Shown here in pieces: positions 1-64,000 of a stretch of 64,000 nt of DNA; within the stretch, counting starts at the first letter, position 1; every line of letters starts with the position of its first letter. Under the pieces are notes generated by a model that made no database searches, was not told the DNA's origin, and saw only the letters and a program-made list of their open reading frames with translations. The stretch is from Pseudomonas brassicacearum (GTDB lineage: Bacteria > Pseudomonadota > Gammaproteobacteria > Pseudomonadales > Pseudomonadaceae): the NCBI RefSeq assembly GCF_000585995.1, contig NZ_CP007410.1:3313430-3377429 (forward strand), in the 5' to 3' direction. A program made the translations under genes and the position numbers.

Positions 1-198
1 GCCTTTTTCCACGATCTCGCCTTTGGGCCCCGGAAAGTCGGCGATGACCATGCCGCAGACATGACATTCGTCACTCTGATGGAAGGCCACTGGCGCAAGG
101 GTCGGCTTGTCTTCCGCGCGATCATTACAAGCCGCCAATCCCAAACCGATCATGATAACGACCAGGGCACGGGCCCCGGTCAGGTACAGAGTGTTCAT
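1..198 (-). CDS. nosL: NosL copper chaperone lipoprotein (3' end beyond window)
   Basis: This is the N-terminal 66 residues of a lipoprotein; the rest lies beyond the left edge of the window. The lipobox L-A-A-C ends at Cys24 after a short hydrophobic stretch, so the mature protein should be anchored to a membrane facing the periplasm. A C-x2-C-G-M motif at residues 45-50 matches the copper-binding signature of NosL, which delivers Cu(I) for assembly of the nitrous oxide reductase copper sites. It starts 24 bp after nosY ends and is the last visible gene of nosRZDFYL. The ATG at 198 is chosen because the ATG five bases upstream runs straight into a stop. Confidence 0.9.
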   Translation of the reverse strand, partial: MNTLYLTGARALVVIMIGLGLAACNDRAEDKPTLAPVAFHQSDECHVCGMVIADFPGPKGEIVEKG

Positions 199-222
199 CG
201 CATTTGTCCCCTGGGGAATGAA

Positions 223-1053
223 TCAAGTCGGCCGATGGCGAAACAGCCAATGAGCCAGCAGCAGCGAAACACCGACCCAGAGCAGCAGGCAGAGCCAGAG
301 CATTGAAGCCGACACCGGTAAATCACTGCTCAATGCCATGAGGCCGATGGCATTTGCGCTGCCCTCGAAACCCGAAAGGTTGATCAGGCGATAAACGTCG
401 GTCGGGTTAAGCAACAGTAACCACGGCAAGAGATCCGGGTTGAACCGGCCTTTGCTGAGCACCAGCAACGCCAGGAGTGCCAGATCGAACACCAATACGA
501 AGAGGAACCACACACCCAGCGCCATCCCGGCAGCGCTGGATTTTTCGCTGGCCTTGCAGCTCAAGACATAAGCCAGTGCGAGAAATACCCACCCCAGTAG
601 CGTGGAAGACACCATGAAACGACCGAACGCCCAAAGCAACAGCCCCAACTCGACGTCGTCGACCAGCAGGGCGATGGCCACGGCGGCGCAGCCAAACCCG
701 ATCAAGGTGGCCAATGCCAGAATCAGGCCGTGACCGACAAATTTGCCCAACAGAATTTGTCCGCGACCCAGGGGGTAGGTCAGCAATAGCATCAGTGTGC
801 CACCCTCCTCCTCCCCGACAATGGCATCGTAGGCCAGCAACAGGGCAATCAGCGGCATCAGGAACGTCGCCAGGCTGGCGAGGCTGGCGATGGTTGCTGG
901 AATCGAGGTAAAGCCCACTTGCCCGGAGGCCGCCGCACCAAGCCAGGCGATCCCTACTGCCAGGACGGCGAACAGCAGACTGATTGCCAGCAGCCAGCGG
1001 TTACGTAGACCGTCGCTGAATTCCTTGGCGGCGATATTCCAGATCTGCGTCAT
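223..1053 (-). CDS. nosY: NosY, permease of the NosDFY copper-site maturation ABC transporter
   Basis: This 276-residue integral membrane protein has about six hydrophobic segments and is the usual length for NosY. It forms the membrane part of the NosDFY complex, which works with NosL on maturation of the tetranuclear CuZ site of NosZ in the periplasm. The start ATG overlaps the nosF stop by 4 bp, implying translational coupling, and nosL follows after 24 bp. An acidic loop after the second hydrophobic segment (V-G-E-E-E-G-G) is typical of ABC-2-type permeases. Identification rests on topology plus its fixed position in the cluster. Confidence 0.93.
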
Positions 1054-1973
1054 GAATGAATGCCTTCAGGGTCAGTGACCGCATGGCTCATGTAGTAGCC
1101 ATAAAGGTCTTCAAGGGAGGGTTGCTGAATCTCGATATCCTGCGGTCGATCCTCGTGAAACAACTGGCGCAACAGATCGACTTTGTGGCCATTGACCGCC
1201 ATCACCTCAATCCCGTTGCCCCCCAACGCCGTGGCGTTGTGTCCAGCCGCATTCCAACGCTGCAACCACTGCTCGCGTTGGGACAGTCCGCTGACCCGAA
1301 TGCGCGCCGGCAAGTCGGCCTCTTCGCGCAGGCTCGACAGGCTACCGATCGCCCGCAAGCAGCCATTGACCAGGATGGCCGCACGGTTGATATGCACTTC
1401 GACTCCCGCCAACACATGGGAACACAGAATGATGCTGGCGCCTTGTTGGCGCAGACGGTCGATCAACAGGTAAAGCTCTTGGGTGGCGATTGGGTCGAGA
1501 CCGACCGTGGGCTCGTCCAACAGCAGCAGGCGTGGTGCACCAAGCACTGCCTGAGCCAACCCCAGACGCTGGCGCATGCCTTTTGAGTAGGTTTTCACAC
1601 GCCGGTCCGCGGCGCCGGCAAGTCCCACCTGTTCGAGCAGATCGTCCACTTGCGTCAGCGCCGCCCCCTTGAGGCGAGCAAAATAGCGCAGCGTTTCGCG
1701 GCCGCTGAGTTGCGGATAGAACGTGACGTTTTCCGGTAGGTAACCGAGCTGGCGACGCACCTCGGTTTGTGCTGGGCGGCAACCGAGCACATGCACTTGA
1801 CCGGCACTGGCCTTGAGCAGTCCCAGGATCAGCTTCATCACCGTGGTCTTGCCCGCCCCATTGTGGCCGAACAACCCTAGCACCTCGCCTTCCGCCAAGC
1901 TCAAGGTCAAGTCACGCAACACGGTCATGCTGCCGTAACGCTGGCTGACGCCTTCAATATCGACCGCGTTCAT
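1050..1973 (-). CDS. nosF: NosF, ATPase of the NosDFY copper-site maturation ABC transporter
   Basis: This 307-residue cytoplasmic ABC ATPase powers NosDFY. The Walker A motif G-H-N-G-A-G-K-T-T is at residues 36-44, the signature is Y-S-K-G-M-R-Q-R, and the Walker B is [12 protein letters not shown]. The ABC domain fills about the first 220 residues, followed by a C-terminal accessory part, as in other NosF proteins. The gene overlaps nosD by 4 bp on one side and nosY by 4 bp on the other, so the three are translated as a coupled block. Family, length and synteny all agree. Confidence 0.95.
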
Positions 1974-3268
1974 AGGGCTGGCTGCTGTGTTTGGGGCAGG
2001 GTCGGAAGATTTATCAACGGATAACTGTCCTTGACCCCCGGTGATTTCGTCACCGGGAAGCTCTGCTGTACCCAGCGCAGTAATTGGATGCTCGGGCTGT
2101 TCATCAACAAGCGAACCTGCGGGTACAGCCAGAGCAGACGGTCAACGTTGTCATTGGGTTCATAGATCACGTCGCCAATCCCATTGTTATCGCGATCCCA
2201 GCCCAGGTAGTCACTCCAGTAATTGCCGTGACCATCGGCCGACCACTCCTGCGTGCGGCTGGCGACGTATTTGACCTGCTGCTGATTGCCGACGAAGGCG
2301 TTGTCGGCAATACGGTTGTCTTCGGAGCCGGCGGTGAGGTGGATGCCCACGGCGCTGCGCTCGAAATGGTTGTGTTCGATGACATTGAACAGCGAGTTGT
2401 AGATGAACAGCGCCTTGCCCTCGGCACCGCTGACCATACCGCCATCGGCGGACCCGCTGCGCACGTCGCTGATGAAGTTGTCGCGCAGTTCGGAATAGGT
2501 GATGTAGTTCATGAGAATGCCGTAGCCCTCGTCCTGCTCGGAGCGATTGCCGATCACCGTCAGCTTGCGGCTCTGCATCAATGCGTAGCCGGTGCGCGTG
2601 CGGCGGGTGGTATTGCCCAGCAACTGGTTGTCGTTGGCATACATGTAATGCACACCGTAGCGAAGGTCTTCCAAGGTATTGCCCTGCAACAAGTTGCCAT
2701 TTGAGGTATCGATGTAAATCCCGTCGCGGGTCATTCGCACGTGATTACCCACCACCCGTGCGCCGCGCACCGCATACAGGTGAATCCCGTTGCCGCGATC
2801 CTGTGAGCGAATGCTCGGGTCACCTTCGATGTCGTTGTCGATCAGGCTGACATCGTGGGTGCTGTCCACCCAAATGCCGAATCCGGGGCCTCTCATGCGG
2901 TTATGACGTATCACCGCGCGTTGGGCCTTGGGGCCGATGAAAACAGCCGAGTTCATTGACGTCATGTCGCGCCCCCAATCGAGCAATGTGCACCCCTCGA
3001 TGCGTACATCGGGCGCGCTGATGAGCAGCGCGTTGCCCTGCCCTCCCGCGTGGATCACCGCGCCTTTTGCGCAATCGATCTGCATTGACTGATCGACACT
3101 GAACTGCCCTTGGTAGTCACCCGCCGGCAGAATCCAGTGGTGGTCGCCGTCGGGTACCAAGGGCAGTTCCGTGATGGGGCGTGGCGCCGCCTGGGCGAGC
3201 GCCGATACAAACACCAACAGCAAGAGCGCCGTGCCGGGTAATGGACTGTTGACCAAGGCTCTGAACAC
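1970..3268 (-). CDS. nosD: NosD, periplasmic beta-helix protein of the copper-site maturation complex
   Basis: This is a 432-residue secreted protein with an N-terminal signal peptide (hydrophobic run ending in A-Q-A-A), followed by repeated N/G/D-rich PbH1-type strands that form a right-handed beta-helix. NosD is the periplasmic partner of NosF and NosY in building the NosZ copper centre. The start chosen is a GTG preceded by an AGGGTAGG-like ribosome site and placed 40 bp after the nosZ stop. Longer in-frame starts would run through the nosZ coding sequence and lack a signal peptide at the N-terminus. The chosen length is typical for the family. Confidence 0.92.
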
Positions 3269-3308
3269 GGCGCCTACCCTTTTTCGCGGCCTGGATGCGC
3301 CACGCCGC

Positions 3309-5228
3309 TCAAGCTCGCTCGACCAGCATCCGGCCGACCATTTCCATGTGCAACGCATGGCAGAACCAGCTGCAGTAATACCAGTGCAAGCCAGGTTTGT
3401 CGGCAATGAAGGTGATGGACGAGGTCTGCTGTGGGCTGATCTCCATGCTCACCCCGTGGTTGGTCATGACGAACCCGTGGCTGACATCTTCCACTTTATC
3501 GATGTTGGTGATGGTCACCGTCACCTCGTCACCTTGCTTGACGGTGAACTCAGTGACCCCATAAACCGGGGCCATCGACGTCATGTACACCCGCACTTTC
3601 TTGCCGTCATGGATGACTTTGTTGTCGCTCTCCAGCTTGATCCCGTCTTTGGCGGCAATCGCCACGGTTTCAGCGAAGAACGGATCGTTGCGATCCCAGA
3701 TTTTCTTGGTTCTGATCTGGTCTCGACGGGCCATGACGCAGTCGTGTGGTTCGGCAAATGCCGGGCCGTCGTGCACCAGCTTCATCTCTTCGCCGGAAAT
3801 ATCGATCAACTGGTCGTTTTCCGGATGCAGCGGACCGGTCGACAGGAAGCGGTCTTTGGAGAACTTGCTGAGCACCACCAGCCACTGGCCGTCGGCCTCA
3901 CTGGTTTCGGTCAGCGAGGCATGGTTGTGCCCGGGTTGGTACTGCACGTCGAGCTTCTGCTTGATGTAGTTGACCTTCTCGCCCTTGTAGGCGCGGATAG
4001 CTTCTTCCACGTTCCACTTCACCACCTGGCTGTCGATGAACAAGGTGGTATAGGCATTTCCCCGGCCATCATAGGTGGTGTGCAACGGCCCCAGGCCCAG
4101 TTCAGGCTCACCGACTACCACGTCGCGGGGGTCTTTGAGTTTGTCGTTGAACAGATCGTCCAGTTTCGCGGTGGCGATGATGGTGCACGTGGGCGAGAGT
4201 TTGCCGGCGGCAATGAAGTACTTGCCATCGGGCGAGGTATTGAGCCCATGGGGGTTCTTCGGCACCGGAATGTAGCGGGTGAATTCGGAATCCTTGCCTT
4301 CGGTTTTACGACCATCCACCACCGGTACCTTGGAGCCGTCCAGGGTGATGAATTTACCGGCCTTGATCGCCGCTTCGATGCGCGGGATGTTGAACACCAC
4401 CACCCAGTCGCGCTCGTTGCGCATCATGCCGCCGAGGTCGTAGGCCTTCTCGGAGTTGTAGCAGGTGCTCGCGGCATACTTGCCGGTGTAGTCGGCATCG
4501 GTGTTGTCCAGGTTGCCGTCGACGATCACCTGGAAAGCCATTTCCATTTTCTCGGCGTCGACGGCGTTGAACATAGTGAAGCTGTTCTTGTCTTGCAGGT
4601 CGAAGGTATGGCCGTCGTTAGGGTGCGGGATCACGAACTCGGCATTGGCAAACACGTATTTGGTGTGCGGCATCTTTTGCAGGCGCAGGCCATGGATGGC
4701 TTGCACGTTGGGCACCGTGAGCATCTTGTCGCACTTCATGATGTCCAGGCGAATCCGTGCAATCCGGGAGTTGGCCTTGTCATTGATAAACAGGTATTTA
4801 CCGTCGTATTTACCGTCGGTCATGGACAAGTGCGGATGGTGGCAGTCGCCATTCTGGAATCTTGCGCTGTCGCCCAGTATTCGCTTGCTTTCGTTGGTCA
4901 AGCCCCAGCCGGTGGCCGAATCGACGTTGAACACCGGGATACGCAATAGCTCGCGCATCGACGGAATACCCATGATCCGCACTTCGCCCTGATGGCCGCC
5001 GCTCCAGAATCCGTAGTACTGGTCCAACTCGCCCGGCGCCACGTGAATTTTCGACTGCGCATCCTTGGCCGCTGCCGCCCAGGATTCGCGGGTGAATACC
5101 ACGCTGCCAAGGGCAGTGCTACCTGCCAGCGCGACGCCGGTCAGGGCTGAGGCACCGAGGAATCCGCGTCGGTTGAGGACCGCGTCATTGACAGAGGCAT
5201 GATCTTTTTTCGATTTTTTATCGCTCAC
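3309..5228 (-). CDS. nosZ: NosZ, nitrous oxide reductase (clade I, Tat-exported)
   Basis: This 639-residue periplasmic copper enzyme reduces N2O to N2, the last step of denitrification. A twin-arginine signal (R20-R21-G-F-L-G) marks Tat export and clade I. The N-terminal seven-bladed propeller carries CuZ ligands, beginning with H130-H131-P-H133. The C-terminal cupredoxin domain has the CuA motif C619-x3-C623-x3-H627-x2-M630. The start is a GTG with GGAG about 8 bases upstream, giving the N-terminus M-S-D-K-K-S-K-K seen in other Pseudomonas NosZ. An upstream in-frame start at 5258 has no ribosome site. Nothing appears missing or truncated. Confidence 0.98.
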   Translation of the reverse strand: MSDKKSKKDHASVNDAVLNRRGFLGASALTGVALAGSTALGSVVFTRESWAAAAKDAQSKIHVAPGELDQYYGFWSGGHQGEVRIMGIPSMRELLRIPVFNVDSATGWGLTNESKRILGDSARFQNGDCHHPHLSMTDGKYDGKYLFINDKANSRIARIRLDIMKCDKMLTVPNVQAIHGLRLQKMPHTKYVFANAEFVIPHPNDGHTFDLQDKNSFTMFNAVDAEKMEMAFQVIVDGNLDNTDADYTGKYAASTCYNSEKAYDLGGMMRNERDWVVVFNIPRIEAAIKAGKFITLDGSKVPVVDGRKTEGKDSEFTRYIPVPKNPHGLNTSPDGKYFIAAGKLSPTCTIIATAKLDDLFNDKLKDPRDVVVGEPELGLGPLHTTYDGRGNAYTTLFIDSQVVKWNVEEAIRAYKGEKVNYIKQKLDVQYQPGHNHASLTETSEADGQWLVVLSKFSKDRFLSTGPLHPENDQLIDISGEEMKLVHDGPAFAEPHDCVMARRDQIRTKKIWDRNDPFFAETVAIAAKDGIKLESDNKVIHDGKKVRVYMTSMAPVYGVTEFTVKQGDEVTVTITNIDKVEDVSHGFVMTNHGVSMEISPQQTSSITFIADKPGLHWYYCSWFCHALHMEMVGRMLVERA

Positions 5229-5305
5229 GGGGCTTGCTCCATTGGGGGCGGATATCAATAAGGCTTGTCAATCGGTTCTTGTTCCCTCACTTGCGGCGAG
5301 GGTGG

Positions 5306-7495
5306 TCAGGGCTTGAACACTTGCACCACCGGAATCAACTCGGCGTGCTCTGGCACGGGCGCCGGTTTGTCCCGCGTTTTGCGCTTGTTCTTGAGCACCA
5401 ACGGCGGGCATTTGTTTTCGTTGTGGTAAGTCATCTGGCAATCGAGGCAGTAGTGACACTCGTTGGCGTTGATATGGCCATCCGGGTGAATCGCCTGGAT
5501 TTCACATTCCTTGGCGCACAGCTGGCAGGGAGCGCCACACTCTTTGCGTCGTTTAAGCCAGTCGAACAGACGCAGCTTGCTGGGAATGGCCAGCGCGGCA
5601 CCCAACGGGCAAACGTAGCGGCAGTAGACCTTACGGGTAAAAATATTGATGACCAGCAGCGCCACGGCGTAGGCCACAAACCACCACTGGCGATCGAATT
5701 TCAGGGTGATGGCGGTCTTGAACGGTTCCACTTCGGCAAATTGCTCGGCGGTGCTCATCGACTCCAGCGAGATGCCGAACAGTACCAGCAGGATGATGTA
5801 CTTCACGGCCCACAAGCGTTCATGCAACGCAAAAGGCAACTCATATTGCGGAATCTTCAACTTGCGCGAGGCTTCGTTGATCAATTCCTGCAATGCGCCG
5901 AAGGGACACAACCAACCGCAGAACACCCCTCGGCCCCACAGCAGAATGCTGGCGGCGGTGAAGGTCCAGAGAATGAAAACGATCGGGTCGGTGAGAAACA
6001 GTTCCCAGCGAAAATTCTCAAACAGTGCATGGGCGAAGGTCAGGACATTGACCACTGAAATCTGCCCCAGGGCATACCAGCCGATGAACACTACGGTGAA
6101 CACCAGGTAAACCCGCCGCAACCAATGGAGAAAACGTGGGTATTTGGTGAAAGTGTCCTGCAGGAACAGAATCACCATCAGTACAGCAAGGGCCGTACAC
6201 AGAATCCCGATCTGAAAAGCTTTCTGATACCAGATATTGACCCATGTCGGCCTGTTGGCAACTTTGACGGCCTCCAGCTCTTGAGCAGTAGGCGGTGGAC
6301 GCAAGAGGTACTGCTCGGGCAACTGGTAGGACAAGTCAAAGCTGCTGAAGGTGCCACCTACCGCGCCGGTCTGGCGTCGCACCAGCAACTCGAGGGACCA
6401 AGGCGCTCCCGGATCGAACCGGACAGGTTCGCGCACAATGAAAATAGACATTTCATTGAACTCGGGCATGCCCTTGGCAAAGACGTCGGACAGTCGCTGG
6501 TGGTCCATGTCGCGAAAGCTGATGATGTTGCCGAACTGACGCAATTGCACCCGATCGAAAATCCCCCCGCGCACATAGCCCGAGCCTTTATAGGAATAGA
6601 GACCGCGGCCCAGCACTGCGATAGCTTGCTCGCCTGGCTTGAGGTCTTGCATCAGGAAACGGTATTGATTGTCGCCCAGCAGGTTGCGACCTATGGCCGG
6701 CGGGTTCAGGTCGGCTGTGTACAGCTCGATAAACGTGTCATTCGTCTGCTCGGGGGTGGCATTGTCAAACCCCTCGGCTTCAGTGCCCTTGAACGCCGCG
6801 TCGACCTGGCCACGGGTCAGGTTCAGCCGACGAATCGCGCCGTTACCCGTCAGTTGCTCCCAGGTGGCAGGCTCGAAAAAGTCCTCGCGCACCGTGGCAG
6901 GCTTCTGCGCAATGCCTGCGTTGTCCTCGATCAACTTGAGCGATACGGCCACCTTGTGTGCAGCGCGCATGATGATTTCATTGACCACCATGACCGTCAC
7001 CGTAGCCCCGGCGATCCCATCGACCGACACCGCCGCCGGATCACTGGAGTGCCCTACCACCACCCTCCGATCGGCCTTGACCCCCTTGTATTTGGCATCG
7101 AAGGCATGCAGTTTTTCCACGGGGATACCGACCAACAGAATCGGCTCATGGTGTTCCAGGACGTAGGCATCCTGGATAACACCGTGGGTGTCGAGGATGA
7201 CCTGCATGTTGATCGGTTTGCCCGAATAAGCCGGGATATCCACCACGTCCTGACTCTGGAACACATAGCCGAGCGGATTTTTTCCGGTGCTGATGGTGCG
7301 AACCTTGAACTCGCCGACGGGTTCGGAGAGGTTATCGCTGTTGGGGAAAATGGTTTCTATACGCTGCTGCTCGAGCCCGCCGTATTCTTTTGCCTGTAAT
7401 CCACTGCCCCCACAAAACAGCATAATCAACATCAGCATCAGCCCATATTTAAAGGGATACCGGTTATTGGGCTTTGCGGGGGAGAAAATAATCAT
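5306..7495 (-). CDS. nosR: NosR, flavin/iron-sulphur membrane protein needed for nos expression and N2O reduction
   Basis: The 729-residue NosR has a signal-like hydrophobic N-terminus and a periplasmic FMN-binding domain. The flavinylation-type motif D-G-I-A-G-A-T-V-T lies at residues 159-167. Several transmembrane helices follow, with two C-x3-C-P signatures (C-G-W-L-C-P and C-R-Y-V-C-P). A cytoplasmic cysteine-rich tail carries two ferredoxin-like clusters. NosR is thought to feed electrons to NosZ and is required for nos transcription. It lies 77 bp upstream of nosZ and heads the cluster. The ATG at 7495 has no good ribosome site; internal ATGs near residues 20-22 would also leave a signal sequence, so the start is uncertain by about 20 residues. 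Confidence 0.95.
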   Translation of the reverse strand: MIIFSPAKPNNRYPFKYGLMLMLIMLFCGGSGLQAKEYGGLEQQRIETIFPNSDNLSEPVGEFKVRTISTGKNPLGYVFQSQDVVDIPAYSGKPINMQVILDTHGVIQDAYVLEHHEPILLVGIPVEKLHAFDAKYKGVKADRRVVVGHSSDPAAVSVDGIAGATVTVMVVNEIIMRAAHKVAVSLKLIEDNAGIAQKPATVREDFFEPATWEQLTGNGAIRRLNLTRGQVDAAFKGTEAEGFDNATPEQTNDTFIELYTADLNPPAIGRNLLGDNQYRFLMQDLKPGEQAIAVLGRGLYSYKGSGYVRGGIFDRVQLRQFGNIISFRDMDHQRLSDVFAKGMPEFNEMSIFIVREPVRFDPGAPWSLELLVRRQTGAVGGTFSSFDLSYQLPEQYLLRPPPTAQELEAVKVANRPTWVNIWYQKAFQIGILCTALAVLMVILFLQDTFTKYPRFLHWLRRVYLVFTVVFIGWYALGQISVVNVLTFAHALFENFRWELFLTDPIVFILWTFTAASILLWGRGVFCGWLCPFGALQELINEASRKLKIPQYELPFALHERLWAVKYIILLVLFGISLESMSTAEQFAEVEPFKTAITLKFDRQWWFVAYAVALLVINIFTRKVYCRYVCPLGAALAIPSKLRLFDWLKRRKECGAPCQLCAKECEIQAIHPDGHINANECHYCLDCQMTYHNENKCPPLVLKNKRKTRDKPAPVPEHAELIPVVQVFKP

Positions 7496-7954
7496 CGATG
7501 CATTGAGCGTTCAACCGCCACCGAATAAATAATCGGGACGATGGGGCTCGAGGGCCTGTTTATTAGAATATAGGCTCCAGACAGTGCTCTTTAAATACGT
7601 CCATAGCAATCGTATTTCATGTGCCAGGCGCGAGAAGTTCACTCTGGCGAGGCGGTCATGGCTAAACACTCATTTAACCAGATTAAATACCTGTACTCGT
7701 AAAACTATAGGGCGTAGTGTTTAAAGCACCTTATTTTTTATTAGGGACTTCCAGCGCTGGAAACACTTGGTTTTATCTATTTCTTATACGGCCTTCAAAA
7801 AAACGCCTGACAGCCGATGGAAAAATTCCGTTTATTGAATTACCGGCCAGAAACTAGCGGCAGTTGCGAAGCGAGGCGGCTGATCGCACCACACAGAAGA
7901 TCTTTGCTTTATCATGATCGCCATCTCAACTCCCTGATCTGATGGAACGCGACC
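7496..7954. other. Divergent nosR / aminotransferase intergenic region
   Basis: This 459 bp is AT-rich compared with its flanks and must hold the promoters for nosR (leftward) and the aminotransferase (rightward). No exact FNR/ANR/DNR box (TTGAT-N4-ATCAA) was found on reading both strands. The nearest candidates are an inverted repeat ATTTAA-N5-TTAAAT at 7672-7688, matching the FNR consensus at about 6 of 10 positions, and an imperfect palindrome GTGTTTAAAGCAC at 7717-7729. No small gene with a convincing ribosome site was seen. Confidence 0.5.
7672..7688. promoter_or_regulatory. Inverted repeat upstream of nosR, possible degenerate FNR-family site
   Basis: ATTTAA and TTAAAT flank a 5-base centre, about 180 bp upstream of the nosR start. 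The core TTAAC-N4-TTAAA resembles a weak FNR/ANR/DNR half-site pair, but the conserved G and C of both halves are absent. Its role in anaerobic or nitric-oxide control of nosR is an inference only. Confidence 0.25.
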
Positions 7955-9103
7955 ATGACTTTCGATTTCGACACCGTATTCGAGCGCCACGGTACCGGCA
8001 GCACCAAATGGAGCCGCTACCCAGCCGATGTATTGCCAATGTGGGTGGCCGATATGGACTTCCCTGCCCCGCCCGCCGTCATCGAAGCGCTGCACAAACG
8101 CCTTGAACATCCGATGCTGGGCTATAGCGTGGCCCAGGACAATTTGCGTGCGGCCATCGTCGCCGACCTGTGGAGCAAGTACGCCTGGCGCGTCGAACCC
8201 CTGCAGATCGTGTTCCTGCCCGGGGTCGAGCCGGGTTTCAACATGGCGCTTCATGCCTTGGTAGAGCCGCAACAGAACGTCGTCGTGCAGGTGCCCAACT
8301 ACCCGCCACTGCGTAACGCTCCCGGTCATTGGAACTTGAACAAGGTGGAATTGCCGTTCAATCCGCTCGATGGTCAATTCCATACCCCGCTGGCCGCGTT
8401 GCGCGATGCCTTGCAGGGCGGCGGTGCACTGTTGCTGAGTAATCCCCACAATCCGTTGGGCAAGGTGTTTGACCGGGAAGAACTCAAGGCCGTGGCGGAC
8501 ATTTGCCTGGAGCAGGATGCCTGGATCATCTCCGACGAGATCCATGCCGAGCTGTGTTTCGACGGTCGCGTGCACATTCCCACCGCTTCCCTCAGTCCTG
8601 ACATTGCCGCGCGCACCATCACGCTGATGTCCGCCAGCAAGGCCTACAACATTGCCGGGTTGAAAACCTCGTTCGCCATCATCCAGGACGCCAAGGTGCG
8701 CGAGCGAGTCAACAACGCCCGGGCCGGCATGGTCGACAGCGTCAACGCCCTGGGCCTTGAAGCGACCCGCGCGGCCTACAGCGAAGCCGGCCCGTGGCTG
8801 GAAGCCTTGAAGGCGTATCTGCAAGCCAACCGCGATTACCTGGTCGAAGCGGTGAACACTCGCCTGCCGGGCATCACCATGACCGTGCCCCAAGGCACTT
8901 ACCTGGCCTGGCTCGATTGCTCCGCCCTTGGGCTGGACGATCCGCAGGGGTTCTTCCTGAAGCAAGCCAAGGTCGGCCTCAGCGCCGGACTGGATTTTGG
9001 TGACGATGCCGGGCAGTTCGTGCGCTTGAACTTCGGCTGCCCACGGGCGCTGCTGGAGGAAGGGATTGCGCGGATGGAGCGCAGCTTGAAGGCTCGACGC
9101 TGA
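7955..9103 (+). CDS. MalY/PatB-type pyridoxal-phosphate C-S lyase or aminotransferase
   Basis: This 382-residue fold-type I PLP enzyme is of the MalY/PatB family, whose best-known activity is cystathionine beta-lyase (C-S bond cleavage of cystathionine or cysteine conjugates). The N-terminal M-W-V-A-D-M-D-F motif is diagnostic of this family. The cofactor lysine is K229 in S-A-S-K-A-Y-N-I-A-G-L, and S-D-E-I-H-A-E supplies the aspartate that pairs with the pyridine ring. It is transcribed away from nosR and is monocistronic, with a REP pair following. The start has GGAA eight bases upstream. The exact substrate cannot be read from the sequence. Confidence 0.88.
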   Translation: MTFDFDTVFERHGTGSTKWSRYPADVLPMWVADMDFPAPPAVIEALHKRLEHPMLGYSVAQDNLRAAIVADLWSKYAWRVEPLQIVFLPGVEPGFNMALHALVEPQQNVVVQVPNYPPLRNAPGHWNLNKVELPFNPLDGQFHTPLAALRDALQGGGALLLSNPHNPLGKVFDREELKAVADICLEQDAWIISDEIHAELCFDGRVHIPTASLSPDIAARTITLMSASKAYNIAGLKTSFAIIQDAKVRERVNNARAGMVDSVNALGLEATRAAYSEAGPWLEALKAYLQANRDYLVEAVNTRLPGITMTVPQGTYLAWLDCSALGLDDPQGFFLKQAKVGLSAGLDFGDDAGQFVRLNFGCPRALLEEGIARMERSLKARR

Positions 9104-9125
9104 TCGCACTGACGAAGAAATACCC

Positions 9126-9244
9126 CTGGCGAGGGAGCTTGCTCCCGCTGGGTCGCGAAGCGGCCCCGAGATCCGTCGACTCGGTTTTTCAGACAGATCC
9201 AGGGGCTGCTGCGCAGCCCAGCGGGAGCAAGCTCCCTCGCCACA
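9126..9244. repeat. Inverted REP pair (GCGAGGGAGCTTGCTCCC type)
   Basis: Two REP units face each other. The left has GGCGAGGGAGCTTGCTCCCG; the right carries its complement, AGCGGGAGCAAGCTCCCTCG, with an inner GGGGCTGCTGCGCAGCCC hairpin. They lie between two convergent genes, the aminotransferase and the VOC protein, the usual location for Pseudomonas REP doublets, and may stabilise 3' ends or terminate transcription. Confidence 0.9.
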
Positions 9245-9256
9245 GTGAGGCAGCGT

Positions 9257-9661
9257 TTATTCATGCATGTCCGGCGCATACACAAAACACAACTTGTTGC
9301 CCTCCGGATCACGGCAATAGGCTCCAAAATACCCTTCCGAGTACTGAGGCCTGAGTCCAGGCGCGCCTTCGTCGAAACCGCCCAGGGCGATGGCCTGTTC
9401 CCAGGCTGCACGCACGGTCTCGGGTGAGTCGGCGGCGAAGCTCACTTGCATGCCGTTGCCCCAGGTGGCGGGCAAGCCGTTGAAGGGCAGCTGCACGAAC
9501 ACCTGCGGCCAATGCTTGCCGGGCTGATGCCAGCCCTCCCCCGCAGGGCCGGAGTCGTTTTCGCTCGCCATGCGCACCAACCCCAGGCAACCGAGGACCG
9601 CATCATAAAAAGCGACCATCTTCGGCAGGTCGCGCGCGCCGATTTGTATGTGGCTGAACAT
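9257..9661 (-). CDS. VOC (glyoxalase/bleomycin-resistance fold) protein
   Basis: This 134-residue protein of the vicinal-oxygen-chelate superfamily has the opening M-F-S-H-I-Q-I-G-A-R-D-L and the closing D-P-E-G-N-K-L-C-F-V motif typical of glyoxalase-like proteins. The E of the N-K-L-C-F-V strand and the His near the N-terminus are candidate metal ligands. The start at 9661 has AAGGAG seven bases upstream; a longer in-frame opening lacks a ribosome site. VOC members may detoxify methylglyoxal, open aromatic rings or bind antibiotics; nothing in the neighbourhood decides which. It is convergent with the aminotransferase across a REP pair. Confidence 0.82.
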   Translation of the reverse strand: MFSHIQIGARDLPKMVAFYDAVLGCLGLVRMASENDSGPAGEGWHQPGKHWPQVFVQLPFNGLPATWGNGMQVSFAADSPETVRAAWEQAIALGGFDEGAPGLRPQYSEGYFGAYCRDPEGNKLCFVYAPDMHE

Positions 9662-9845
9662 TGCACTGCTCCTTATCGAAACCATCTTGTCATTGGAGAA
9701 TACCGCCTCATCCAATGTTCGGCGGTGACAGCGATCCACTGACGAAACGCCAGCACTACGCTCATCGACTGGCCGGAAAATCCAACCGAACTCAGTCCAA
9801 AAGCCCAGAGTCCACCCTCCATCGCAACCCGCATGGAGAACGACA

Positions 9846-10703
9846 ATGGTCGACTACCCTTTCCCACCTTTTCCAAAACAAAGCCAGCCTGTCCCTGGAT
9901 CGCAGCAGAAAATGGATCCTTATCCCGACTGCGGCGAGCAGAGCTACACCGGTTCCGGACGGCTGGCAAACAAGATAGCCCTGATCACCGGTGCCGACAG
10001 CGGCATCGGCCGCGCCGTTGCCATTGCGTTCGCCCGTGAAGGTGCCGACGTCGCGATCTCATATCTGGACGAACATGAAGACGCCAAGGAAACCGCCCGC
10101 TGGGTCGAACAGGCCGGTCGCCAGTGCCTGCTGCTGCCAGGCGATCTCGCCGATAAAAGCCAATGCCGAAAAATCGTCGACGAGACCGTCGCGCGCTTCG
10201 GCCGTATCGATGTCCTGGTCAACAACGCCGCGTTCCAGATGACCCACGAAAATCTGGAAGAGATTCCTGACGAAGAGTGGGTGCGCACGTTCGATATCAA
10301 CATCACAGCGATGTTCAGGATCTGCCAGGCCGCGTTGCCGCACATGAAGCCGGGCGGCTCGATCATCAACACCAGCTCGGTCAATTCCGACATGCCCAAG
10401 CCGACGCTGCTGGCCTACGCCACCACCAAGGGCGCCATCGCCAACTTCACCGGCGGCCTGGCGCAGATGCTCGGCCCCAAGGGTATTCGGGTCAATAGCG
10501 TGGCCCCGGGACCGATCTGGACACCGCTGATCGTGGCGACCATGCCGGAGGAAGAAGTGCAGAATTTCGGCACCCAGACGCCCCTGGGCCGTCCCGGTCA
10601 ACCGGTGGAAGTGGCGCCGATCTATGTGCTGCTGGCTTCGGATGAGTCCAGCTACATTTCTGGCTCCCGGTATGGGATCACGGGGGGCAAACCGATGCTT
10701 TGA
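9846..10703 (+). CDS. Short-chain dehydrogenase/reductase, YghA/general-stress type
   Basis: This 285-residue NAD(P)-dependent oxidoreductase has a classical Rossmann motif T-G-A-D-S-G-I-G at residues 48-55, N-N-A at 126-128, and the catalytic set S177/S178, Y191 and K195 (Y-A-T-T-K). The roughly 40-residue N-terminal extension rich in proline (P-F-P-P-F-P-K-Q-S-Q, then a G-R-L-A-N-K lead-in) marks the YghA/YdaD-like branch, often induced in stationary phase or salt stress. The start has GGAG eight bases upstream. Substrate is unknown. In P. aeruginosa a similar gene lies with LigD and a CinA-like gene in a stress cluster, matching the neighbours here. Confidence 0.88.
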   Translation: MVDYPFPPFPKQSQPVPGSQQKMDPYPDCGEQSYTGSGRLANKIALITGADSGIGRAVAIAFAREGADVAISYLDEHEDAKETARWVEQAGRQCLLLPGDLADKSQCRKIVDETVARFGRIDVLVNNAAFQMTHENLEEIPDEEWVRTFDINITAMFRICQAALPHMKPGGSIINTSSVNSDMPKPTLLAYATTKGAIANFTGGLAQMLGPKGIRVNSVAPGPIWTPLIVATMPEEEVQNFGTQTPLGRPGQPVEVAPIYVLLASDESSYISGSRYGITGGKPML

Positions 10704-10712
10704 TCAAAGCAT
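10695..10712. other. Perfect 18-bp palindrome across the SDR stop codon
   Basis: ATGCTTTGATCAAAGCAT is an uninterrupted 18-bp palindrome that includes the last codons and TGA stop of the SDR gene. It could form a short hairpin at the end of the transcript or a protein-binding site. It has no U-tract, so it is not a standard terminator. Confidence 0.4.
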
Positions 10713-10724
10713 GTGAAACACCCA

Positions 10725-10833
10725 TGTGGCGAGGGGATTTATCCCCGCTGGGGCGCGAAGCGGCCCTAAAAACTGGGCCCCCCAAATGAGGGACTGCTAC
10801 GCAGTCCAGCGGGGATAAATCCCCTCGCCACAG
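10725..10833. repeat. Inverted REP pair (GCGAGGGGATTTATCCCC type)
   Basis: TGTGGCGAGGGGATTTATCC on the left and its complement on the right enclose two inner hairpins (GGGGCGCGAAGCGGCCC and GGACTGCTACGCAGTCC). The doublet lies between the convergent SDR and DUF421 genes. It has the same core as the pairs at 13171 and 30404. Confidence 0.9.
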
Positions 10834-10856
10834 AGGCATTCTCAGGGAGGCTGGGA

Positions 10857-11303
10857 TCACTGTTCGTTGGCAATCACCGAAATCTTCCCATTACGCTCGA
10901 TAATCGCAAACTTGATCTGCTCCAGGGTCTCGATACCCTGGCTTGAACGCGCCGCCTCCATGATGTCTTCCTCGGTCAACCGGGCGTGGCGCAGCCGGCT
11001 GCGAAGGATTCGGCCGTGCTCGACAATGACCGTCGGACCACCGTCAATCAGCTGCGAAACCCATTTGGAACGCTGCTTGAGCAACGACAACCCGACGTCA
11101 ATGGCAATCAGCGTGACAATCACCATCAGCGCATTGGTCAACGAAAAATCGTCGCCGAGCAATGCCTGCTGGGTAGCCTCGCCAATGATCATCAACAGCA
11201 CGAAGTCGAAGGTGGTGATTTCCGCCAGCGAACGACGTCCGGCGATCTTGAACAGCACCAGCAATGCCAGGTAAATCGCGGCGGCCCGTAGCACTGAATC
11301 CAT
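10857..11303 (-). CDS. DUF421 (YetF-type) membrane protein
   Basis: This 148-residue protein has two or three N-terminal membrane helices (about residues 5-25 and 35-75, including the F-D-F-V-L-L-M-I-I-G-E motif), followed by a soluble domain carrying L-x-L-x-E-E-D-I-M-E-A-A-R and ending I-S-V-I. This is the organisation of DUF421/YetF proteins, whose function is largely unknown; some members are linked to sporulation or stress. It is shorter than Bacillus YetF (about 230 residues), as is common for Pseudomonas members. It starts 7 bp after the upstream gene on the same strand, so the two are probably cotranscribed. Confidence 0.8.
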   Translation of the reverse strand: MDSVLRAAAIYLALLVLFKIAGRRSLAEITTFDFVLLMIIGEATQQALLGDDFSLTNALMVIVTLIAIDVGLSLLKQRSKWVSQLIDGGPTVIVEHGRILRSRLRHARLTEEDIMEAARSSQGIETLEQIKFAIIERNGKISVIANEQ

Positions 11304-11310
11304 AGCTCAC

Positions 11311-11829
11311 CTAAGGGAAAATGAATTGATCGAAACTGACCGCGGCGCCACCGGGCACGGTGATACGGCTATGGTAAAGGCCCAGGCCCTCGCTCCGCAG
11401 TGACAGGTAAAGGCTGGCCTGGCCTTGGGCATCGGTCTGGACCCAGATCCGCATGCCCTGCCCCGCGCTTGCCGAACGCAGCGGCTGAGGTTGCAACGCT
11501 TCTACGTCGAAGCCTTCCAGCCAATCACCGCCCAGCTCGACCTCTACTGGCGTGTTGGGTTGTCCCTTGAGGCGCATGATCATCGCATTGGTGGAACCGC
11601 TTCGATGGAACCTCTCGTACTTGACGCCCAGGCTGCCATCACTGCTTTGGACCTCGCTGCTGCTCAAGGGGCCGCGGGAGAACAACCCAAGCAGGGTCAG
11701 CATCACCAACAGCACCAGGACGTACCAGCCCACCCGCTCGAACCGCCAGACCTTGAGCTGGTAGCCCATGTCTTCGCGCACCGGAAACGCGCGGCTGTGA
11801 AAATCTTCTGGCTCGGTGGGATCGGTCAT
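11311..11829 (-). CDS. Single-pass membrane protein of unknown function
   Basis: I do not recognise this 172-residue protein. It has a hydrophilic N-terminus of about 33 residues, one clear transmembrane helix (about residues 34-51, V-G-W-Y-V-L-V-L-L-V-M-L), and a roughly 120-residue mostly beta-strand domain predicted outside the cytoplasm. The ribosome site GGGAGG precedes the ATG. It lies 9 bp downstream of the PncC/CinA-type gene and 7 bp upstream of the DUF421 gene, so the three look like one operon. Any link between this protein and the DUF421 channel-like protein is an inference from spacing only. Confidence 0.7.
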   Translation of the reverse strand: MTDPTEPEDFHSRAFPVREDMGYQLKVWRFERVGWYVLVLLVMLTLLGLFSRGPLSSSEVQSSDGSLGVKYERFHRSGSTNAMIMRLKGQPNTPVEVELGGDWLEGFDVEALQPQPLRSASAGQGMRIWVQTDAQGQASLYLSLRSEGLGLYHSRITVPGGAAVSFDQFIFP

Positions 11830-11838
11830 GTTGCCTCC

Positions 11839-12339
11839 CTACCTGCGCTCACCGGCCAAGGCGCGTTGGTGAAAATGCTGTAGTTGAGTGAGGGCGTGTT
11901 CAGCGGCCCACAATTGCACCTGGCCGCGACTGCCAAAAAAGCGTTTTTGGCGGCTGAACAGCGCCCGCTGGCCGTTCACCTCGAACGCCCAGGCAAAGCA
12001 CACCGTACCGGCGGGAATGCCGTCCATGTCGTCAGGGCCGAGAATGCCCGTGGTGGCGACGGCCACGTTGGCGTTGGCGTCGTGCAGTGCGCCGAGGGCC
12101 ATTTCCTCGGCCACTTCACGGCTGGTGAGGTTGAACATCTCGATGGTGCGCGGGCTGACCCCCAGCAACCGCTGCTTTGCCTCCGGGGAGTACACCACGT
12201 AGCCGCTTTCGATCAGCGAACCACTGCCCGGCACCTCGGCCAGCAACGTGACGATCTGGCCGGCCGTGCAGGATTCCGCCGTGGTCAGGCGCAGTTCATG
12301 CTCACGCAGATAATCGCAAATGGAGTGGGCAACGCTCAT
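11839..12339 (-). CDS. PncC/CinA C-terminal-type nicotinamide-nucleotide amidohydrolase
   Basis: This 166-residue stand-alone CinA C-terminal domain carries T-T-A-E-S-C-T-A-G, G-S-G-S-L-I-E-S-G-Y-V-V-Y-S and T-G-I-L-G-P-D-D motifs. The family deamidates nicotinamide mononucleotide to nicotinate mononucleotide in the pyridine nucleotide salvage cycle; some copies lack activity. The glycine-rich T-G-I-x-G-P motif is present, although the usual T-G-I-A-G-P-x-G-G is altered to G-I-L-G-P-D-D-M-D-G, which may affect substrate or activity. A longer in-frame opening exists, but the ATG at 12339 has AAGGA at a workable distance and matches family length. It probably heads an operon with the next two genes. 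Confidence 0.82.
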   Translation of the reverse strand: MSVAHSICDYLREHELRLTTAESCTAGQIVTLLAEVPGSGSLIESGYVVYSPEAKQRLLGVSPRTIEMFNLTSREVAEEMALGALHDANANVAVATTGILGPDDMDGIPAGTVCFAWAFEVNGQRALFSRQKRFFGSRGQVQLWAAEHALTQLQHFHQRALAGERR

Positions 12340-12506
12340 GACAAGACGTCCTTTCAGGGTGCTGATGGGTTGACCCTTGCCGTTATGATTCATTCCCTTT
12401 ATCGCGCCGCGGCCCGGGCGCGGTAAATAAATGAAACCCCTGTCTGTTGCTGTACCTCAAATTCATAAGGGCCTCACGCAGAGGCTGTCTTGATCAGGAG
12501 GTCGTC

Positions 12507-13118
12507 ATGTCTGCGCCTTTCGTCAAACTGTTCACCCATCCCGAGTTCGCCTGGGCGGACATCCGTGAACAAGAACAGGCTCACCCGCGTCATTACTTGG
12601 CCCATTTGCTGCTGTTGGCCCTGATACCCGCCGTGTGCCTATACGTCGGTACCACCTGGACCGGCTGGAGCCTGGCCGAAAACGAAACGGTACGGCTCAG
12701 CAGCGCCAGTGCACTTCAGTTATGTGTGCTGCTGTACCTGACCATCGTCGCCGGCGTGGTGCTCATGGGCATGTTCATTCGCTGGATGTCCCGCACCTTC
12801 GATGCTCGTCCGACGATCAACCAGTGCATCGGTTTCGCAGCCTATACTGCCACGCCGTACTTCCTGGCCGGGATTGCCGGGCTCTATCCCAGCCGTTGGC
12901 TGGCGGTGGCCGTGTTGGCGGCGGCCTCGGCCTATTCGACGTTTTTGCTGTTCGTCGGGCTGCCCAAGTTCATGGGCCTCAGGAAAGAGCAAGGCCTGCT
13001 GTATTCGGCCAGCGTCTGGGGCGTAGGGCTGTTGGTGCTGGTGACCATCCTGGTGGAAATGATCCTGCTCTGGTTCAACGTCTTGCAGCCGGAATATCTG
13101 CGGGTTCCAGTGGGCTGA
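12507..13118 (+). CDS. Yip1-family inner-membrane protein
   Basis: This 203-residue protein begins S-A-P-F-V-K-L-F-T-H-P-E-F-A-W-A-D-I-R and then has about five transmembrane helices. This is the pattern of bacterial Yip1-domain proteins found widely in Pseudomonas, whose function is unknown. The start ATG at 12507 follows a strong CAGGAGG site; an upstream in-frame start is ignored. It is divergent from the PncC-type gene and followed by a REP pair, so it is probably a single-gene transcript. Confidence 0.82.
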   Translation: MSAPFVKLFTHPEFAWADIREQEQAHPRHYLAHLLLLALIPAVCLYVGTTWTGWSLAENETVRLSSASALQLCVLLYLTIVAGVVLMGMFIRWMSRTFDARPTINQCIGFAAYTATPYFLAGIAGLYPSRWLAVAVLAAASAYSTFLLFVGLPKFMGLRKEQGLLYSASVWGVGLLVLVTILVEMILLWFNVLQPEYLRVPVG

Positions 13119-13170
13119 ACATCGACTGCAATTTGGCAACTGCGTGCCGGACAGTTGTGGTGTGGCTAAG

Positions 13171-13269
13171 CCCTGTGGCGAGGGGATTTATCCCCGATCG
13201 AGTGCGGAGCACTCGCCTGACATGGGGCTGCTTTGCAGCCCAGCGGGGATAAATCCCCTCGCCACAGGG
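13171..13269. repeat. Inverted REP pair with perfect ends (GCGAGGGGATTTATCCCC type)
   Basis: CCCTGTGGCGAGGGGATTTA and its exact complement form the two ends. Inner hairpins are CGAGTGCGGAGCACTCG and GGGGCTGCTTTGCAGCCC. The pair lies between the convergent Yip1 and ligD genes. Confidence 0.92.
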
Positions 13270-13301
13270 TTAGTTAGTCACAGGGCTTACTTCCACAGGG
13301 G

Positions 13302-15929
13302 TTACTTCTCAGTCTTCTTCATACCAATCCGCCGACGCATGTCGGCGGTGATGCTCTGGCGGGTTTTCTTCAAGTCTGCCCATGGCTCGTGACCGACTTC
13401 CACCAGGCGCTCATGGACGTTGTGCACGTTCCACAGGTTCGCCCCCTTTAGCTCGGCCACTTCTTCGCGAAAAATGGGCACCGACACGGGCAGCCCCTCC
13501 CGGGTGCGGGCGGCGTAAGCGCAGATGGTCGTAGCGCCCAGGCCGTTACGCAGGTAGTCGATGAAAATCCGCCCTACCCGGTTTTTCGGCCCGGATACCG
13601 CCGAAAAACGGTCAGGCAGCAGCTTGGCCATGTGGCTGACAATGGCATGGCTGAAGCCCTTGACCTCGTCCCAGCCCAGTTTGCGCGTCAGCGGCACCAC
13701 CACATGAATACCCTTGCCGCCGCTGGTCTTGAGAAACGACTTCAGCCCCAATTCGTCGAGCACCGATAACGTCAGTTGCGTGGCCTCGACCATGCTTTTC
13801 CAGGGCAACGCCGGGTCCGGATCGAGATCAAGGACGAAGCGGTCTGGCTTGTCCAGATCGACTGAGGTCGCGTTCCAGGTATGCAACTCCACCGTGCTCA
13901 TCTGCACCGCACCGATCAGCGCCTCGGCGTTGTTGATGATCATCACCGGCTGCCCCGTCAGCGCCTTGTCCAGGCTGGTAATGCCGGGGATCGCCAAACG
14001 CTCGGCGTTCTTCTGGAAGAACAACTCGCCAGCGATGCCATCCGGGGCCCTGACCAACGCCACCGGGCGATCCGCCAGTTCCGGCAGGATGAACTCGGCA
14101 ACGCTGGCGTAATACTCGGCCAGTTGCAGCTTGGTGGTGCCGCTGCTGGGGTCGATGACCCGTTCCGGATGGGTGATGCGCACCTTGCCGTCCATGGCCG
14201 ACGCCTGACCGGCTTTGGGTTTGGCTTTCGCCTTGGGCTTGCTCGGGGTCGCTTCGGGTTCTTGTTTGGCTGGGGATTTTCTCTTTTCGGCGGGCTTTTT
14301 CACCGGTTTCGCCAACTCCTGGGTAATCGCCTTGGCCGGCTTGTCGCTGCGCAAACCATGGAACACTGCATGGCGCACCGAGCCGTCCTTGGTCATCTCG
14401 GCAAACGCCACTTCGGCCAGCAAGGTCGGTTCAAGCCAGTGCACGCCCTTGGCTTCGTAGCCGGTAGGCGGATTGACCACGGCGGGCTTTTTCGTCTCCA
14501 GGGGCAACAACTGCTGATAGATGCTCTTGAGGGTGGTTTCGTTAAACCCGGTACCCACCTTACCGGCGTAGCGCAGCTCGCCACTGTCGGCATCATGCAG
14601 CCCCAGCAGCAAGGCGCCGAAGGCACTGCGAGCCCCCTTGGGGTCGCTGAAACCGACCACCACGAACTCCTGGCGGTTCTTGCATTTGAGCTTGATCCAA
14701 TCGTTGCTGCGCCGGGACACATAGGCGCTGCCCAACCGTTTGCCGATCAGCCCTTCCATCTGCATCTGGCAAGCGCTGTTAAGCAGCGCTTCAGGGGTTT
14801 CTTCAAAGGCATCGGAGAATCGCAGCAGCGGATCTTCGTTAGCCTCCAACACGGCGGCCAGTGCGGTTCGCCGCTGCTCCACCGGCACTTTGCGCAGATC
14901 CATACCATTGAGGTAAGGCAGGTCGAACAGGTAATAGCCGATCTTGCCACTGCTGCCGACCTCAAAGGCATTTTGCAGGGCCTGAAAGTCCGGCACGCCC
15001 TGTTCGTTGGCAACGACCATCTCACCGTCCAGCCAGGCTGACTCCAAGCCCAACGCGGCCAGGGCTGCGGCCTGCTTCGGCAGTTTATGGGTCCAGTCAT
15101 GGCCGTTACGGGTGATGAGCCTGACATCGCCGTTTTCGATACGCGCCATGACCCGGTAACCGTCGAACTTGATCTCGTAGAGCCATTCGCCGTCGGGGGC
15201 GCTGTCCACTAATGTTGCCAGCTCCGGTTTGAGCGTCTCGGGGATCGGCCCGGCCACCGCGCCGCTGAGGCTGGTTTTCGAGGCCTTTTTTGTCGACTTG
15301 GCCTTGGCGGTTTTTTCAACGGCTTTCACGGCTTTGGTGGCGGCCTTGCCCCGACGCTTGGGCACGATGGTGCGCTCGCTGAGCACGCTGTCCGGGGCTT
15401 CCTGCACCACGTCGTAGTCGCTTTCGGGGCGGGCTGCTTCGTCCTGATGCTTGATCAGGAACCACTGCTCTTGCTTGCCGGGCATGTGGGTACGCACCAG
15501 GTTCCACAGGCCACTGAGCTTTTCGCCTTGCAGCTCGAACTTGAGTCGGCCTTTTTCATAGGCCTCAAAAGGATCGCCCTGGGGAATCCACACGCCCCGG
15601 TCCCAGACAATGACATCACCGGCACCGTAGTGGCCTTCGGGGATGCTGCCTTCAAACGTCGCGTAATCCAGTGGATGATCTTCGACATGCACCGCCAGGC
15701 GCTTGACCTTTGGGTCCAAGGACGGCCCCTTGGGCACCGCCCAGCTCTTGAGCGCGCCGCCAAGCTCCAGGCGGAAGTCGTAATGCAGCCGTGTGGCATC
15801 GTGTTTCTGAATGCAGAATTGCAAAGCGTGAGCGCTTTTCGCCGATTTGCGCGAGCGTTTCGCTGCCGGTTCCGGGGTGGCGGCGAAATCGCGCATACGG
15901 TTGTAGTCATCCAGGGTCTTGCTACTCAT
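13302..15929 (-). CDS. ligD: DNA ligase D (phosphoesterase-ligase-polymerase)
   Basis: This 875-residue multidomain enzyme of bacterial non-homologous end joining has domains in the Pseudomonas order. First is the 3'-phosphoesterase (about residues 1-200, H-D-A-T-R-L-H-Y-D-F-R-L-E). Next is the ATP-dependent ligase (about 230-530, adenylated lysine K254 in E-I-K-F-D-G-Y-R). After a Lys/Ala/Pro-rich linker comes the primase-like polymerase (about 580-875, H-P-E-R-V-I-D and D-L-D-P-D-P metal motif). It seals double-strand breaks with Ku, which is not in this window. Its start overlaps the ybdK-like gene by 4 bp, so it ends the four-gene unit that begins at 19457. Confidence 0.96.
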   Translation of the reverse strand: MSSKTLDDYNRMRDFAATPEPAAKRSRKSAKSAHALQFCIQKHDATRLHYDFRLELGGALKSWAVPKGPSLDPKVKRLAVHVEDHPLDYATFEGSIPEGHYGAGDVIVWDRGVWIPQGDPFEAYEKGRLKFELQGEKLSGLWNLVRTHMPGKQEQWFLIKHQDEAARPESDYDVVQEAPDSVLSERTIVPKRRGKAATKAVKAVEKTAKAKSTKKASKTSLSGAVAGPIPETLKPELATLVDSAPDGEWLYEIKFDGYRVMARIENGDVRLITRNGHDWTHKLPKQAAALAALGLESAWLDGEMVVANEQGVPDFQALQNAFEVGSSGKIGYYLFDLPYLNGMDLRKVPVEQRRTALAAVLEANEDPLLRFSDAFEETPEALLNSACQMQMEGLIGKRLGSAYVSRRSNDWIKLKCKNRQEFVVVGFSDPKGARSAFGALLLGLHDADSGELRYAGKVGTGFNETTLKSIYQQLLPLETKKPAVVNPPTGYEAKGVHWLEPTLLAEVAFAEMTKDGSVRHAVFHGLRSDKPAKAITQELAKPVKKPAEKRKSPAKQEPEATPSKPKAKAKPKAGQASAMDGKVRITHPERVIDPSSGTTKLQLAEYYASVAEFILPELADRPVALVRAPDGIAGELFFQKNAERLAIPGITSLDKALTGQPVMIINNAEALIGAVQMSTVELHTWNATSVDLDKPDRFVLDLDPDPALPWKSMVEATQLTLSVLDELGLKSFLKTSGGKGIHVVVPLTRKLGWDEVKGFSHAIVSHMAKLLPDRFSAVSGPKNRVGRIFIDYLRNGLGATTICAYAARTREGLPVSVPIFREEVAELKGANLWNVHNVHERLVEVGHEPWADLKKTRQSITADMRRRIGMKKTEK

Positions 15930-17089
15930 GGACCACCTGCGACCTGCTGCAGCGCCGAATCGGCCACGGGCATCCCCGCGGTTTCCGCCAGCAATTGATC
16001 GACGACCCGGCTCAAGGCCTGCTCGGTGGAGTCACCCAGCAGCAACCCTTGTTCGTAGACAACAATTTGCCGATCGGCGCTGGTGCCTTCCTGCACCATG
16101 CGACGTGCTTGCTTGAAGACGTCTTGAACCCCCAGGGCGGCGGCCGTTTCACCAAAGGTTTCCTCTGCAACCGTCAGCCACTCACCGATCAGCATGGGCT
16201 GTTCCTGTCCCTCGGCGATGAACTCCGCCAGAATCCCGTGGCGTTTGGCCCGCCAGCGGTTTTCCTTGAGCATCCAGTGGGACATCAGGCTGTAGTTGGC
16301 ACCCGGCCGGGGTTGAGCAATGGCATGGGCGACCATCAGGCGAAACAGCGAGACGAGGCACAGGACGTCTTCGACCCGAGGGCAGGCATCGCAAATGCGC
16401 AGTTCCAGCGTGGGGTAACGTGACGACGGTCGTATCACCCACCAACAGTCGCTGGCCTGGTGAATGGAACCGGTGCGCATGAGCATGTCGACGTAGCCGG
16501 CGAAACCCGACTCGTCCTCGAAGAACTCCGGGACACCCATGCGCGGCCATTCATCGCAAGCGACCTGGCGATAGCTGCTGAACCCGCTGTAGGCGCCGTT
16601 CCAGAACGGTGATGAAGCGCTCAGCGCCAGGAACATCGGCAGCCAAGGCAAAACCTCGTTCATGACCCGCACCCGATCCTGGGTCGCGGGCACTTCCACG
16701 TGCACATGCAGACCCGACAACACACTACGCCGCGCCACCCGTTGGTAATCGTCGAACAGTTGCTGGAAATGCAGTTCATCGGTGGGTTGCAGCACCTGGG
16801 TCGCCATCGGGTGGGAACCGGCGCTGAGCAAGCCCAGGCCATAGGGCGCCAGGCGCTGGTTCAGGCCCGTGCGCACCTGGGTCAGGTAATCGGCGGCCTC
16901 AGGCAGGCTGCGGAAGATGGGCGAGGCCATCTCGACCTGGCTTTGGAACATTTCATGGGCGAAATGCTTGCCCAGCTCGACCCGGCACGCCGCGACAGCC
17001 GCCGCTGGGGGTTGACCGGGCATACAGCGGGTCTGCAGGTCGGTGATGAAATACTCCTCTTCAATACCGAACTTCATGCGCCTGTTCAT
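15926..17089 (-). CDS. YbdK-type carboxylate-amine ligase (GCS2 family)
   Basis: This 387-residue protein of glutamate-cysteine ligase family 2 opens M-K-F-G-I-E-E-E-Y-F, the YbdK signature. It also has the E-M-A-S-P-I and G-S-H-P-M segments and the G-L-H-V-H-V-E motif that binds metal and ATP. Family members join an amine to a carboxylate with ATP; E. coli YbdK has weak gamma-glutamyl-cysteine synthetase activity, but the true substrate is usually unknown. GGAGGG lies eight bases before the ATG. It overlaps the methyltransferase upstream by 29 bp and ligD downstream by 4 bp. Being next to an oxidase and a methyltransferase suggests it builds a small amide rather than glutathione; this is an inference. 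Confidence 0.88.
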   Translation of the reverse strand: MNRRMKFGIEEEYFITDLQTRCMPGQPPAAAVAACRVELGKHFAHEMFQSQVEMASPIFRSLPEAADYLTQVRTGLNQRLAPYGLGLLSAGSHPMATQVLQPTDELHFQQLFDDYQRVARRSVLSGLHVHVEVPATQDRVRVMNEVLPWLPMFLALSASSPFWNGAYSGFSSYRQVACDEWPRMGVPEFFEDESGFAGYVDMLMRTGSIHQASDCWWVIRPSSRYPTLELRICDACPRVEDVLCLVSLFRLMVAHAIAQPRPGANYSLMSHWMLKENRWRAKRHGILAEFIAEGQEQPMLIGEWLTVAEETFGETAAALGVQDVFKQARRMVQEGTSADRQIVVYEQGLLLGDSTEQALSRVVDQLLAETAGMPVADSALQQVAGGP

Positions 17090-18062
17090 CGATAGTCCCT
17101 CCGATACCCGCGCCGATGCGGGTTACAACCAACGCCACCACGGCGATCCTTTCCACGTCCTGATAACCCGGCGTGAGCAGTTCCTCACCGAACACATCCG
17201 GGTCCAATTCTCGATAGGTCCAGCCAAACTCCGCCGAGTCACGCCATGGCCTGAGCGCTTCGAGAAACGGATCTCGGCCATCGACCATTGCCACGCCGGT
17301 ATAGAGCACCAGCGAACCACCCGGTGTGAGTCGGGGCAAGGCCTGCTCGACGATGCGCAACGACAGCCCGGCACCAAGCACCCCGCCACCATGACGATAG
17401 GCGCGCTCGGACGGATCAGCCATGTATGGCGGGTTGGCGACAATCAGGTCGAAGCTGCCCTCCACGTCCTGTAGCACGTCGCTGCGGGCGATTTCGACGT
17501 TGGCCACTTCGGCCAATGCCGCATTCACCGCAGTCAGGCGCAGGGCCAGCGGGTTTATGTCCAGGGCCAGCACCTGAGCTTCGCGCCGGGCCCGGGCAAT
17601 CACCAGGGCCCCGACACCGGCGCCACAGCCGATGTCCACGGCACGATGCACCGCTGTGAAGTTCTGTTGCAGATGAGTATGGATCAGTTGTGCGAAGCGG
17701 TAGCTGTCCGGGCCGAAAAACACCGCATCATTGGCCTGGGTGGGGAATTGCGAATGGGCAAACAGCAAACCATCCAGGCTCGACCAGCGCACCCGGCTAC
17801 GCAACAGGCCGTCGCGCGCCTCCAGTACTTCGGCTTCCTGCAATTGCCGCTGCTCATCGGCGCTGATCAGCCCCGCGGCAAACGGCCGCGACCAGCCAAA
17901 CACATCCCGTAGTGTCTTGGCGCGCTCGTTGCCAGGCCGTTGGTTGACCCGCTCGTGGGTCAGGGGCGTCGGGGTGATGAAACGATAGCCGTCAGCTTGC
18001 AAGCGGCGGCCCAATTGCAGCAAGGCCAGGTCCGCTTCGGACAGGCGTTCTTCTGGATTCAT
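17061..18062 (-). CDS. Class I SAM-dependent methyltransferase (HemK/PrmC-like)
   Basis: This 333-residue protein has the SAM-binding motif V-D-I-G-C-G-A-G-V-G-A-L, the acidic A-L-D-I-N residue of motif II, and the N-P-P-Y motif typical of enzymes methylating nitrogen of glutamine, adenine or related groups. The N-terminal ~130 residues are a separate substrate-recognition region with F-G-W-S-R-P-F, as in HemK-like methyltransferases annotated near LigD in Pseudomonas. A strong AGGAG site precedes the ATG. It starts 9 bp after the oxidase gene and overlaps the ligase gene by 29 bp. Whether the substrate is protein, nucleic acid or the ligase product is unknown. Confidence 0.85.
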   Translation of the reverse strand: MNPEERLSEADLALLQLGRRLQADGYRFITPTPLTHERVNQRPGNERAKTLRDVFGWSRPFAAGLISADEQRQLQEAEVLEARDGLLRSRVRWSSLDGLLFAHSQFPTQANDAVFFGPDSYRFAQLIHTHLQQNFTAVHRAVDIGCGAGVGALVIARARREAQVLALDINPLALRLTAVNAALAEVANVEIARSDVLQDVEGSFDLIVANPPYMADPSERAYRHGGGVLGAGLSLRIVEQALPRLTPGGSLVLYTGVAMVDGRDPFLEALRPWRDSAEFGWTYRELDPDVFGEELLTPGYQDVERIAVVALVVTRIGAGIGGTIDEQAHEVRY

Positions 18063-18071
18063 GCAGGGCTC

Positions 18072-19457
18072 CTAGCGCAGTGCGGATTTGAGTTCGATGA
18101 ACCGCCGCGTCGCCAGCAGTCCGGCCGGGTGACTGTGGCAACGGGCCGAAAGCCAAGGCATCAAAATATGCATTTGCTCATCGGGCGTCTGGCCTTGCAG
18201 CGCTTGTTGCAGGCTTTGCACATCGGGGTCTTCCACCGGCATCTGTGGCTCACAAACGGCCCCGTGACTGCGGCGTGGGCCCGACCGCGTGCCCTGCTCC
18301 AGCCAGTCCCCTGCGATCCAGTCGTGCAGCAGTTGCTTTTCATAAGGGCTGAACACCCCGAACATGGCCGCCCCCGCGCCTTCGATCAAGGTCCAGAAGC
18401 GGCTGTTCCGGGGATCTTCGTGACGTTTGATCCAACCCTTGTTCTGCAGCGCCGCAAGGAAGCCCTCCAATTGTCCCGGTGCCGAAAGCCACTGGTTGAC
18501 GGTCTGGCCTTCAAACTTGCAGTAATCGGAATGCATGTGCTGGCCGAACGGGCGTTTGCGTTCGAGCATGGCCAACACTTCACGGTAGAGGTCGAACGAC
18601 TCGATGATTGCCCGACTGCCCTGCCCCAGATCGTTGAGGCGATAGCCCAGAGTGACCCGGCGCCAGAAAGACTCGCGGTCGGCTGCCATCGGCATCAGTT
18701 GCAGCAACGATTGCACGGCCTTATGGGCATGACCGGTGCTGGCGTTGTCGATGGTCACGTGGAGGGTGAAGTAGTACGGGTCGATGTCCAGTTCGCTCAG
18801 CTCATAAGCGCTGATCAACAGGTGCAAGGGCAGTTGTTCGTAACCCAGGTTGTAACCGATGACCTCGGGCAGGTACTCATCGCCCGCGTAACCCAGGGCC
18901 AGTTGCACCGCGCCTTGCAGGTAGCGCTCATCATCGATGTCCGGAGCGTCCGGCAATCCGTGCTCGGCCAGTAGCTTGCGATAGATCACCACATGGTTTT
19001 GCGCAGGATTGCCGTCTCCCAGCTCCTCCAGATAGGTGCATAGCAGGCCTTCGAAACGGTGGTCGTGCCAATGCTTGAGCACGCCATACAGCCAGGCGCC
19101 GTCTACGAGTTTGGTCGGCGCAACGGCTTGCAGGAAATACAAGGCATGGGCCTTGCTGCTGAAGAACTCTCGCGCACCGCCACTTTTGCGCCGTTCCAGA
19201 TACTCGGCGTATTGCCGGGCGACGCCGGCGCTGTGTTGCTCGACCCAGGCTTGCAGGGCCATGGGATCATCGGGCATCTCCTGGGGGAGTGCCTCGGCTT
19301 GTTCAGCGCAATGCTGGAGGAAGGCTTGGGCGGCGGCTTGCTTGTCCGCATCGTCGGGGCCCTGGAGCAGTCGTTCATAGCATTGGCGCACGGTCCCGGC
19401 GGCCGTGACAGGTTGCACGGTGGCAGGCTGGGATCGGAGGGTTGTCAGCGCGGTCAT
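18072..19457 (-). CDS. Haem-oxygenase-like di-metal oxidase (iron-containing redox enzyme family)
   Basis: This 461-residue helical protein shows the metal-ligand pattern of haem-oxygenase-fold di-iron oxidases (HDO). E144 or E145 and H155 lie in an E-E-L-G-D-G-x5-H segment, E207 in N-L-G-Y-E, and H233, D237 and H243 in an H-x3-D-x5-H motif. HDO enzymes carry out N-oxygenation, C-C cleavage or desaturation of amino acids and fatty acids (for example UndA, BesC, SznF). The protein is longer than the minimal HDO (about 230-260 residues), with extra N- and C-terminal parts. It heads the operon with methyltransferase, carboxylate-amine ligase and ligD. AAGAGG precedes the ATG. Substrate unknown. 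Confidence 0.8.
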   Translation of the reverse strand: MTALTTLRSQPATVQPVTAAGTVRQCYERLLQGPDDADKQAAAQAFLQHCAEQAEALPQEMPDDPMALQAWVEQHSAGVARQYAEYLERRKSGGAREFFSSKAHALYFLQAVAPTKLVDGAWLYGVLKHWHDHRFEGLLCTYLEELGDGNPAQNHVVIYRKLLAEHGLPDAPDIDDERYLQGAVQLALGYAGDEYLPEVIGYNLGYEQLPLHLLISAYELSELDIDPYYFTLHVTIDNASTGHAHKAVQSLLQLMPMAADRESFWRRVTLGYRLNDLGQGSRAIIESFDLYREVLAMLERKRPFGQHMHSDYCKFEGQTVNQWLSAPGQLEGFLAALQNKGWIKRHEDPRNSRFWTLIEGAGAAMFGVFSPYEKQLLHDWIAGDWLEQGTRSGPRRSHGAVCEPQMPVEDPDVQSLQQALQGQTPDEQMHILMPWLSARCHSHPAGLLATRRFIELKSALR

Positions 19458-19650
19458 AAGGGCCTCTTGGGTTCTCTGCAGGACGCTGAGTCAGCACGTC
19501 TCTATTTTTGCAGAGCACTTTGAGCAGCGAAAAATTCCCTTGGGGTGCAAAGCCGCCGGATAAACGGAACCGGGCCGTTTCGGTGGGAACCCTGGCTCCG
19601 CTCCGAACCTCGAATGATGACAAGCGCGGCAACGTCGGCGACGTGAACAC

Positions 19651-19668
19651 CCTGTGGCGAGGGATATT
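19651..19668. repeat. Partial REP unit
   Basis: CCTGTGGCGAGGGATATTG matches the left end of the local REP core but lacks a proper right arm; a short GGTCCCTCCC follows some 20 bases later. It lies in the 252-bp gap between the divergent HDO and antiporter genes and looks like a decayed REP. Confidence 0.5.
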
Positions 19669-19709
19669 GTTTTCTCAGCCAGGTCCCTCCCAGTGTCCAA
19701 GGAGCAACA

Positions 19710-21047
19710 ATGATTTTCACTGTATGGGTAGCGGTGCTCGGTGCCGTGTTGTTGACCCTGGCCCTGACCTCTTCCTACCTGCGCTGGATGCCGGTTACCA
19801 CCTCGGCGATGTGTCTGGTGCTGGGTGCGGTCATCGGACCGGCCGGGCTGGGTCTGCTGAAGCTGGACCTCGGCGACTCTTCGGTATGGATGGAACATCT
19901 CACGGAAGTCGCGGTGGTGTTTTCGCTGTTCGTCAGCGGCCTCAAGCTGCGCCTGCCCCTCAAGGACCGGACCTGGCGCGTCGCCTATGGGTTGGCCGGG
20001 CCGGTGATGATCCTGACCATCGCCGGCCTGTGCCTGACGCTGCATTACCTGTTCGGTCTCGGTTGGGGCGTGTCGTTGCTAATCGGCGCGATGCTGGCTC
20101 CTACCGACCCGGTATTGGCGGCGTTGGTACAGGTCAACGATGCCCGGGACGACGATCGGGTACGCTTCGGTTTGTCTGGCGAAGCCGGATTGAACGATGG
20201 CACCGCGTTTCCCTTTGTCATCCTGGGGCTGCTGGTGCTGCGCGCGGACGGCAGCGGCTTTCTCGGAGAATGGGTCCTGCGCAGTGTGCTGTGGGCCGTG
20301 CCGGCCGGCTTGCTGATCGGCTACTGGATGGGGCGCGGCATCGGTCGGCTGACCTTGTCGATGCGCATCAAGAATGCCGACAGCACCCTGTCACCCAATG
20401 ACTATCTGGCCCTGGCGCTGATCGCCCTGGCCTATGTCGCGGCCGAGGCGGTCCAAGGCTATGGTTTTCTCTCGGTGTTCGCCGCAGGCCTGGGACTGCG
20501 CCAGGCCGAAGTGCAGTCCACCGACGAAAACTCACCGCCGGCCGAACACCTGGTGCAACCCGTCGTCGGTCACGAAGCCGTCGATCCCCAACAAGCGGTG
20601 CTGGGGGATACCGCGTCCCTGGATGACGGCCAGGTGGCGGCCGGTGTGATGATGGGCGACATGCTCGCGTTCGGCAGCTTGGTGGAGCGCTCCATGGAAG
20701 TGTTCCTGGTGACGCTGCTCGGGGTGGTAGTAGCCAATCACTGGGATTGGCGGGCCTTGGCCATCGGCGCCCTGCTGTTTGCTGTGATTCGCCCCTTGAG
20801 TGTGTTGGCGATGCCCTGGGGGCGATTGCTGGACGGGCCGCAGCGGTTGTTGATCGGTTGGTTTGGCATACGCGGTATCGGTAGTCTGTTTTATCTGTTC
20901 TATGCCTTGAATCATGACCTGCAGCCAGAGGTGGCCAGGTTGTGCATCAACCTCACGTTGTCGGTGGTGGCGTTGAGCATCCTGGCCCATGGGCTGAGCA
21001 CCCAGCCTATGTTGGCTTGGTATGAGCGTCGCAAGCGATCGAACTGA
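19710..21047 (+). CDS. Cation:proton antiporter (CPA1/NhaP-like)
   Basis: This 445-residue inner-membrane protein has about 12 hydrophobic segments. The transport-core motif A-P-T-D-P-V-L-A near residues 130-140 and G-E-A-G-L-N-D-G further on are the conserved unwound-helix and N-D motifs of CPA1 sodium/proton antiporters. A hydrophilic stretch of about 50 residues (T-D-E-N-S-P-P to D-D-G-Q) interrupts the later helices. The family exchanges Na+ or K+ for H+ in pH and salt homeostasis. AAGGAG precedes the ATG. It is divergent from the HDO operon and appears monocistronic. Confidence 0.9.
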   Translation: MIFTVWVAVLGAVLLTLALTSSYLRWMPVTTSAMCLVLGAVIGPAGLGLLKLDLGDSSVWMEHLTEVAVVFSLFVSGLKLRLPLKDRTWRVAYGLAGPVMILTIAGLCLTLHYLFGLGWGVSLLIGAMLAPTDPVLAALVQVNDARDDDRVRFGLSGEAGLNDGTAFPFVILGLLVLRADGSGFLGEWVLRSVLWAVPAGLLIGYWMGRGIGRLTLSMRIKNADSTLSPNDYLALALIALAYVAAEAVQGYGFLSVFAAGLGLRQAEVQSTDENSPPAEHLVQPVVGHEAVDPQQAVLGDTASLDDGQVAAGVMMGDMLAFGSLVERSMEVFLVTLLGVVVANHWDWRALAIGALLFAVIRPLSVLAMPWGRLLDGPQRLLIGWFGIRGIGSLFYLFYALNHDLQPEVARLCINLTLSVVALSILAHGLSTQPMLAWYERRKRSN

Positions 21048-21064
21048 GGGCTTTTGGGGGCGCC

Positions 21065-21601
21065 TCAGCCTACGGGATCGGTCACTTGGATCAGGATTGA
21101 ATACGCCCCCAGCAACACCCAGAACGTGGCAAAGATCCACGGCGTACGCACCGAAAACAGCAGCGACTTGCGATAGCCCTTGTGGGTCGACTCCCGCTCG
21201 CTGAACAGCGGGGAATCGTCGTACGCCAGGCCCATCAACGGTTCGGCGCGCAGCAGTTCACTTTGTTTGAAATGCCAGTGATCAATGATGTCGTAGGCCG
21301 CGCGGATGCCTGGCCAAGCGTTGAGCGAACTCAAGAAGCCCAGCAAGGCCAGGAATGACGGCACGATCAAGGTAAACAACTTGCCCCACTCCGGGTTCAG
21401 GTTGGCCATGCACGAGGCAAAGGCGATCACCAGGAAGGATTGGGCCGCCAGGTAGGCATCGGTTCGATTGGCCAGGATGCTGGTTTCGTACTGGATTTCC
21501 CGCCGATAAAAATCCAACCGTTCCTTGGGGGAGCCGAACAGCTTGGCATTGTGTTCAGTCAGTTCTTCTTCCGGGGTTGGATGAGTGAGTATTCTGGGCA
21601 T
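21065..21601 (-). CDS. Membrane protein with a central helical hairpin, function unknown
   Basis: I do not recognise this 178-residue protein. It has a charged N-terminal helix (F-G-S-P-K-E-R-L-D-F-Y-R-R-E-I), two closely spaced membrane helices (about residues 50-90), a soluble middle and a third membrane helix near the C-terminus. This topology recalls small octameric or SLATT-like membrane proteins, but similarity cannot be confirmed by reading. The start is uncertain: ATG at 21601 has a distant GAGG, and in-frame ATG at 21637 or GTG at 21685 are possible. It is convergent with the antiporter, ending 17 bp from it. Confidence 0.7.
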   Translation of the reverse strand: MPRILTHPTPEEELTEHNAKLFGSPKERLDFYRREIQYETSILANRTDAYLAAQSFLVIAFASCMANLNPEWGKLFTLIVPSFLALLGFLSSLNAWPGIRAAYDIIDHWHFKQSELLRAEPLMGLAYDDSPLFSERESTHKGYRKSLLFSVRTPWIFATFWVLLGAYSILIQVTDPVG

Positions 21602-21755
21602 TACGCAGGCTGTGCCTCGGTGAGGGTTCGGACTCATTAGAAGAACCGGGCGCGAGGCAAGTTCAAGCCGGTGGACCGAAGGCACGACAACACTTCAACG
21701 AAACGCTCTCCGATCATCCGTGTCTGTAAATCATCAACTGCATGAGGAGGGACAC

Positions 21756-21986
21756 GTGGATTATCTTGGATGGGTGCAATGGCCAGCGATGGTAGTCACC
21801 GTGCTGGCCGCCTGGTTGATCGGCTCACGCCAGCCCCGCCGCAGGGTGGCGGGGTTCAGTTGTTTCATCGCCAGCAACATTCTCTGGGTGGTCTGGGGGC
21901 TGCATTCAAATGCATACGCGCTGATCGTGCTGCAATTTTGTCTGTGCGCGATGAATTTGCGCGGGTTCAAGAAAAATACCGAGTAG
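21756..21986 (+). CDS. Small two- to three-helix membrane protein (GTG start)
   Basis: This 76-residue protein has three short hydrophobic segments (M-V-V-T-V-L-A-A-W-L-I; C-F-I-A-S-N-I-L-W-V-V-W-G; Y-A-L-I-V-L-Q-F-C-L). The spacing resembles half-transporters of the SemiSWEET/PnuC kind, and similar Pseudomonas proteins are often labelled small amino-acid-transporter-like, without proof. GTG at 21756 is chosen because GAGGAGGGACAC sits directly upstream; the ATG at 21720 has no site. It lies in a 43-bp-spaced convergent pair with the hybrid kinase gene. Confidence 0.72.
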   Translation: MDYLGWVQWPAMVVTVLAAWLIGSRQPRRRVAGFSCFIASNILWVVWGLHSNAYALIVLQFCLCAMNLRGFKKNTE

Positions 21987-22028
21987 GCAGCGGAATTTGT
22001 GGCGCGGGGACCACACGGTCCACGGTGC

Positions 22029-23960
22029 CTACTTCATCGTCTGCCCAATGATCTGCACCAGGTCGAGCTGTTTGAACGGCTTGATCAGCCGTGGCAGCTG
22101 GCTGGCGAAGCCTTCCAGGCGTTCGGCGTAACCGGTGGCGAGGATGATCGGCAGGTCCGGTTGTTTGTCTCGCAGTATTTTCGCCAACTGCGCACCGTCC
22201 ATCTGCGGCATGGCCATGTCGGTGATCACCAGGTCGATGTCCTGATTGCATTCATACAGCTCCAGCGCCTGAGCCCCCGACGGCGCGCACAGGACTCGGT
22301 GCCCCAGGTCCTCGATCAACAAACGAGTGGAGGTCAGTACCAGGCTGTCGTCATCGACCACCAGTACCAGCAGCTCATGAACCGGCGGCGCTGCCACCTC
22401 CTGGGTCGACGCCTTGTCCAGCGCCGGATTTTCAGCCACCGGCAACCACAACTCGGCGGTGGTGCCCATGCCTTTCCGGCTCTTGAGCGTCAGGCGGCCA
22501 CCCAATTGCTCGGCCAAGCCATGCACCATGGACAACCCCAGTCCGGTGCCCTTGCCGACGCCCTTGGTGGTGAAAAACGGGTCCACGGCCGAAGCCAGTG
22601 TTTCCTCGTCCATACCCTCGCCTTCATCGGTGATCGACAGGCAAATGTACCGACCGGGCGCCATGGGTTTATCCGGCCCGGCTTGGCTCCCCTGTCGTTC
22701 ATCGGCGGCAATCACGATGCGACCGCCGTGGGGCATGGCGTCCCGGGCATTGGTCGCCAGGTTGAGGATCGCCAGCTCCAACTGGTTGACGTCGGCCCAT
22801 ACGGGTGACAACACCTCAGTGAAGTCGGTCTGGATGTGAATCGAAGGTCCCATGGAGCTTTGCAGCAAGCCGCTGATGCCGCGCACCAGGGCTGACAGCT
22901 CGACCGATTCGGAGGACAGTTTCTGCCGACGGGCAAACGCCAGCATGCGCTGGGTCAGCGACACACCGCGCAGCGCCCCCTGGGTGGCGTTGTCCAGCAA
23001 CTGAGCGAGTTTCGGCTCGGCGGGCATGCGCTTGCGCACGATTTCCAGGTTGCCGAGGATCACCGTCAGCAGGTTATTGAAGTCATGGGCGATGCCGCCT
23101 GTGAGCTGGCCGATGGCTTGCAGCTTCTGGGATTGGAACAAGGCTTCACGGGCCTGTTCAAGGGCCTGCTGCGCCTGGGTGGCATCGGTGATATCGCGGG
23201 TGATCTTGGCAAAGCCCAGCAGCGTACCGGTGTCGCTGCGGATCGCGTCGATGACCACGTGCGCCATGAACCGGGTGCCGTCCTTGCGCATGCGCCAGCC
23301 CCTTTTTTCGAAACGCCCCTCGCTGGCGGCAATGCTCAATGCCCGTTGCGGCTCACCAGCGTCGCGGTCCTCGGGGGTGTAGAACATCGAAAAATGCCGG
23401 CCGATGGCCTCGGCCGGAAGATAGCCCTTGATCCGTTGCGCCCCCAGGTTCCAGTTAGTCACTTGGCCATCCGGGTCGAGCATGTAGATAGCGTAATCGG
23501 TAACGCTTTGCACCAGCAGGCGAAACTGCTGCTCGCTTTGCTTGAGGGTTTCCTCGGCCATCTTGCGATCAGTCAGGTCGCGGGTGATCTTGGCGAAACC
23601 GAGCAATGCGCCGCTCTGGCTATCGATGATCGGGTCAATGACCACGTGGGACCAGAACAATGTGCCGTCCTTGCGCACCCGCCAACCTTCACCCTCGAAA
23701 CGGCCCTCGCGCAGGGCCGTGTCCAGCGCCCGTTGCGGCAGGCCGGCGGCGCGGTCCTGATCGGTATAGAAACGGGAAAAGTGCTGGCCCAGGATCTCGG
23801 ACTCTTCGTAACCCTTGAAACGCCTGGCGCCGGAGTTCCAACTGGTGATGATGCCCGAGGGATCGGTCATGTAAATGGCGTAGTCGACCACAGCGTCGAT
23901 GAGCAGGCGAAATCGCTGGTCTTCGTTTATGAGCGCGGTCTTGGGGTCATTGTCGAGCAT
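22029..23960 (-). CDS. PAS-PAS hybrid sensor histidine kinase
   Basis: This 643-residue cytoplasmic hybrid kinase has no membrane segment. Domains in order are PAS/PAC 1 (about residues 15-135), PAS/PAC 2 (about 145-265), HisKA with phospho-accepting H292 in G-I-A-H-D-F-N-N-L-L, HATPase (N-box A-T-N-A-R-D-A-M, G1 E-G-E-G-M-D, G2 G-K-G-T-G-L-G-L), and a receiver domain with D581 in I-T-D-M-A-M-P. The two PAS domains are close copies of each other, so they arose by duplication. No separate response regulator gene is adjacent. The ligand is unknown; the PAS domains lack an obvious haem or flavin signature. Confidence 0.93.
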   Translation of the reverse strand: MLDNDPKTALINEDQRFRLLIDAVVDYAIYMTDPSGIITSWNSGARRFKGYEESEILGQHFSRFYTDQDRAAGLPQRALDTALREGRFEGEGWRVRKDGTLFWSHVVIDPIIDSQSGALLGFAKITRDLTDRKMAEETLKQSEQQFRLLVQSVTDYAIYMLDPDGQVTNWNLGAQRIKGYLPAEAIGRHFSMFYTPEDRDAGEPQRALSIAASEGRFEKRGWRMRKDGTRFMAHVVIDAIRSDTGTLLGFAKITRDITDATQAQQALEQAREALFQSQKLQAIGQLTGGIAHDFNNLLTVILGNLEIVRKRMPAEPKLAQLLDNATQGALRGVSLTQRMLAFARRQKLSSESVELSALVRGISGLLQSSMGPSIHIQTDFTEVLSPVWADVNQLELAILNLATNARDAMPHGGRIVIAADERQGSQAGPDKPMAPGRYICLSITDEGEGMDEETLASAVDPFFTTKGVGKGTGLGLSMVHGLAEQLGGRLTLKSRKGMGTTAELWLPVAENPALDKASTQEVAAPPVHELLVLVVDDDSLVLTSTRLLIEDLGHRVLCAPSGAQALELYECNQDIDLVITDMAMPQMDGAQLAKILRDKQPDLPIILATGYAERLEGFASQLPRLIKPFKQLDLVQIIGQTMK

Positions 23961-24011
23961 CTGGCCGGGGCATCCGTGTGGATTTTTGCGGATTATGGAG
24001 CAAGTCGGGTG

Positions 24012-26309
24012 TCAGGAAAATTGCTTGACGCTGTGTTCTTCCTGACTGACAGACCACCAACGCGGCAACAAGTGCTGCACCCTCGCCTCGCCGAACCGAT
24101 CATCAATCAGCATCACCACCCCGCGGTCCTGCTGGGTGCGAATGACCCGACCTGCGGCCTGCACGACTTTTTGCAAGCCGGGATACAGATAGGTGTAATC
24201 GTAGCCGTCGCCGAAAATCGCCGCCATGCGCTGTTTCATCTGCTCATTGACCGGGTTGAACTGCGCCAGCCCCAAGGTGGCGATGAACGCCCCGATCAGC
24301 CGTGAGCCCGGCAAGTCGATGCCTTCGCCGAATGCGCCGCCCAGCACGGCAAAACCAATGCCTTGGCTGTGTTCCATGAAACGCTCGAGAAAGGCCTGCC
24401 GGGGCGCCTCGCCCATGCCGCGAGATTGCGCCCAGGTGGCAATCTGCGGGTGCCGCTCGGCAAACAGCCCGGCCACCTGTTGCAGGTAATCGAAGCTGCT
24501 GAAGAATGCCAGGTAGTTGCCCGGACGCTCACTGAATTGACGGGCCATCAACGCGACGATGGGCTCCAGGGACGCCTGGCGGTGGGCAAACCGGGTAGAA
24601 ATCCGGCTGATCACCCGGACATCCAGCTGTTCGGCCTGGAACGGCGATTCAACATCAATCCACACCGTGTCCGTCGGCGTGCCCAGCAGGTCAGCGTAAT
24701 AGTGGCGAGGGCTCAGGGTCGCGGAAAACAGCACGCTGCTGCGGGCCGCCTTCAGCCTGGGCCGCAGGAACGCCGCCGGCACCACATTGCGCAGGCACAA
24801 CGTCGACAGGCTGCGCTGGCGACCAAGTTCGCGCTTGTGGATGTCGAACAGAAAGTGTTCGTCAAAGGACTCGGCCACGCGGCCGAACTGCAAGGCGTCG
24901 AAGTAAAACGCCTGTAATCCGCTGTCCAGGCCCTGTGGGTGATCGTTGAGGTAGTCGCCAATGGCCGTGGTGCAGGTGGACAAGGCCTGGAGCAGTTTTT
25001 CCGGCGGTTTTTCATAGGCCTGATAGGCCGCTGTCTGCGGTGCATGCAGGGCGTTCCATTGGCGACTGACCCTTTCCAACGCTTTTTTCAGCGGTTCGGG
25101 AGCGGTCTTGCGCACCGCCGCCAGTGTCGACTGATCAAGGGTCGCGCTATACATCTGTCGCCCCCGCTCCACCAGGTTATGGGCTTCGTCCACCAGGGTC
25201 GCCACGGTCCAGCCATTGGCCTGGGCCAGGCCAAAAAGCAAGGCGCTGAAATCGAAGTAATAGTTGTAGTCGGCCACCACCACGTCGGCCCAGCGGGCCA
25301 TTTCCTGGCTGAGGTAATACGGACAGACCTCATGGGCCAGTGCGATCTCCCGCAACGCGGCCTGATCCAGCAACGGGACCTGGCTCGCCGCCGCCCGGGC
25401 TCCGGGCAAACGATCATAGAACCCGCGCGCCAGCGGGCACGATTCGCCATGGCAGGCTTTGTCCAGGTGTTCGCAGGCCTTGTCCCGGGCAATCATTTCC
25501 AGCACGCGTAATGGCATCGACGGTGCGCTGCGGGTGAGCACTTGAGCGGCGTCCAGTGCCAGCTTGCGTCCTGGGGTTTTTGCGGTGAGAAAGAAGACTT
25601 TGTCCAGTTGCTGCGGCGCCAGGGCCTTGAGCATCGGGAACAGCGTGCCGACGGTCTTGCCAATGCCGGTGGGCGCCTGGGCCATCAGACAACGGCCGGT
25701 GCTGACGGCCTTGAACACCGACTCAGCCAAGTGTCGCTGCCCTGGCCTGAAGCTGGCGTGAGGGAAAGCCAACGTTTGTGCGCCGAGATTGCGGGCCTGG
25801 CGGTGGGCCATTTCCTGTTCGGCCCAGGCCAGGAACAGCGCGCACTGTGCTTCAAAAAAAGCCAGCAGTTGCGCCGCCTCGAAGCTTTGCGTGAGGCAGG
25901 TTTCCTTTTCGCTGACGATGTCGAAATACACCAAAGCGATGTCGATATGCGACAACTGTAGTTTCTGGCACATCAACCAGCCGTAGATTTTCGCCTGGGC
26001 CCAATGCAGCTGGCGGTGATTGGCCGGTTGCTTGCTCAGGTCGCCCCGGTACGTCTTCACTTCTTCGAGGCAGTTGCGGGCCGGGTCATAGCCGTCGGCC
26101 CGGCCTTTGACTTTCAGCGTTTGGTAGAAACCTTCGAGGGCCACTTCAGCCTGGTATTCCGTGCTGCGTCGTGACGCCACGGTGCGATGGCCGGCGATGC
26201 CTTCCAGGGCCGTGGGCGACGGTGTGAAGCGCAGGTCAAGGTCGCCCACCTTGGCGGTGAACTCACACAACGCCCGCACGGCAATGCTGTAGCCCGGCGC
26301 CTGGGTCAT
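24012..26309 (-). CDS. Iron-sulphur superfamily 2 helicase (DinG/XPD-like) with N-terminal PD-(D/E)xK nuclease-like region
   Basis: This is a 765-residue protein. Residues 55-125 contain a RecB/Cas4-like nuclease core: D72, then E83-V-K85, then Q100/Q104 and Y109 in Q-L-H-W-A-Q-A-K-I-Y. The helicase follows with Walker A Q-A-P-T-G-I-G-K-T (211-219), an iron-sulphur domain with four cysteines (C-E-H-L-D-K-A-C-H-G-E-S-C and E-V-C-P-Y-Y), the D-E-A-H box, and motif VI in Q-A-A-G-R-V-I-R-T. Such helicases unwind damaged or structured DNA 5' to 3'. The ATG at 26309 overlaps the FAN1 stop (ATGA), so translation is coupled to that nuclease. Confidence 0.88.
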   Translation of the reverse strand: MTQAPGYSIAVRALCEFTAKVGDLDLRFTPSPTALEGIAGHRTVASRRSTEYQAEVALEGFYQTLKVKGRADGYDPARNCLEEVKTYRGDLSKQPANHRQLHWAQAKIYGWLMCQKLQLSHIDIALVYFDIVSEKETCLTQSFEAAQLLAFFEAQCALFLAWAEQEMAHRQARNLGAQTLAFPHASFRPGQRHLAESVFKAVSTGRCLMAQAPTGIGKTVGTLFPMLKALAPQQLDKVFFLTAKTPGRKLALDAAQVLTRSAPSMPLRVLEMIARDKACEHLDKACHGESCPLARGFYDRLPGARAAASQVPLLDQAALREIALAHEVCPYYLSQEMARWADVVVADYNYYFDFSALLFGLAQANGWTVATLVDEAHNLVERGRQMYSATLDQSTLAAVRKTAPEPLKKALERVSRQWNALHAPQTAAYQAYEKPPEKLLQALSTCTTAIGDYLNDHPQGLDSGLQAFYFDALQFGRVAESFDEHFLFDIHKRELGRQRSLSTLCLRNVVPAAFLRPRLKAARSSVLFSATLSPRHYYADLLGTPTDTVWIDVESPFQAEQLDVRVISRISTRFAHRQASLEPIVALMARQFSERPGNYLAFFSSFDYLQQVAGLFAERHPQIATWAQSRGMGEAPRQAFLERFMEHSQGIGFAVLGGAFGEGIDLPGSRLIGAFIATLGLAQFNPVNEQMKQRMAAIFGDGYDYTYLYPGLQKVVQAAGRVIRTQQDRGVVMLIDDRFGEARVQHLLPRWWSVSQEEHSVKQFS

Positions 26310-27958
26310 GCGCCCTGCTCCGCCCATTGCACGTAGCAAACGGCGACGGGCATCTGGTGCTCATGGCAAAACTCCAGCCAGCGCAGTTGGTTGTCTTGCA
26401 GGCGATCGCCAGGGCCTTTGACTTCGATCATCCGGTAGGTCTTGTGCTGGGGCCAGAACTGGATCAGGTCCGGCATCCCGGCGCGGTTGGCCTTGATGTC
26501 CTGCAGCAGGCGGTTGAACCACTGCTTGAGGTGCTCGGCCGGCAGGCAATCGAGGGCCTGGTTCAACAGGTCCTCGGACAGCGCGCCCCAGAACACAAAA
26601 GGTGATTGCACGCCCCACTTTTCCGCGAAACGGCGACCGATGGTGTCTCGATAGCGGCCATCGTCCAGTTCTGCGAGACAAGCGGCGAACAGCTCGGCGC
26701 GGCGGGCATGGAAGTCTTCGCTGAGCAGGTCGACCGGCCCGCGCTGGAAAGGGTGGAAAAACGCCCCTGGCAATGGCGCGAAAATCGCTGGCCAGCATAG
26801 CAGGCCGAACAGTGAGTTGATCAGGCTGTTCTCCACGTAATGCACCGGCGCGGTGTCGTCGTGCAGATGGGCCTGCACGTGATACTCCACCGACAAGGCC
26901 GGATCGACCCGGGGCAAGTGCAGATCCAGCCGTTCTACCTCACGGGCCATGGTTCGCGGCACCGGCGGCCCGCCAAGCTTGCGTCGCAGCCGGGGCACGA
27001 TCCTGAGCAAGGCTTGGGTTTCGGCGGCGCTTTGCGGCGATTGCGCGGCGGTTTCACCCAGCTCAAGGGCCAGGGCGTACTCACCGATCCGCTCCAGCAC
27101 GCGGATCATCCGCAGCCGTGCGCCCGGATAGGTGCACTCGCGGTAGATGCACAGGGCCAGGGCGAAATCACCGACGCGTTCGCCGTACTGGCCGATCTGG
27201 AACAACAACTTGCCCCGACGCCGTTCCAACCATGGATTGTCCAAGGCCAGGGCATTGACTTGAGCGACGATGTCTTCAACCGGCTCGCCGGCTTCGAAGC
27301 GCTGCTGGCAGGCGTGGAGGAACAGGCAGGCATCGACGTCCTGGCGGCTGCGCAAGCCGCGAGATTCAGCACTGAACTCGACGGTTTCGTAGGTAAAAAT
27401 GCCCAGGTCCGCCAGCACGAACTCCGACCAGTCCTGGTAAAGATTGCCGAAAAACATCAGCCGCAACCGGTCGCAGAGGTCCATGATCGTCAGGCTGAAC
27501 AGACGGTCCTCAAGCTGCGGGCACCAGGCGCGAAAGGGCTGTGGCTGGCTGGACCCGTCATTCAGGGCGTGGAGCCATTCAGTCTTTTTCGCCTTGGGTT
27601 GTTCAATCAGGTGGCCCAGGCACTGGAGGATTTCCGACTTGAGCAGCACTTCAAACACCTCAACGAGGCTCAGGTGGGCCTGTTCCTCGATCCAGCCCAG
27701 CGCCAGCAACGGCTCGGCGGCGCTGGCGATGTCACCGATTTCCGGGTAATGCAGCTTGCTGTGGCGGAATCGCAGCCCTTTGCGCATCACCATCCGCACT
27801 AGCAAGCCCTGTGACGAGCGAGGCAATGCCGCAAAATCGTCGACAAATCGCTGTTCTTCGGCGCTGAGCACATCGGCATAACGTTGCGCCAGCCAGGCGA
27901 GCACGCGCTGAAAGTTGTTCAGGTAGTAAAAGGGATCGTCGAGAGGGTTGACTGTCAC
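26306..27958 (-). CDS. FAN1-type VRR-NUC structure-specific nuclease
   Basis: This 550-residue protein ends in a VRR-NUC domain with active-site D497 (M-P-D-L-I), E512-V-K514 and downstream Q524. The preceding ~490 residues are helical, including TPR-like helices, matching P. aeruginosa FAN1 in length and architecture. FAN1 is a 5' flap endonuclease and 5'-3' exonuclease that unhooks DNA interstrand crosslinks. It starts at a GTG and overlaps the downstream iron-sulphur helicase by 4 bp, so nuclease and helicase are produced together. Nothing upstream within 220 bp belongs to the operon. Confidence 0.93.
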   Translation of the reverse strand: MTVNPLDDPFYYLNNFQRVLAWLAQRYADVLSAEEQRFVDDFAALPRSSQGLLVRMVMRKGLRFRHSKLHYPEIGDIASAAEPLLALGWIEEQAHLSLVEVFEVLLKSEILQCLGHLIEQPKAKKTEWLHALNDGSSQPQPFRAWCPQLEDRLFSLTIMDLCDRLRLMFFGNLYQDWSEFVLADLGIFTYETVEFSAESRGLRSRQDVDACLFLHACQQRFEAGEPVEDIVAQVNALALDNPWLERRRGKLLFQIGQYGERVGDFALALCIYRECTYPGARLRMIRVLERIGEYALALELGETAAQSPQSAAETQALLRIVPRLRRKLGGPPVPRTMAREVERLDLHLPRVDPALSVEYHVQAHLHDDTAPVHYVENSLINSLFGLLCWPAIFAPLPGAFFHPFQRGPVDLLSEDFHARRAELFAACLAELDDGRYRDTIGRRFAEKWGVQSPFVFWGALSEDLLNQALDCLPAEHLKQWFNRLLQDIKANRAGMPDLIQFWPQHKTYRMIEVKGPGDRLQDNQLRWLEFCHEHQMPVAVCYVQWAEQGA

Positions 27959-28180
27959 GGAGAAGAAGCGCCACGGATGCTGGAGTACTGGTTATGCGTA
28001 CAGATATCAGCTACGACCGGTCCAGGCAACTGCAAAAGATGAGCGGTCTCCTATATTTAGAGGTGAAATCCCTCATCCAGCGATGAACTTTCCTACGGCA
28101 AGCGAGACCAATGGCGGTTGGCTATGAGATGGCGGGGCCGAATCAGCTGCCCGCGTATTTTTGATTGAGAGGTTATGGAT

Positions 28181-28405
28181 ATGAACATCAGGTTTCTGGG
28201 CTTGCCCCTGGCCGCCGTGGCATTCCTGGCTCTGGCCGGCTGCGCATCACCCACCGTGGTGACCTTGCAGAACGGTACCCAGTATTTGACCAAGGACACC
28301 CCCAATACCCGTACCGCAGACGGCTTCTACGAATTCGAAGACATTTCCGGTAAGAAAGTCCGGGTCCGCGCCGATGACGTGGCGACGATCCGCAAGGAAG
28401 ACTGA
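28181..28405 (+). CDS. YgdI/YgdR-like (DUF903) lipoprotein
   Basis: This 74-residue lipoprotein has lipobox L-A-G-C at about residue 22, followed by the DUF903 core V-T-L-Q-N-G-T-Q-Y and F-Y-E-F-E-D-I-S-G-K-K-V-R-V-R-A-D-D-V, a small SH3-like beta-barrel. Its role is unknown; family members sit in the periplasm or outer-membrane inner leaflet. The second ATG (28181) is preferred, since AGAGG sits eight bases before it and only two bases before the first ATG (28175). It is monocistronic and convergent with the lipase. Confidence 0.88.
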   Translation: MNIRFLGLPLAAVAFLALAGCASPTVVTLQNGTQYLTKDTPNTRTADGFYEFEDISGKKVRVRADDVATIRKED

Positions 28406-28449
28406 CCCCCTCCTGAGCGAGAGCGCCAGTTGTCAAACCGGCGCCATGA

Positions 28450-28481
28450 CGTGACGAGAGAGCCAACGGCCTCTCGTCACG
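28450..28481. terminator. Strong hairpin between convergent lipoprotein and lipase genes
   Basis: CGTGACGAGAG and CTCTCGTCACG form an 11-bp perfect stem, with a further GCC/GGC pair inside. It lies 45 bp after the lipoprotein stop and 16 bp from the lipase stop. It has no U-tract on either strand, so it may act as a bidirectional 3' stabiliser or a weak terminator. Confidence 0.55.
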
Positions 28482-28496
28482 CTGACGGATCACAAC

Positions 28497-30349
28497 CTAG
28501 GCGAACACGATGCCCTCGCCTCCCACCTGCCCCAGGCCCACACCCACCAAGGTCACCGAACTGTCGCCCACCTTAAGCAACGTGTCGCTGCCCACCTGCG
28601 ACAGGTGCTGGCTGTAGTCGTAATCCGCCCCGGCGCCCTGCACGCCGAGGAACACCAGTTTGTCGCCCGCATCATAACCACTGATCCGATCCTGGCCGAA
28701 CGCGCCATTGAAAATAAATGTGTCGTTGCCGCCACCGGATTGCATCACGTCATTGCCCGAGCCGCCGATAAAGGTGTCGTTACCCGCGCCCCCCACCAAC
28801 ACATCATCGCCATCCTGGCCGAACAGCCAGTCCCCCGTGGTCCGGGCCACCAACGTATCGTTGGCCGCTCCGCCCTTGACCGATGACGCGTACGCCGTCA
28901 GGTTGCCCCCGCCAGCAACCCGTTGGCGGTGACGCTGTGACTGACCTCATCCTTGAGCAAACCCCAGAGCAACCCCGACTCTTTGCTGACCAGCGTGCCG
29001 ATATTCCGGGTCACGCTGATCCCGCCCTCGGCGTCGCGCACATACAGGGTCCCGGCCCCGTCATAGGCGAAGCTGAAATCCTTGATCGACTGCTGCAGCT
29101 GCAAGCTGTTGCTGCCCTGCCCGCCCAAGATCACGTTGTATCCACCGCCATCGCGGAAGGTGTCGTTGCCGGCGCGCCCTTCCAGGTAGTCGCTGCCCTG
29201 GCCGCCCTGGATCAGGTCATCACGGTCGCTGCCAATGATGAAGGTGCTGCCCGTGTGGGTTTCGGCATTGCGATTGAGGTCCTGCACCCACGTAGTGCCG
29301 CGCGCCGGGTCCGACAGGTTGGCGACGATGATGGTCGAGTCCTTTTCCGTGAGGTCGTAGAACGCCGAACCCAGGATCCGTCCCATGCCATCGCCATAAC
29401 CGGTGGGCAGGTGGGAAATCCAGGTGGGAATGTTGAGGATGGAAAACGGCAACACGTTCCACGTCGCCGAAGCGTAGTGGTCGTTGAAGCTGACGATGTT
29501 GTTGGTGGCCGATTCCTGCTGTGCGTCATGCACGCCCACTGAAGACAGGTTGAACGTCGAGCCGTCCAGCGCCCGGAACACCGGATCGTTTTCATAGCCG
29601 ATGTTCAGTACTTTGTCGGTGCTGCTCTGAGTCGGTGAGGCGTAGGCGATGTAGTTGGCGTCGGTGTAGAACCCTGACCATTTGCTCGCGCTCAAGTCCG
29701 CCAGGCTGTTGACCGCCAGCCCGCCCAGGCTGTGACCGCTGACCAGCACGTCGCTGCCCGTCAGGCCATGGGCCTGGGCAAATGCCGCGACGTCACCCAG
29801 CAGATTGCCAAAGGCTTCGCCTGCGTAGTTTTTCGCGTAATCCTTAGGGCCCAGCGCGGCCATGACATCGTTGATGATGTCGCCAATGGAGTCGCCGATC
29901 AGGTTTTCCCGTGGGCCGCTGGTGCCGCGAAACGATACGCCGATTTCCTCCAGGCGCCCCTCGGCGTCGTACTTGCCCAGGATTTCCACTTGCGCGGTGG
30001 TGTAGCCGGCCTTCTCGCCGAAAAACGTCCCGCGTCCGTCTACCTTGCCGGTGTAACCCAGTTGCGACGCGCTGATAGGGGTCCAGCCGGCCTTCTGCAC
30101 CGCCTCCAACGCGAGCTTTTCCGAGTCAGGGTTCCACGGCACGCCAGGAATCACCCCCTGGGAGTCGGTGCCCCCCAGCAGCGCCGTCACCAGGGTCGCT
30201 GGCAGGCCGACACCGAAACCGTTCTGCTGATAGCCGGCGGCAAAGCCGTGATCGAGGTTGTGGTAGGAATACTGCATGATCGCCATTGCATCGCTGACCA
30301 ATGCTTTGGACTCGGTGGCGCCGAGGTTCTGGTAGTCGTAGATACCCAT
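28497..30349 (-). pseudogene. RTX lipase/polyurethanase (type I secreted), interrupted by a one-base deficit
   Basis: The reading frame from 30349 encodes 483 residues of a family I.3 lipase and stops at 28898. The next frame carries the remaining RTX repeats and secretion tail. Inserting one G into the G5 run at 28906-28910 restores exactly 617 residues, the length of P. fluorescens PueA and the MIS38 lipase. Catalytic residues are S207 (G-H-S-L-G), D255 and H313. Glycine-rich calcium-binding nonapeptides follow, and a hydrophobic C-terminal signal for the AprDEF exporter is in the second frame. As read, the product would lack the secretion signal. It is the last gene of the apr operon. The deficit could be a true mutation or a sequencing slip in the homopolymer. 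Confidence 0.85.
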
Positions 30350-30403
30350 GGTGGTTACTCGCTTTTTGTTGTTGGAATGGGTTGTTAAAACTCTGCGAAG
30401 TCC

Positions 30404-30536
30404 TTGTGGCGAGGGGACTTATCCCCGTTGGGCTGTGAAACAGCCCCAACTTTAGGCACTGCGGTCTTTCAGAAGTAACTCAGGGCAACCTGGCGACTGC
30501 TTCGCACTCGATCGGGGATAAATCCCCTCGCCACAA
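30404..30536. repeat. Inverted REP pair (GCGAGGGGA-TTATCCCC type)
   Basis: TTGTGGCGAGGGGACTTATC at the left and GGGATAAATCCCCTCGCCAC at the right form the ends, with a GTTGGGCTGTGAAACAGCCC hairpin inside. Unlike the other pairs, this one lies between two genes on the same strand (aprF, then the lipase) and could reduce read-through or protect the upstream apr message. Confidence 0.88.
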
Positions 30537-30548
30537 ACGCGTTGCCAG

Positions 30549-31898
30549 TCATTGAATGCGCTCCCGGGCCACAAACGCCTCATCCACCTTCGCCAGGTCC
30601 TGCGCTCCAAGGGTGCCGGCGTAGTAATGCAGCTTGGTCCAGGCCATGAGGTAGTCGTAGCGGGCCTGGGCCAGGTCGCGGCGGGTGGTGTAGAGCTGTT
30701 GTTCGGCGTTGAGCGCGTCGAGGTTGACCCGCTCGCCGCCGAGGATGCTTTGTCGGGTCGACACCACCAGGGCTTCGGCGGAGACCAGGGCTTTCTGGTA
30801 GGCCCGCAGCTTGTTCACCCCCGACACACAGGCGCTGAACTGACGGCGCAGTTCGATCAGGGTTTCCCGGGTCTTGGCGTCGAGTTCGTACTCGGCCTGT
30901 TCCATGTTGCGGCTGGCCTGGCGGGTCGAGGCCGAGACCCCGCCGCCGGCGTACAGCGGCACGCTGACTTCCAGGCCGATGGTGTTGGTGTCGTAGCGTT
31001 GGTTGTAGGTGTTGCCGCTTTCCGACTCGTTCTGGCGCATCGTCGCGTAGGCGCTGACCTTGGGCAGGTGCCCGGCGCGATTGCGCTCGACTTCGAAGCG
31101 CGCCACGTCCACGGCCTGACGCTGGGATGCCAGGTTCGGGTTGTTGCTCACCGCCAGTTCGTGCCAGGTGTCGAAACTGGCCGGTTGCAGGGCGAAGGTC
31201 TGGAAGGTTTCGTTCAACGGGGCCAGGTCACCGATATTCAGGGCCGGAACGCCAATCAGCGCGCCCAGTTCGCGCAAGGAGGCGTCTTGCTCGTCGCGCG
31301 CCTCGATTTCTTCGGCGGTTGCCAGCTCATAACGAGACTCGGCCTCGAGGATGTCGGTGCGCGTACCTTCACCCTGGCGAAACAGGTGCTCGTTCTGGCG
31401 AAACTGTTGTTCGAAAGCCTTTTTCTTGGCCTGGGCGATGTCGATCTGGTCTTGGGCAAAAAGAGCCTGGGTGTAATAGCTGAGCACCCGCACCAGCAGC
31501 TCCTGGCTCTTGCCGCGAAAGCTTTCGTCGGCGAACAGCGCCTGCGCCACACCTTTTCGATAAGCCGCGTACGCCTCGTAGTCCAACAGCGGCTGTTGCA
31601 GGGTCAGGCTGGAGCCGTAGCTGCTGTAGTTGCGGTCATCATGCTGGCTGGCGCCGCGGTCATTGAGGTAAGTGACCTTGGATTGGTTGCGGCCCTTGTT
31701 GTAGCTGTAGCCCAGCTGCGGCAGCAGTCCGGCGCGGCCGATGGCACGGTTTTCCAGGCCGGCATCGCGCTCCTTGATCGCGCCCAGGTAAACCGGGTCA
31801 TTGCGTAACGCCTGTTCGTAGACGTCGAACGGTCCCATGGCCCAGGCGTTATCGCAGACAGCCGCCGTCAATGCGGCGAGCCAATAAAAGCGCTTCAT
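30549..31898 (-). CDS. aprF: AprF, outer-membrane channel of the protease/lipase type I secretion system
   Basis: This 449-residue TolC-family protein has a signal peptide ending around A-W-A. Two internally repeated halves of long coiled-coil helices and beta-strand segments follow (for example R-A-G-L-L-P-Q-L-G-Y and N-L-A-S-Q-R-Q-A-V-D-V-A). With AprD and AprE it forms the channel that exports AprA and the lipase straight to the medium. The start at 31898 (M-K-R-F-Y-W-L) is preferred; the ATG at 31910 sits only one base after its AAGG site. It starts 14 bp after the aprE stop. Confidence 0.93.
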   Translation of the reverse strand: MKRFYWLAALTAAVCDNAWAMGPFDVYEQALRNDPVYLGAIKERDAGLENRAIGRAGLLPQLGYSYNKGRNQSKVTYLNDRGASQHDDRNYSSYGSSLTLQQPLLDYEAYAAYRKGVAQALFADESFRGKSQELLVRVLSYYTQALFAQDQIDIAQAKKKAFEQQFRQNEHLFRQGEGTRTDILEAESRYELATAEEIEARDEQDASLRELGALIGVPALNIGDLAPLNETFQTFALQPASFDTWHELAVSNNPNLASQRQAVDVARFEVERNRAGHLPKVSAYATMRQNESESGNTYNQRYDTNTIGLEVSVPLYAGGGVSASTRQASRNMEQAEYELDAKTRETLIELRRQFSACVSGVNKLRAYQKALVSAEALVVSTRQSILGGERVNLDALNAEQQLYTTRRDLAQARYDYLMAWTKLHYYAGTLGAQDLAKVDEAFVARERIQ

Positions 31899-31912
31899 AC
31901 CAGCAGCCATCC

Positions 31913-33241
31913 TTATTCTTCGGTCAACGCGGAGCCGGCTCGGTCGAGCAGCGGTTTGAACAGGTAGTTGAGGAGCGAGCGCTCGCCGGTGCGGACGAAC
32001 ATCTCCGCCGGCATGCCCGGCTTGATCACCAGGCCATTGAGCTTTTCCATTGCCACGTCGCTGACGCTGCTGCGCAGGACGTAATACGGCGCACCGGTCT
32101 TCTCATCGAGCATTTGGTCGGCGGAAATCAGGCTGACTTCCCCTGACACCCTCGGCGTACGGTTCTGGTTGAAGGCGGTGAACAGGATGTCCACTGGCAA
32201 ATGACTGCCAACCTTGTCGATCAGGTGCACCGGCAGGTGCCCTTCCACTTCCAGGCGCGTGCCTTGGGGCACGATTTCCAGCAAGGTGTCGCCCTGGCGC
32301 ACCACCGCGCCTTCGGTGTGCACCCCGAGGTTGACGGCGATCCCGTCGGCGGTGGCGAGGATTTCGCTGTGCTGTAGCTCGAACCCGGCGGATTTCAGCT
32401 GCTGTTGCAGGGTCTCGCCCTTGAGCTGGGCGTCGGCCAGCTGACTGCGCACTTCTTTCTGGTATTCCTCGTTGTGCTGTTGCAGCTTCAGGCGAGACTC
32501 AACGATGCCCTGTTCCACCCGGCCGCTTTCGCCACTGTTTTGTGCCAGTTCCTGTTGTACTTGCGACAGCTGACGCTGGTAGTCCAGCAGGCGATTGCGT
32601 GGGATGTAGCCGTTGTCCGCCAAGGGCTGCAGGTTGCCCAGTTGCAGACGCAGGGATTCGGCCTGGGCACTCAGGTCACTGCGGGCCCGGCGCATGCCCG
32701 CCAGTTGGGCCGTGGCGCCTTCGATATTGGCGCGCAACGCGGCCTGCTCCCGGGCAAACGCTTCGCGACGGCTGCTAAACAGCTGCCGCTGGCCTTCGAG
32801 TACGAGCGCCAACTGCGGATCCGGGTCGTGGCTCAGTTGCGCCGGGAAATTCACTTGCCCGAGGTTATCCCGCTCGCTTTGCCAGCGCGCCAGGCTGGCC
32901 CAAGCCATCCGGTACTGGGCTTGCAGCGATTGCACGTCGGCGGAGGCCTGGGTCTGGTCGAGCCGAAACAACGGCTGGCCCTGCTTCACCACCTCGCCTT
33001 CGCGCACCAGGATCCTGCTGACCACACCGCTGCTCATGGACTGCACGGCTTTGCGCTTGCCGGAAACCACGACGGTGCCCTGCACCGGGATACCCTGGTC
33101 CAACGGCGCCAGGCTGGCCCAGGTGAAAAAACTGCCGGCGCCCAGGATCGCCAGGGCCCAGCCCAAGCGAGTGAAAAAACGGGCACCAAGTTCGGGGCGT
33201 TCGAGGGTTTCAGCGGGTATTTGAGTGTGTTCGAGGTTCAT
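31913..33241 (-). CDS. aprE: AprE, membrane-fusion protein of the type I secretion system
   Basis: This 442-residue HlyD-family adaptor has one N-terminal transmembrane helix (about residues 22-42, L-G-W-A-L-A-I-L-G-A-G-S-F-F-T-W), a lipoyl-like half (G-V-V-S-R-I-L-V-R-E-G-E-V-V-K-Q-G), a long coiled-coil hairpin (about 90-290), the returning lipoyl half and a C-terminal beta-barrel. It bridges AprD in the inner membrane to AprF. ATG 33241 has AAGGA seven bases upstream. An ATG at 33259 overlapping the aprD stop is also possible and would add M-S-K-D-R-D. It is needed for AprA and lipase export. Confidence 0.93.
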   Translation of the reverse strand: MNLEHTQIPAETLERPELGARFFTRLGWALAILGAGSFFTWASLAPLDQGIPVQGTVVVSGKRKAVQSMSSGVVSRILVREGEVVKQGQPLFRLDQTQASADVQSLQAQYRMAWASLARWQSERDNLGQVNFPAQLSHDPDPQLALVLEGQRQLFSSRREAFAREQAALRANIEGATAQLAGMRRARSDLSAQAESLRLQLGNLQPLADNGYIPRNRLLDYQRQLSQVQQELAQNSGESGRVEQGIVESRLKLQQHNEEYQKEVRSQLADAQLKGETLQQQLKSAGFELQHSEILATADGIAVNLGVHTEGAVVRQGDTLLEIVPQGTRLEVEGHLPVHLIDKVGSHLPVDILFTAFNQNRTPRVSGEVSLISADQMLDEKTGAPYYVLRSSVSDVAMEKLNGLVIKPGMPAEMFVRTGERSLLNYLFKPLLDRAGSALTEE

Positions 33242-33255
33242 GTCGCGATCCTTGC

Positions 33256-35067
33256 TCATGCGCCGCGGGGTTTGCTGGCGGCCTGGTACTGGCGGCTCAT
33301 GCTCAGTCCGTTGGGTGTCGGTTGGGGAGGTTCTTGCTGAGAGCCTTGCGGTGTGCCCCGCTGTGAGTCCCGCTGGGCCTCCGAGTGGCCGGACAATGCT
33401 CGCAACACCTCCTGGTTCGGGCCGAAGGCCTGTAGTCGACCCTCGTTGAGCACCAGCAGCTTGTCGGCCTGGGCCAATGCCGAGGAGCGATGGGTCACCA
33501 GCACGACGGTGGTGCCCTGGGCCTTCATCTGCGCGATGGCGCTGGCCAGTGCCGCCTCGCCGACCGTGTCCAGGTTGGAATTGGGTTCGTCGAGCACCAC
33601 CAGGCACGGCCGGTCATACATCGCCCGGGCCAACGCCACCCGCTGCTTCTGCCCGCCTGACAACCCACTGCCGTCCTCCCCCAACACCGTGTCGTAGCCT
33701 TGGGGCATGCGCAGGATCAGCTCATGCACACCGGCCTGTTGCGCGGCAGCGACGATTTTTTTCGGGTCGGCTTCGCTGAATCTTGCGATGTTCTCGGCGA
33801 TGCTGCCGCTGAACAGTTCGATGTCTTGGGGCAGATAGCCGATGTGCGGGCCGAGTTGATCGCGATTCCAGCGGTGGATGTCCGCCCCGTCGAGCCGCAC
33901 GGTGCCTCCAAGGGTCGGCCACACGCCCACCATCACCCGGGCCAGGGTGGATTTACCGGAACCCGAAGCCCCCAGCACCCCGAGCACTTCGCCGGCCGCG
34001 AGGCTGAAGCCGAGCTGGTGCAACGTCGCATTGCGTTGCCCCGGCGGCCCCGCGCTCACTTGCTCGAAGCTCACCTGGCCCTTGGGCGGCGGCAACGTCA
34101 TTGCGTCGTTCTGCGGCGGGTAGGCCTGCAACAACGCATTGAGACGACGATATGCCAGCTTGGCCCCGCTCCACTGCTTCCACACGGCAATCAACTGGTC
34201 GATGGGGCTCAGCACCCGGCCCATCAGAATCGAGCCGGCGATCATCATCCCGGCGGTCATGTCGCCCTTGATCACCAACAGCGCGCCCAAACCCAGTACC
34301 AGGGATTGCAGGCACAGGCGCAGGGTCTTGCTCAAGGAACTGATCACCGCGCCGGTGTCGCTGGCCTGGTTCTGTAGGCCGAGAAACCGCGAGTGCACGG
34401 CAAACCAGCGGTTGCGCAGCGCGCCGAGCATGCCCATGGCCTGGATGGTCTCGGCGTTGTGCAAATGGCTGGTGGCCAGTTGGCTGGACTGTTGCGAGTA
34501 AACGCTGGCCTGGCCCAACGGTTTTTTGGTCATGGCTTCGTTCAGGCAGGCCAGGCCAATCAGCAACAGCGTGCCGACCGTGGCGAATAGCCCAAGCCAG
34601 ACGTTGAACAGGTAGATCACCAGCAGGTAGATGGGAAACCACGGCGCGTCGAAGAAGGCGAATAACGCCGGCCCGGTGACGAATTGACGGACATGGGTCA
34701 GGTCGCCCAGGGATTGCCCGGCATTGCCCTCACCCTGGAGCAGGTTGCGCTCGAACGCCGCTTTGTACACCTGGAGGTTGAAACGCCTTTCCAACTGACT
34801 GCCGATGCGGATGACGATGAAGCTGCGCACCATTTCCAGCAGCCCGATAAAGACAAAGAACCCGACCACCATCAACGACAACATCGCCAGGGTGGTTTCG
34901 TTTTGCGATGACAATCCCCGGTCATATACCTGCAACATATAAATCGAAGGCGCCAACATCAGGACATTAATCAGCGCAGTGAAACAACCGACGCTGATCA
35001 GAATATTTTTATAGTCGCCCAGCGCCTTAAAGAGTGGCACTGCGGCACTGCTCCTTGCCCTATTCAT
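33256..35067 (-). CDS. aprD: AprD, ABC transporter of the type I secretion system
   Basis: This 603-residue fused permease-ATPase has about six transmembrane helices in the first 320 residues. The ATP-binding domain follows, with Walker A G-A-S-G-S-G-K-S-T, signature L-S-G-G-Q-K-Q-R and Walker B L-V-V-L-D-E-P-N-S-N-L-D. The C-terminal ~35 residues are Pro/Gln-rich. It energises secretion of AprA and the lipase, recognising their C-terminal signals. AAGGA precedes the ATG. A 149-bp gap separates it from aprI, long enough for an internal promoter, although none is obvious. Confidence 0.95.
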   Translation of the reverse strand: MNRARSSAAVPLFKALGDYKNILISVGCFTALINVLMLAPSIYMLQVYDRGLSSQNETTLAMLSLMVVGFFVFIGLLEMVRSFIVIRIGSQLERRFNLQVYKAAFERNLLQGEGNAGQSLGDLTHVRQFVTGPALFAFFDAPWFPIYLLVIYLFNVWLGLFATVGTLLLIGLACLNEAMTKKPLGQASVYSQQSSQLATSHLHNAETIQAMGMLGALRNRWFAVHSRFLGLQNQASDTGAVISSLSKTLRLCLQSLVLGLGALLVIKGDMTAGMMIAGSILMGRVLSPIDQLIAVWKQWSGAKLAYRRLNALLQAYPPQNDAMTLPPPKGQVSFEQVSAGPPGQRNATLHQLGFSLAAGEVLGVLGASGSGKSTLARVMVGVWPTLGGTVRLDGADIHRWNRDQLGPHIGYLPQDIELFSGSIAENIARFSEADPKKIVAAAQQAGVHELILRMPQGYDTVLGEDGSGLSGGQKQRVALARAMYDRPCLVVLDEPNSNLDTVGEAALASAIAQMKAQGTTVVLVTHRSSALAQADKLLVLNEGRLQAFGPNQEVLRALSGHSEAQRDSQRGTPQGSQQEPPQPTPNGLSMSRQYQAASKPRGA

Positions 35068-35216
35068 GAATCTTCCTTGCTGTAGGCTTAGCCAGATACC
35101 CGGTGGGGGCTCAACTTACCCATCTTAATAATTAAATTGGATCATGCTGATCCACGGATCTGTTTAAGCCTGCAGGCGCTGATCAACCAGAATGTTTTTC
35201 AAGTTGTCCTCGTTCG

Positions 35217-35654
35217 TTAACGAGTGTCCTGGCTATTGCTTCGTTCCAACGTAATGATCAGGCCTGACTTTAAGGTGACTTGATAGTGCTGCGCTTGGCG
35301 CAGCCCCAAATGAACCCTGGAGTTTTGCTTGCCAATCAGTGAAAGACCGTCGGGTTCGGTGAACCAATGGACCGGTTCATCCCCCAGCCAATGGCCCAGG
35401 CAATCGGTTTGCCCGCCCAGGGTCTGGTCCGCCCTGAGTTCGACGAGGCACGTATTGGACGGTTTATCCTGCAACGCCTGGGTTTGCGCATTTTCCTGCG
35501 GCCCCGACAAAACGGCCTGCCACTGACCGGCCAACTGCGAGGGTTCTGCTAACAACAGGCTGCGCGCCATGGCGACTTCTCCACAAAACATCATCAGCGT
35601 AGCGCTTAACCAGGCGATTGCCCGGACGCTACACGGTATCGATTCTCTGCGCAC
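35217..35654 (-). CDS. aprI: AprI (Inh), periplasmic inhibitor of alkaline protease
   Basis: This 145-residue protein has a hydrophobic signal (A-I-A-W-L-S-A-T-L-M-M-F) ending near A-M-A. The mature domain has L-A-G-Q-W near its start, a disulphide-type cysteine pair (N-T-C-L-V-E-L and Q-T-D-C-L-G-H-W-L) and the family's P-D-G-L-S-L-I-G segment. Inh proteins bind secreted serralysin proteases 1:1 and guard the periplasm. There is no suitable ATG. GTG at 35654 with CCAGGA eight bases upstream is chosen; an in-frame ATG at 35699 would start inside the hairpin after aprA, and ATG 35594 would cut the signal peptide. Confidence 0.85.
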   Translation of the reverse strand: MRRESIPCSVRAIAWLSATLMMFCGEVAMARSLLLAEPSQLAGQWQAVLSGPQENAQTQALQDKPSNTCLVELRADQTLGGQTDCLGHWLGDEPVHWFTEPDGLSLIGKQNSRVHLGLRQAQHYQVTLKSGLIITLERSNSQDTR

Positions 35655-35673
35655 GGCTCTAATCCTGGCAGGG

Positions 35674-35705
35674 GATCCCGCGGGAGCAGCTGCTCCCACG
35701 GGATC
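35674..35705 (-). terminator. Large hairpin between aprA and aprI
   Basis: GATCCCGCGGGAGCAG and CTGCTCCCACGGGATC pair along 16 bp with one mismatch, immediately after the aprA stop. There is no U-tract. It probably protects the aprA 3' end or partly attenuates transcription, so that protease is made in excess over inhibitor and exporter. This role is inferred. Confidence 0.6.
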
Positions 35706-35711
35706 GGATGA

Positions 35712-37169
35712 TCAGGCTACGATGTCCGAGAGCGCTGCCTGGCCGACGGTGCTGACCAGAAAGTCAGCCACGCCATGCCCGGAGAAGTCCACCGACAGCA
35801 GGCTGTTGCCACCCGAACTCGACAGCACCGCGTCACCCGCCGCCCCCGTGAAGGCATTCACGAAATGCAGGCCCGCACCTTTGGTGATACCGGTCAGGTC
35901 GATCTTGTCAAAGCCACTGACGAAATCGAGGATCTGGTCCGTTGCGCCCGGACGCGAGTCGGTACTGGCGGCGAACACAAAGGTATCCGAACCGGAACCG
36001 CCCCACAGCTTGTCCGCGCCACCAGCACCCCAGAGGATATCGTTGCCGGCACCGCCCTTGAGTTCGTTGGCCACCGAATTACCGATCAGCAGATCGCTGC
36101 CCGAGCCGCCGGTGGCGTTCTCGACAACAGCGCCCTTGGCAATGGAAACGTTACCTACCATGCCGCCAACGTCGGAGAACGAAGCGTCATTGAGGTTGAT
36201 TTTCTGGTTCTGGGTAAAACCGGAGAAATCCAGGGTGTCGCGTCCGCCCGCGTCCCATACCGAGAACACCACTTTGTCCGAGGACGAGGAAGCGCTGAGG
36301 AAATCGCGACCGGTGTTGGAGTTGAAACCGTAGGTGGTGTCGCCGGTCCGAGTGTTGGTATTGACGCCGTAGAGTTTCTGGATGGCCGCGACGTCATCCA
36401 TTAACGGACCCGACGCATAGGCCTCGACGCCACCCTTGCTGAAGTTCTGGTCGGTATTGCTTTCACTCCAGTAGCTCATGACGCTGTAGCCACGGGTGTC
36501 CTGGCCGTAAGTGGCATCATCGTAGGTCGGGCTGCCTTCACCGGCGTTGTAGTCGCCGGGATGCGCCAGGCCCAGGGTGTGGCCGATCTCGTGGGTCAAG
36601 GTCTGGCGGCCGTAGTTATTCAGGTCCGGGTTCTTGTTCTGGGTGTAACTGCTGTTGATCAGGTACCAGGACGTGCCGTCATAACCGGCGCCGGTCCCCG
36701 GCAAATAGGCGAACGCCGCCGCACCGTCCTGGCCACCGCTGTAGTTGCCGAAGGTCATGTGGCCGTCGCCACCGCTGGCCTTCTCGGTGAATGTCACGTT
36801 GGCCACGTCCGCCCAGGACTGCATGGCCAAGGCTGCCTGGGCTTTCTGCTGGGCGCTGAACTGGCTGAAACCGCTGATCCCGTGTTTGTTCATGGTGCTT
36901 GAGGAGGCGGAAGTCAGGAACGTGTAGGTCAGCTCGATCTTGCCGCTGCCGTCCCGGTCCTGATAGGCCGCGCCGTCGCGCAGCAACTGAGTGGCCGCCT
37001 CGTCGACGGAGTACGACGGCTTGCCGTTGACGGTCAGGTCGCCGCCACGGTCGTATTGGTGGCTGAAATTATTGATCTGGTTGAATGCACTACTGGAGGC
37101 CGCCAAGGGTTGCGGGGCCCAGAGCAGTTGTTCGGAAGAATCAATAACGTTGGTTTTGACTTTCGACAT
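35712..37169 (-). CDS. aprA: AprA (AprX), secreted serralysin-type alkaline metalloprotease
   Basis: This 485-residue zinc protease of the metzincin clan has the zinc motif H193-E-x2-H197-x5-H203 followed by the Met-turn S-V-M231-S-Y. C-terminal RTX nonapeptides that bind calcium (G-G-S-G-S-D-L-L and G-G-A-G-N-D-I-L) form a beta-roll, and the C-terminus ends with the hydrophobic type I secretion signal D-F-L-V-S-T-V-G then D-I-V-A. It has no N-terminal signal peptide, as expected. It degrades casein and other proteins outside the cell. The ATG at 37169 with AAGGA nine bases before it is preferred to 37175. It is the first gene of aprA-aprI-aprDEF-lipase, usually under GacS/GacA control. Confidence 0.97.
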
Positions 37170-37502
37170 AAACACACTTCCTTGTTTGTAATGGAACCGT
37201 TTTTGTCAGACAGACAATCTCTGGCGAGATCGTCCTATCACTCGCCCAATGAGGACGTAAGAAAGCTGACACAATTCGAAATCAATCGTCCAGCCATTTT
37301 TTTATTCAATTGCAGGGACAAGCCCTTCCCGCCCATAAACAACAGGCTTTGCTTGCCCTGCTAATACCCGCTTACAGCGAAAACTTGAAGATTGTCGGAC
37401 AAAACCCTATTTAAATATTAAATATCGATAAACACTAAGATGCGGAACGTGGCGCACGCTTTGCCAACTAAGTGCCAGCGAAACGCTATTAATTAATATC
37501 TA
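37170..37502. other. aprA promoter region / LysR 3' end
   Basis: This 333-bp stretch between aprA (reading left) and the LysR gene (also reading left, ending at 37503) must hold the apr operon promoter. It is AT-rich from about 37370 to 37500 (for example TTTAAATATTAAATATCG near 37410). No REP, hairpin with U-tract or small gene with a ribosome site was seen. No GacA or quorum-type box could be identified with confidence. Confidence 0.5.
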
Positions 37503-38408
37503 CTAAATCTCGGCGGTTTTGCGCCCACACACTTCCCGCAGACAGCTTCTGAACCAACGGTGCACGGGGTCGGCATCCAGGCGCGGGTGCCAAAGCATGG
37601 AGATGGTGAACCCGGGCACCGCAAACGGCAGCGCAAAACTGTGCATCCCCACGCGCAGGCTGGCGGTATAGCGTTCCGGAACGCTGGCGATGAGGTCGCT
37701 GGAGCGGGCCAGGCCCAGCGCCGTGGAAAAGCCCGGGACGGTAGTGACGATGTCCCGTGCAAGATTCAAGGGGCCCAAGGCGTCGTCAACAGGGCCGTGA
37801 TCCAGCCCGCGCAGGGAGATGCCAATGTGTCCGCCTGCCAGGTACTCGGAAGAGGTCACCTCTACCCGGCTCAGCGGATGTCCTGAACGCACCACACCAA
37901 TGACGCGGTCGCCGAACAACGCTTGCGTTCGCAGTTCTGGACTGGTGCTCGCGTCCACAACGGCGGTTTCCAGGTCCACGGAGCCCTCGCGCAGGGCTGT
38001 GCTACCCCGGTCCGCCTTGTCCACGAACCGCAGGCGGACACCGGGTGCTTGTGCATTGATGTGGGCCATCAGGTCGAGGGCGAAGTTTTCCACGAACCCC
38101 TCGCGGGTGCGCAGCGTAAAGGTCCGGTTCAACCGCCCCAGGTCCGGGGCTTGCACCGGCCGCAGTGCCGCCTGGGCATCCTGCACCAGTTGGCCGACCT
38201 GCTCGCGCAGTTCCAGCGCGCGGGGCGTGGGCACCAGGCCGCGCCCGGCCCGCACCAACAGCGGGTCGCCGGTGGTTTCACGCAACCGCGCCAGTGCCCG
38301 GCTCATGGCCGACGGGCTCAGCTGCAGCCGTCGAGCGGCCCGGGCCACGCTGCCTTCAGACAGCAGTACATCGAGGGTGACAAGCAAATTGAGGTCAGGT
38401 GTGGACAT
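37503..38408 (-). CDS. LysR-family transcriptional regulator
   Basis: This 301-residue regulator has an N-terminal winged helix-turn-helix (residues ~8-65, G-S-V-A-R-A-A-R-R-L-Q-L-S-P-S-A-M-S-R-A-L) and a periplasmic-binding-protein-like effector domain from about residue 90. The opening D-L-N-L-L-V-T-L-D-V-L-L and R-A-L-E-L-R-E-Q-V are typical of the NodD/LinR-like branch that controls adjacent transporters or oxidoreductases. AAGG lies nine bases before ATG 38408. It is divergent from the MFS exporter with 132 bp between start codons, so that gene is the likely target. Confidence 0.9.
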   Translation of the reverse strand: MSTPDLNLLVTLDVLLSEGSVARAARRLQLSPSAMSRALARLRETTGDPLLVRAGRGLVPTPRALELREQVGQLVQDAQAALRPVQAPDLGRLNRTFTLRTREGFVENFALDLMAHINAQAPGVRLRFVDKADRGSTALREGSVDLETAVVDASTSPELRTQALFGDRVIGVVRSGHPLSRVEVTSSEYLAGGHIGISLRGLDHGPVDDALGPLNLARDIVTTVPGFSTALGLARSSDLIASVPERYTASLRVGMHSFALPFAVPGFTISMLWHPRLDADPVHRWFRSCLREVCGRKTAEI

Positions 38409-38436
38409 GGTCGGAGCCTTGGCGTGCATAGATGGC

Positions 38437-38483
38437 GTTACATGCAGCTATAACATGCAAATGGTGCGTCTTCCGCCATGTTA
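38437..38483. promoter_or_regulatory. TNACATG repeats in the LysR / MFS divergent promoter
   Basis: GTTACATGCA at 38437-38446 and TAACATGCA at 38451-38459 form a direct repeat. CATGTTA at 38477-38483 is an inverted copy. Three related half-sites between a LysR gene and its divergent neighbour suggest the regulator's binding region; this is an inference. Confidence 0.4.
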
Positions 38484-38540
38484 TGCCCGGGCGTAACGTT
38501 CGGGTAGCGCCGATTCGGCCGCGACAGAGAGGAGGACACA

Positions 38541-40003
38541 ATGAAGCCAGTCAATACGCAACACCCCCTGCCGACGGCAACGGGCGCGCAACGGGTCTTT
38601 TCAGCGCGTTGGGCGTTAGCCAGCCTGGCGCTCTCGACGCTGCTGGCCTCCCTGGGTGCCAGTGTCGCCACGGTGGGGTTGCCGACGCTGGCGCAGGCGT
38701 TCAACGCCTCCTTCCAGCAGGTTCAATGGGTGGTGCTCGCCTATCTGCTGGCGATCACCACGCTGATTGTCAGCGTCGGGCGCCTGGGGGACATGATCGG
38801 GCGTCGGCCGCTGCTACTGGCCGGGATCCTCTTGTTCGCCCTCGCCTCGACCCTGTGCGGCCTGGCGCCATCGCTTGGCTGGTTAATCGCGGGCCGAGCA
38901 CTGCAAGGCCTGGGAGCCGCCGTCATGATGACGCTGACCCTGGCCCTGGTCGGCGAAACCGTTGGCAAGGAGAAGACCGGGAGCGCCATGGGGCTACTGG
39001 CTACGCTGTCGGCGGTCGGCACGGCGCTGGGGCCCTCTTTCGGTGGCGTGCTGATCACTCAATTCGGCTGGCAAGCATTGTTCCTGGTCAATTTGCCCCT
39101 TGGGCTGCTGACGTTTTTGCTGGCGTGGCGTTCGCTGCCTGCCCGGCAACCGTCGGTCAAGGTGAAAAAAAACCGCTTCGATGTGACAGGCACCCTGCTG
39201 TTGGCGGCAACACTGGCGGCCTACGCCCTGGCGATGACTTCGGGACGTGGCCACTTCGGCGGGTCGAATATTGCGCTGTTGCTTGCTGCGATCCTCGGCG
39301 GTGGACTGTTCATCCTGGCGCAGAGCCGGGTTGCGTCGCCGCTGATCCCCTTGGTGTTGTTTCGAGACCGACTGCTGGTCTCGGGGCTGGCCACCAGTGC
39401 CTTGGTCGCGGCGGTCATGATGGCGACGTTGCTGGTCGGGCCCTTCTACCTGTCCATCGCCCTTGGGTTGCCCGCAGCGCTCGTCGGGCTGGTGCTGGCG
39501 GCCGGACCGTCCGTTGCCGCGCTCGCTGGAATGCCGGCCGGGCGCCTGGCGGACCGGTTCGGCGTGCGTCCCATGCGCCTCGTCGGGCTGGCGATCATGG
39601 TTCTCGGATGCCTGATGCTGTCGCTGATGTCACCGGTCTTTGGCGTAGGCGGCTATGTCGCTGCGATCGTGGTAACGACCCTTGGCTATGCGTTGTTCCA
39701 GACGGCCAATAACACGGCGGTCATGGCGGACGTTCCCGCCGACAGGCGTGGCGTCATCGCCGGGCTGCTCAATCTGTCGCGCAACCTGGGTTTCTTTACG
39801 GGGCCTCGGTCCTCGGTGCGATATTCGCGATGGCTTTACCGACGAATGGCATCACTTCCGCCACGCCGGGAACCGTCGCAAACGGCTTGCAAATCACCTT
39901 CGCCACCGCGTTGGCGTTGATGGTTCTGGCAGGCGCAATCGCCCTGAAATGCCGCGCGCCAGAGCCTTCGAACAATCACCAGGACACCCCCTGCGAAGGA
40001 TGA
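38541..40003 (+). pseudogene. MFS drug exporter (DHA2-like), C-terminus shifted by a one-base deficit
   Basis: The frame from 38541 gives 459 residues ending at 39920, but the last ~35 residues are arginine/proline-rich and unlike a membrane protein. Adding one G to the G4 run at 39800-39803 restores a hydrophobic C-terminus ending at 40003 and a 487-residue transporter. The intact part has the DHA2 features: R-L-G-D-M-I-G-R-R between helices 2 and 3, and motif C-like G-P-S-F-G-G-V-L. It would export drugs or quaternary amines by proton antiport. It is divergent from a LysR regulator. The deficit may be real or a sequencing slip; without correction the last two helices are lost. Confidence 0.8.
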
Positions 40004-40196
40004 TGGCATTGTGAGCATTCTTGGTTAGGTCGTGATGCAGATCAAAAAAACTGAACCAATCGCAAAACGGACTGAAAAAAGCCACATGCCTTTCATTTTC
40101 AGGTGCTATTTTTAGTTCTCACTGGTAGAGCCATGACGGCTCTTCCTTCCTGACATGAGCTAAAGGAAGCGCTCGATTGAAGAAGGCGGGCAACAT

Positions 40197-40475
40197 ATGA
40201 ATAAAGGATCTTTCAGCAAGGTTACGTTCCCCAACGCCTGCCAGTTAATGCGCTGGCACTTCCACCCCATGGGATTTGAAGCCAGTATGGACGCACCGGG
40301 GAGCATGGTTGCCCGGCTGTTTGACCGTGCCAGCGGCGAGACCATGATCGCTATTGCAGGCATCCCCTGCGCGACCGTGATGAACGCCCCGGATGTGGAG
40401 CGAATCATCGAAGCGGTGGAGGCCGAGCTGGAAGCTTTCGTGCCACCGGTTGGCTTGCGGCGATTTGCCTCCTGA
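40197..40475 (+). CDS. DUF1652 protein
   Basis: This 92-residue protein matches the Pseudomonas-restricted DUF1652 pattern: F-P-N-A-C-Q-L-M-R-W-H-F-H-P-M-G-F near the start, then A-R-L-F-D-R-A-S-G-E, then the C-terminal I-I-E-A-V-E-A-E-L. Function is unknown; many Pseudomonas genomes carry several copies. GGCGGG precedes the ATG, and a textbook terminator follows. A short hairpin (GAGCC and GGCTC at about 40125-40140) lies in its leader. It is convergent with the UvrD-like gene. Confidence 0.85.
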   Translation: MNKGSFSKVTFPNACQLMRWHFHPMGFEASMDAPGSMVARLFDRASGETMIAIAGIPCATVMNAPDVERIIEAVEAELEAFVPPVGLRRFAS

Positions 40476-40482
40476 CAAAAAG

Positions 40483-40507
40483 AAGCCCACATCAAGTGGG
40501 CTTTTTT
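40483..40507 (+). terminator. Rho-independent terminator after the DUF1652 gene
   Basis: AAGCCCAC-ATCAA-GTGGGCTT followed by TTTT: an 8-bp stem, 5-base loop and T-run, 8 bp after the stop codon. An A-rich run upstream (GACAAAAAGAAG) means it may also stop transcription from the opposite strand at the end of the UvrD-like gene. Confidence 0.9.
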
Positions 40508-40547
40508 GTGGGCGATGCCTTTGCACGAGTTCCCGCCAAAGGCTCGA

Positions 40548-43016
40548 TCAACCACGATTCCGGCGATGATCGGCGAAAAACGGTTTCCCCGCCCCGATAC
40601 GGTCCGAAGCTTTCGGCCCATTGGCAGCCTGCCCATCCTGACCGTCAACGTACCAGTAGCAATGCTGCACGGCACGGGTAATCCCCACGTAGGCCAAGCG
40701 CAAAATCTCGTCTTTTTGCGCAGTGTCGTAGGGCTCGGCATCACCATCCCGGCCCAACCCAGCCATTCGGTAGACCTGATTCTTGTAGGGCGAGCTAGTC
40801 AGATGCTGGCAGTCGCCGAGCAAAAATACTGCATCGGCCTGCAGGCCCTTGGCACTGTGATAGGTCATCTGCCGCAGCCGCCGCGCTTCGTAAGGCAGGT
40901 TAGAATCCACATTAACTGTCGAGCTAATATGATTTTGAATCAGTAACTTATCGCTACTTTTTCGATACAACATCAAAATTGAATCGCCCTTGCGATAGTG
41001 CTCATCCAGCCGCTGCGCCAAGCCTTCGTCGTCGCGGTCCAGCACGTTGACTGGGCTCAGCGAACGAGGCTTGCCGCTGGCCTTGGCCTTTTTCCCTGGA
41101 ATAGCCGTCGCTGCGCGCACGATGTGCTCGGCGGCATCGATGATGTGCTGGTGGCTGCGGTAATTGTCGGTGAGCATCACCCGAGTGCTCGTCGGCGATG
41201 GGAATTGCTTGTCGAACCCCGTGAAATAGCTCGGGGAACTGCCACGCCAGCCATAGATCGATTGCCAATCGTCTCCGACACACAGCAAGGAAGAGCGCTG
41301 TGCGCCGCGCCCTACGTGCATGGCCGGGCCACGGCTGCGCACTTCGCGAAGACTGGCGCGAAGCCATGAGACAATCTGCGGCGAAACGTCCTGGAATTCG
41401 TCGATCATCAGGTGTGACAAGGGCCGCAGCAGTGAATCGCTGAGCAGTTTGAAATTTTCCGGCGAATGCTCGCTGAACAACGCGAACATCCGGTTGTAGG
41501 TCATGACCGGCGGCGACTGATCGAGTAAATGATCTTCGAATGCCCGCCAGTAACGGCTCAATGCCTCGAAGAAATAGCGATCCGGGTCATCCTGGGAAAA
41601 ACACATCCGTCCCACGGCATCCGGCACGTCCAGGCCAAGGTTCTCGATAAAACCGGCGGCGGCGACAAAACAATCCAGCAACGGCGCCGAACCCAGCTCG
41701 CCCTTGACCTTGTAATCGAACCCGGGCCCCGCGCTGGCATCACCCGCCAGAGATGCCAACACGCGCTTTGACGCCTCATAACTTTCAAGCCATATCAGCG
41801 GCTTACGACAGAAAGCTTGAAACAAGGTGCGCTTTACCGCCCATTCCGCACGGATACTCAACTTAGCGCCTGGCCGACTCAGCCGGGCGTCTTCTCGCGG
41901 GTCGAAGCCCAACATCACCCAAGCGTCCAAGGATGGGGCGTAGCCATGGCAATGAAATGTCGCGCCATTGATCTCGAATGTCTGGCGATTGGGTTCGATC
42001 CCTTTGATTGGCCAGGCGCCGGCCCTAAACCACAGGTCTTCGATCCCGTCGCACAGCTCTTCGTCACGCTGGGCGGCCAGTTCGGTCACGGCCACGCGTT
42101 TTTGCACATCCGGGTGGTCCCGCTCCAACTCCTTGAGCTGCAATGCATGCCGCGACAACGGTTTGATCAGCTCACGGAAGCGCTCGTCACGCCTGTAAAG
42201 AGCGTGATAGCAGGCGTTGAGTTGTTGGCGCTGTGCCTCGTTGATGCGCAAGTCGAAGGGATTGTCCTGGGCGTCGTCATCGCCCTGTCCTGCACGAGGG
42301 CTCAGGGTCTCGAAGGCCTGGAGCCGTTCGAATCCAGGCAGGCTGCGCACCATGGGCAAGATGCGCGAATGAAAGGTGCGCACCAGGTCGCGAGCGTCCT
42401 TGAGGCTGACCGTTCGCCCCCACAGGGCAAACACTTCAATCAGTTTTTGGATGAAGTCCTTGCGCGACTCACGGGTGAAGGTCACCACAGTCATCGAGTC
42501 CAGCTCGAAACCCAGGTAATGCGACAGCAGCACGATACGCAGCACTAATGTGGTGGACTTGCCCGCACCCGCGCCGGCCACCACCGAAGTCGCGGGCGTA
42601 TCACTGAAAATCATTTTCCATTGCGCCGCACTGGGTTGCGCCTGGGCCGGCAGCAATCGAGCGACATCCGCCTTGATGCGCTTCTTCAGTTCGGCTGACA
42701 ACGGCAGGCGCCAATCGTCAAACAGCAGGTCATCAACCTTCGGGGCTGGATGCTCGGTACTGCGCGAGTCGCGGATCAACAGGACCTGACGACCCTCTTC
42801 CAGCCCTTCGGCCTTGCCTTCTTGATAGCCATAGTCAAAACCGGCGGTATGTCCGCTGCGAAAGCCGTCGGCCTGACCGTGCAGCCAGGAGGCCCGGTGC
42901 TGGGCGCGCAGGCGCGTCAGGCCATGACCAAAAAAGCGAGCGGCCAGGCGCTTGAATAACGGCATCTGGGCCAGGGGCAGTAAGTCGGGGGGAAGATCGG
43001 GAGTGTGTTGCGACAC
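40548..43016 (-). CDS. UvrD/Rep-like superfamily 1 helicase with Gly-x3 repeat N-terminus
   Basis: This 822-residue SF1 DNA helicase has Walker A A-G-A-G-A-G-K-S-T-T (residues 147-156), motif II D-E-F-Q-D-V-S, motif III G-D-D-W-Q-S-I-Y-G-W-R-G, motif IV N-Y-R-S-H, motif V T-Y-H-S-A-K-G-L and motif VI Y-V-G-I-T-R-A. Between motif Ia and motif II is an insertion of about 250 residues unlike ordinary UvrD. Residues 47-75 have glycine at every fourth position, eight times (G-x3 repeat). It starts at a GTG with GGAG nine bases upstream and is monocistronic. Its partner and role (repair, or defence) are unknown. Confidence 0.85.
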   Translation of the reverse strand: MSQHTPDLPPDLLPLAQMPLFKRLAARFFGHGLTRLRAQHRASWLHGQADGFRSGHTAGFDYGYQEGKAEGLEEGRQVLLIRDSRSTEHPAPKVDDLLFDDWRLPLSAELKKRIKADVARLLPAQAQPSAAQWKMIFSDTPATSVVAGAGAGKSTTLVLRIVLLSHYLGFELDSMTVVTFTRESRKDFIQKLIEVFALWGRTVSLKDARDLVRTFHSRILPMVRSLPGFERLQAFETLSPRAGQGDDDAQDNPFDLRINEAQRQQLNACYHALYRRDERFRELIKPLSRHALQLKELERDHPDVQKRVAVTELAAQRDEELCDGIEDLWFRAGAWPIKGIEPNRQTFEINGATFHCHGYAPSLDAWVMLGFDPREDARLSRPGAKLSIRAEWAVKRTLFQAFCRKPLIWLESYEASKRVLASLAGDASAGPGFDYKVKGELGSAPLLDCFVAAAGFIENLGLDVPDAVGRMCFSQDDPDRYFFEALSRYWRAFEDHLLDQSPPVMTYNRMFALFSEHSPENFKLLSDSLLRPLSHLMIDEFQDVSPQIVSWLRASLREVRSRGPAMHVGRGAQRSSLLCVGDDWQSIYGWRGSSPSYFTGFDKQFPSPTSTRVMLTDNYRSHQHIIDAAEHIVRAATAIPGKKAKASGKPRSLSPVNVLDRDDEGLAQRLDEHYRKGDSILMLYRKSSDKLLIQNHISSTVNVDSNLPYEARRLRQMTYHSAKGLQADAVFLLGDCQHLTSSPYKNQVYRMAGLGRDGDAEPYDTAQKDEILRLAYVGITRAVQHCYWYVDGQDGQAANGPKASDRIGAGKPFFADHRRNRG

Positions 43017-43164
43017 GCTGGAAGACTCCGGTGTTCTGAATCATGACGGCTATGGTGTCTGGATTTGCCGTCAGGTTCCACCAAAAAGCTTTGAAGTCAT
43101 GCATTTAGGCGATGAAGTGAAAGTGGTATCCCACATTGGCATCATCGTAGGCTGGGGACCGCTA

Positions 43165-43256
43165 TCGCGAGCAAGCTCGCTCCCACAGGGGTTGTGGCGG
43201 AGTCGGAATCGCAGATCACTGCAAATCCAAATGTGGGAGCGAGCTTGCTCGCGACG
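43165..43256. repeat. Inverted REP pair (GCGAGCAAGCTCGC type)
   Basis: TCGCGAGCAAGCTCGCTCCC on the left and GTGGGAGCGAGCTTGCTCGC on the right face each other. This is the second common REP class of fluorescens-group Pseudomonas and is distinct from the GCGAGGGGA pairs elsewhere in the window. Confidence 0.9.
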
Positions 43257-43355
43257 AGGCCAGTACAATCGTTCACTGCTTATAGATCAATTAGTTACAG
43301 GAACTATTTCGAGGTAATACTGCGATAGCAATCAAGCCTTAATGCATAGGCCAGT

Positions 43356-43382
43356 GACGAGGGAGCTAATTCCCTCGCCACA
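43356..43382. repeat. Single REP-like hairpin after pgm
   Basis: GACGAGGGAGCTAATTCCCT then CGCCAC forms one imperfect hairpin of the GCGAGGGAG class, directly after the pgm stop codon (8 bp). It may serve as its transcript end. Confidence 0.6.
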
Positions 43383-43390
43383 AACCCTCG

Positions 43391-45037
43391 TCACTTGCCA
43401 GCAATAGCAGCATCCACCAACGACTGCGCCTCAACCACCAATTGCTTGAGGTGCTCATCGCCAATGAAGCTCTCGGCGTAGATCTTGTAGATGTCCTCGG
43501 TGCCGGACGGTCGCGCCGCGAACCAGCCGTTTTCGGTCATCACCTTCAAGCCGCCGATGGCCTGGTCGTTGCCTGGCGCATTGCTGAGGATGTTCTGGAT
43601 CTTCTCCCCGGCCAACTCGGTGGACGCGACCTGATCCGGCGACAGTTTGCTCAGCAACACCTTCTGCTGCGGGCTGGCCTTGGCGTCGACGCGTACCGAG
43701 AACGGTTCGCCCAGCTCATCCGTCAGGGCGCGGTAGGCCTGGCTTGGGTCGCGACCGGTGCGGGCGGTCATTTCAGCCGCCAGCAACGCCGGGATCAGGC
43801 CGTCCTTGTCGGTGCTCCACACGCCGCCATCCTTGCGCAGGAACGAAGCGCCGGCACTTTCTTCGCCACCGAAGCCCAGGGAGCCATCGAACAGCCCCTC
43901 GGCAAACCACTTGAAGCCGACCGGCACTTCATAAAGGCGCCGGCCCAAGCGTTTGGCAACGCGATCGATCAAGCCGCTGCTGACCACCGTCTTGCCCACG
44001 GCGGCATCGGCGCGCCATTGCGGGCGATTCTGGAACAGGTAGTCGATGGACACCGCCAGATAGCTGTTCGGCGCCAACAGGCCGCCGGACGGCGTCACGA
44101 TGCCATGGCGGTCATGGTCCGGGTCGCAGGCGAAGGCCACATCGAAACGTTCCTTCAGGCCGATCAGCCCTTGCATGGCATGGCTGGAGGACGGGTCCAT
44201 GCGGATCTGCCCGTCCCAATCGACGGTCATGAAGCGGAAGGTGGAGTCCACATGGGTGTTCACCACTTCCAGGTCCAGGCGGTAGTGTTCGGCAATGGCC
44301 GGCCAGTAGCGCACACCCGCGCCGCCCAGTGGGTCGACGCCCAAGTGCAACCCGGCACCGCGAATGGCATCGAAATCAATGACATTGCCCAGGTCTGCCA
44401 CGTAGGTGTTGACGTAGTCGTGACGGTGGGTGGTATCGGCCTTCAGGGCCTGTTCGTAGCTGATGCGCTTGACCCCCGCCAGCTGGTTGGCCAGCAGTTC
44501 GTTGGCCTTGGCCTCGATCCATTTGGTGATATGGGTATCGGCCGGGCCGCCATTGGTGGGGTTGTATTTATAGCCCCCGCTTTGCGGCGGGTTGTGGGAC
44601 GGTGTAATGACAATGCCGTCCGCCAGGCCCGAGGTGCGGCCTCGGTTGTAGCAGAGAATGGCGTGGGAAATCGCCGGTGTCGGAGTGTATTCGTCACCTT
44701 CGGCGATCATCACGGTTACACCGTTGGCGGCGAACACTTCCAGTGCGCTTGCGCCCGCCGGGGTCGACAGCGCGTGGGTGTCGATACCGATGAACAGCGG
44801 CCCGTTGATGCCCTGGGCCTCACGGTACAAGCAGATCGCCTGACTGATTGCCAGCACGTGCCACTCGTTGAACCCCAGATCGAAGGAACTGCCACGGTGA
44901 CCGGAGGTGCCGAACGCCACGCGCTGGGTAGCAACTGAGGCATCGGGCCGGCCGGTGTAATAGGCCGTCACCAGTCGCGGGATATCGATCAACAACTCTG
45001 CCGGTGCCGGCTTGCCCGCAAATGGACTGACTGTCAT
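43391..45037 (-). CDS. pgm: Phosphoglucomutase (alpha-D-glucose phosphate-specific)
   Basis: This 548-residue enzyme interconverts glucose-1-phosphate and glucose-6-phosphate. The phosphoserine is in T-P-S-H-N-P-P, the magnesium loop is D-P-D-H-D-R-H-G, the sugar-binding loop is G-G-E-E-S-A-G-A, and the phosphate-binding C-terminal motif is R-P-S-G-T-E-D. Length and spacing match E. coli Pgm (546 residues). AGAGG precedes the ATG. It is monocistronic here; in other bacteria it links glycogen/trehalose and central sugar metabolism. Confidence 0.97.
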
Positions 45038-45128
45038 GCAATACCTCTGGATGGAGTGGCTCGGGAAATGGGATGCAGTTTACTGACAGTTCGACCATGG
45101 CGCGATGGGTTCGATCCATCCCCACTCA

Positions 45129-46526
45129 TCAGGATTGTTCGAGCCTCAAGGCATCGGCCAGCGCGCAGAGCGCTGTGTCCAGGTCGTCCGACCCGTTCAA
45201 GGCGTGAGTCAGGCGCATGTGTTGCGTATACAACCCCTGGAGACTGAACAGCTCGCCTGGAGCGATGACGATTCGCTGGGCAAGCAGACGCTGGAAAACC
45301 CGCCGCAGATCGACTGGACGCGATGATCGCATCCAGATCGTTGCGCCACCTTCGGGTGCGACCCATTGCACGCTGTCCCCGAGCCGTTCACGTAGCAATT
45401 GCGTTGCCGAAACCGCGCTTTCCCGCAGCAAACGCCGCAAAACCAGCAAGTGTTGATCGATCCGACCGTTGCTGTACAAACGGGCAATGGCTTTCTGGCG
45501 AATCGGCGACAAACGAAAGGCGCGCAATAGGAAATGCCGCTGCAATAGCAGGGTCAACTGACGCGACAACACATAACCATAGGGCGCCTCTGGGCCGATG
45601 GTTTTCTCGAACGTGGAGTAGACGATCAACCGATCCGGGTCGAGCAAATCCCGAAAAGGCACCACGCCTGCCTCGAAGGCCAAGTCGGCGTAGCTGTCGT
45701 TCTCCAGCACCCACGTGCCGTGCAGCGCCAGCAGGTGTGCCACGGCGTGCCGGTTGTGTTCAAGCATGAGCGTGCCCCTTGGCATGCTCAAGACCGAAGA
45801 CAACACCACCAGGCGCACCGTCTCGCTCACCAGCAGTTGCTCCAGCTGCTCGGTATTGATCTCCCCGTTGGCCCGCAACGGCAGCTCGATGACCCGGATT
45901 TCGGCGGCCTGCAGCAGGCGCAGGATGGTCCAGTCGCAGGGCGATTCGATCAGTACCGTGGCGCCCTTGAGCGCCAGCACGGCGATGAGGATTTCCAGGA
46001 CGCCGCGCAGATCGGCGCCGATATAGACGTCATCGGCGCTCCAGCAGCGGGAGGCAGAAGAGGTGTAGCGAGCGGCCAGTGCTGCACGCAGCTCCAACTC
46101 GCCCCAGGGTTGCGAGGGTGCCTGCGAGGACCGTGGGTACTGGCGCAACAGCTCGCGCTCGAGCAACAACAATGGGCTGTCCAGTGGCTGCATCGACGCC
46201 GGTTCATCTGCACTGAGCACCAGCATGCCCGGTCGCCGTACATTGACGTATAGGGTTTCGAGCAAATCATCACCGCCGTCCAGGGTGGCAACGCAAGGCA
46301 CCGGCAGCGCGTAGTAGCCGGACTTGGCGATCGAGTAGACCCGGCCTTCCTTTTCCAGCAACGAATACGCGTACTGGATGGTAGAAATCGACACATCCAG
46401 ACGTTCGGCCAACTGCCGCAGCGACGGCAGGCGCACTCGGGCATCAGCACCCAGCTCGTTGATCAGGGTCGTCAGGTATCGATAAACCGCCTGGTAGGCG
46501 AAGTCTGGTTCCCGGCAACTTTTCAT
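45129..46526 (-). CDS. MocR-type regulator (GntR winged helix plus aminotransferase domain)
   Basis: This 465-residue chimera has a GntR winged helix (residues ~8-75, L-P-S-L-R-Q-L-A-E-R-L-D-V-S-I-S-T-I-Q-Y) and a fold-I aminotransferase domain from about residue 110. The PLP lysine is K308 in S-T-F-E-K-T-I-G-P. MocR proteins sense PLP, GABA or amino-acid derivatives and usually control nearby genes. It begins 96 bp after the end of the unrecognised 490-residue gene on the same strand, so the pair may be one transcript with the regulator second. Confidence 0.9.
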   Translation of the reverse strand: MKSCREPDFAYQAVYRYLTTLINELGADARVRLPSLRQLAERLDVSISTIQYAYSLLEKEGRVYSIAKSGYYALPVPCVATLDGGDDLLETLYVNVRRPGMLVLSADEPASMQPLDSPLLLLERELLRQYPRSSQAPSQPWGELELRAALAARYTSSASRCWSADDVYIGADLRGVLEILIAVLALKGATVLIESPCDWTILRLLQAAEIRVIELPLRANGEINTEQLEQLLVSETVRLVVLSSVLSMPRGTLMLEHNRHAVAHLLALHGTWVLENDSYADLAFEAGVVPFRDLLDPDRLIVYSTFEKTIGPEAPYGYVLSRQLTLLLQRHFLLRAFRLSPIRQKAIARLYSNGRIDQHLLVLRRLLRESAVSATQLLRERLGDSVQWVAPEGGATIWMRSSRPVDLRRVFQRLLAQRIVIAPGELFSLQGLYTQHMRLTHALNGSDDLDTALCALADALRLEQS

Positions 46527-46622
46527 GGGGTCTGCCCAAAAAAACGGGCTATGAGCGACCCTGCCGGAACGCCGGGAACAACGGCCGGATACGGAGAGGA
46601 TGAATCCGCCAAACCGCGTTCC

Positions 46623-48095
46623 TCAGTGCCTTGCCGAGCGTTCGCACAGGCCATCGGCGCCCTGCCCGGCTTCTTCAGCGTCTACAGCTTGCGGCTCGAT
46701 CCCCGACACCGTGTCCTGGTCCGGCAGCGCAATGCTGGCCCGGTACAACTTGCCGAGCAGATCGATGGACAGGCCGCTGACGTCGATCATCCACTGCGCC
46801 ACCTGATCGGTAATGGGCGCGCCCTGCATGGCCTTGTGCAGATCCGGCAGCGCCACCAGCATGCCGGGGTGGCAGCAACGCAGGAAGTGTTCCAGGCCTG
46901 CACCTTGCGCCACGAAGGGGGCAAACAGCATGCACACCAGTTGCGTTTCGTTGAGCCCCAGGTTCTTCTGCGCTTCTATGGCGGCCTGGGCACGGCGCTC
47001 GGGGACGGTCGAAGGCGTGCCAAACAGCTCTCGAGTGTGCTGGCAGGCGTGCTCTGGCAGTTGCTTGCGATGCATGAGCATGATCGCCCGCTGTACGTAA
47101 TCCCCGTAGCCCGTTTCGTAGCTGCGCCCTTGCAGGTAACAGGCCTGCAATCCGTGCAAATGCGCTGACAGGAGAGGACTGACGTATTCGTTTTCGGGTG
47201 CCGATACAACGAGACTCTCGGTCTGTACCCGCAGGAACTCGTTGAAAAGCGGCCAGTTGGTTTCTTCCGAACGGTCGAGAAACAAGTCGTCGATACCAAT
47301 GTGACCTACTCGCCGGCATGCCTCGAAATGACCTTCGGGTTGCCATCCACAGAGGCGATCCTGGCCATAGAATGACTGGTAGGGATCGCTGCCCAGGGTA
47401 TCGAGTTGCGCAAAAAGACTGTCGAAGCCGCCCTTGTCGATGGCCAGGTCGATCTTGCGGGCCGCGCGGCGAAGCCCCGACATGAATTGTTTTTGCTGGC
47501 GCGGCGTCTCGCTGCTGACCAACGAATCCACCCCTGCCTCCCAGCGCGCCATATGCCGATAGAACTCCGCCATCGCCAGATAGCTGTCGTCGCCCACCTC
47601 CAAGGGACTGTCCGATGAGCGAAGATGCCCCAGCACCAGCATGTCTGTGCGGCAGGCCTCATGCCCGGCCACCGACAGCGGCTGGTTATGATTGAAGGGC
47701 AGCACTTCACGGTTGTCCGCCATCAGTAGCTCGACCCGGGGATCGTCGTAGACAAACAGCGCGCTGTAGCAACGATGGATGTTTTCCAGGGTCGACTGGG
47801 TGGTTTCGCTCAGGCGCGGTGTGGCGACACGCAAGTCGAAGGTCACCGGATGCCTGCCAGCGATGCTTAATTGCGCGGCCCGCAAGGCCGTCAGCACGTA
47901 AAAGCTGTCCCGACTGCCGTTCTGGACCGTCAGCACGCGATAATCGCCAATCCGCTCAATGCCTCCGGCGGCGACAATTAAACGCTGGATCAAAAGCTGC
48001 AACGCGGTACGCTCTGCCCGGGAATAAAAACCCAACAGTCGTTGCAATATCTGTTGATACACGTGAGTCATTGCCTGCTCGTGAATTGCACTCAT
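46623..48095 (-). CDS. Unrecognised 490-residue protein next to a MocR regulator
   Basis: I do not recognise this 490-residue soluble protein. It has no signal peptide or clear membrane helix. Visible features are an N-terminal helical region (A-L-Q-L-L-I-Q-R-L-I-V-A-A-G-G), a segment F-D-L-R-V-A-T-P-R-L, a middle W-x-x-G-V-D-S-L and a late G-R-S-Y-E-T-G-Y-G-D-Y. The C-terminal third is helix-rich and ends with an Asp/Glu/Ala-rich tail. The start at 48095 has AGG eight bases upstream; 48101 is an alternative. It lies upstream of a MocR regulator, so its substrate or signal may be an amino acid or amine. Confidence 0.75.
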   Translation of the reverse strand: MSAIHEQAMTHVYQQILQRLLGFYSRAERTALQLLIQRLIVAAGGIERIGDYRVLTVQNGSRDSFYVLTALRAAQLSIAGRHPVTFDLRVATPRLSETTQSTLENIHRCYSALFVYDDPRVELLMADNREVLPFNHNQPLSVAGHEACRTDMLVLGHLRSSDSPLEVGDDSYLAMAEFYRHMARWEAGVDSLVSSETPRQQKQFMSGLRRAARKIDLAIDKGGFDSLFAQLDTLGSDPYQSFYGQDRLCGWQPEGHFEACRRVGHIGIDDLFLDRSEETNWPLFNEFLRVQTESLVVSAPENEYVSPLLSAHLHGLQACYLQGRSYETGYGDYVQRAIMLMHRKQLPEHACQHTRELFGTPSTVPERRAQAAIEAQKNLGLNETQLVCMLFAPFVAQGAGLEHFLRCCHPGMLVALPDLHKAMQGAPITDQVAQWMIDVSGLSIDLLGKLYRASIALPDQDTVSGIEPQAVDAEEAGQGADGLCERSARH

Positions 48096-48787
48096 AGCCA
48101 TTTACCTGGAATTCGAATATCGGCGTCGCACCCGCACCAATGTGATCGTGCGACGTGTAGATCTGAATGAAGTGTTCTAGTACTGCAGAGAGTATTAGCA
48201 ATACGCTCAAGCATTGCTTGTCGTAATTATTTGATACATACGTTGGGTGCCGGCCCGCTCCATTTCAGGATCGCCCTGAACACCGCTAAATCATTGGCTT
48301 TCGCCGATTCGGCGGCACGTCCTAGGAGAATTCCGACAACGTCCCACAGACAATGAGTACGAGAAATAAAGAACAAGCCGATCTTTAATTGACCGCCTGC
48401 CTCACCCTGTTTTCCCCATAGTCGATAGATAGCCTTATACCAAGTAACGCTTGAAGCGCCTTGATTAGGCAGTGAAGGCTCGAAACCTTCGAAAAAGTTA
48501 CACCGCGCCACGCCTTCTTCCTTGAGATGGAAATCAGCGTTCAATTATCAGGACTTAAACAATGATTAGAAGATACAGATTAGGGACAAAAACCAGTTCA
48601 GATGTCGACGGGCAAACAGATTCGGTTCTGTTTGCCCGCCAATAGGGGCAGCCCGCACAAGGGCTGGCTTGCCGGGCGCGAGCGCGCCATGGTCAGGCGA
48701 GAGGTGTAGCAATCATGGCAAAAGGGAAGCCGGTCCAGCCGAAGGCAGCGCAAGAGCCCGGACAATGACTCTTGCGCAAGACAGGTA
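48096..48787. other. Gene-poor 690-bp stretch with a perfect hairpin
   Basis: This region is more AT-rich than the flanks, especially 48170-48600. Open frames here lack ribosome sites and resemble no known protein. The one clear structure is the hairpin at 48609-48638. It contains the promoter of the leftward 490-residue gene. It may be a decayed gene or a small-RNA locus; neither is shown. Confidence 0.5.
48609..48638. other. Perfect 12-bp stem hairpin
   Basis: CGGGCAAACAGA and TCTGTTTGCCCG are perfect complements around a TTCGGT loop. It lies 150 bp past the end of the MDR oxidoreductase gene. There is no T-run on either side, so it is not a classical terminator; it could be the core of a small RNA or a protein site. 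Confidence 0.5.
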
Positions 48788-49813
48788 TCAGGAAGGATCG
48801 ACGACCTGAAGGGCAACGCGCTCACGGCAAGGGCATTCGCCCATGTAACGGTGAGCCTCGACAAACTCGGAGAATGGAAACACCCGGGTCTTGAGTGGCA
48901 CCACCACGCGATCGGCGGTCAGTTGATTGATATCACGCAATGCCCGCTGCAAAGCCACTTGGTCCTGGACAATGCCCAGTTCCGGCTTGCCGGTGAAGTT
49001 GCCGATGCAGTGCACAAAGAACTGAATGTTCTTCTGGAACGCCGCACATGCCGGAAACGGTGTCTGGTTGCCGCCCTGCAGGCCATACAACACCAGGCTG
49101 CCTCGCGGCGCCAGCACATCGCCGAGCAGCGACATCTGCGGCCCGCCAAGGCCATCGAACACCACATCGACGCCACGGTTGTCGGTGAGCTTGTTGATTT
49201 GCATCAGCAAGTCCTGCTCTTCGGTGACGATGACTTTTTCCGCGCCCAGCGACAGCAGGTACTCACGCTCGTCAGCCGTCTTGGTGGCCGCGATCACCCG
49301 TACACCCAGGGCCTTGCCCAGTTGCACGAAGGAAGGACCGGCACAATGGCTGGCATCGGTCACCAGGGCAAATTGCCCGGGCTTGACCCGCGCCAGGTCC
49401 ATGTAGGCGAAATAAGCGATCAGCAGCGGTGTGTAGTGCACCGAAGCTTCGATCGGGGTGAGCACGTCGGGATAACGGGTCAGGGCGGTGCGCGGCAGCA
49501 CAATGACCTCGCCGTACACCGGATAATCGTTCGGGCTCTCGGCGGGGAAGCTGGCGACCTTGTCGCCCACGGCCAAATCATCGACACCGTCGCCGACGGC
49601 CGTCACCACGCCGGCCATTTCATGGCCCAGGCCTGAAGGCAGGCGAGCTTGGGACGACGCCAGGTTCTGGCGCCACAGGGTGTCGTACCAACTGATGCCG
49701 ATCGCTTCGACACGGACCTGCACTTCTCCTGGCGCAGGAAGAGCCGCCGCATGCTCTTCGCATTTGAGCACCTCGGCACCGCCAAACTTGTGAAAACGGA
49801 TCGTGCGGGACAT
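48788..49813 (-). CDS. MDR-superfamily oxidoreductase (quinone reductase-like)
   Basis: This 341-residue medium-chain dehydrogenase/reductase is of the quinone oxidoreductase type. The N-terminal GroES-like domain has G-H-E-M-A-G-V-V, and the Rossmann domain has G-A-E-K-V-I-V and the V-F-D-G-L-G-G-P sequence. The cysteine/histidine zinc ligands of alcohol dehydrogenases are absent, so it should be NADPH-dependent and zinc-free. ATG 49813 has GAGG seven bases before it; the longer opening at 49846 lacks one. It is divergent from a LysR gene with 245 bp between starts. Confidence 0.88.
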   Translation of the reverse strand: MSRTIRFHKFGGAEVLKCEEHAAALPAPGEVQVRVEAIGISWYDTLWRQNLASSQARLPSGLGHEMAGVVTAVGDGVDDLAVGDKVASFPAESPNDYPVYGEVIVLPRTALTRYPDVLTPIEASVHYTPLLIAYFAYMDLARVKPGQFALVTDASHCAGPSFVQLGKALGVRVIAATKTADEREYLLSLGAEKVIVTEEQDLLMQINKLTDNRGVDVVFDGLGGPQMSLLGDVLAPRGSLVLYGLQGGNQTPFPACAAFQKNIQFFVHCIGNFTGKPELGIVQDQVALQRALRDINQLTADRVVVPLKTRVFPFSEFVEAHRYMGECPCRERVALQVVDPS

Positions 49814-50058
49814 CGCAAACCTCGTCAAAGTAACCTCTAATGCCATGAACTCTATCCGGGCTTTGTACCCAAGACCATCAGTGGCTATTAATAGTCGACA
49901 TGCCTGTCATTGATTCCGCAGCAAAAAATCGGATCCGTCCTGTAGGAAAATTCAAATTAGCCGGTGCAGAGTACCAGCCTTTCCCCGTAAGATTCATGCC
50001 GGTCATTGTTCCCATATGGCCGCTGACGTCAAGCTTGCTGAACCTGCCAGGACCCCAG

Positions 50059-50973
50059 ATGAATCGTAATGACCTGCGTCGTGTCGACCTGAACCTGTTG
50101 ATCGTGTTCGAAACATTGATGCATGAGCGCAGCGTGACCCGCGCTGCCGAGAAACTGTTTCTCGGCCAGCCAGCCATCAGCGCCGCGTTGTCGCGCCTGC
50201 GCAGCCTGTTCGATGACCCGTTGTTCGTGCGTACCGGTCGCAGCATGGAGCCTTCGGCCCGGGCGGTCGAGATCTTCGCCCTGCTCTCCCCGGCCCTGGA
50301 TTCGATTTCCACGGCGGTCAGCCGGGCGGCGGAATTCGACCCGGCCACCAGCACCTCGGTGTTCCGCATCGGCCTGTCGGACGATGCCGAGTTCGCCCTG
50401 CTGCCCATGCTGCTCAAGCGCCTGCGGGCGGAAGCACCAGGCATCGTGCTGGTGGTGCGTCGGGTCAACTACATTCTGATGCCAGGGTTGCTGGCCTCCG
50501 GGGAAATCTCCATCGGTGTCAGCTACACCGAAGATCTGCCGGCCAACGCCAAGCGCAAAGTCTTGCGGCGCAGTATGCCCAAAGTGCTGCGGGCTGACAC
50601 GGCCCCAGGACGGCTGACCCTGGACGAATTCTGCGCCCGCCCCCATGCACTGGTGTCCTTCGCTGGGGACTTGAGCGGTTTTATCGACGAAGAGCTGGAA
50701 AAACTCGATCGCAAGCGCCATGTGGTCTTGGCCGTGCCGCAGTTCAATGGCCTGAGCACGCTGCTGGCGGGCACTGACATCATCGCCATCGTGCCCGACT
50801 ACACTGCCGACGCACTGACCGCCGCCGGTGGTGTACGCGCCGAAGACCCACCGCTTCCGGTGCGTAGCTTTGAGCTGCACATGGCCTGGCGCGGGTCCCA
50901 GGATAACGACCCTGGGGAGCGCTGGTTGCGTTCGCGGATTCAGATGTTTTTTGGGGACCCGGACAGTCTCTGA
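50059..50973 (+). CDS. LysR-family transcriptional regulator
   Basis: This 304-residue regulator has an N-terminal helix-turn-helix (S-V-T-R-A-A-E-K-L-F-L-G-Q-P-A-I-S-A-A-L-S-R-L), then P-L-F-V-R-T and an effector domain from about residue 95. The ATG at 50059 (M-N-R-N-D-L) with AGGA six bases upstream is chosen; the frame continues upstream without a better site. It is divergent from the MDR oxidoreductase and probably regulates it. The effector is unknown; electrophile or quinone stress is a reasonable guess from the target. Confidence 0.9.
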   Translation: MNRNDLRRVDLNLLIVFETLMHERSVTRAAEKLFLGQPAISAALSRLRSLFDDPLFVRTGRSMEPSARAVEIFALLSPALDSISTAVSRAAEFDPATSTSVFRIGLSDDAEFALLPMLLKRLRAEAPGIVLVVRRVNYILMPGLLASGEISIGVSYTEDLPANAKRKVLRRSMPKVLRADTAPGRLTLDEFCARPHALVSFAGDLSGFIDEELEKLDRKRHVVLAVPQFNGLSTLLAGTDIIAIVPDYTADALTAAGGVRAEDPPLPVRSFELHMAWRGSQDNDPGERWLRSRIQMFFGDPDSL

Positions 50974-51117
50974 AAGGCTTTGCCGAATCCCCGCTACAGG
51001 CCCGTACTACCTGGCTTAGCAGTAACTTAAGCACAGGGCCTCTAACTAACTCCAAAATCGCTGTCCCGTAAAGTGGGTTGAAATCTGGGTTTCTAGTCGA
51101 AAATCGAGAGGCGCGTC

Positions 51118-51558
51118 ATGGAGTTCGTGGTTCATAGCTATTGCCTCAAAGGCGCACGCCAGGAGCCTTTGCTGCCTCCTGTCAGCGTGACACCGGCCTC
51201 GTTGACCTTGACGGTCGCCGAGCTGATTCGCCTGGCTGTTGCCGAGCAAATCGCCGCGCTGTCGATCCGACACTGCGAGGAACAAGTGTCGGTACGTGAA
51301 GTGCTCGACCGCCAATACCTGAGCGAGCGGGAGATTCTTCAGCAAGCCAGCGAAGGCGCGGTTGTCATGCCTCAGGCCAGCGCGTCCCCAGACCTGGATG
51401 TCGGCGTTCAGGTCGAGCGAGCCTTGAACGGTTTTGAAGCTCGTGCATTTCGCGTTCTGCACAATGGCGTCATGTTGCAAAGACTCGATGAGTCAATCGA
51501 ATTGAGTCCTCCTTCCACGCTCGCGTTTATCCGCCTGGTGCCGCTGATTGGCGGTTGA
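51118..51558 (+). CDS. 146-residue protein with ubiquitin/MoaD-like ends and C-terminal Gly-Gly
   Basis: I do not recognise a named family. The N-terminus (E-F-V-V-H-S-Y-C-L-K-G, then L-T-V-A-E-L-I-R-L-A-V) resembles the first strand and helix of a beta-grasp fold. The C-terminus (F-R-V-L-H-N-G-V-M-L, then L-A-F-I-R-L-V-P-L-I-G-G) resembles the end of MoaD/ThiS, finishing exactly in Gly-Gly. About 50 residues, likely an insertion or helix, separate the halves. AGAGG precedes the ATG. The DUF4132-like gene follows after 30 bp in the same direction, so the two are probably one operon. Confidence 0.7.
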   Translation: MEFVVHSYCLKGARQEPLLPPVSVTPASLTLTVAELIRLAVAEQIAALSIRHCEEQVSVREVLDRQYLSEREILQQASEGAVVMPQASASPDLDVGVQVERALNGFEARAFRVLHNGVMLQRLDESIELSPPSTLAFIRLVPLIGG

Positions 51559-51588
51559 CCCTCGACGCTTACTTCCTCGGATACCCTC

Positions 51589-54513
51589 ATGCAATCACGC
51601 CGTCCTGTGCCCGAACAAGCCACGCGCCTCGCTGCGCTGCGAGCATTCTGTGATAAAGCGCTGGATGACTATCCCGAGCTCAGCCGATATGACGAATTCG
51701 AACCCGATTTCTGGGACGGCATCGACTTCCTGCGCATCGCCAATGACTGGGTCAGGCAGCATCCCGAGGATGGCCCCAAGGCACTGGCCGATGGCCTTGT
51801 GTTCCCGACCGTTTGGGACGATCTGGAAGACCGTCGCGATCAACAGCGTTATGGCCTGCAATATCGACTCTGCGATGCGTGGATCACGGCTCACCCGGAC
51901 GCCTATGGGCTGGAGCAGATCGGCGCGCGACTGCAGCACATGCTGCAATTTGCCTTCGAGGACAGCGACTATCCATTGCCCACTGACGAAGATGGCCCGG
52001 CCTATTACCGACGAAGACCGGAACAGGCCTGGGCTTTCCCTGACGTTCAGGCCTGCATCAATCGCCTGAGTAATTACCCGTCCACTCCGGTCTGGCAGGT
52101 CTTCGCCGAATGGTTGCTGGACGGCAGCTGGAACCGCGTACAGCCGCCTTCCCCGCCTGATGACGAAAGGACAATCGCCGACGCATATATCTACGTGCAC
52201 AAAGACATCAAACGCATCGCCTTGGGCCTGCAGGAAGCGGGCCGCCTCGATTACCCTCGCTTCGTCCGGGCGGCCGATACCTGGGGCCGCGCCATGATGT
52301 TCTACTCAGACGACAGCGGGCTGTACAGCGATGATGTGGACCTGGATCGATACACCGATGAAGCGTTCGACGAGGACGATTCAAACGACGAGGAACCGCA
52401 AGACGAAGCCGTCGATAATGAGTCGTCCCAGGGCGATGAGGCGTCCACTGAAGACCCCGTTGCAGTGCCTGCTGAACTGGTGAACTTCACCGTTCGTTAT
52501 GTCGAGGACGCCCTGGCTGGATTGCCCGATAACGCCGCGAAGCTGGCGGACACTTTCCGCTCGGTCGAGGTGTATCAGGTCCGCTGGTTGCTGCAGGCCT
52601 TGGCGGTAATCGATCGACTGGGAGTGACGCCGGATGACTTTGACAGCTTCGGCGATACGGCCGCAGTGCTCCAATGCTTCCTGCTGCTTCAGGATTTGCC
52701 AAAAAACCAATCGACAGAGCTGCTCGCGGCGCTGACCGGCTTCTCGAGAAATACCCTGCTGACCGCCCTGCCCTATACCGGACAAGCCAGCCGAGTGGTA
52801 CTCGACGCGCTCGGTTGGAGTGATCTGCAAGCCTTCCAACGTGAATACCTCAACATTGCCCTGGCACCTCGCTCTGGCTGGGGCACCGACCTGCCCAATA
52901 CGCTGGATGAAACCGTCGGTGTGGTGGACCGCTACCTGCTGGACAAGGCGCTGGCCGAGGCCGACCCAGACCACCTGCGCGAGTACCTGGCTGCACTCGA
53001 ACCCTCGCACTGGGCGTTTCCCGAGACGCGCGTGCTGCTCGATGCCTACCGGGGCATCGGTCGACCGGCGCTGGAAAAGAAATTGGCCCGCCACGCACAG
53101 CCGGCCATGCGCATCTATGGCGTACTGCCCGTCATGGATTCGGACGACGTACGCCAGCGTTATCTGACGCTCAAGAAACTGCACAAAGAGGTGCGTAAAT
53201 ACGGCCCTCAACGACAGGCCAATTCCCACGCAGCGGTGCAGGCAGGCCTGGAAAACCTGGCGCGTGTCGCCGGTTACCCCTCGGCGATTCGCCTGGAATG
53301 GGCCATGGAATCGGAGATCGCCGAATCCGCCCTGACGGCCGCCACTATCGACGGCTATGACGTCAGGCTGGTGATCGACGGCTTGTCGCCCACGCTGCAC
53401 ATCTGCAAAGCCGCAAAGACGCTCAAGACCGCACCGCCTGCGATTCGCAAGAGCCCAGACTTCGTCGCCCTCAAAACGCAGCAGACCCAGCTCAAGGAAC
53501 AGATCGCACGCTTCTGCCGCACCCTGGAAGCGATGATGAGCAGCGGCGAAACCCTGGCCCTGGACGACCTGAAGCCGCTGTTGAAAATGCCCGCGGTTCG
53601 CCTGCTGCTGGAACAACTGATCGTGCAGGCCGACGACGTGGTGCTGGGCTGGCTCGATGCCGCGACGCTGACGGTGACTGACCTTGAAGGCCGCCAACAC
53701 GTCGCTGAAAAGCACCTGCGTATTGCCCACCCTTTTCATCTGTTCACCGCAGGACAACTGTCGGCCTGGCAGATAGACGTGGTGAGCCATCGCCGCGTGC
53801 AGCCGTTCAAACAGGCCTTTCGCGAGCTGTACCTGCTGACACCGGCCGAACGAGACAGCGGCCTGTGGTCCAATCGATTTGCCGGCCACCGCCTGAAAGG
53901 CAAAGTAGCCGCCCGGTTGCTGCAGGTCCGCAACTGGTCGACCTCAAGCGTCGAGGACATCTATTACGAGAGCAAAGAGCACGGCATCTACGCCATGTTC
54001 AACTTTCTGGATACCGGCCATTACCTTTCGGAAACAGAACACTTTACCTTCGACACGATTGCCTTCTACCGCGACCAGCAAGCCATTCCCCTCGAGCAAG
54101 TACCGCCGCTGCTGTTCTCTGAAATCATGCGTGACGCCGATTTGCTGGTCTCCGTGGCCCACGCCGCTGACGGCTACAACACCAGCAACGAAACCCTGCA
54201 ACGGCGCGCCGAACTGGTCGGCGAATTGATTCAAGGGCTAGGTTTGCAGAACGTTAAATGTGAAGGGCATTTTCTGCACATCATCGGCCAGCGTGCGAAC
54301 TACCGCATTCATCTGGGCAGCGCAGCCATCCATATCGAGCCCGGCCACTACCTGTGCATCGTGCCCGCAGGCAGCGGCGTCACGGACTTCTACCTGCCCT
54401 TCGCCGACACCGATAAGAAAATGGCCGAGGTGCTGAGCAAGATGTTCCTATTGCTGGACGACATGAACATCACCGACAGCCTGATACTGGAGCAGATACA
54501 ACGCGGTAGCTGA
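51589..54513 (+). CDS. DUF4132-like large protein
   Basis: This 974-residue soluble protein has about 240 helical residues, an acidic low-complexity linker (about 250-305, D/E/S-rich), a long alpha-helical repeat-like middle and a C-terminal region. That region carries R-V-Q-P-F-K-Q-A-F-R-E-L-Y and N-R-F-A-G-H-R-L, the pattern of DUF4132 (MolR-type) proteins. DUF4132 is of unknown function; in E. coli related genes lie with WGR-domain proteins. Here it is paired with a 146-residue protein ending in Gly-Gly. No catalytic motif could be read. A hairpin follows the stop. Confidence 0.75.
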   Translation: MQSRRPVPEQATRLAALRAFCDKALDDYPELSRYDEFEPDFWDGIDFLRIANDWVRQHPEDGPKALADGLVFPTVWDDLEDRRDQQRYGLQYRLCDAWITAHPDAYGLEQIGARLQHMLQFAFEDSDYPLPTDEDGPAYYRRRPEQAWAFPDVQACINRLSNYPSTPVWQVFAEWLLDGSWNRVQPPSPPDDERTIADAYIYVHKDIKRIALGLQEAGRLDYPRFVRAADTWGRAMMFYSDDSGLYSDDVDLDRYTDEAFDEDDSNDEEPQDEAVDNESSQGDEASTEDPVAVPAELVNFTVRYVEDALAGLPDNAAKLADTFRSVEVYQVRWLLQALAVIDRLGVTPDDFDSFGDTAAVLQCFLLLQDLPKNQSTELLAALTGFSRNTLLTALPYTGQASRVVLDALGWSDLQAFQREYLNIALAPRSGWGTDLPNTLDETVGVVDRYLLDKALAEADPDHLREYLAALEPSHWAFPETRVLLDAYRGIGRPALEKKLARHAQPAMRIYGVLPVMDSDDVRQRYLTLKKLHKEVRKYGPQRQANSHAAVQAGLENLARVAGYPSAIRLEWAMESEIAESALTAATIDGYDVRLVIDGLSPTLHICKAAKTLKTAPPAIRKSPDFVALKTQQTQLKEQIARFCRTLEAMMSSGETLALDDLKPLLKMPAVRLLLEQLIVQADDVVLGWLDAATLTVTDLEGRQHVAEKHLRIAHPFHLFTAGQLSAWQIDVVSHRRVQPFKQAFRELYLLTPAERDSGLWSNRFAGHRLKGKVAARLLQVRNWSTSSVEDIYYESKEHGIYAMFNFLDTGHYLSETEHFTFDTIAFYRDQQAIPLEQVPPLLFSEIMRDADLLVSVAHAADGYNTSNETLQRRAELVGELIQGLGLQNVKCEGHFLHIIGQRANYRIHLGSAAIHIEPGHYLCIVPAGSGVTDFYLPFADTDKKMAEVLSKMFLLLDDMNITDSLILEQIQRGS

Positions 54514-54516
54514 GAT

Positions 54517-54550
54517 GAGGGCATCCCCTGCTTGCGAAGAAGATGCCCTC
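54517..54550. terminator. Hairpin between the convergent DUF4132-like and porin genes
   Basis: GAGGGCATC and GATGCCCTC pair along 9 bp with a 16-base loop, 3 bp after the DUF4132-like stop and 6 bp before the porin stop. It may end transcripts from both sides, though T-runs are short. Confidence 0.55.
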
Positions 54551-54556
54551 AACCAT

Positions 54557-56140
<1,584 letters not shown>

Positions 56141-56245
56141 TTATTTTTTTGTTCCCGCGACTGCCTTCTTCTCGTGGTTTCTGAATTGTCAGACTCCACG
56201 AAAAAAAGGATGCCTCATCGCAAATACACTGCTACATTTGGCGAT

Positions 56246-56257
56246 GTTAACGTTAAC
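56246..56257. promoter_or_regulatory. Perfect palindrome, probable LacI-family operator
   Basis: GTTAACGTTAAC is an exact 12-bp palindrome with a central CG, the usual symmetry of LacI/GalR-family operators. It lies 30 bp upstream of the solute-binding-protein start, between it and the divergent porin gene. The LacI regulator at 62124 is the likely ligand. Inferred, not demonstrated. Confidence 0.6.
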
Positions 56258-56287
56258 TTTTCTAAAAACAAAAATAAAGAGGGCTTT

Positions 56288-57562
56288 ATGAAACAGCTCA
56301 AATCGCTCCTTCCAGCAGCGTTATTCGTACTGTGTGGGGGGCTTCCATCCCTCTCGACTGCAGCCAATCTGACGATCTCCTGCGGCGCGGTAGGTGCCGA
56401 ATTGCAACTGTGCAAGGAGGCTGTCGAGGCATGGTCGAAACAGACCGGCAACAGCGTGGAGGTGGTGTCCACGCCTAACTCGGCGACTGAGAGATTGTCG
56501 TTTTACCAACAGATCCTGAGTGCGCAGTCCAGCGACATCGACATCATTCAAATCGACATGGTATGGCCGGGGATGCTGGCCAAGCATCTGATGGATTTGC
56601 GCGAGGTACTTCCCGCCGACGCGACCCAGGGCTACTTCCAGGCCCAGGTGGATAACGCCACGGTGAACGGACGCCTGGTGACGATGCCGTGGTTCACCGA
56701 TTCGGGCCTGCTGTATTACCGCAAGGATTGGCTCGAAAAGTACAACAAACCAGTGCCCCAGACCTGGGAGGAAATGACCGCTACCGCCAGGGACGTGCAA
56801 CTGGCCGAGCGCAACGCCGGTAACGCCAATGCCTGGGGCTACATATTCCAGGGCCGCGCCTACGAGGGCCTGACGTGTAATGCCCTGGAGTGGATCAGCA
56901 GTCAACCGGACGGTGGGCTGGTCAACGCCAAAGGCGACATCGTGGTCAACACCCAGGCCTCAAGAACGGCTTTGACGCTGGCGAAAAGCTGGGTAGGCGA
57001 CATCTCTCCACGGGGCGTACTCAATTACACCGAAGAAGAAGGCCGCGGCGTGTTCCAGTCGGGAAATGCGCTGTTCATGCGTAACTGGCCGTATGTCTGG
57101 GCCTTGGTGCAAAGCCCGGACAGTGCCGTGAAAGATAAGGTCGGCGTTGCTCCCCTGCCCCGCGGTGGCGACACCGGCACCCATGCCTCCACCCTCGGTG
57201 GCTGGGGCCTGGCGGTCTCGCGCTATAGCGCCAATCCAAAGCTTGCCGCGGAACTGGTGAGCTACTTGAGTAGTGCCCAGCAGCAGAAACATCGTGCGCT
57301 GGTCGGTGCCTACAACCCGGTGATCGAATCGCTCTACCAAGATCCCGAGTTGCTCGCGGCGATGCCTTATTACAGCCAGCTGCACAGCATTCTCAATGAT
57401 GGGGTCATGCGCCCTGCCTCAGTCACTGCGGATCGCTATCCACGGGTCTCCAATGCCTTCTTCGACCAGGTTCATGGCGTCCTCGCCGGCGAACGGCCGG
57501 TCGATCAGGCGCTGGCCGAGCTGGAAAGCGAACTCACGCGCATCAAACGCCGGAACTGGTAA
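56288..57562 (+). CDS. Sugar ABC transporter solute-binding protein (CUT1 family)
   Basis: This 424-residue periplasmic protein has a signal peptide ending near L-S-T-A-A and the extracellular-binding-protein 1 fold (D-I-D-I-I-Q-I-D-M-V-W-P and Y-N-K-P-V-P-Q-T-W-E-E-M). It captures the sugar for the two permeases and ATPase that follow. The ATG at 56288 with AGAGGG is chosen; the frame runs upstream through non-coding leader. It is first in a five-gene rightward operon with a GH32 hydrolase, so the substrate is probably sucrose or a related fructoside. Divergent from the porin gene. Confidence 0.9.
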   Translation: MKQLKSLLPAALFVLCGGLPSLSTAANLTISCGAVGAELQLCKEAVEAWSKQTGNSVEVVSTPNSATERLSFYQQILSAQSSDIDIIQIDMVWPGMLAKHLMDLREVLPADATQGYFQAQVDNATVNGRLVTMPWFTDSGLLYYRKDWLEKYNKPVPQTWEEMTATARDVQLAERNAGNANAWGYIFQGRAYEGLTCNALEWISSQPDGGLVNAKGDIVVNTQASRTALTLAKSWVGDISPRGVLNYTEEEGRGVFQSGNALFMRNWPYVWALVQSPDSAVKDKVGVAPLPRGGDTGTHASTLGGWGLAVSRYSANPKLAAELVSYLSSAQQQKHRALVGAYNPVIESLYQDPELLAAMPYYSQLHSILNDGVMRPASVTADRYPRVSNAFFDQVHGVLAGERPVDQALAELESELTRIKRRNW

Positions 57563-57583
57563 GCCACAAGGAAGGAAATCACC

Positions 57584-58546
57584 ATGTCTGTCTCCACTGC
57601 CCTTGCCCCCTCTGACGAGCTGCTGCTCACCCGGGAAACGCCGGTACAACGCCGTCGGGTTCGCGCCGCCTGGCTGTTCCTGACGCCGATGTTGCTGTGT
57701 CTGGCCCTGGTAGCGGCCTGGCCGCTGCTGCGTACATTCTGGTTTAGCCTGACCGATGCCAGCCTGGCCGATACCGGCGACGCAACCTTTATCGGCTTGA
57801 GCAACTATCTATTCCACAGCAGCGCCGGCTGGTCAGGCATTTTGGTCGATCCACAATGGTGGAACGCAGTGCGCAACACGTTGCATTTCACCGTGGTGTC
57901 AGTGGGGTTGGAGATCGTACTGGGGCTGCTGGTGGCGTTGCTGCTGAACATTCAGTTCACCGGACGCGCCCTGGTGCGGGCGCTGATCCTGATTCCCTGG
58001 GCGATCCCGACCATTGTCTCGGCGAAGATCTGGTCTTGGATGCTCAACGACCAGTTCGGCATCATCAATCACCTGATGCTGAGCCTCGGCCTGATTGACG
58101 CGCCCCTGGCCTGGACGGCAGACGCCGGCCTGTCGATGTGGGCGGTGATCATCGTCGACGTCTGGAAGACCGTCCCTTTTGTCACGCTGCTGATGCTGGC
58201 GGCCTTGCAAATGTTACCGGGCGATTGCTACGAAGCCGCCCGGGTCGATGGCATTCATCCGCTGAAGGTGTTCTGGCGCGTCACCCTGCCCCTGCTGATG
58301 CCGGCCTTGCTGGTGGCGGCGATCTTCAGGATCCTCGATTCCTTGCGGGTGTTCGACGTCATCTACGTGCTGACCTCGAATTCGTCGAGCACCATGAGTA
58401 TGTCGGTCTACGCCCGCCAGCATCTGGTGGAGTTCCAGGACGTCGGCTACGGCAGCGCGGCCTCGACCCTGCTGTTTCTGGTGGTTGCGGTGATCGCCAT
58501 GGTTTACCTGTACCTCGGCCGCCGTCAACTGGAGGTGCGCTCATGA
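57584..58546 (+). CDS. Sugar ABC transporter permease, MalF-like
   Basis: This 320-residue inner-membrane protein has about six helices and the CUT1 EAA loop (Y-E-A-A-R-V-D-G-I-H-P-L-K-V-F-W-R-V-T-L-P) that contacts the ATPase. An N-terminal hydrophilic tail with R-R-R-V-R-A-A-W-L-F precedes the first helix. It is the larger of two permeases for sucrose-type uptake. GGAAGG precedes the ATG, 21 bp after the binding protein, and its stop overlaps the next permease by 4 bp. Confidence 0.93.
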   Translation: MSVSTALAPSDELLLTRETPVQRRRVRAAWLFLTPMLLCLALVAAWPLLRTFWFSLTDASLADTGDATFIGLSNYLFHSSAGWSGILVDPQWWNAVRNTLHFTVVSVGLEIVLGLLVALLLNIQFTGRALVRALILIPWAIPTIVSAKIWSWMLNDQFGIINHLMLSLGLIDAPLAWTADAGLSMWAVIIVDVWKTVPFVTLLMLAALQMLPGDCYEAARVDGIHPLKVFWRVTLPLLMPALLVAAIFRILDSLRVFDVIYVLTSNSSSTMSMSVYARQHLVEFQDVGYGSAASTLLFLVVAVIAMVYLYLGRRQLEVRS

Positions 58547-59385
58547 GCCCGCGCCTGCTGAAAAAAACGCTGCTGCGCCTCGGGTTCTGGTGCCTGATCG
58601 GGGTTCTGCTGCTGTATGCGGTCTTCCCTTTCTACTACGCCATCGTGACGTCGCTGAAACCGTCCAGCGCCTTGTTCCAGGTGAGCTACTGGATCGACAA
58701 CCCGGACTTTTCCAACTATGCCGCAGTGCTCAACCAAGCCTCATTCCTGCGGGCGATTGGTAACTCGCTGGTGGTGGCGCTGTGCGTGGTCACGTTGGCG
58801 CTGTTCCTCAGCCTGACCGCCGCCTATGCCCTGGGCCGGGTGAAGTTCCGGGGGCGTGGCACGGTCTTGATGATGGTCCTCGGCGTGTCGATGTTCCCCC
58901 AGGTCGCGGTGCTGTCGGGGCTGTTCGAAGTGATTCGTGCCCTGGGCCTGTACAACACGTCCTGGGCATTGATCCTGAGCTACACGATTTTCACCCTGCC
59001 CTTCACCGTCTGGGTGCTGACCACCTTCATGGGCCAACTGCCCCACGAACTGGAAGAGGCGGCCATCATGGACGGCGCTTCGCCTTGGGTCACATTGATC
59101 CGCGTGCTGCTGCCGCTGCTCTGGCCCGCGCTGGTCACCACCGGCCTACTGGCGTTCATCGCCGCATGGAACGAGTTTCTGTTTGCCCTGACCTTCACCC
59201 TCACCGACACGCAGCGCACGGTCCCGGTGGCCATCGCCCTGATTTCCGGCGGCAGTCCCCATGAGTTGCCTTGGGGGTTGTTGATGGCCGCATCAGTGCT
59301 GGTCACCGTCCCATTGGTGATTCTGGTGCTGATCTTCCAGCGCCGAATCGTTTCCGGCCTCACTACCGGCGCGTTAAAGGGTTGA
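58543..59385 (+). CDS. Sugar ABC transporter permease, MalG-like
   Basis: This 280-residue permease has about six helices and the EAA loop L-E-E-A-A-I-M-D-G-A-S-P-W-V. The start ATG overlaps the previous stop (ATGA) with GGAGG nearby; a much longer upstream frame is not coding. It pairs with the MalF-like protein to form the translocation channel for the sugar. Confidence 0.94.
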   Translation: MSPRLLKKTLLRLGFWCLIGVLLLYAVFPFYYAIVTSLKPSSALFQVSYWIDNPDFSNYAAVLNQASFLRAIGNSLVVALCVVTLALFLSLTAAYALGRVKFRGRGTVLMMVLGVSMFPQVAVLSGLFEVIRALGLYNTSWALILSYTIFTLPFTVWVLTTFMGQLPHELEEAAIMDGASPWVTLIRVLLPLLWPALVTTGLLAFIAAWNEFLFALTFTLTDTQRTVPVAIALISGGSPHELPWGLLMAASVLVTVPLVILVLIFQRRIVSGLTTGALKG

Positions 59386-59412
59386 TGCCCAACAAAGACA
59401 AGGAACAGCATC

Positions 59413-60549
59413 GTGATCAAGTTGAAGCTAGACAACGTGAACAAACAATTGGGCGGCGCGCGCATTCTTCGCGATGTCAGCCTGGAAATCGCCGCGGGTG
59501 AATTCGTGGTGTTCGTCGGCCCTTCGGGCTGCGGAAAATCGACCCTGCTGCGACTGATTGCCGGACTGGATTCGATCTGCGGCGGCGACCTGCTGATCGA
59601 CGGGCGCCGGGTCAACGACCTGGAGCCACGGGAGCGTGGTGTCGGCATGGTGTTTCAATCCTATGCGCTGTACCCGCACATGAGCGTCTACGACAACATC
59701 AGTTTTGGTCTCAAACTGGCCAAGACCGAAAAAACCACGCTGCGCGAGCGCGTGCTGAAAACCGCGCAAATCCTGCAATTGGACAAGCTGCTGCAACGCA
59801 AACCCAAGGAGCTGTCCGGCGGCCAGCGTCAGCGGGTAGCCATGGGCAGGGCCATGGCCCGGGAGCCGGACATTTTGCTGTTCGATGAGCCGCTGTCGAA
59901 CCTGGACGCCTCGCTGCGGGTGCAGATGCGCAACGAAATCGCCCGGCTGCACGCGCGACTGGGCTCGACCATGATCTACGTCACCCATGACCAAGTTGAA
60001 GCGATGACCCTGGCCGACAAGATTGTCGTGCTCAATGGCGGGCGCATCGAGCAAGTCGGCTCACCGCAAGCACTCTACGAGCGTCCAGCCAGCCGTTTTG
60101 TCGCCGGTTTCCTGGGTTCGCCCAGAATGAATTTTCTTCCAGCGTTCCTGCACACCCCAGGCGCAACCAGCCTGGTTGAAAGCCTCGTATTGGGGATGAC
60201 CTCTCTGCCCTTCGACAGCTCGGGGCTGGCGGCGAACACCCCGCTGACGCTGGGGATTCGTCCGGAACATGTAATGCTCAAAGCGGCGCAAGGCAGCATT
60301 GGCGTCGCCGTGACCGTTGTCGAATACCTGGGCAGCGAAACCTATGTGCACCTCGACACCGGCCAGGAGGAGCCCCTGATCTGTCGCTGTGAAGTCAACG
60401 CCGGATGGCAGGTGGGCGACCGGGTCGAACTGCAGGTGGCGTTCGACAATCTGCACCTGTTCGACGCCGCCGGTACGGCCTTGAAACGTCACCCGCAAAC
60501 CCCGCCGGATAACGTGACCCTGCGCTCGGTACGAGCAAACGCCCTATGA
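59413..60549 (+). CDS. Sugar ABC transporter ATP-binding protein (MalK/UgpC-like)
   Basis: This 378-residue ATPase energises the CUT1 importer. Walker A is G-P-S-G-C-G-K-S-T, the signature is L-S-G-G-Q-R-Q-R, and Walker B is I-L-L-F-D-E-P-L-S-N-L-D. A C-terminal TOBE/OB regulatory domain (about 240-360, G-I-R-P-E-H-V) is present, as in MalK. It starts at a GTG with AAGGA nine bases upstream. The stop overlaps the hydrolase start by 4 bp (ATGA), so import and hydrolysis are translationally coupled. Confidence 0.94.
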   Translation: MIKLKLDNVNKQLGGARILRDVSLEIAAGEFVVFVGPSGCGKSTLLRLIAGLDSICGGDLLIDGRRVNDLEPRERGVGMVFQSYALYPHMSVYDNISFGLKLAKTEKTTLRERVLKTAQILQLDKLLQRKPKELSGGQRQRVAMGRAMAREPDILLFDEPLSNLDASLRVQMRNEIARLHARLGSTMIYVTHDQVEAMTLADKIVVLNGGRIEQVGSPQALYERPASRFVAGFLGSPRMNFLPAFLHTPGATSLVESLVLGMTSLPFDSSGLAANTPLTLGIRPEHVMLKAAQGSIGVAVTVVEYLGSETYVHLDTGQEEPLICRCEVNAGWQVGDRVELQVAFDNLHLFDAAGTALKRHPQTPPDNVTLRSVRANAL

Positions 60550-62048
60550 CTTTGTCTTTGAATACCATGAACGCCCCTCTGTCCACGACCCTTGAACTTG
60601 CGCAGCAGGCATTGAGTGATGGCCTGTCTCGCGTTATCCACGACTATCGACCTGACTATCATCTTGCCCCGCCGGTGGGCTGGATGAACGACCCTAACGG
60701 GGTCGTGTACTTTCGTGGCGAATATCACGTGTTCTATCAATATCATCCCTTCGACGCGAAATGGGGCCCGATGTATTGGGGGCACGCCAAGAGTGCCGAC
60801 CTGGTCCATTGGCAGCACCTGCCCATTGCGCTGGCGCCGGGCGATGACGTTGACCGCGATGGCTGTTTTTCCGGGAGCGCGGTGGTGTGTGGCGATACCC
60901 TGGCGCTGATCTACACGGGGCACACTTGGCTGGGGGACGTGGGTGACGAACGCCAGATCCGCCAAGTCCAGTGTCTGGCCACCAGTGTCGACGGCGTCCA
61001 CTTCGTCAAGCATGGCGCTGTCATCGAGACTCCACCGCAAGACGCGATCATGCACTTTCGTGATCCCAAGGTCTGGCAGGACGATGAGCATTGGTACCTG
61101 ATCGCCGGCGCACGCCTGGGCGATACGCCGCTGCTCCCGCTGTACCGTTCGACGGATCTGCACGCCTGGGAATTCCTCGACTATGTGGCCAGCGGCAATG
61201 AGGGCGATGGCTATATGTGGGAATGCCCGGATCTGTTTCGCCTGGACGGGCGCGACGTGTTGCTTTACTCCCCCCAGGGCATGCAGCCCGAGGGGTACGA
61301 CCGGCTCAACAAGTACCAGACCGGCTACCGCGTAGGCCAACTCGACAGCCAATGGCATTTCACCGGTGGGCCTTTCATCGAGCTGGATAACGGCCATGAC
61401 TTCTACGCCGCACAAACGCTGGTGGCTGCCGACGGTCGACGCCTGGTGTGGGCCTGGCTCGACATGTGGGAAAGTCCGATGCCGAGCCAGGCTCATCACT
61501 GGTGCGGGATGCTCGGTTTGCCGCGCGAACTGCAATTGCATGCCGATCGCCTTTGCGTGTTTCCGGCCCGGGAATTGACGGCACTGCGCAAGGCGCCGTT
61601 GCCAGGCTCATCCCCTTGGAGTGAATCGGGTAGCCTATGGGTGCCGCACGTGCAGGGCGACCGCCTCGAAATCCATGTGCACTTGGATTTGCTCGGCTGC
61701 ACCGAGGGCCACCTGGGCGTCGCCCTGCGCTGCAGTGTCGATAGTCATGAAGAAACCCTGCTTTATTACGATGCCTCCCTGCGACGCCTGGTGCTCGACC
61801 GCAGTCGTTCGGGCGAACAAGTGACCGGCCAGCGCAGCGTGTCGATAGACCCGGCACAAGGGCCACTGCAACTGCGCGTGTTCCTGGATCGCTCGTCCAT
61901 CGAGGTGTTTGACGAGCACGGGCGCTTCAGCCTCAGCAGCCGTCTCTATCCTCGACCTGACAGTTTGGGGGTGAAGCTCCTGGCGAACGGGACTGGCGGG
62001 AGCGTTTCCATTCCCCAGGCATGGCCCCTGGCCTCGGGATGGCTATGA
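60546..62048 (+). CDS. GH32 sucrose hydrolase (invertase/ScrB-like)
   Basis: This 500-residue glycoside hydrolase family 32 enzyme splits sucrose into glucose and fructose. The nucleophile D49 is in W-M-N-D-P-N-G, the transition-state aspartate is D173 in F-R-D-P, and the acid/base is E226 in W-E-C-P-D. A five-bladed propeller is followed by a beta-sandwich from about residue 350. It has no signal peptide, so it acts inside the cell on sugar imported by the ABC system. Since import is not by PTS, free sucrose rather than sucrose-6-phosphate is the expected substrate. An internal ATG eight codons in is an alternative start. Confidence 0.93.
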   Translation: MTLSLNTMNAPLSTTLELAQQALSDGLSRVIHDYRPDYHLAPPVGWMNDPNGVVYFRGEYHVFYQYHPFDAKWGPMYWGHAKSADLVHWQHLPIALAPGDDVDRDGCFSGSAVVCGDTLALIYTGHTWLGDVGDERQIRQVQCLATSVDGVHFVKHGAVIETPPQDAIMHFRDPKVWQDDEHWYLIAGARLGDTPLLPLYRSTDLHAWEFLDYVASGNEGDGYMWECPDLFRLDGRDVLLYSPQGMQPEGYDRLNKYQTGYRVGQLDSQWHFTGGPFIELDNGHDFYAAQTLVAADGRRLVWAWLDMWESPMPSQAHHWCGMLGLPRELQLHADRLCVFPARELTALRKAPLPGSSPWSESGSLWVPHVQGDRLEIHVHLDLLGCTEGHLGVALRCSVDSHEETLLYYDASLRRLVLDRSRSGEQVTGQRSVSIDPAQGPLQLRVFLDRSSIEVFDEHGRFSLSSRLYPRPDSLGVKLLANGTGGSVSIPQAWPLASGWL

Positions 62049-62123
62049 ACGTCGCCATTGAAGTCGCGAGAAGCCCGGGCCCTGTGTCATGATTCGGCGT
62101 CAACCTGACTGGCCGCAGCCCGC

Positions 62124-63116
62124 ATGACTTCAGTGAAAGACGTTGCACAGCTGGCCGGCGTGTCCCTGATGACGGTTTCCCGAGCGCTCAACAATCCGGA
62201 AAAGCTGAGCCCCGAGACCCTTCAGCGGGTGCGTCGCGCCATTGATGAACTGCAATTCGTACCGAGCCTGTCGGCGCGCAAGATGCGTGGCGACAACTTG
62301 CAGTCGCGCACCATCGGCGTGTTCGCACTGGACACCGCGACCACACCGTTCGCGGTCGAGCTGCTGCTGTCCATCGAACAGACCGCACAGCAAGCGGGTT
62401 GGAATGTCTTCATCCTCAACCTGTTGAGCAACCCGCCCACCGACCAGAACATCGACCTGATGCTGTCGCACCGTCCCGACGGGTTGATCTTCAGCGCCAT
62501 GGGCTTGCGCCAGGTGAGCATTCCCGAGCGATTGAAGAGCAAGCCGCTGGTACTCGCCAATTGCCTGGCCGATGACCATCGCCTGGTCAGTTATGTGCCC
62601 GATGATGAGTCCGGGCAGCATCGCGCCGTGCATCACGCCTTGAGCCAAGGCTATCGGCGCCCGCTGTGCATCAACCTGCCGAAAAAGAGCCTGGCCTGGG
62701 GCCTGCGGCAAGAAGGCTTGCAGCGCGCCTGCCAGGCATTCGGAGTGGCCCCTGACGCCCTCCTGCAATACGACCTGTCCGATCACGATGCCTACGGGGA
62801 AACCGCCGCCATCCTCGACCGGCACATCATCGACGGTCGTCCGCAATTCGACATTCTGATCTGTGGCAACGACCGCATTGCCTTTTGTGCCTATCAGCTG
62901 TTGTTGGGCCGTGGCCTGAAAATCCCCGACGACGTTGCCGTGCTGGGTTATGACAACATGATCGGCATCGCCGAATTGTTCATCCCGCCACTGACCACGG
63001 TGCAACTGCCCTACTACGAAATCGGTCGCCAGGCAGCCCGGCACCTGATCGAGGGGCTTGAGGTGTCGGGGGCCCAGCGGGTGGATTGTCCGTTGGTGGT
63101 TAGGTCGTCGCTGTAG
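62124..63116 (+). CDS. LacI-family repressor of the sucrose-type operon
   Basis: This 330-residue LacI/GalR regulator has an N-terminal helix-turn-helix and hinge (V-K-D-V-A-Q-L-A-G-V-S-L-M-T-V-S-R-A-L-N) and a sugar-binding core (D-V-A-V-L-G-Y-D-N, P-L-T-T-V). It lies 75 bp after the hydrolase and probably binds the palindrome at 56246-56257, repressing the porin and ABC genes until sugar is present. The start has only a weak ribosome site. Confidence 0.92.
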   Translation: MTSVKDVAQLAGVSLMTVSRALNNPEKLSPETLQRVRRAIDELQFVPSLSARKMRGDNLQSRTIGVFALDTATTPFAVELLLSIEQTAQQAGWNVFILNLLSNPPTDQNIDLMLSHRPDGLIFSAMGLRQVSIPERLKSKPLVLANCLADDHRLVSYVPDDESGQHRAVHHALSQGYRRPLCINLPKKSLAWGLRQEGLQRACQAFGVAPDALLQYDLSDHDAYGETAAILDRHIIDGRPQFDILICGNDRIAFCAYQLLLGRGLKIPDDVAVLGYDNMIGIAELFIPPLTTVQLPYYEIGRQAARHLIEGLEVSGAQRVDCPLVVRSSL

Positions 63117-63131
63117 TCCGATCGGCCTACC

Positions 63132-63539
63132 TCACTTCTCGCCCTCGCAATTGACCATCCAGGCAATCCCGAAGCGGTCTTCGAACATGGCGAAACGCTC
63201 TGCCCAGAAGGTCTTTGCCAATGGCATGTGCACACTGCCGCCCGTACTCAAGCCGTTGAACAGTCGCTCAGCCTCGGCCACGCTGTCGACATTGAGGCAA
63301 ACCGACACGCCTTGCGGCTTGCTGTACGGCTGGCCCGGCGGACAATCGGAGGCCATCAGGCTGAATGCGCCGACTGTGAGGCAGGTATGCATGATCAGGT
63401 CCGGGTCCTTGGGCATGCCGGTTTCCTCAGGCACCTCGGCAAAGGACATGGAAAACAGCTCGCCGCCCAGCACATCCTTGTACAACGCAAAGGCTTCTTT
63501 GCAGTGACCGTTGAAGGTCAGGTAGGGGTTGATTCTCAT
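63132..63539 (-). CDS. PhnB-like VOC protein
   Basis: This 135-residue VOC-fold protein opens M-R-I-N-P-Y-L-T-F-N-G and has the PhnB-type A-L-Y-K-D-V-L-G-G, M-H-T-C-L-T-V-G and F-G-I-A-W-M-V-N-C motifs. Members are often called 3-demethylubiquinone methyltransferase-like or glyoxalase, without proof. AGGAG sits seven bases before the ATG. It starts 23 bp after the YciI/DGPF gene; such pairs commonly accompany an extracytoplasmic-function sigma factor, which would lie beyond the window. Confidence 0.88.
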   Translation of the reverse strand: MRINPYLTFNGHCKEAFALYKDVLGGELFSMSFAEVPEETGMPKDPDLIMHTCLTVGAFSLMASDCPPGQPYSKPQGVSVCLNVDSVAEAERLFNGLSTGGSVHMPLAKTFWAERFAMFEDRFGIAWMVNCEGEK

Positions 63540-63562
63540 GGTGGTTCTCCTGTCGTCAGGTG

Positions 63563-63988
63563 TCACGATTGACCGGCCATCTGCGCCCGCAGGCGTTCTT
63601 CCTGCTCGCGCAACTCGGGGGTAAAGGCCTCGCCAAACGCCTCGAGCTCGAAGATCTGGCGGATTTCGATTTCGCTGTCGCTGACCATCGGGTTCGGGCA
63701 GCGCTTGACCCAATCGATCGCTTCCTGCAACGACTGGACCTTGAAGATCCAGAAGCCGGCGATCAACTCCTGGGTTTGGGCAAAGGGTCCATTGACAACC
63801 GTCCGGTCCTTGCCGGAAAACCGTACACGCACGCCCTCGGCGCTGGGATGCAGGCCTTCACCGGCTAGCATCACCCCGGCCTTGACTAACTCTTCGTTGT
63901 AGGCGCCCATGGCGGTCAGCAGTTCTTCACTGGGCATTTCTCCGGCTTCCGACTCCGGGCTGGCTTTGACGATCACCAAAAATCGCAT
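63563..63988 (-). CDS. YciI/DGPF-family protein
   Basis: This 141-residue ferredoxin-fold protein begins M-R-F-L-V-I-V-K-A-S-P-E-S and has the N-G-P-F-A-Q-T-Q-E-L-I-A-G-F-W DGPF-type motif and a downstream A-I-D-W-V-K-R-C-P. Family members are small enzymes or accessory proteins of unknown reaction, often encoded with ECF41-type sigma factors. GGAGA lies before the ATG at the right edge of the window. It is complete and probably cotranscribed with the PhnB-like gene. Confidence 0.88.
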   Translation of the reverse strand: MRFLVIVKASPESEAGEMPSEELLTAMGAYNEELVKAGVMLAGEGLHPSAEGVRVRFSGKDRTVVNGPFAQTQELIAGFWIFKVQSLQEAIDWVKRCPNPMVSDSEIEIRQIFELEAFGEAFTPELREQEERLRAQMAGQS

Positions 63989-64000
63989 GGTCTTATCTCC

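Follow-up and report, generated by a model that had tools for sequence, protein, structure and literature searches.

A predicted beta-grasp protein ending in Gly-Gly is paired with a DUF4132-DUF7737 giant in four bacterial phyla

The stretch of DNA that we analyzed (64,000 nucleotides, here called the window) belongs to a single-contig genome of Pseudomonas brassicacearum of 6.65 Mb. It contains a small gene followed, 30 bp later and on the same strand, by the gene of a much larger protein, which we call the giant (Table 1). The first-pass annotation had described a 146-residue protein ending exactly in Gly-Gly, 30 bp from a DUF4132-like protein, and the open reading frames and Pfam domains confirm this: the small protein ends in ...FIRLVPLIGG, with a TGA stop directly after both Gly codons, and the window giant scores 116.6 bits for DUF4132 and 104.1 bits for DUF7737 (Pfam cut-off 27 each). 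According to Pfam, a LysR-type gene lies upstream of the pair, and a LamB-type porin gene lies downstream in the opposite direction.

Table 1. Features of the two-gene locus, with positions in the window
Feature	Position	Strand	Basis or remark
Small gene, 146-residue protein with predicted beta-grasp (ubiquitin-like) fold	51118..51558 (stop included)	+	ATG open reading frame
Helical insertion, residues 59-107, between first helix and third strand	51292..51438	+	Model and alignment
Codons of C-terminal Gly145-Gly146	51550..51555	+	Gly-Gly present in 24 of 25 family members
Partner gene, 974-residue DUF4132-DUF7737 protein	51589..54513	+	Open reading frame, Pfam
Last part of DUF5724, residues 506-573	53104..53307	+	Pfam, E 7e-15
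DUF4132 domain, residues 610-783	53416..53937	+	Pfam, E 1.6e-33
Lys613 codon, candidate tail-site residue	53425..53427	+	Arg in L042; missing from both DUF7737 giants for which no Gly-Gly partner is known
His767 codon, candidate tail-site residue	53887..53889	+	Present in L042 and L036 but missing from those two giants
DUF7737 domain, residues 871-970, marker tracking the small gene	54199..54498	+	Pfam, E 4.7e-30
Cys923 codon, candidate nucleophile or acceptor	54355..54357	+	All 24 giants that adjoin a Gly-Gly protein have Cys here

The small open reading frame behaves as a real gene, because its dN/dS is about 0.19-0.29 against 10 Pseudomonas relatives of 75-88% identity among the matches listed. 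Its product has no Pfam match above the curated cut-off, and the ThiS/MoaD Pfam model matched none of 16 family members at E up to 10, a range in which the HMMER filters drop most matches above 0.1. A profile of the small proteins gave two matches among solved structures, with E-values of 0.42 and 1.5, and both are unrelated proteins. The AlphaFold2 model (mean pLDDT 79.7, pTM 0.75) has the beta-beta-alpha-beta-beta-beta topology of ubiquitin or MoaD, with residues 144-146 disordered and residues 82-90, inside the helical insertion, of low confidence; the insertion differs in length among relatives. The first-pass annotation had likened the start of the protein to the beginning of a beta-grasp fold, and the model predicts a beta-grasp, so that structure prediction of the protein alone did not turn against the original idea. 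In a fold comparison with VIA-align, from whose list the absence of a family was not taken as exclusion, the rows were mostly MoaD, ubiquitin, SAMP1, NEDD8, ISG15, and Urm1, and the best rows were largely Gly-Gly carriers and modifiers.

Searches with the small protein or its profile found at least 10 Pseudomonas loci, which include the closest relatives by small gene among the matches listed, 5 further genomes among 292 others of the order, and 2 more in the phylum. The window protein itself had no match among plasmids, and a relative used as query led to three plasmid records, from Nonomuraea, Novosphingobium, and D. radiodurans (E 0.08). All 20 relatives found through small proteins (for Pseudomonas, among the matches listed) adjoin a giant. 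With a giant as query, three further Deinococcus records and Bacteroides finegoldii were added. Records from Embleya and Streptomyces SAT1, further Burkholderia records, and a third DUF7737 place in Nonomuraea also came up in the searches, as did three Acetobacter plasmids, one of which is described below. Two candidates were dropped: a G049/L003 match (E 2.9e-4) that was spurious and inside a long unrelated frame, and a Fusobacterium match (H24, E 0.6) with no matching frame. The first-pass proposal to check the gene pairing across genomes thus gave a uniform answer: in all 25 loci assembled, the window included, the small gene has beside it a giant with both DUF4132 and DUF7737 above the Pfam cut-off (in L009 the giant is split into two frames and the scan covers the downstream piece). 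The family spans four phyla, with the Actinomycetota and Bacteroidota represented by one record each, and in two loci (L022 and L024) the gene order is flipped so that the giant comes first.

Across this family the Gly-Gly is free and lies at the very C-terminus in 24 of the 25 small proteins, including that of the window. Given that 24 of 25 keep the Gly-Gly although the diverse members are only 19-33% identical to the window protein, we consider the ending to be more than chance. Conservation of the Gly-Gly had been named as a point on which the idea could fail, and it held with one exception, the protein of Bacteroides finegoldii, which ends in ...LAMLSGRLW. This pair still has its giant, which leaves room for a non-covalent role of the small protein.

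DUF4132 also occurs in proteins of the MolR/YehI type of E. coli, and our E. coli control genome matches PF13569, whereas DUF7737 is absent from 14 of 14 control genomes (E. coli included), unlike the pair-bearing genomes. Of the 293 genomes surveyed in the order, 6 carry the small gene, and exactly these 6 have DUF7737; among 398 from the phylum, the two markers likewise coincide in 3, the only further match being a short one to DUF7737 in G376 that we rejected (32 positions in an 85-aa frame, 28 bits and so barely over the cut-off, with no long frame). DUF4132, in turn, was found in 6 of 184 genomes of the order, 4 of them pair-bearing, and the other two (G043 and G050) have DUF4132 proteins without DUF7737 and no match to the small protein. 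In G050, the DUF4132 gene is followed by a MoxR-type AAA gene. Unlike the window giant, all six DUF4132 proteins without DUF7737 (four on plasmids and these two in genomes of the order) come without a small gene. DUF4132 genes without an adjacent small partner were seen in Acetobacter, Iodobacter (two), Streptomyces F12, Burkholderia, and a second Nonomuraea copy. The Acetobacter and second Nonomuraea proteins carry DUF7737; the Acetobacter plasmid has no small gene, and the replicon of the second Nonomuraea copy has one elsewhere. Judging by how the two domains co-occur with it, the small gene follows DUF7737 and not DUF4132 in general. The earlier suggestion of a carrier or modifier with its partner is therefore supported by fold, Gly-Gly, pairing, and co-occurrence, and the partner has to be narrowed from DUF4132 proteins in general to those of the DUF4132 plus DUF7737 type.

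The pair is rare within the genus (0 of 35 other genomes). The stretch shared with nine relatives begins at the porin gene, 26-46 bp beyond the giant, and in no case extends into the giant; five of the nine were seen to be without the small gene. Judged from the listed frames, the pair sits in several different neighborhoods in the Pseudomonas relatives among the matches listed, which suggests that the two genes move together as a unit. The distance matrices of 16 small proteins and their giants correlate with r = 0.93, a value reached in 0 of 5000 permutations, and a thinned set of 12 pairs gives r = 0.87, also never reached in 5000 permutations, although shared ancestry alone yields such a correlation as well. 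Given that a giant stands beside the small gene in every case seen, in four phyla, the two probably work together, and we are highly confident that the Gly-Gly-ended beta-grasp protein and the DUF4132-DUF7737 giant are a dedicated pair.

One member of the family has been studied before. In Deinococcus radiodurans, drA0165-drA0166 is reported as a putative operon repressed by DdrO with the motif upstream; the DRA0166 protein increases after mitomycin C unless irrE is deleted, and a role in molybdopterin synthesis was guessed (PMC8533742). A separate peptide study, with a size limit of 100 residues, found DR_A0165 (SEP068184) increased after gamma rays and peroxide and predicted it to be similar to MOCS2/MoaD and SAMP1; its deletion was viable with higher peroxide survival and, by RT-PCR, unaffected DR_A0166 expression (PMC9650054). 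In the same report the protein binds the thioredoxin DR_A0164 and co-purifies with 157 mainly cytoplasmic proteins, with overlapping sets pulled down by N- and C-terminally tagged versions, and its authors describe it as having no DdrO motif, as outside the DdrO regulon, and as having no relatives beyond Deinococcus (PMC9650054). We take our D. radiodurans locus (L032) to be DR_A0165/DR_A0166 from the gene order and the identical upstream motif; like the window pair, it has the same gene order, here after trxC, and a small protein with a Gly-Gly end. The D. radiodurans record contains the exact DdrO motif 62 bp ahead of a 134-codon frame, and a strict pattern finds it in two of three other Deinococcus loci as well. 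The 100-residue limit suggests that the peptide study may have used a frame without the first strands. That study presents the protein as confined to Deinococcus, and its main text makes no mention of DUF4132 (PMC9650054), in contrast to the four phyla here, with a giant beside each case found. What was described as a stress protein unique to Deinococcus is thus one half of a two-gene system in four phyla. Among open-licence papers, we found none that treats the small protein and the giant as one system in bacteria other than Deinococcus.

Ubiquitin-like carriers with a partner are a known kind, with one member of this family published; as far as our searches show, the type of partner and the spread are new. 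In the MoaD-MoaE, ThiS-ThiG, and CysO-CysM systems, a small Gly-Gly beta-grasp protein has a dedicated acceptor and its E1 is supplied in trans. Our pair shares with these a small beta-grasp protein with terminal Gly-Gly beside a probable dedicated acceptor, but the small protein is larger (124-146 aa) and carries the helical insertion, none of the 16 members searched matches the ThiS/MoaD model, and a profile of the giants found no match among solved structures at E up to 1. The model of the giant's core has a mean pLDDT of 44. Bacterial ubiquitin-like conjugation operons, as described in PMC1779556 and PMC7159879, are also patchily distributed and include a Gly-ended beta-grasp protein, but they carry an E1 gene in the operon and mostly a JAB gene nearby, and we found neither at the pair.

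The first-pass annotation had seen no adjacent E1- or JAB-like gene, and this was borne out at all 25 loci. In tblastn searches at E 1e-3 of the window and the 24 other loci, four E1 proteins from pair-bearing genomes (L054, L055, L056, and L059) gave no match near the pair, with positive controls detected, and three JAB queries at the same threshold also gave none; two of the three found their positive controls and the third (L082) did not, so very distant JAB genes could escape. All 8 pair-bearing genomes examined for this contain an E1-family gene (a single match in G170), so a shared E1 acting in trans is possible; JAB matches in these genomes are mostly weak and exceed the cut-off in 6 of 8. 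In the window genome, adjacent E1 and JAB genes occupy C1:3472654-3474135, some 105 kb away from the pair. In mycobacteria, a single E1 is reported to serve both Moco and cysteine biosynthesis (PMC3227635).

In the reading that we favor, the pair would be one two-component system made up of a beta-grasp carrier and a large acceptor dedicated to it. The Gly-Gly tail would be activated, as an adenylate, thiocarboxylate, or thioester, by a housekeeping E1 of the MoeB/ThiF kind whose gene lies elsewhere. Much as the MoaD tail enters MoaE and the ThiS tail enters ThiG, the loaded tail would then be received at a site within the conserved DUF4132-DUF7737 core, possibly close to Lys613, His767, and Cys923, and the choice of target would fall to the giant's variable N-terminal region (ankyrin, DUF5724, or other). 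In Deinococcus, the pair is reported to be switched on by DNA damage and the small protein to lower peroxide resistance. We consider it fairly probable that the small protein uses its Gly-Gly tail in a carrier or modifier role, which would add one more such pathway, with an acceptor of its own, to those of bacteria; the specific carrier-plus-acceptor mechanism, in which activation, docking, chemistry, and target are all inferred, is put forward tentatively and stands a little short of an even chance.

A somewhat unlikely explanation is that the beta-grasp protein serves the giant permanently as an adaptor or regulatory subunit, its tail being conserved because it packs into the giant, with no carboxylate chemistry. 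The Bacteroides pair, which keeps both proteins without the Gly-Gly, fits such a subunit, as do the lack of an E1 found nearby, the strict pairing and co-divergence expected of a stable complex, and the overlapping proteins pulled down by differently tagged DR_A0165 (PMC9650054). However, in our judgment a bare Gly-Gly end in 24 of 25 proteins at 19-33% identity seems beyond what packing needs, and the last three residues are disordered in the model.

SAMP, TtuB, and Urm1 are conjugated to target lysines, and the small protein could likewise be a protein modifier, with the giant as an E3-like ligase or a reader of conjugates. The fold rows with SAMP1, Urm1, NEDD8, and ISG15 point this way, as do the 157 co-purifying proteins in D. 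radiodurans (PMC9650054) and its JAMM protease, which is reported to cleave MoaD-MoaE (PMC8832034), but no E1 or JAB neighbor was found, G170 has only one E1-family match, JAB matches are mostly weak, and the co-immunoprecipitation lists are common to both tag positions (PMC9650054), so we regard conjugation to lysines as improbable. Two genes with a patchy distribution in varied neighborhoods would also suit a toxin-antitoxin pair in which the giant is the toxin and the small protein its neutralizer, but the DR_A0165 deletion is viable and more peroxide-resistant with DR_A0166 expression unaffected (PMC9650054), which disfavors this reading and makes it highly improbable.

For the carrier-plus-acceptor mechanism, the conserved core of the giant offers candidate residues. 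Forty positions after residue 500 are invariant in an alignment of 15 giants. Of 56 conserved positions, the Acetobacter and Bacteroides giants have both lost five, namely K613, A753, H767, L777, and C923 (hypergeometric p 0.012, post hoc). The comparison has only these two exceptions, Bacteroides alone accounts for 8 of the 16 one-exception columns, and Acetobacter counts as having no Gly-Gly partner from a search of its plasmid. Cys923, which lies in DUF7737, is Ala in Bacteroides and Phe in Acetobacter, and the second Nonomuraea giant keeps it. In the divergent L042 giant, 16 of those 56 positions are changed, with His767 and Cys923 kept and Arg at 613. We regard this comparison of sequences as suggestive only in marking Lys613 and His767 as candidate tail-site residues.

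A bolder version, which we think quite doubtful and less probable than any reading above except toxin-antitoxin, is that the giant represents a new class of self-contained ubiquitin-like transfer enzyme, in which Cys923 (with His767 and Lys613) would take the tail as a thioester or accept sulphur, and the variable N-terminal domain would guide delivery to targets in oxidative or DNA-damage stress. If true, bacteria of four phyla would share a Gly-Gly pathway that manages without a dedicated E1 and without an E2. DUF4132, on which there is almost no literature among open-licence papers, gains a partner and possibly a handle.

Around the pair, no sigma-70 promoters were found, and terminator-like sites number 3 against 3.3 expected by chance. 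Control by LexA was rejected, as no CTGT-N8-ACAG site (the LexA motif) occurs in the 64 kb of the window. A phage origin was also not supported: the one giant searched (L023) had no match in phages, and the 19 pattern matches that the giant alignment gave in viral contigs were all unconfirmed. PHROGs yielded three families with one member each (best E 0.0024). The window proteins match none of the PADLOC models for anti-phage defense; among 15 giants, two match PDC-M72A (best E 1.1e-13), and single giants match HEAT-ARM_XIII, OloA, Hp3, and Csm2 weakly.

The N-terminal part of the giant DUF4132-DUF7737 proteins carries ankyrin repeats in L024:10204-13380 and L022:9825-12248, two loci where the giant precedes the small Gly-Gly-ended protein gene, whereas the Deinococcus and Bacteroides giants have a nearly full DUF5724 in place of these repeats, and therefore the N-terminal half has been exchanged. 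In P. morbosilactucae (L009:4402-7333), the small gene is intact and the giant is broken into two frames.

DUF4132 proteins also occur outside the pair. The Acetobacter plasmid DUF4132-DUF7737 protein (L033:6951-9749) lacks Cys923, the candidate nucleophile or acceptor, and no small partner gene was found on that plasmid. DUF4132 proteins without DUF7737 adjoin AAA ATPase genes in G050 (L078:98-3546), where the ATPase is MoxR-type, and on an Iodobacter plasmid (L039:6047-15002), where the neighbours are AAA and DUF5682 genes, so these apparently represent a different DUF4132 system.

In D. radiodurans and two further Deinococcus loci, a DdrO motif precedes the small gene. PMC9650054 denies that there is such a motif before DR_A0165, the D. 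radiodurans small gene; the list of PMC8533742 includes it.

DdrO motifs before three Deinococcus pairs
Locus	Position	Placement	Match
L032 (D. radiodurans)	9841-9860	5' of DR_A0165	exact
L037	2715	upstream of small gene	
L038	2713	upstream of small gene	

The D7000 small gene is a 100-residue frame in GenBank (L037:2910-3212) whose start is internal to the conserved frame, so the first beta strands are lost. Immediately 5' of the D. radiodurans pair are thioredoxin TrxC and two YeeE/YedE family genes (L032:8266-10327), which, together with the published thioredoxin binding by the small protein, hint at sulphur or redox chemistry.

Elsewhere in the window's own genome, a JAB gene adjoins an E1 (ThiF family) gene (G000:C1:3472654-3474135), an arrangement like the siderophore-type clusters in a table of PMC1779556. 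Beside the window pair lies an apparent sugar uptake cluster (54557-62048), comprising a LamB-type porin, the one gene covered by the Pfam test, followed by putative genes for a binding protein, two permeases, an ATPase and a GH32-like hydrolase.
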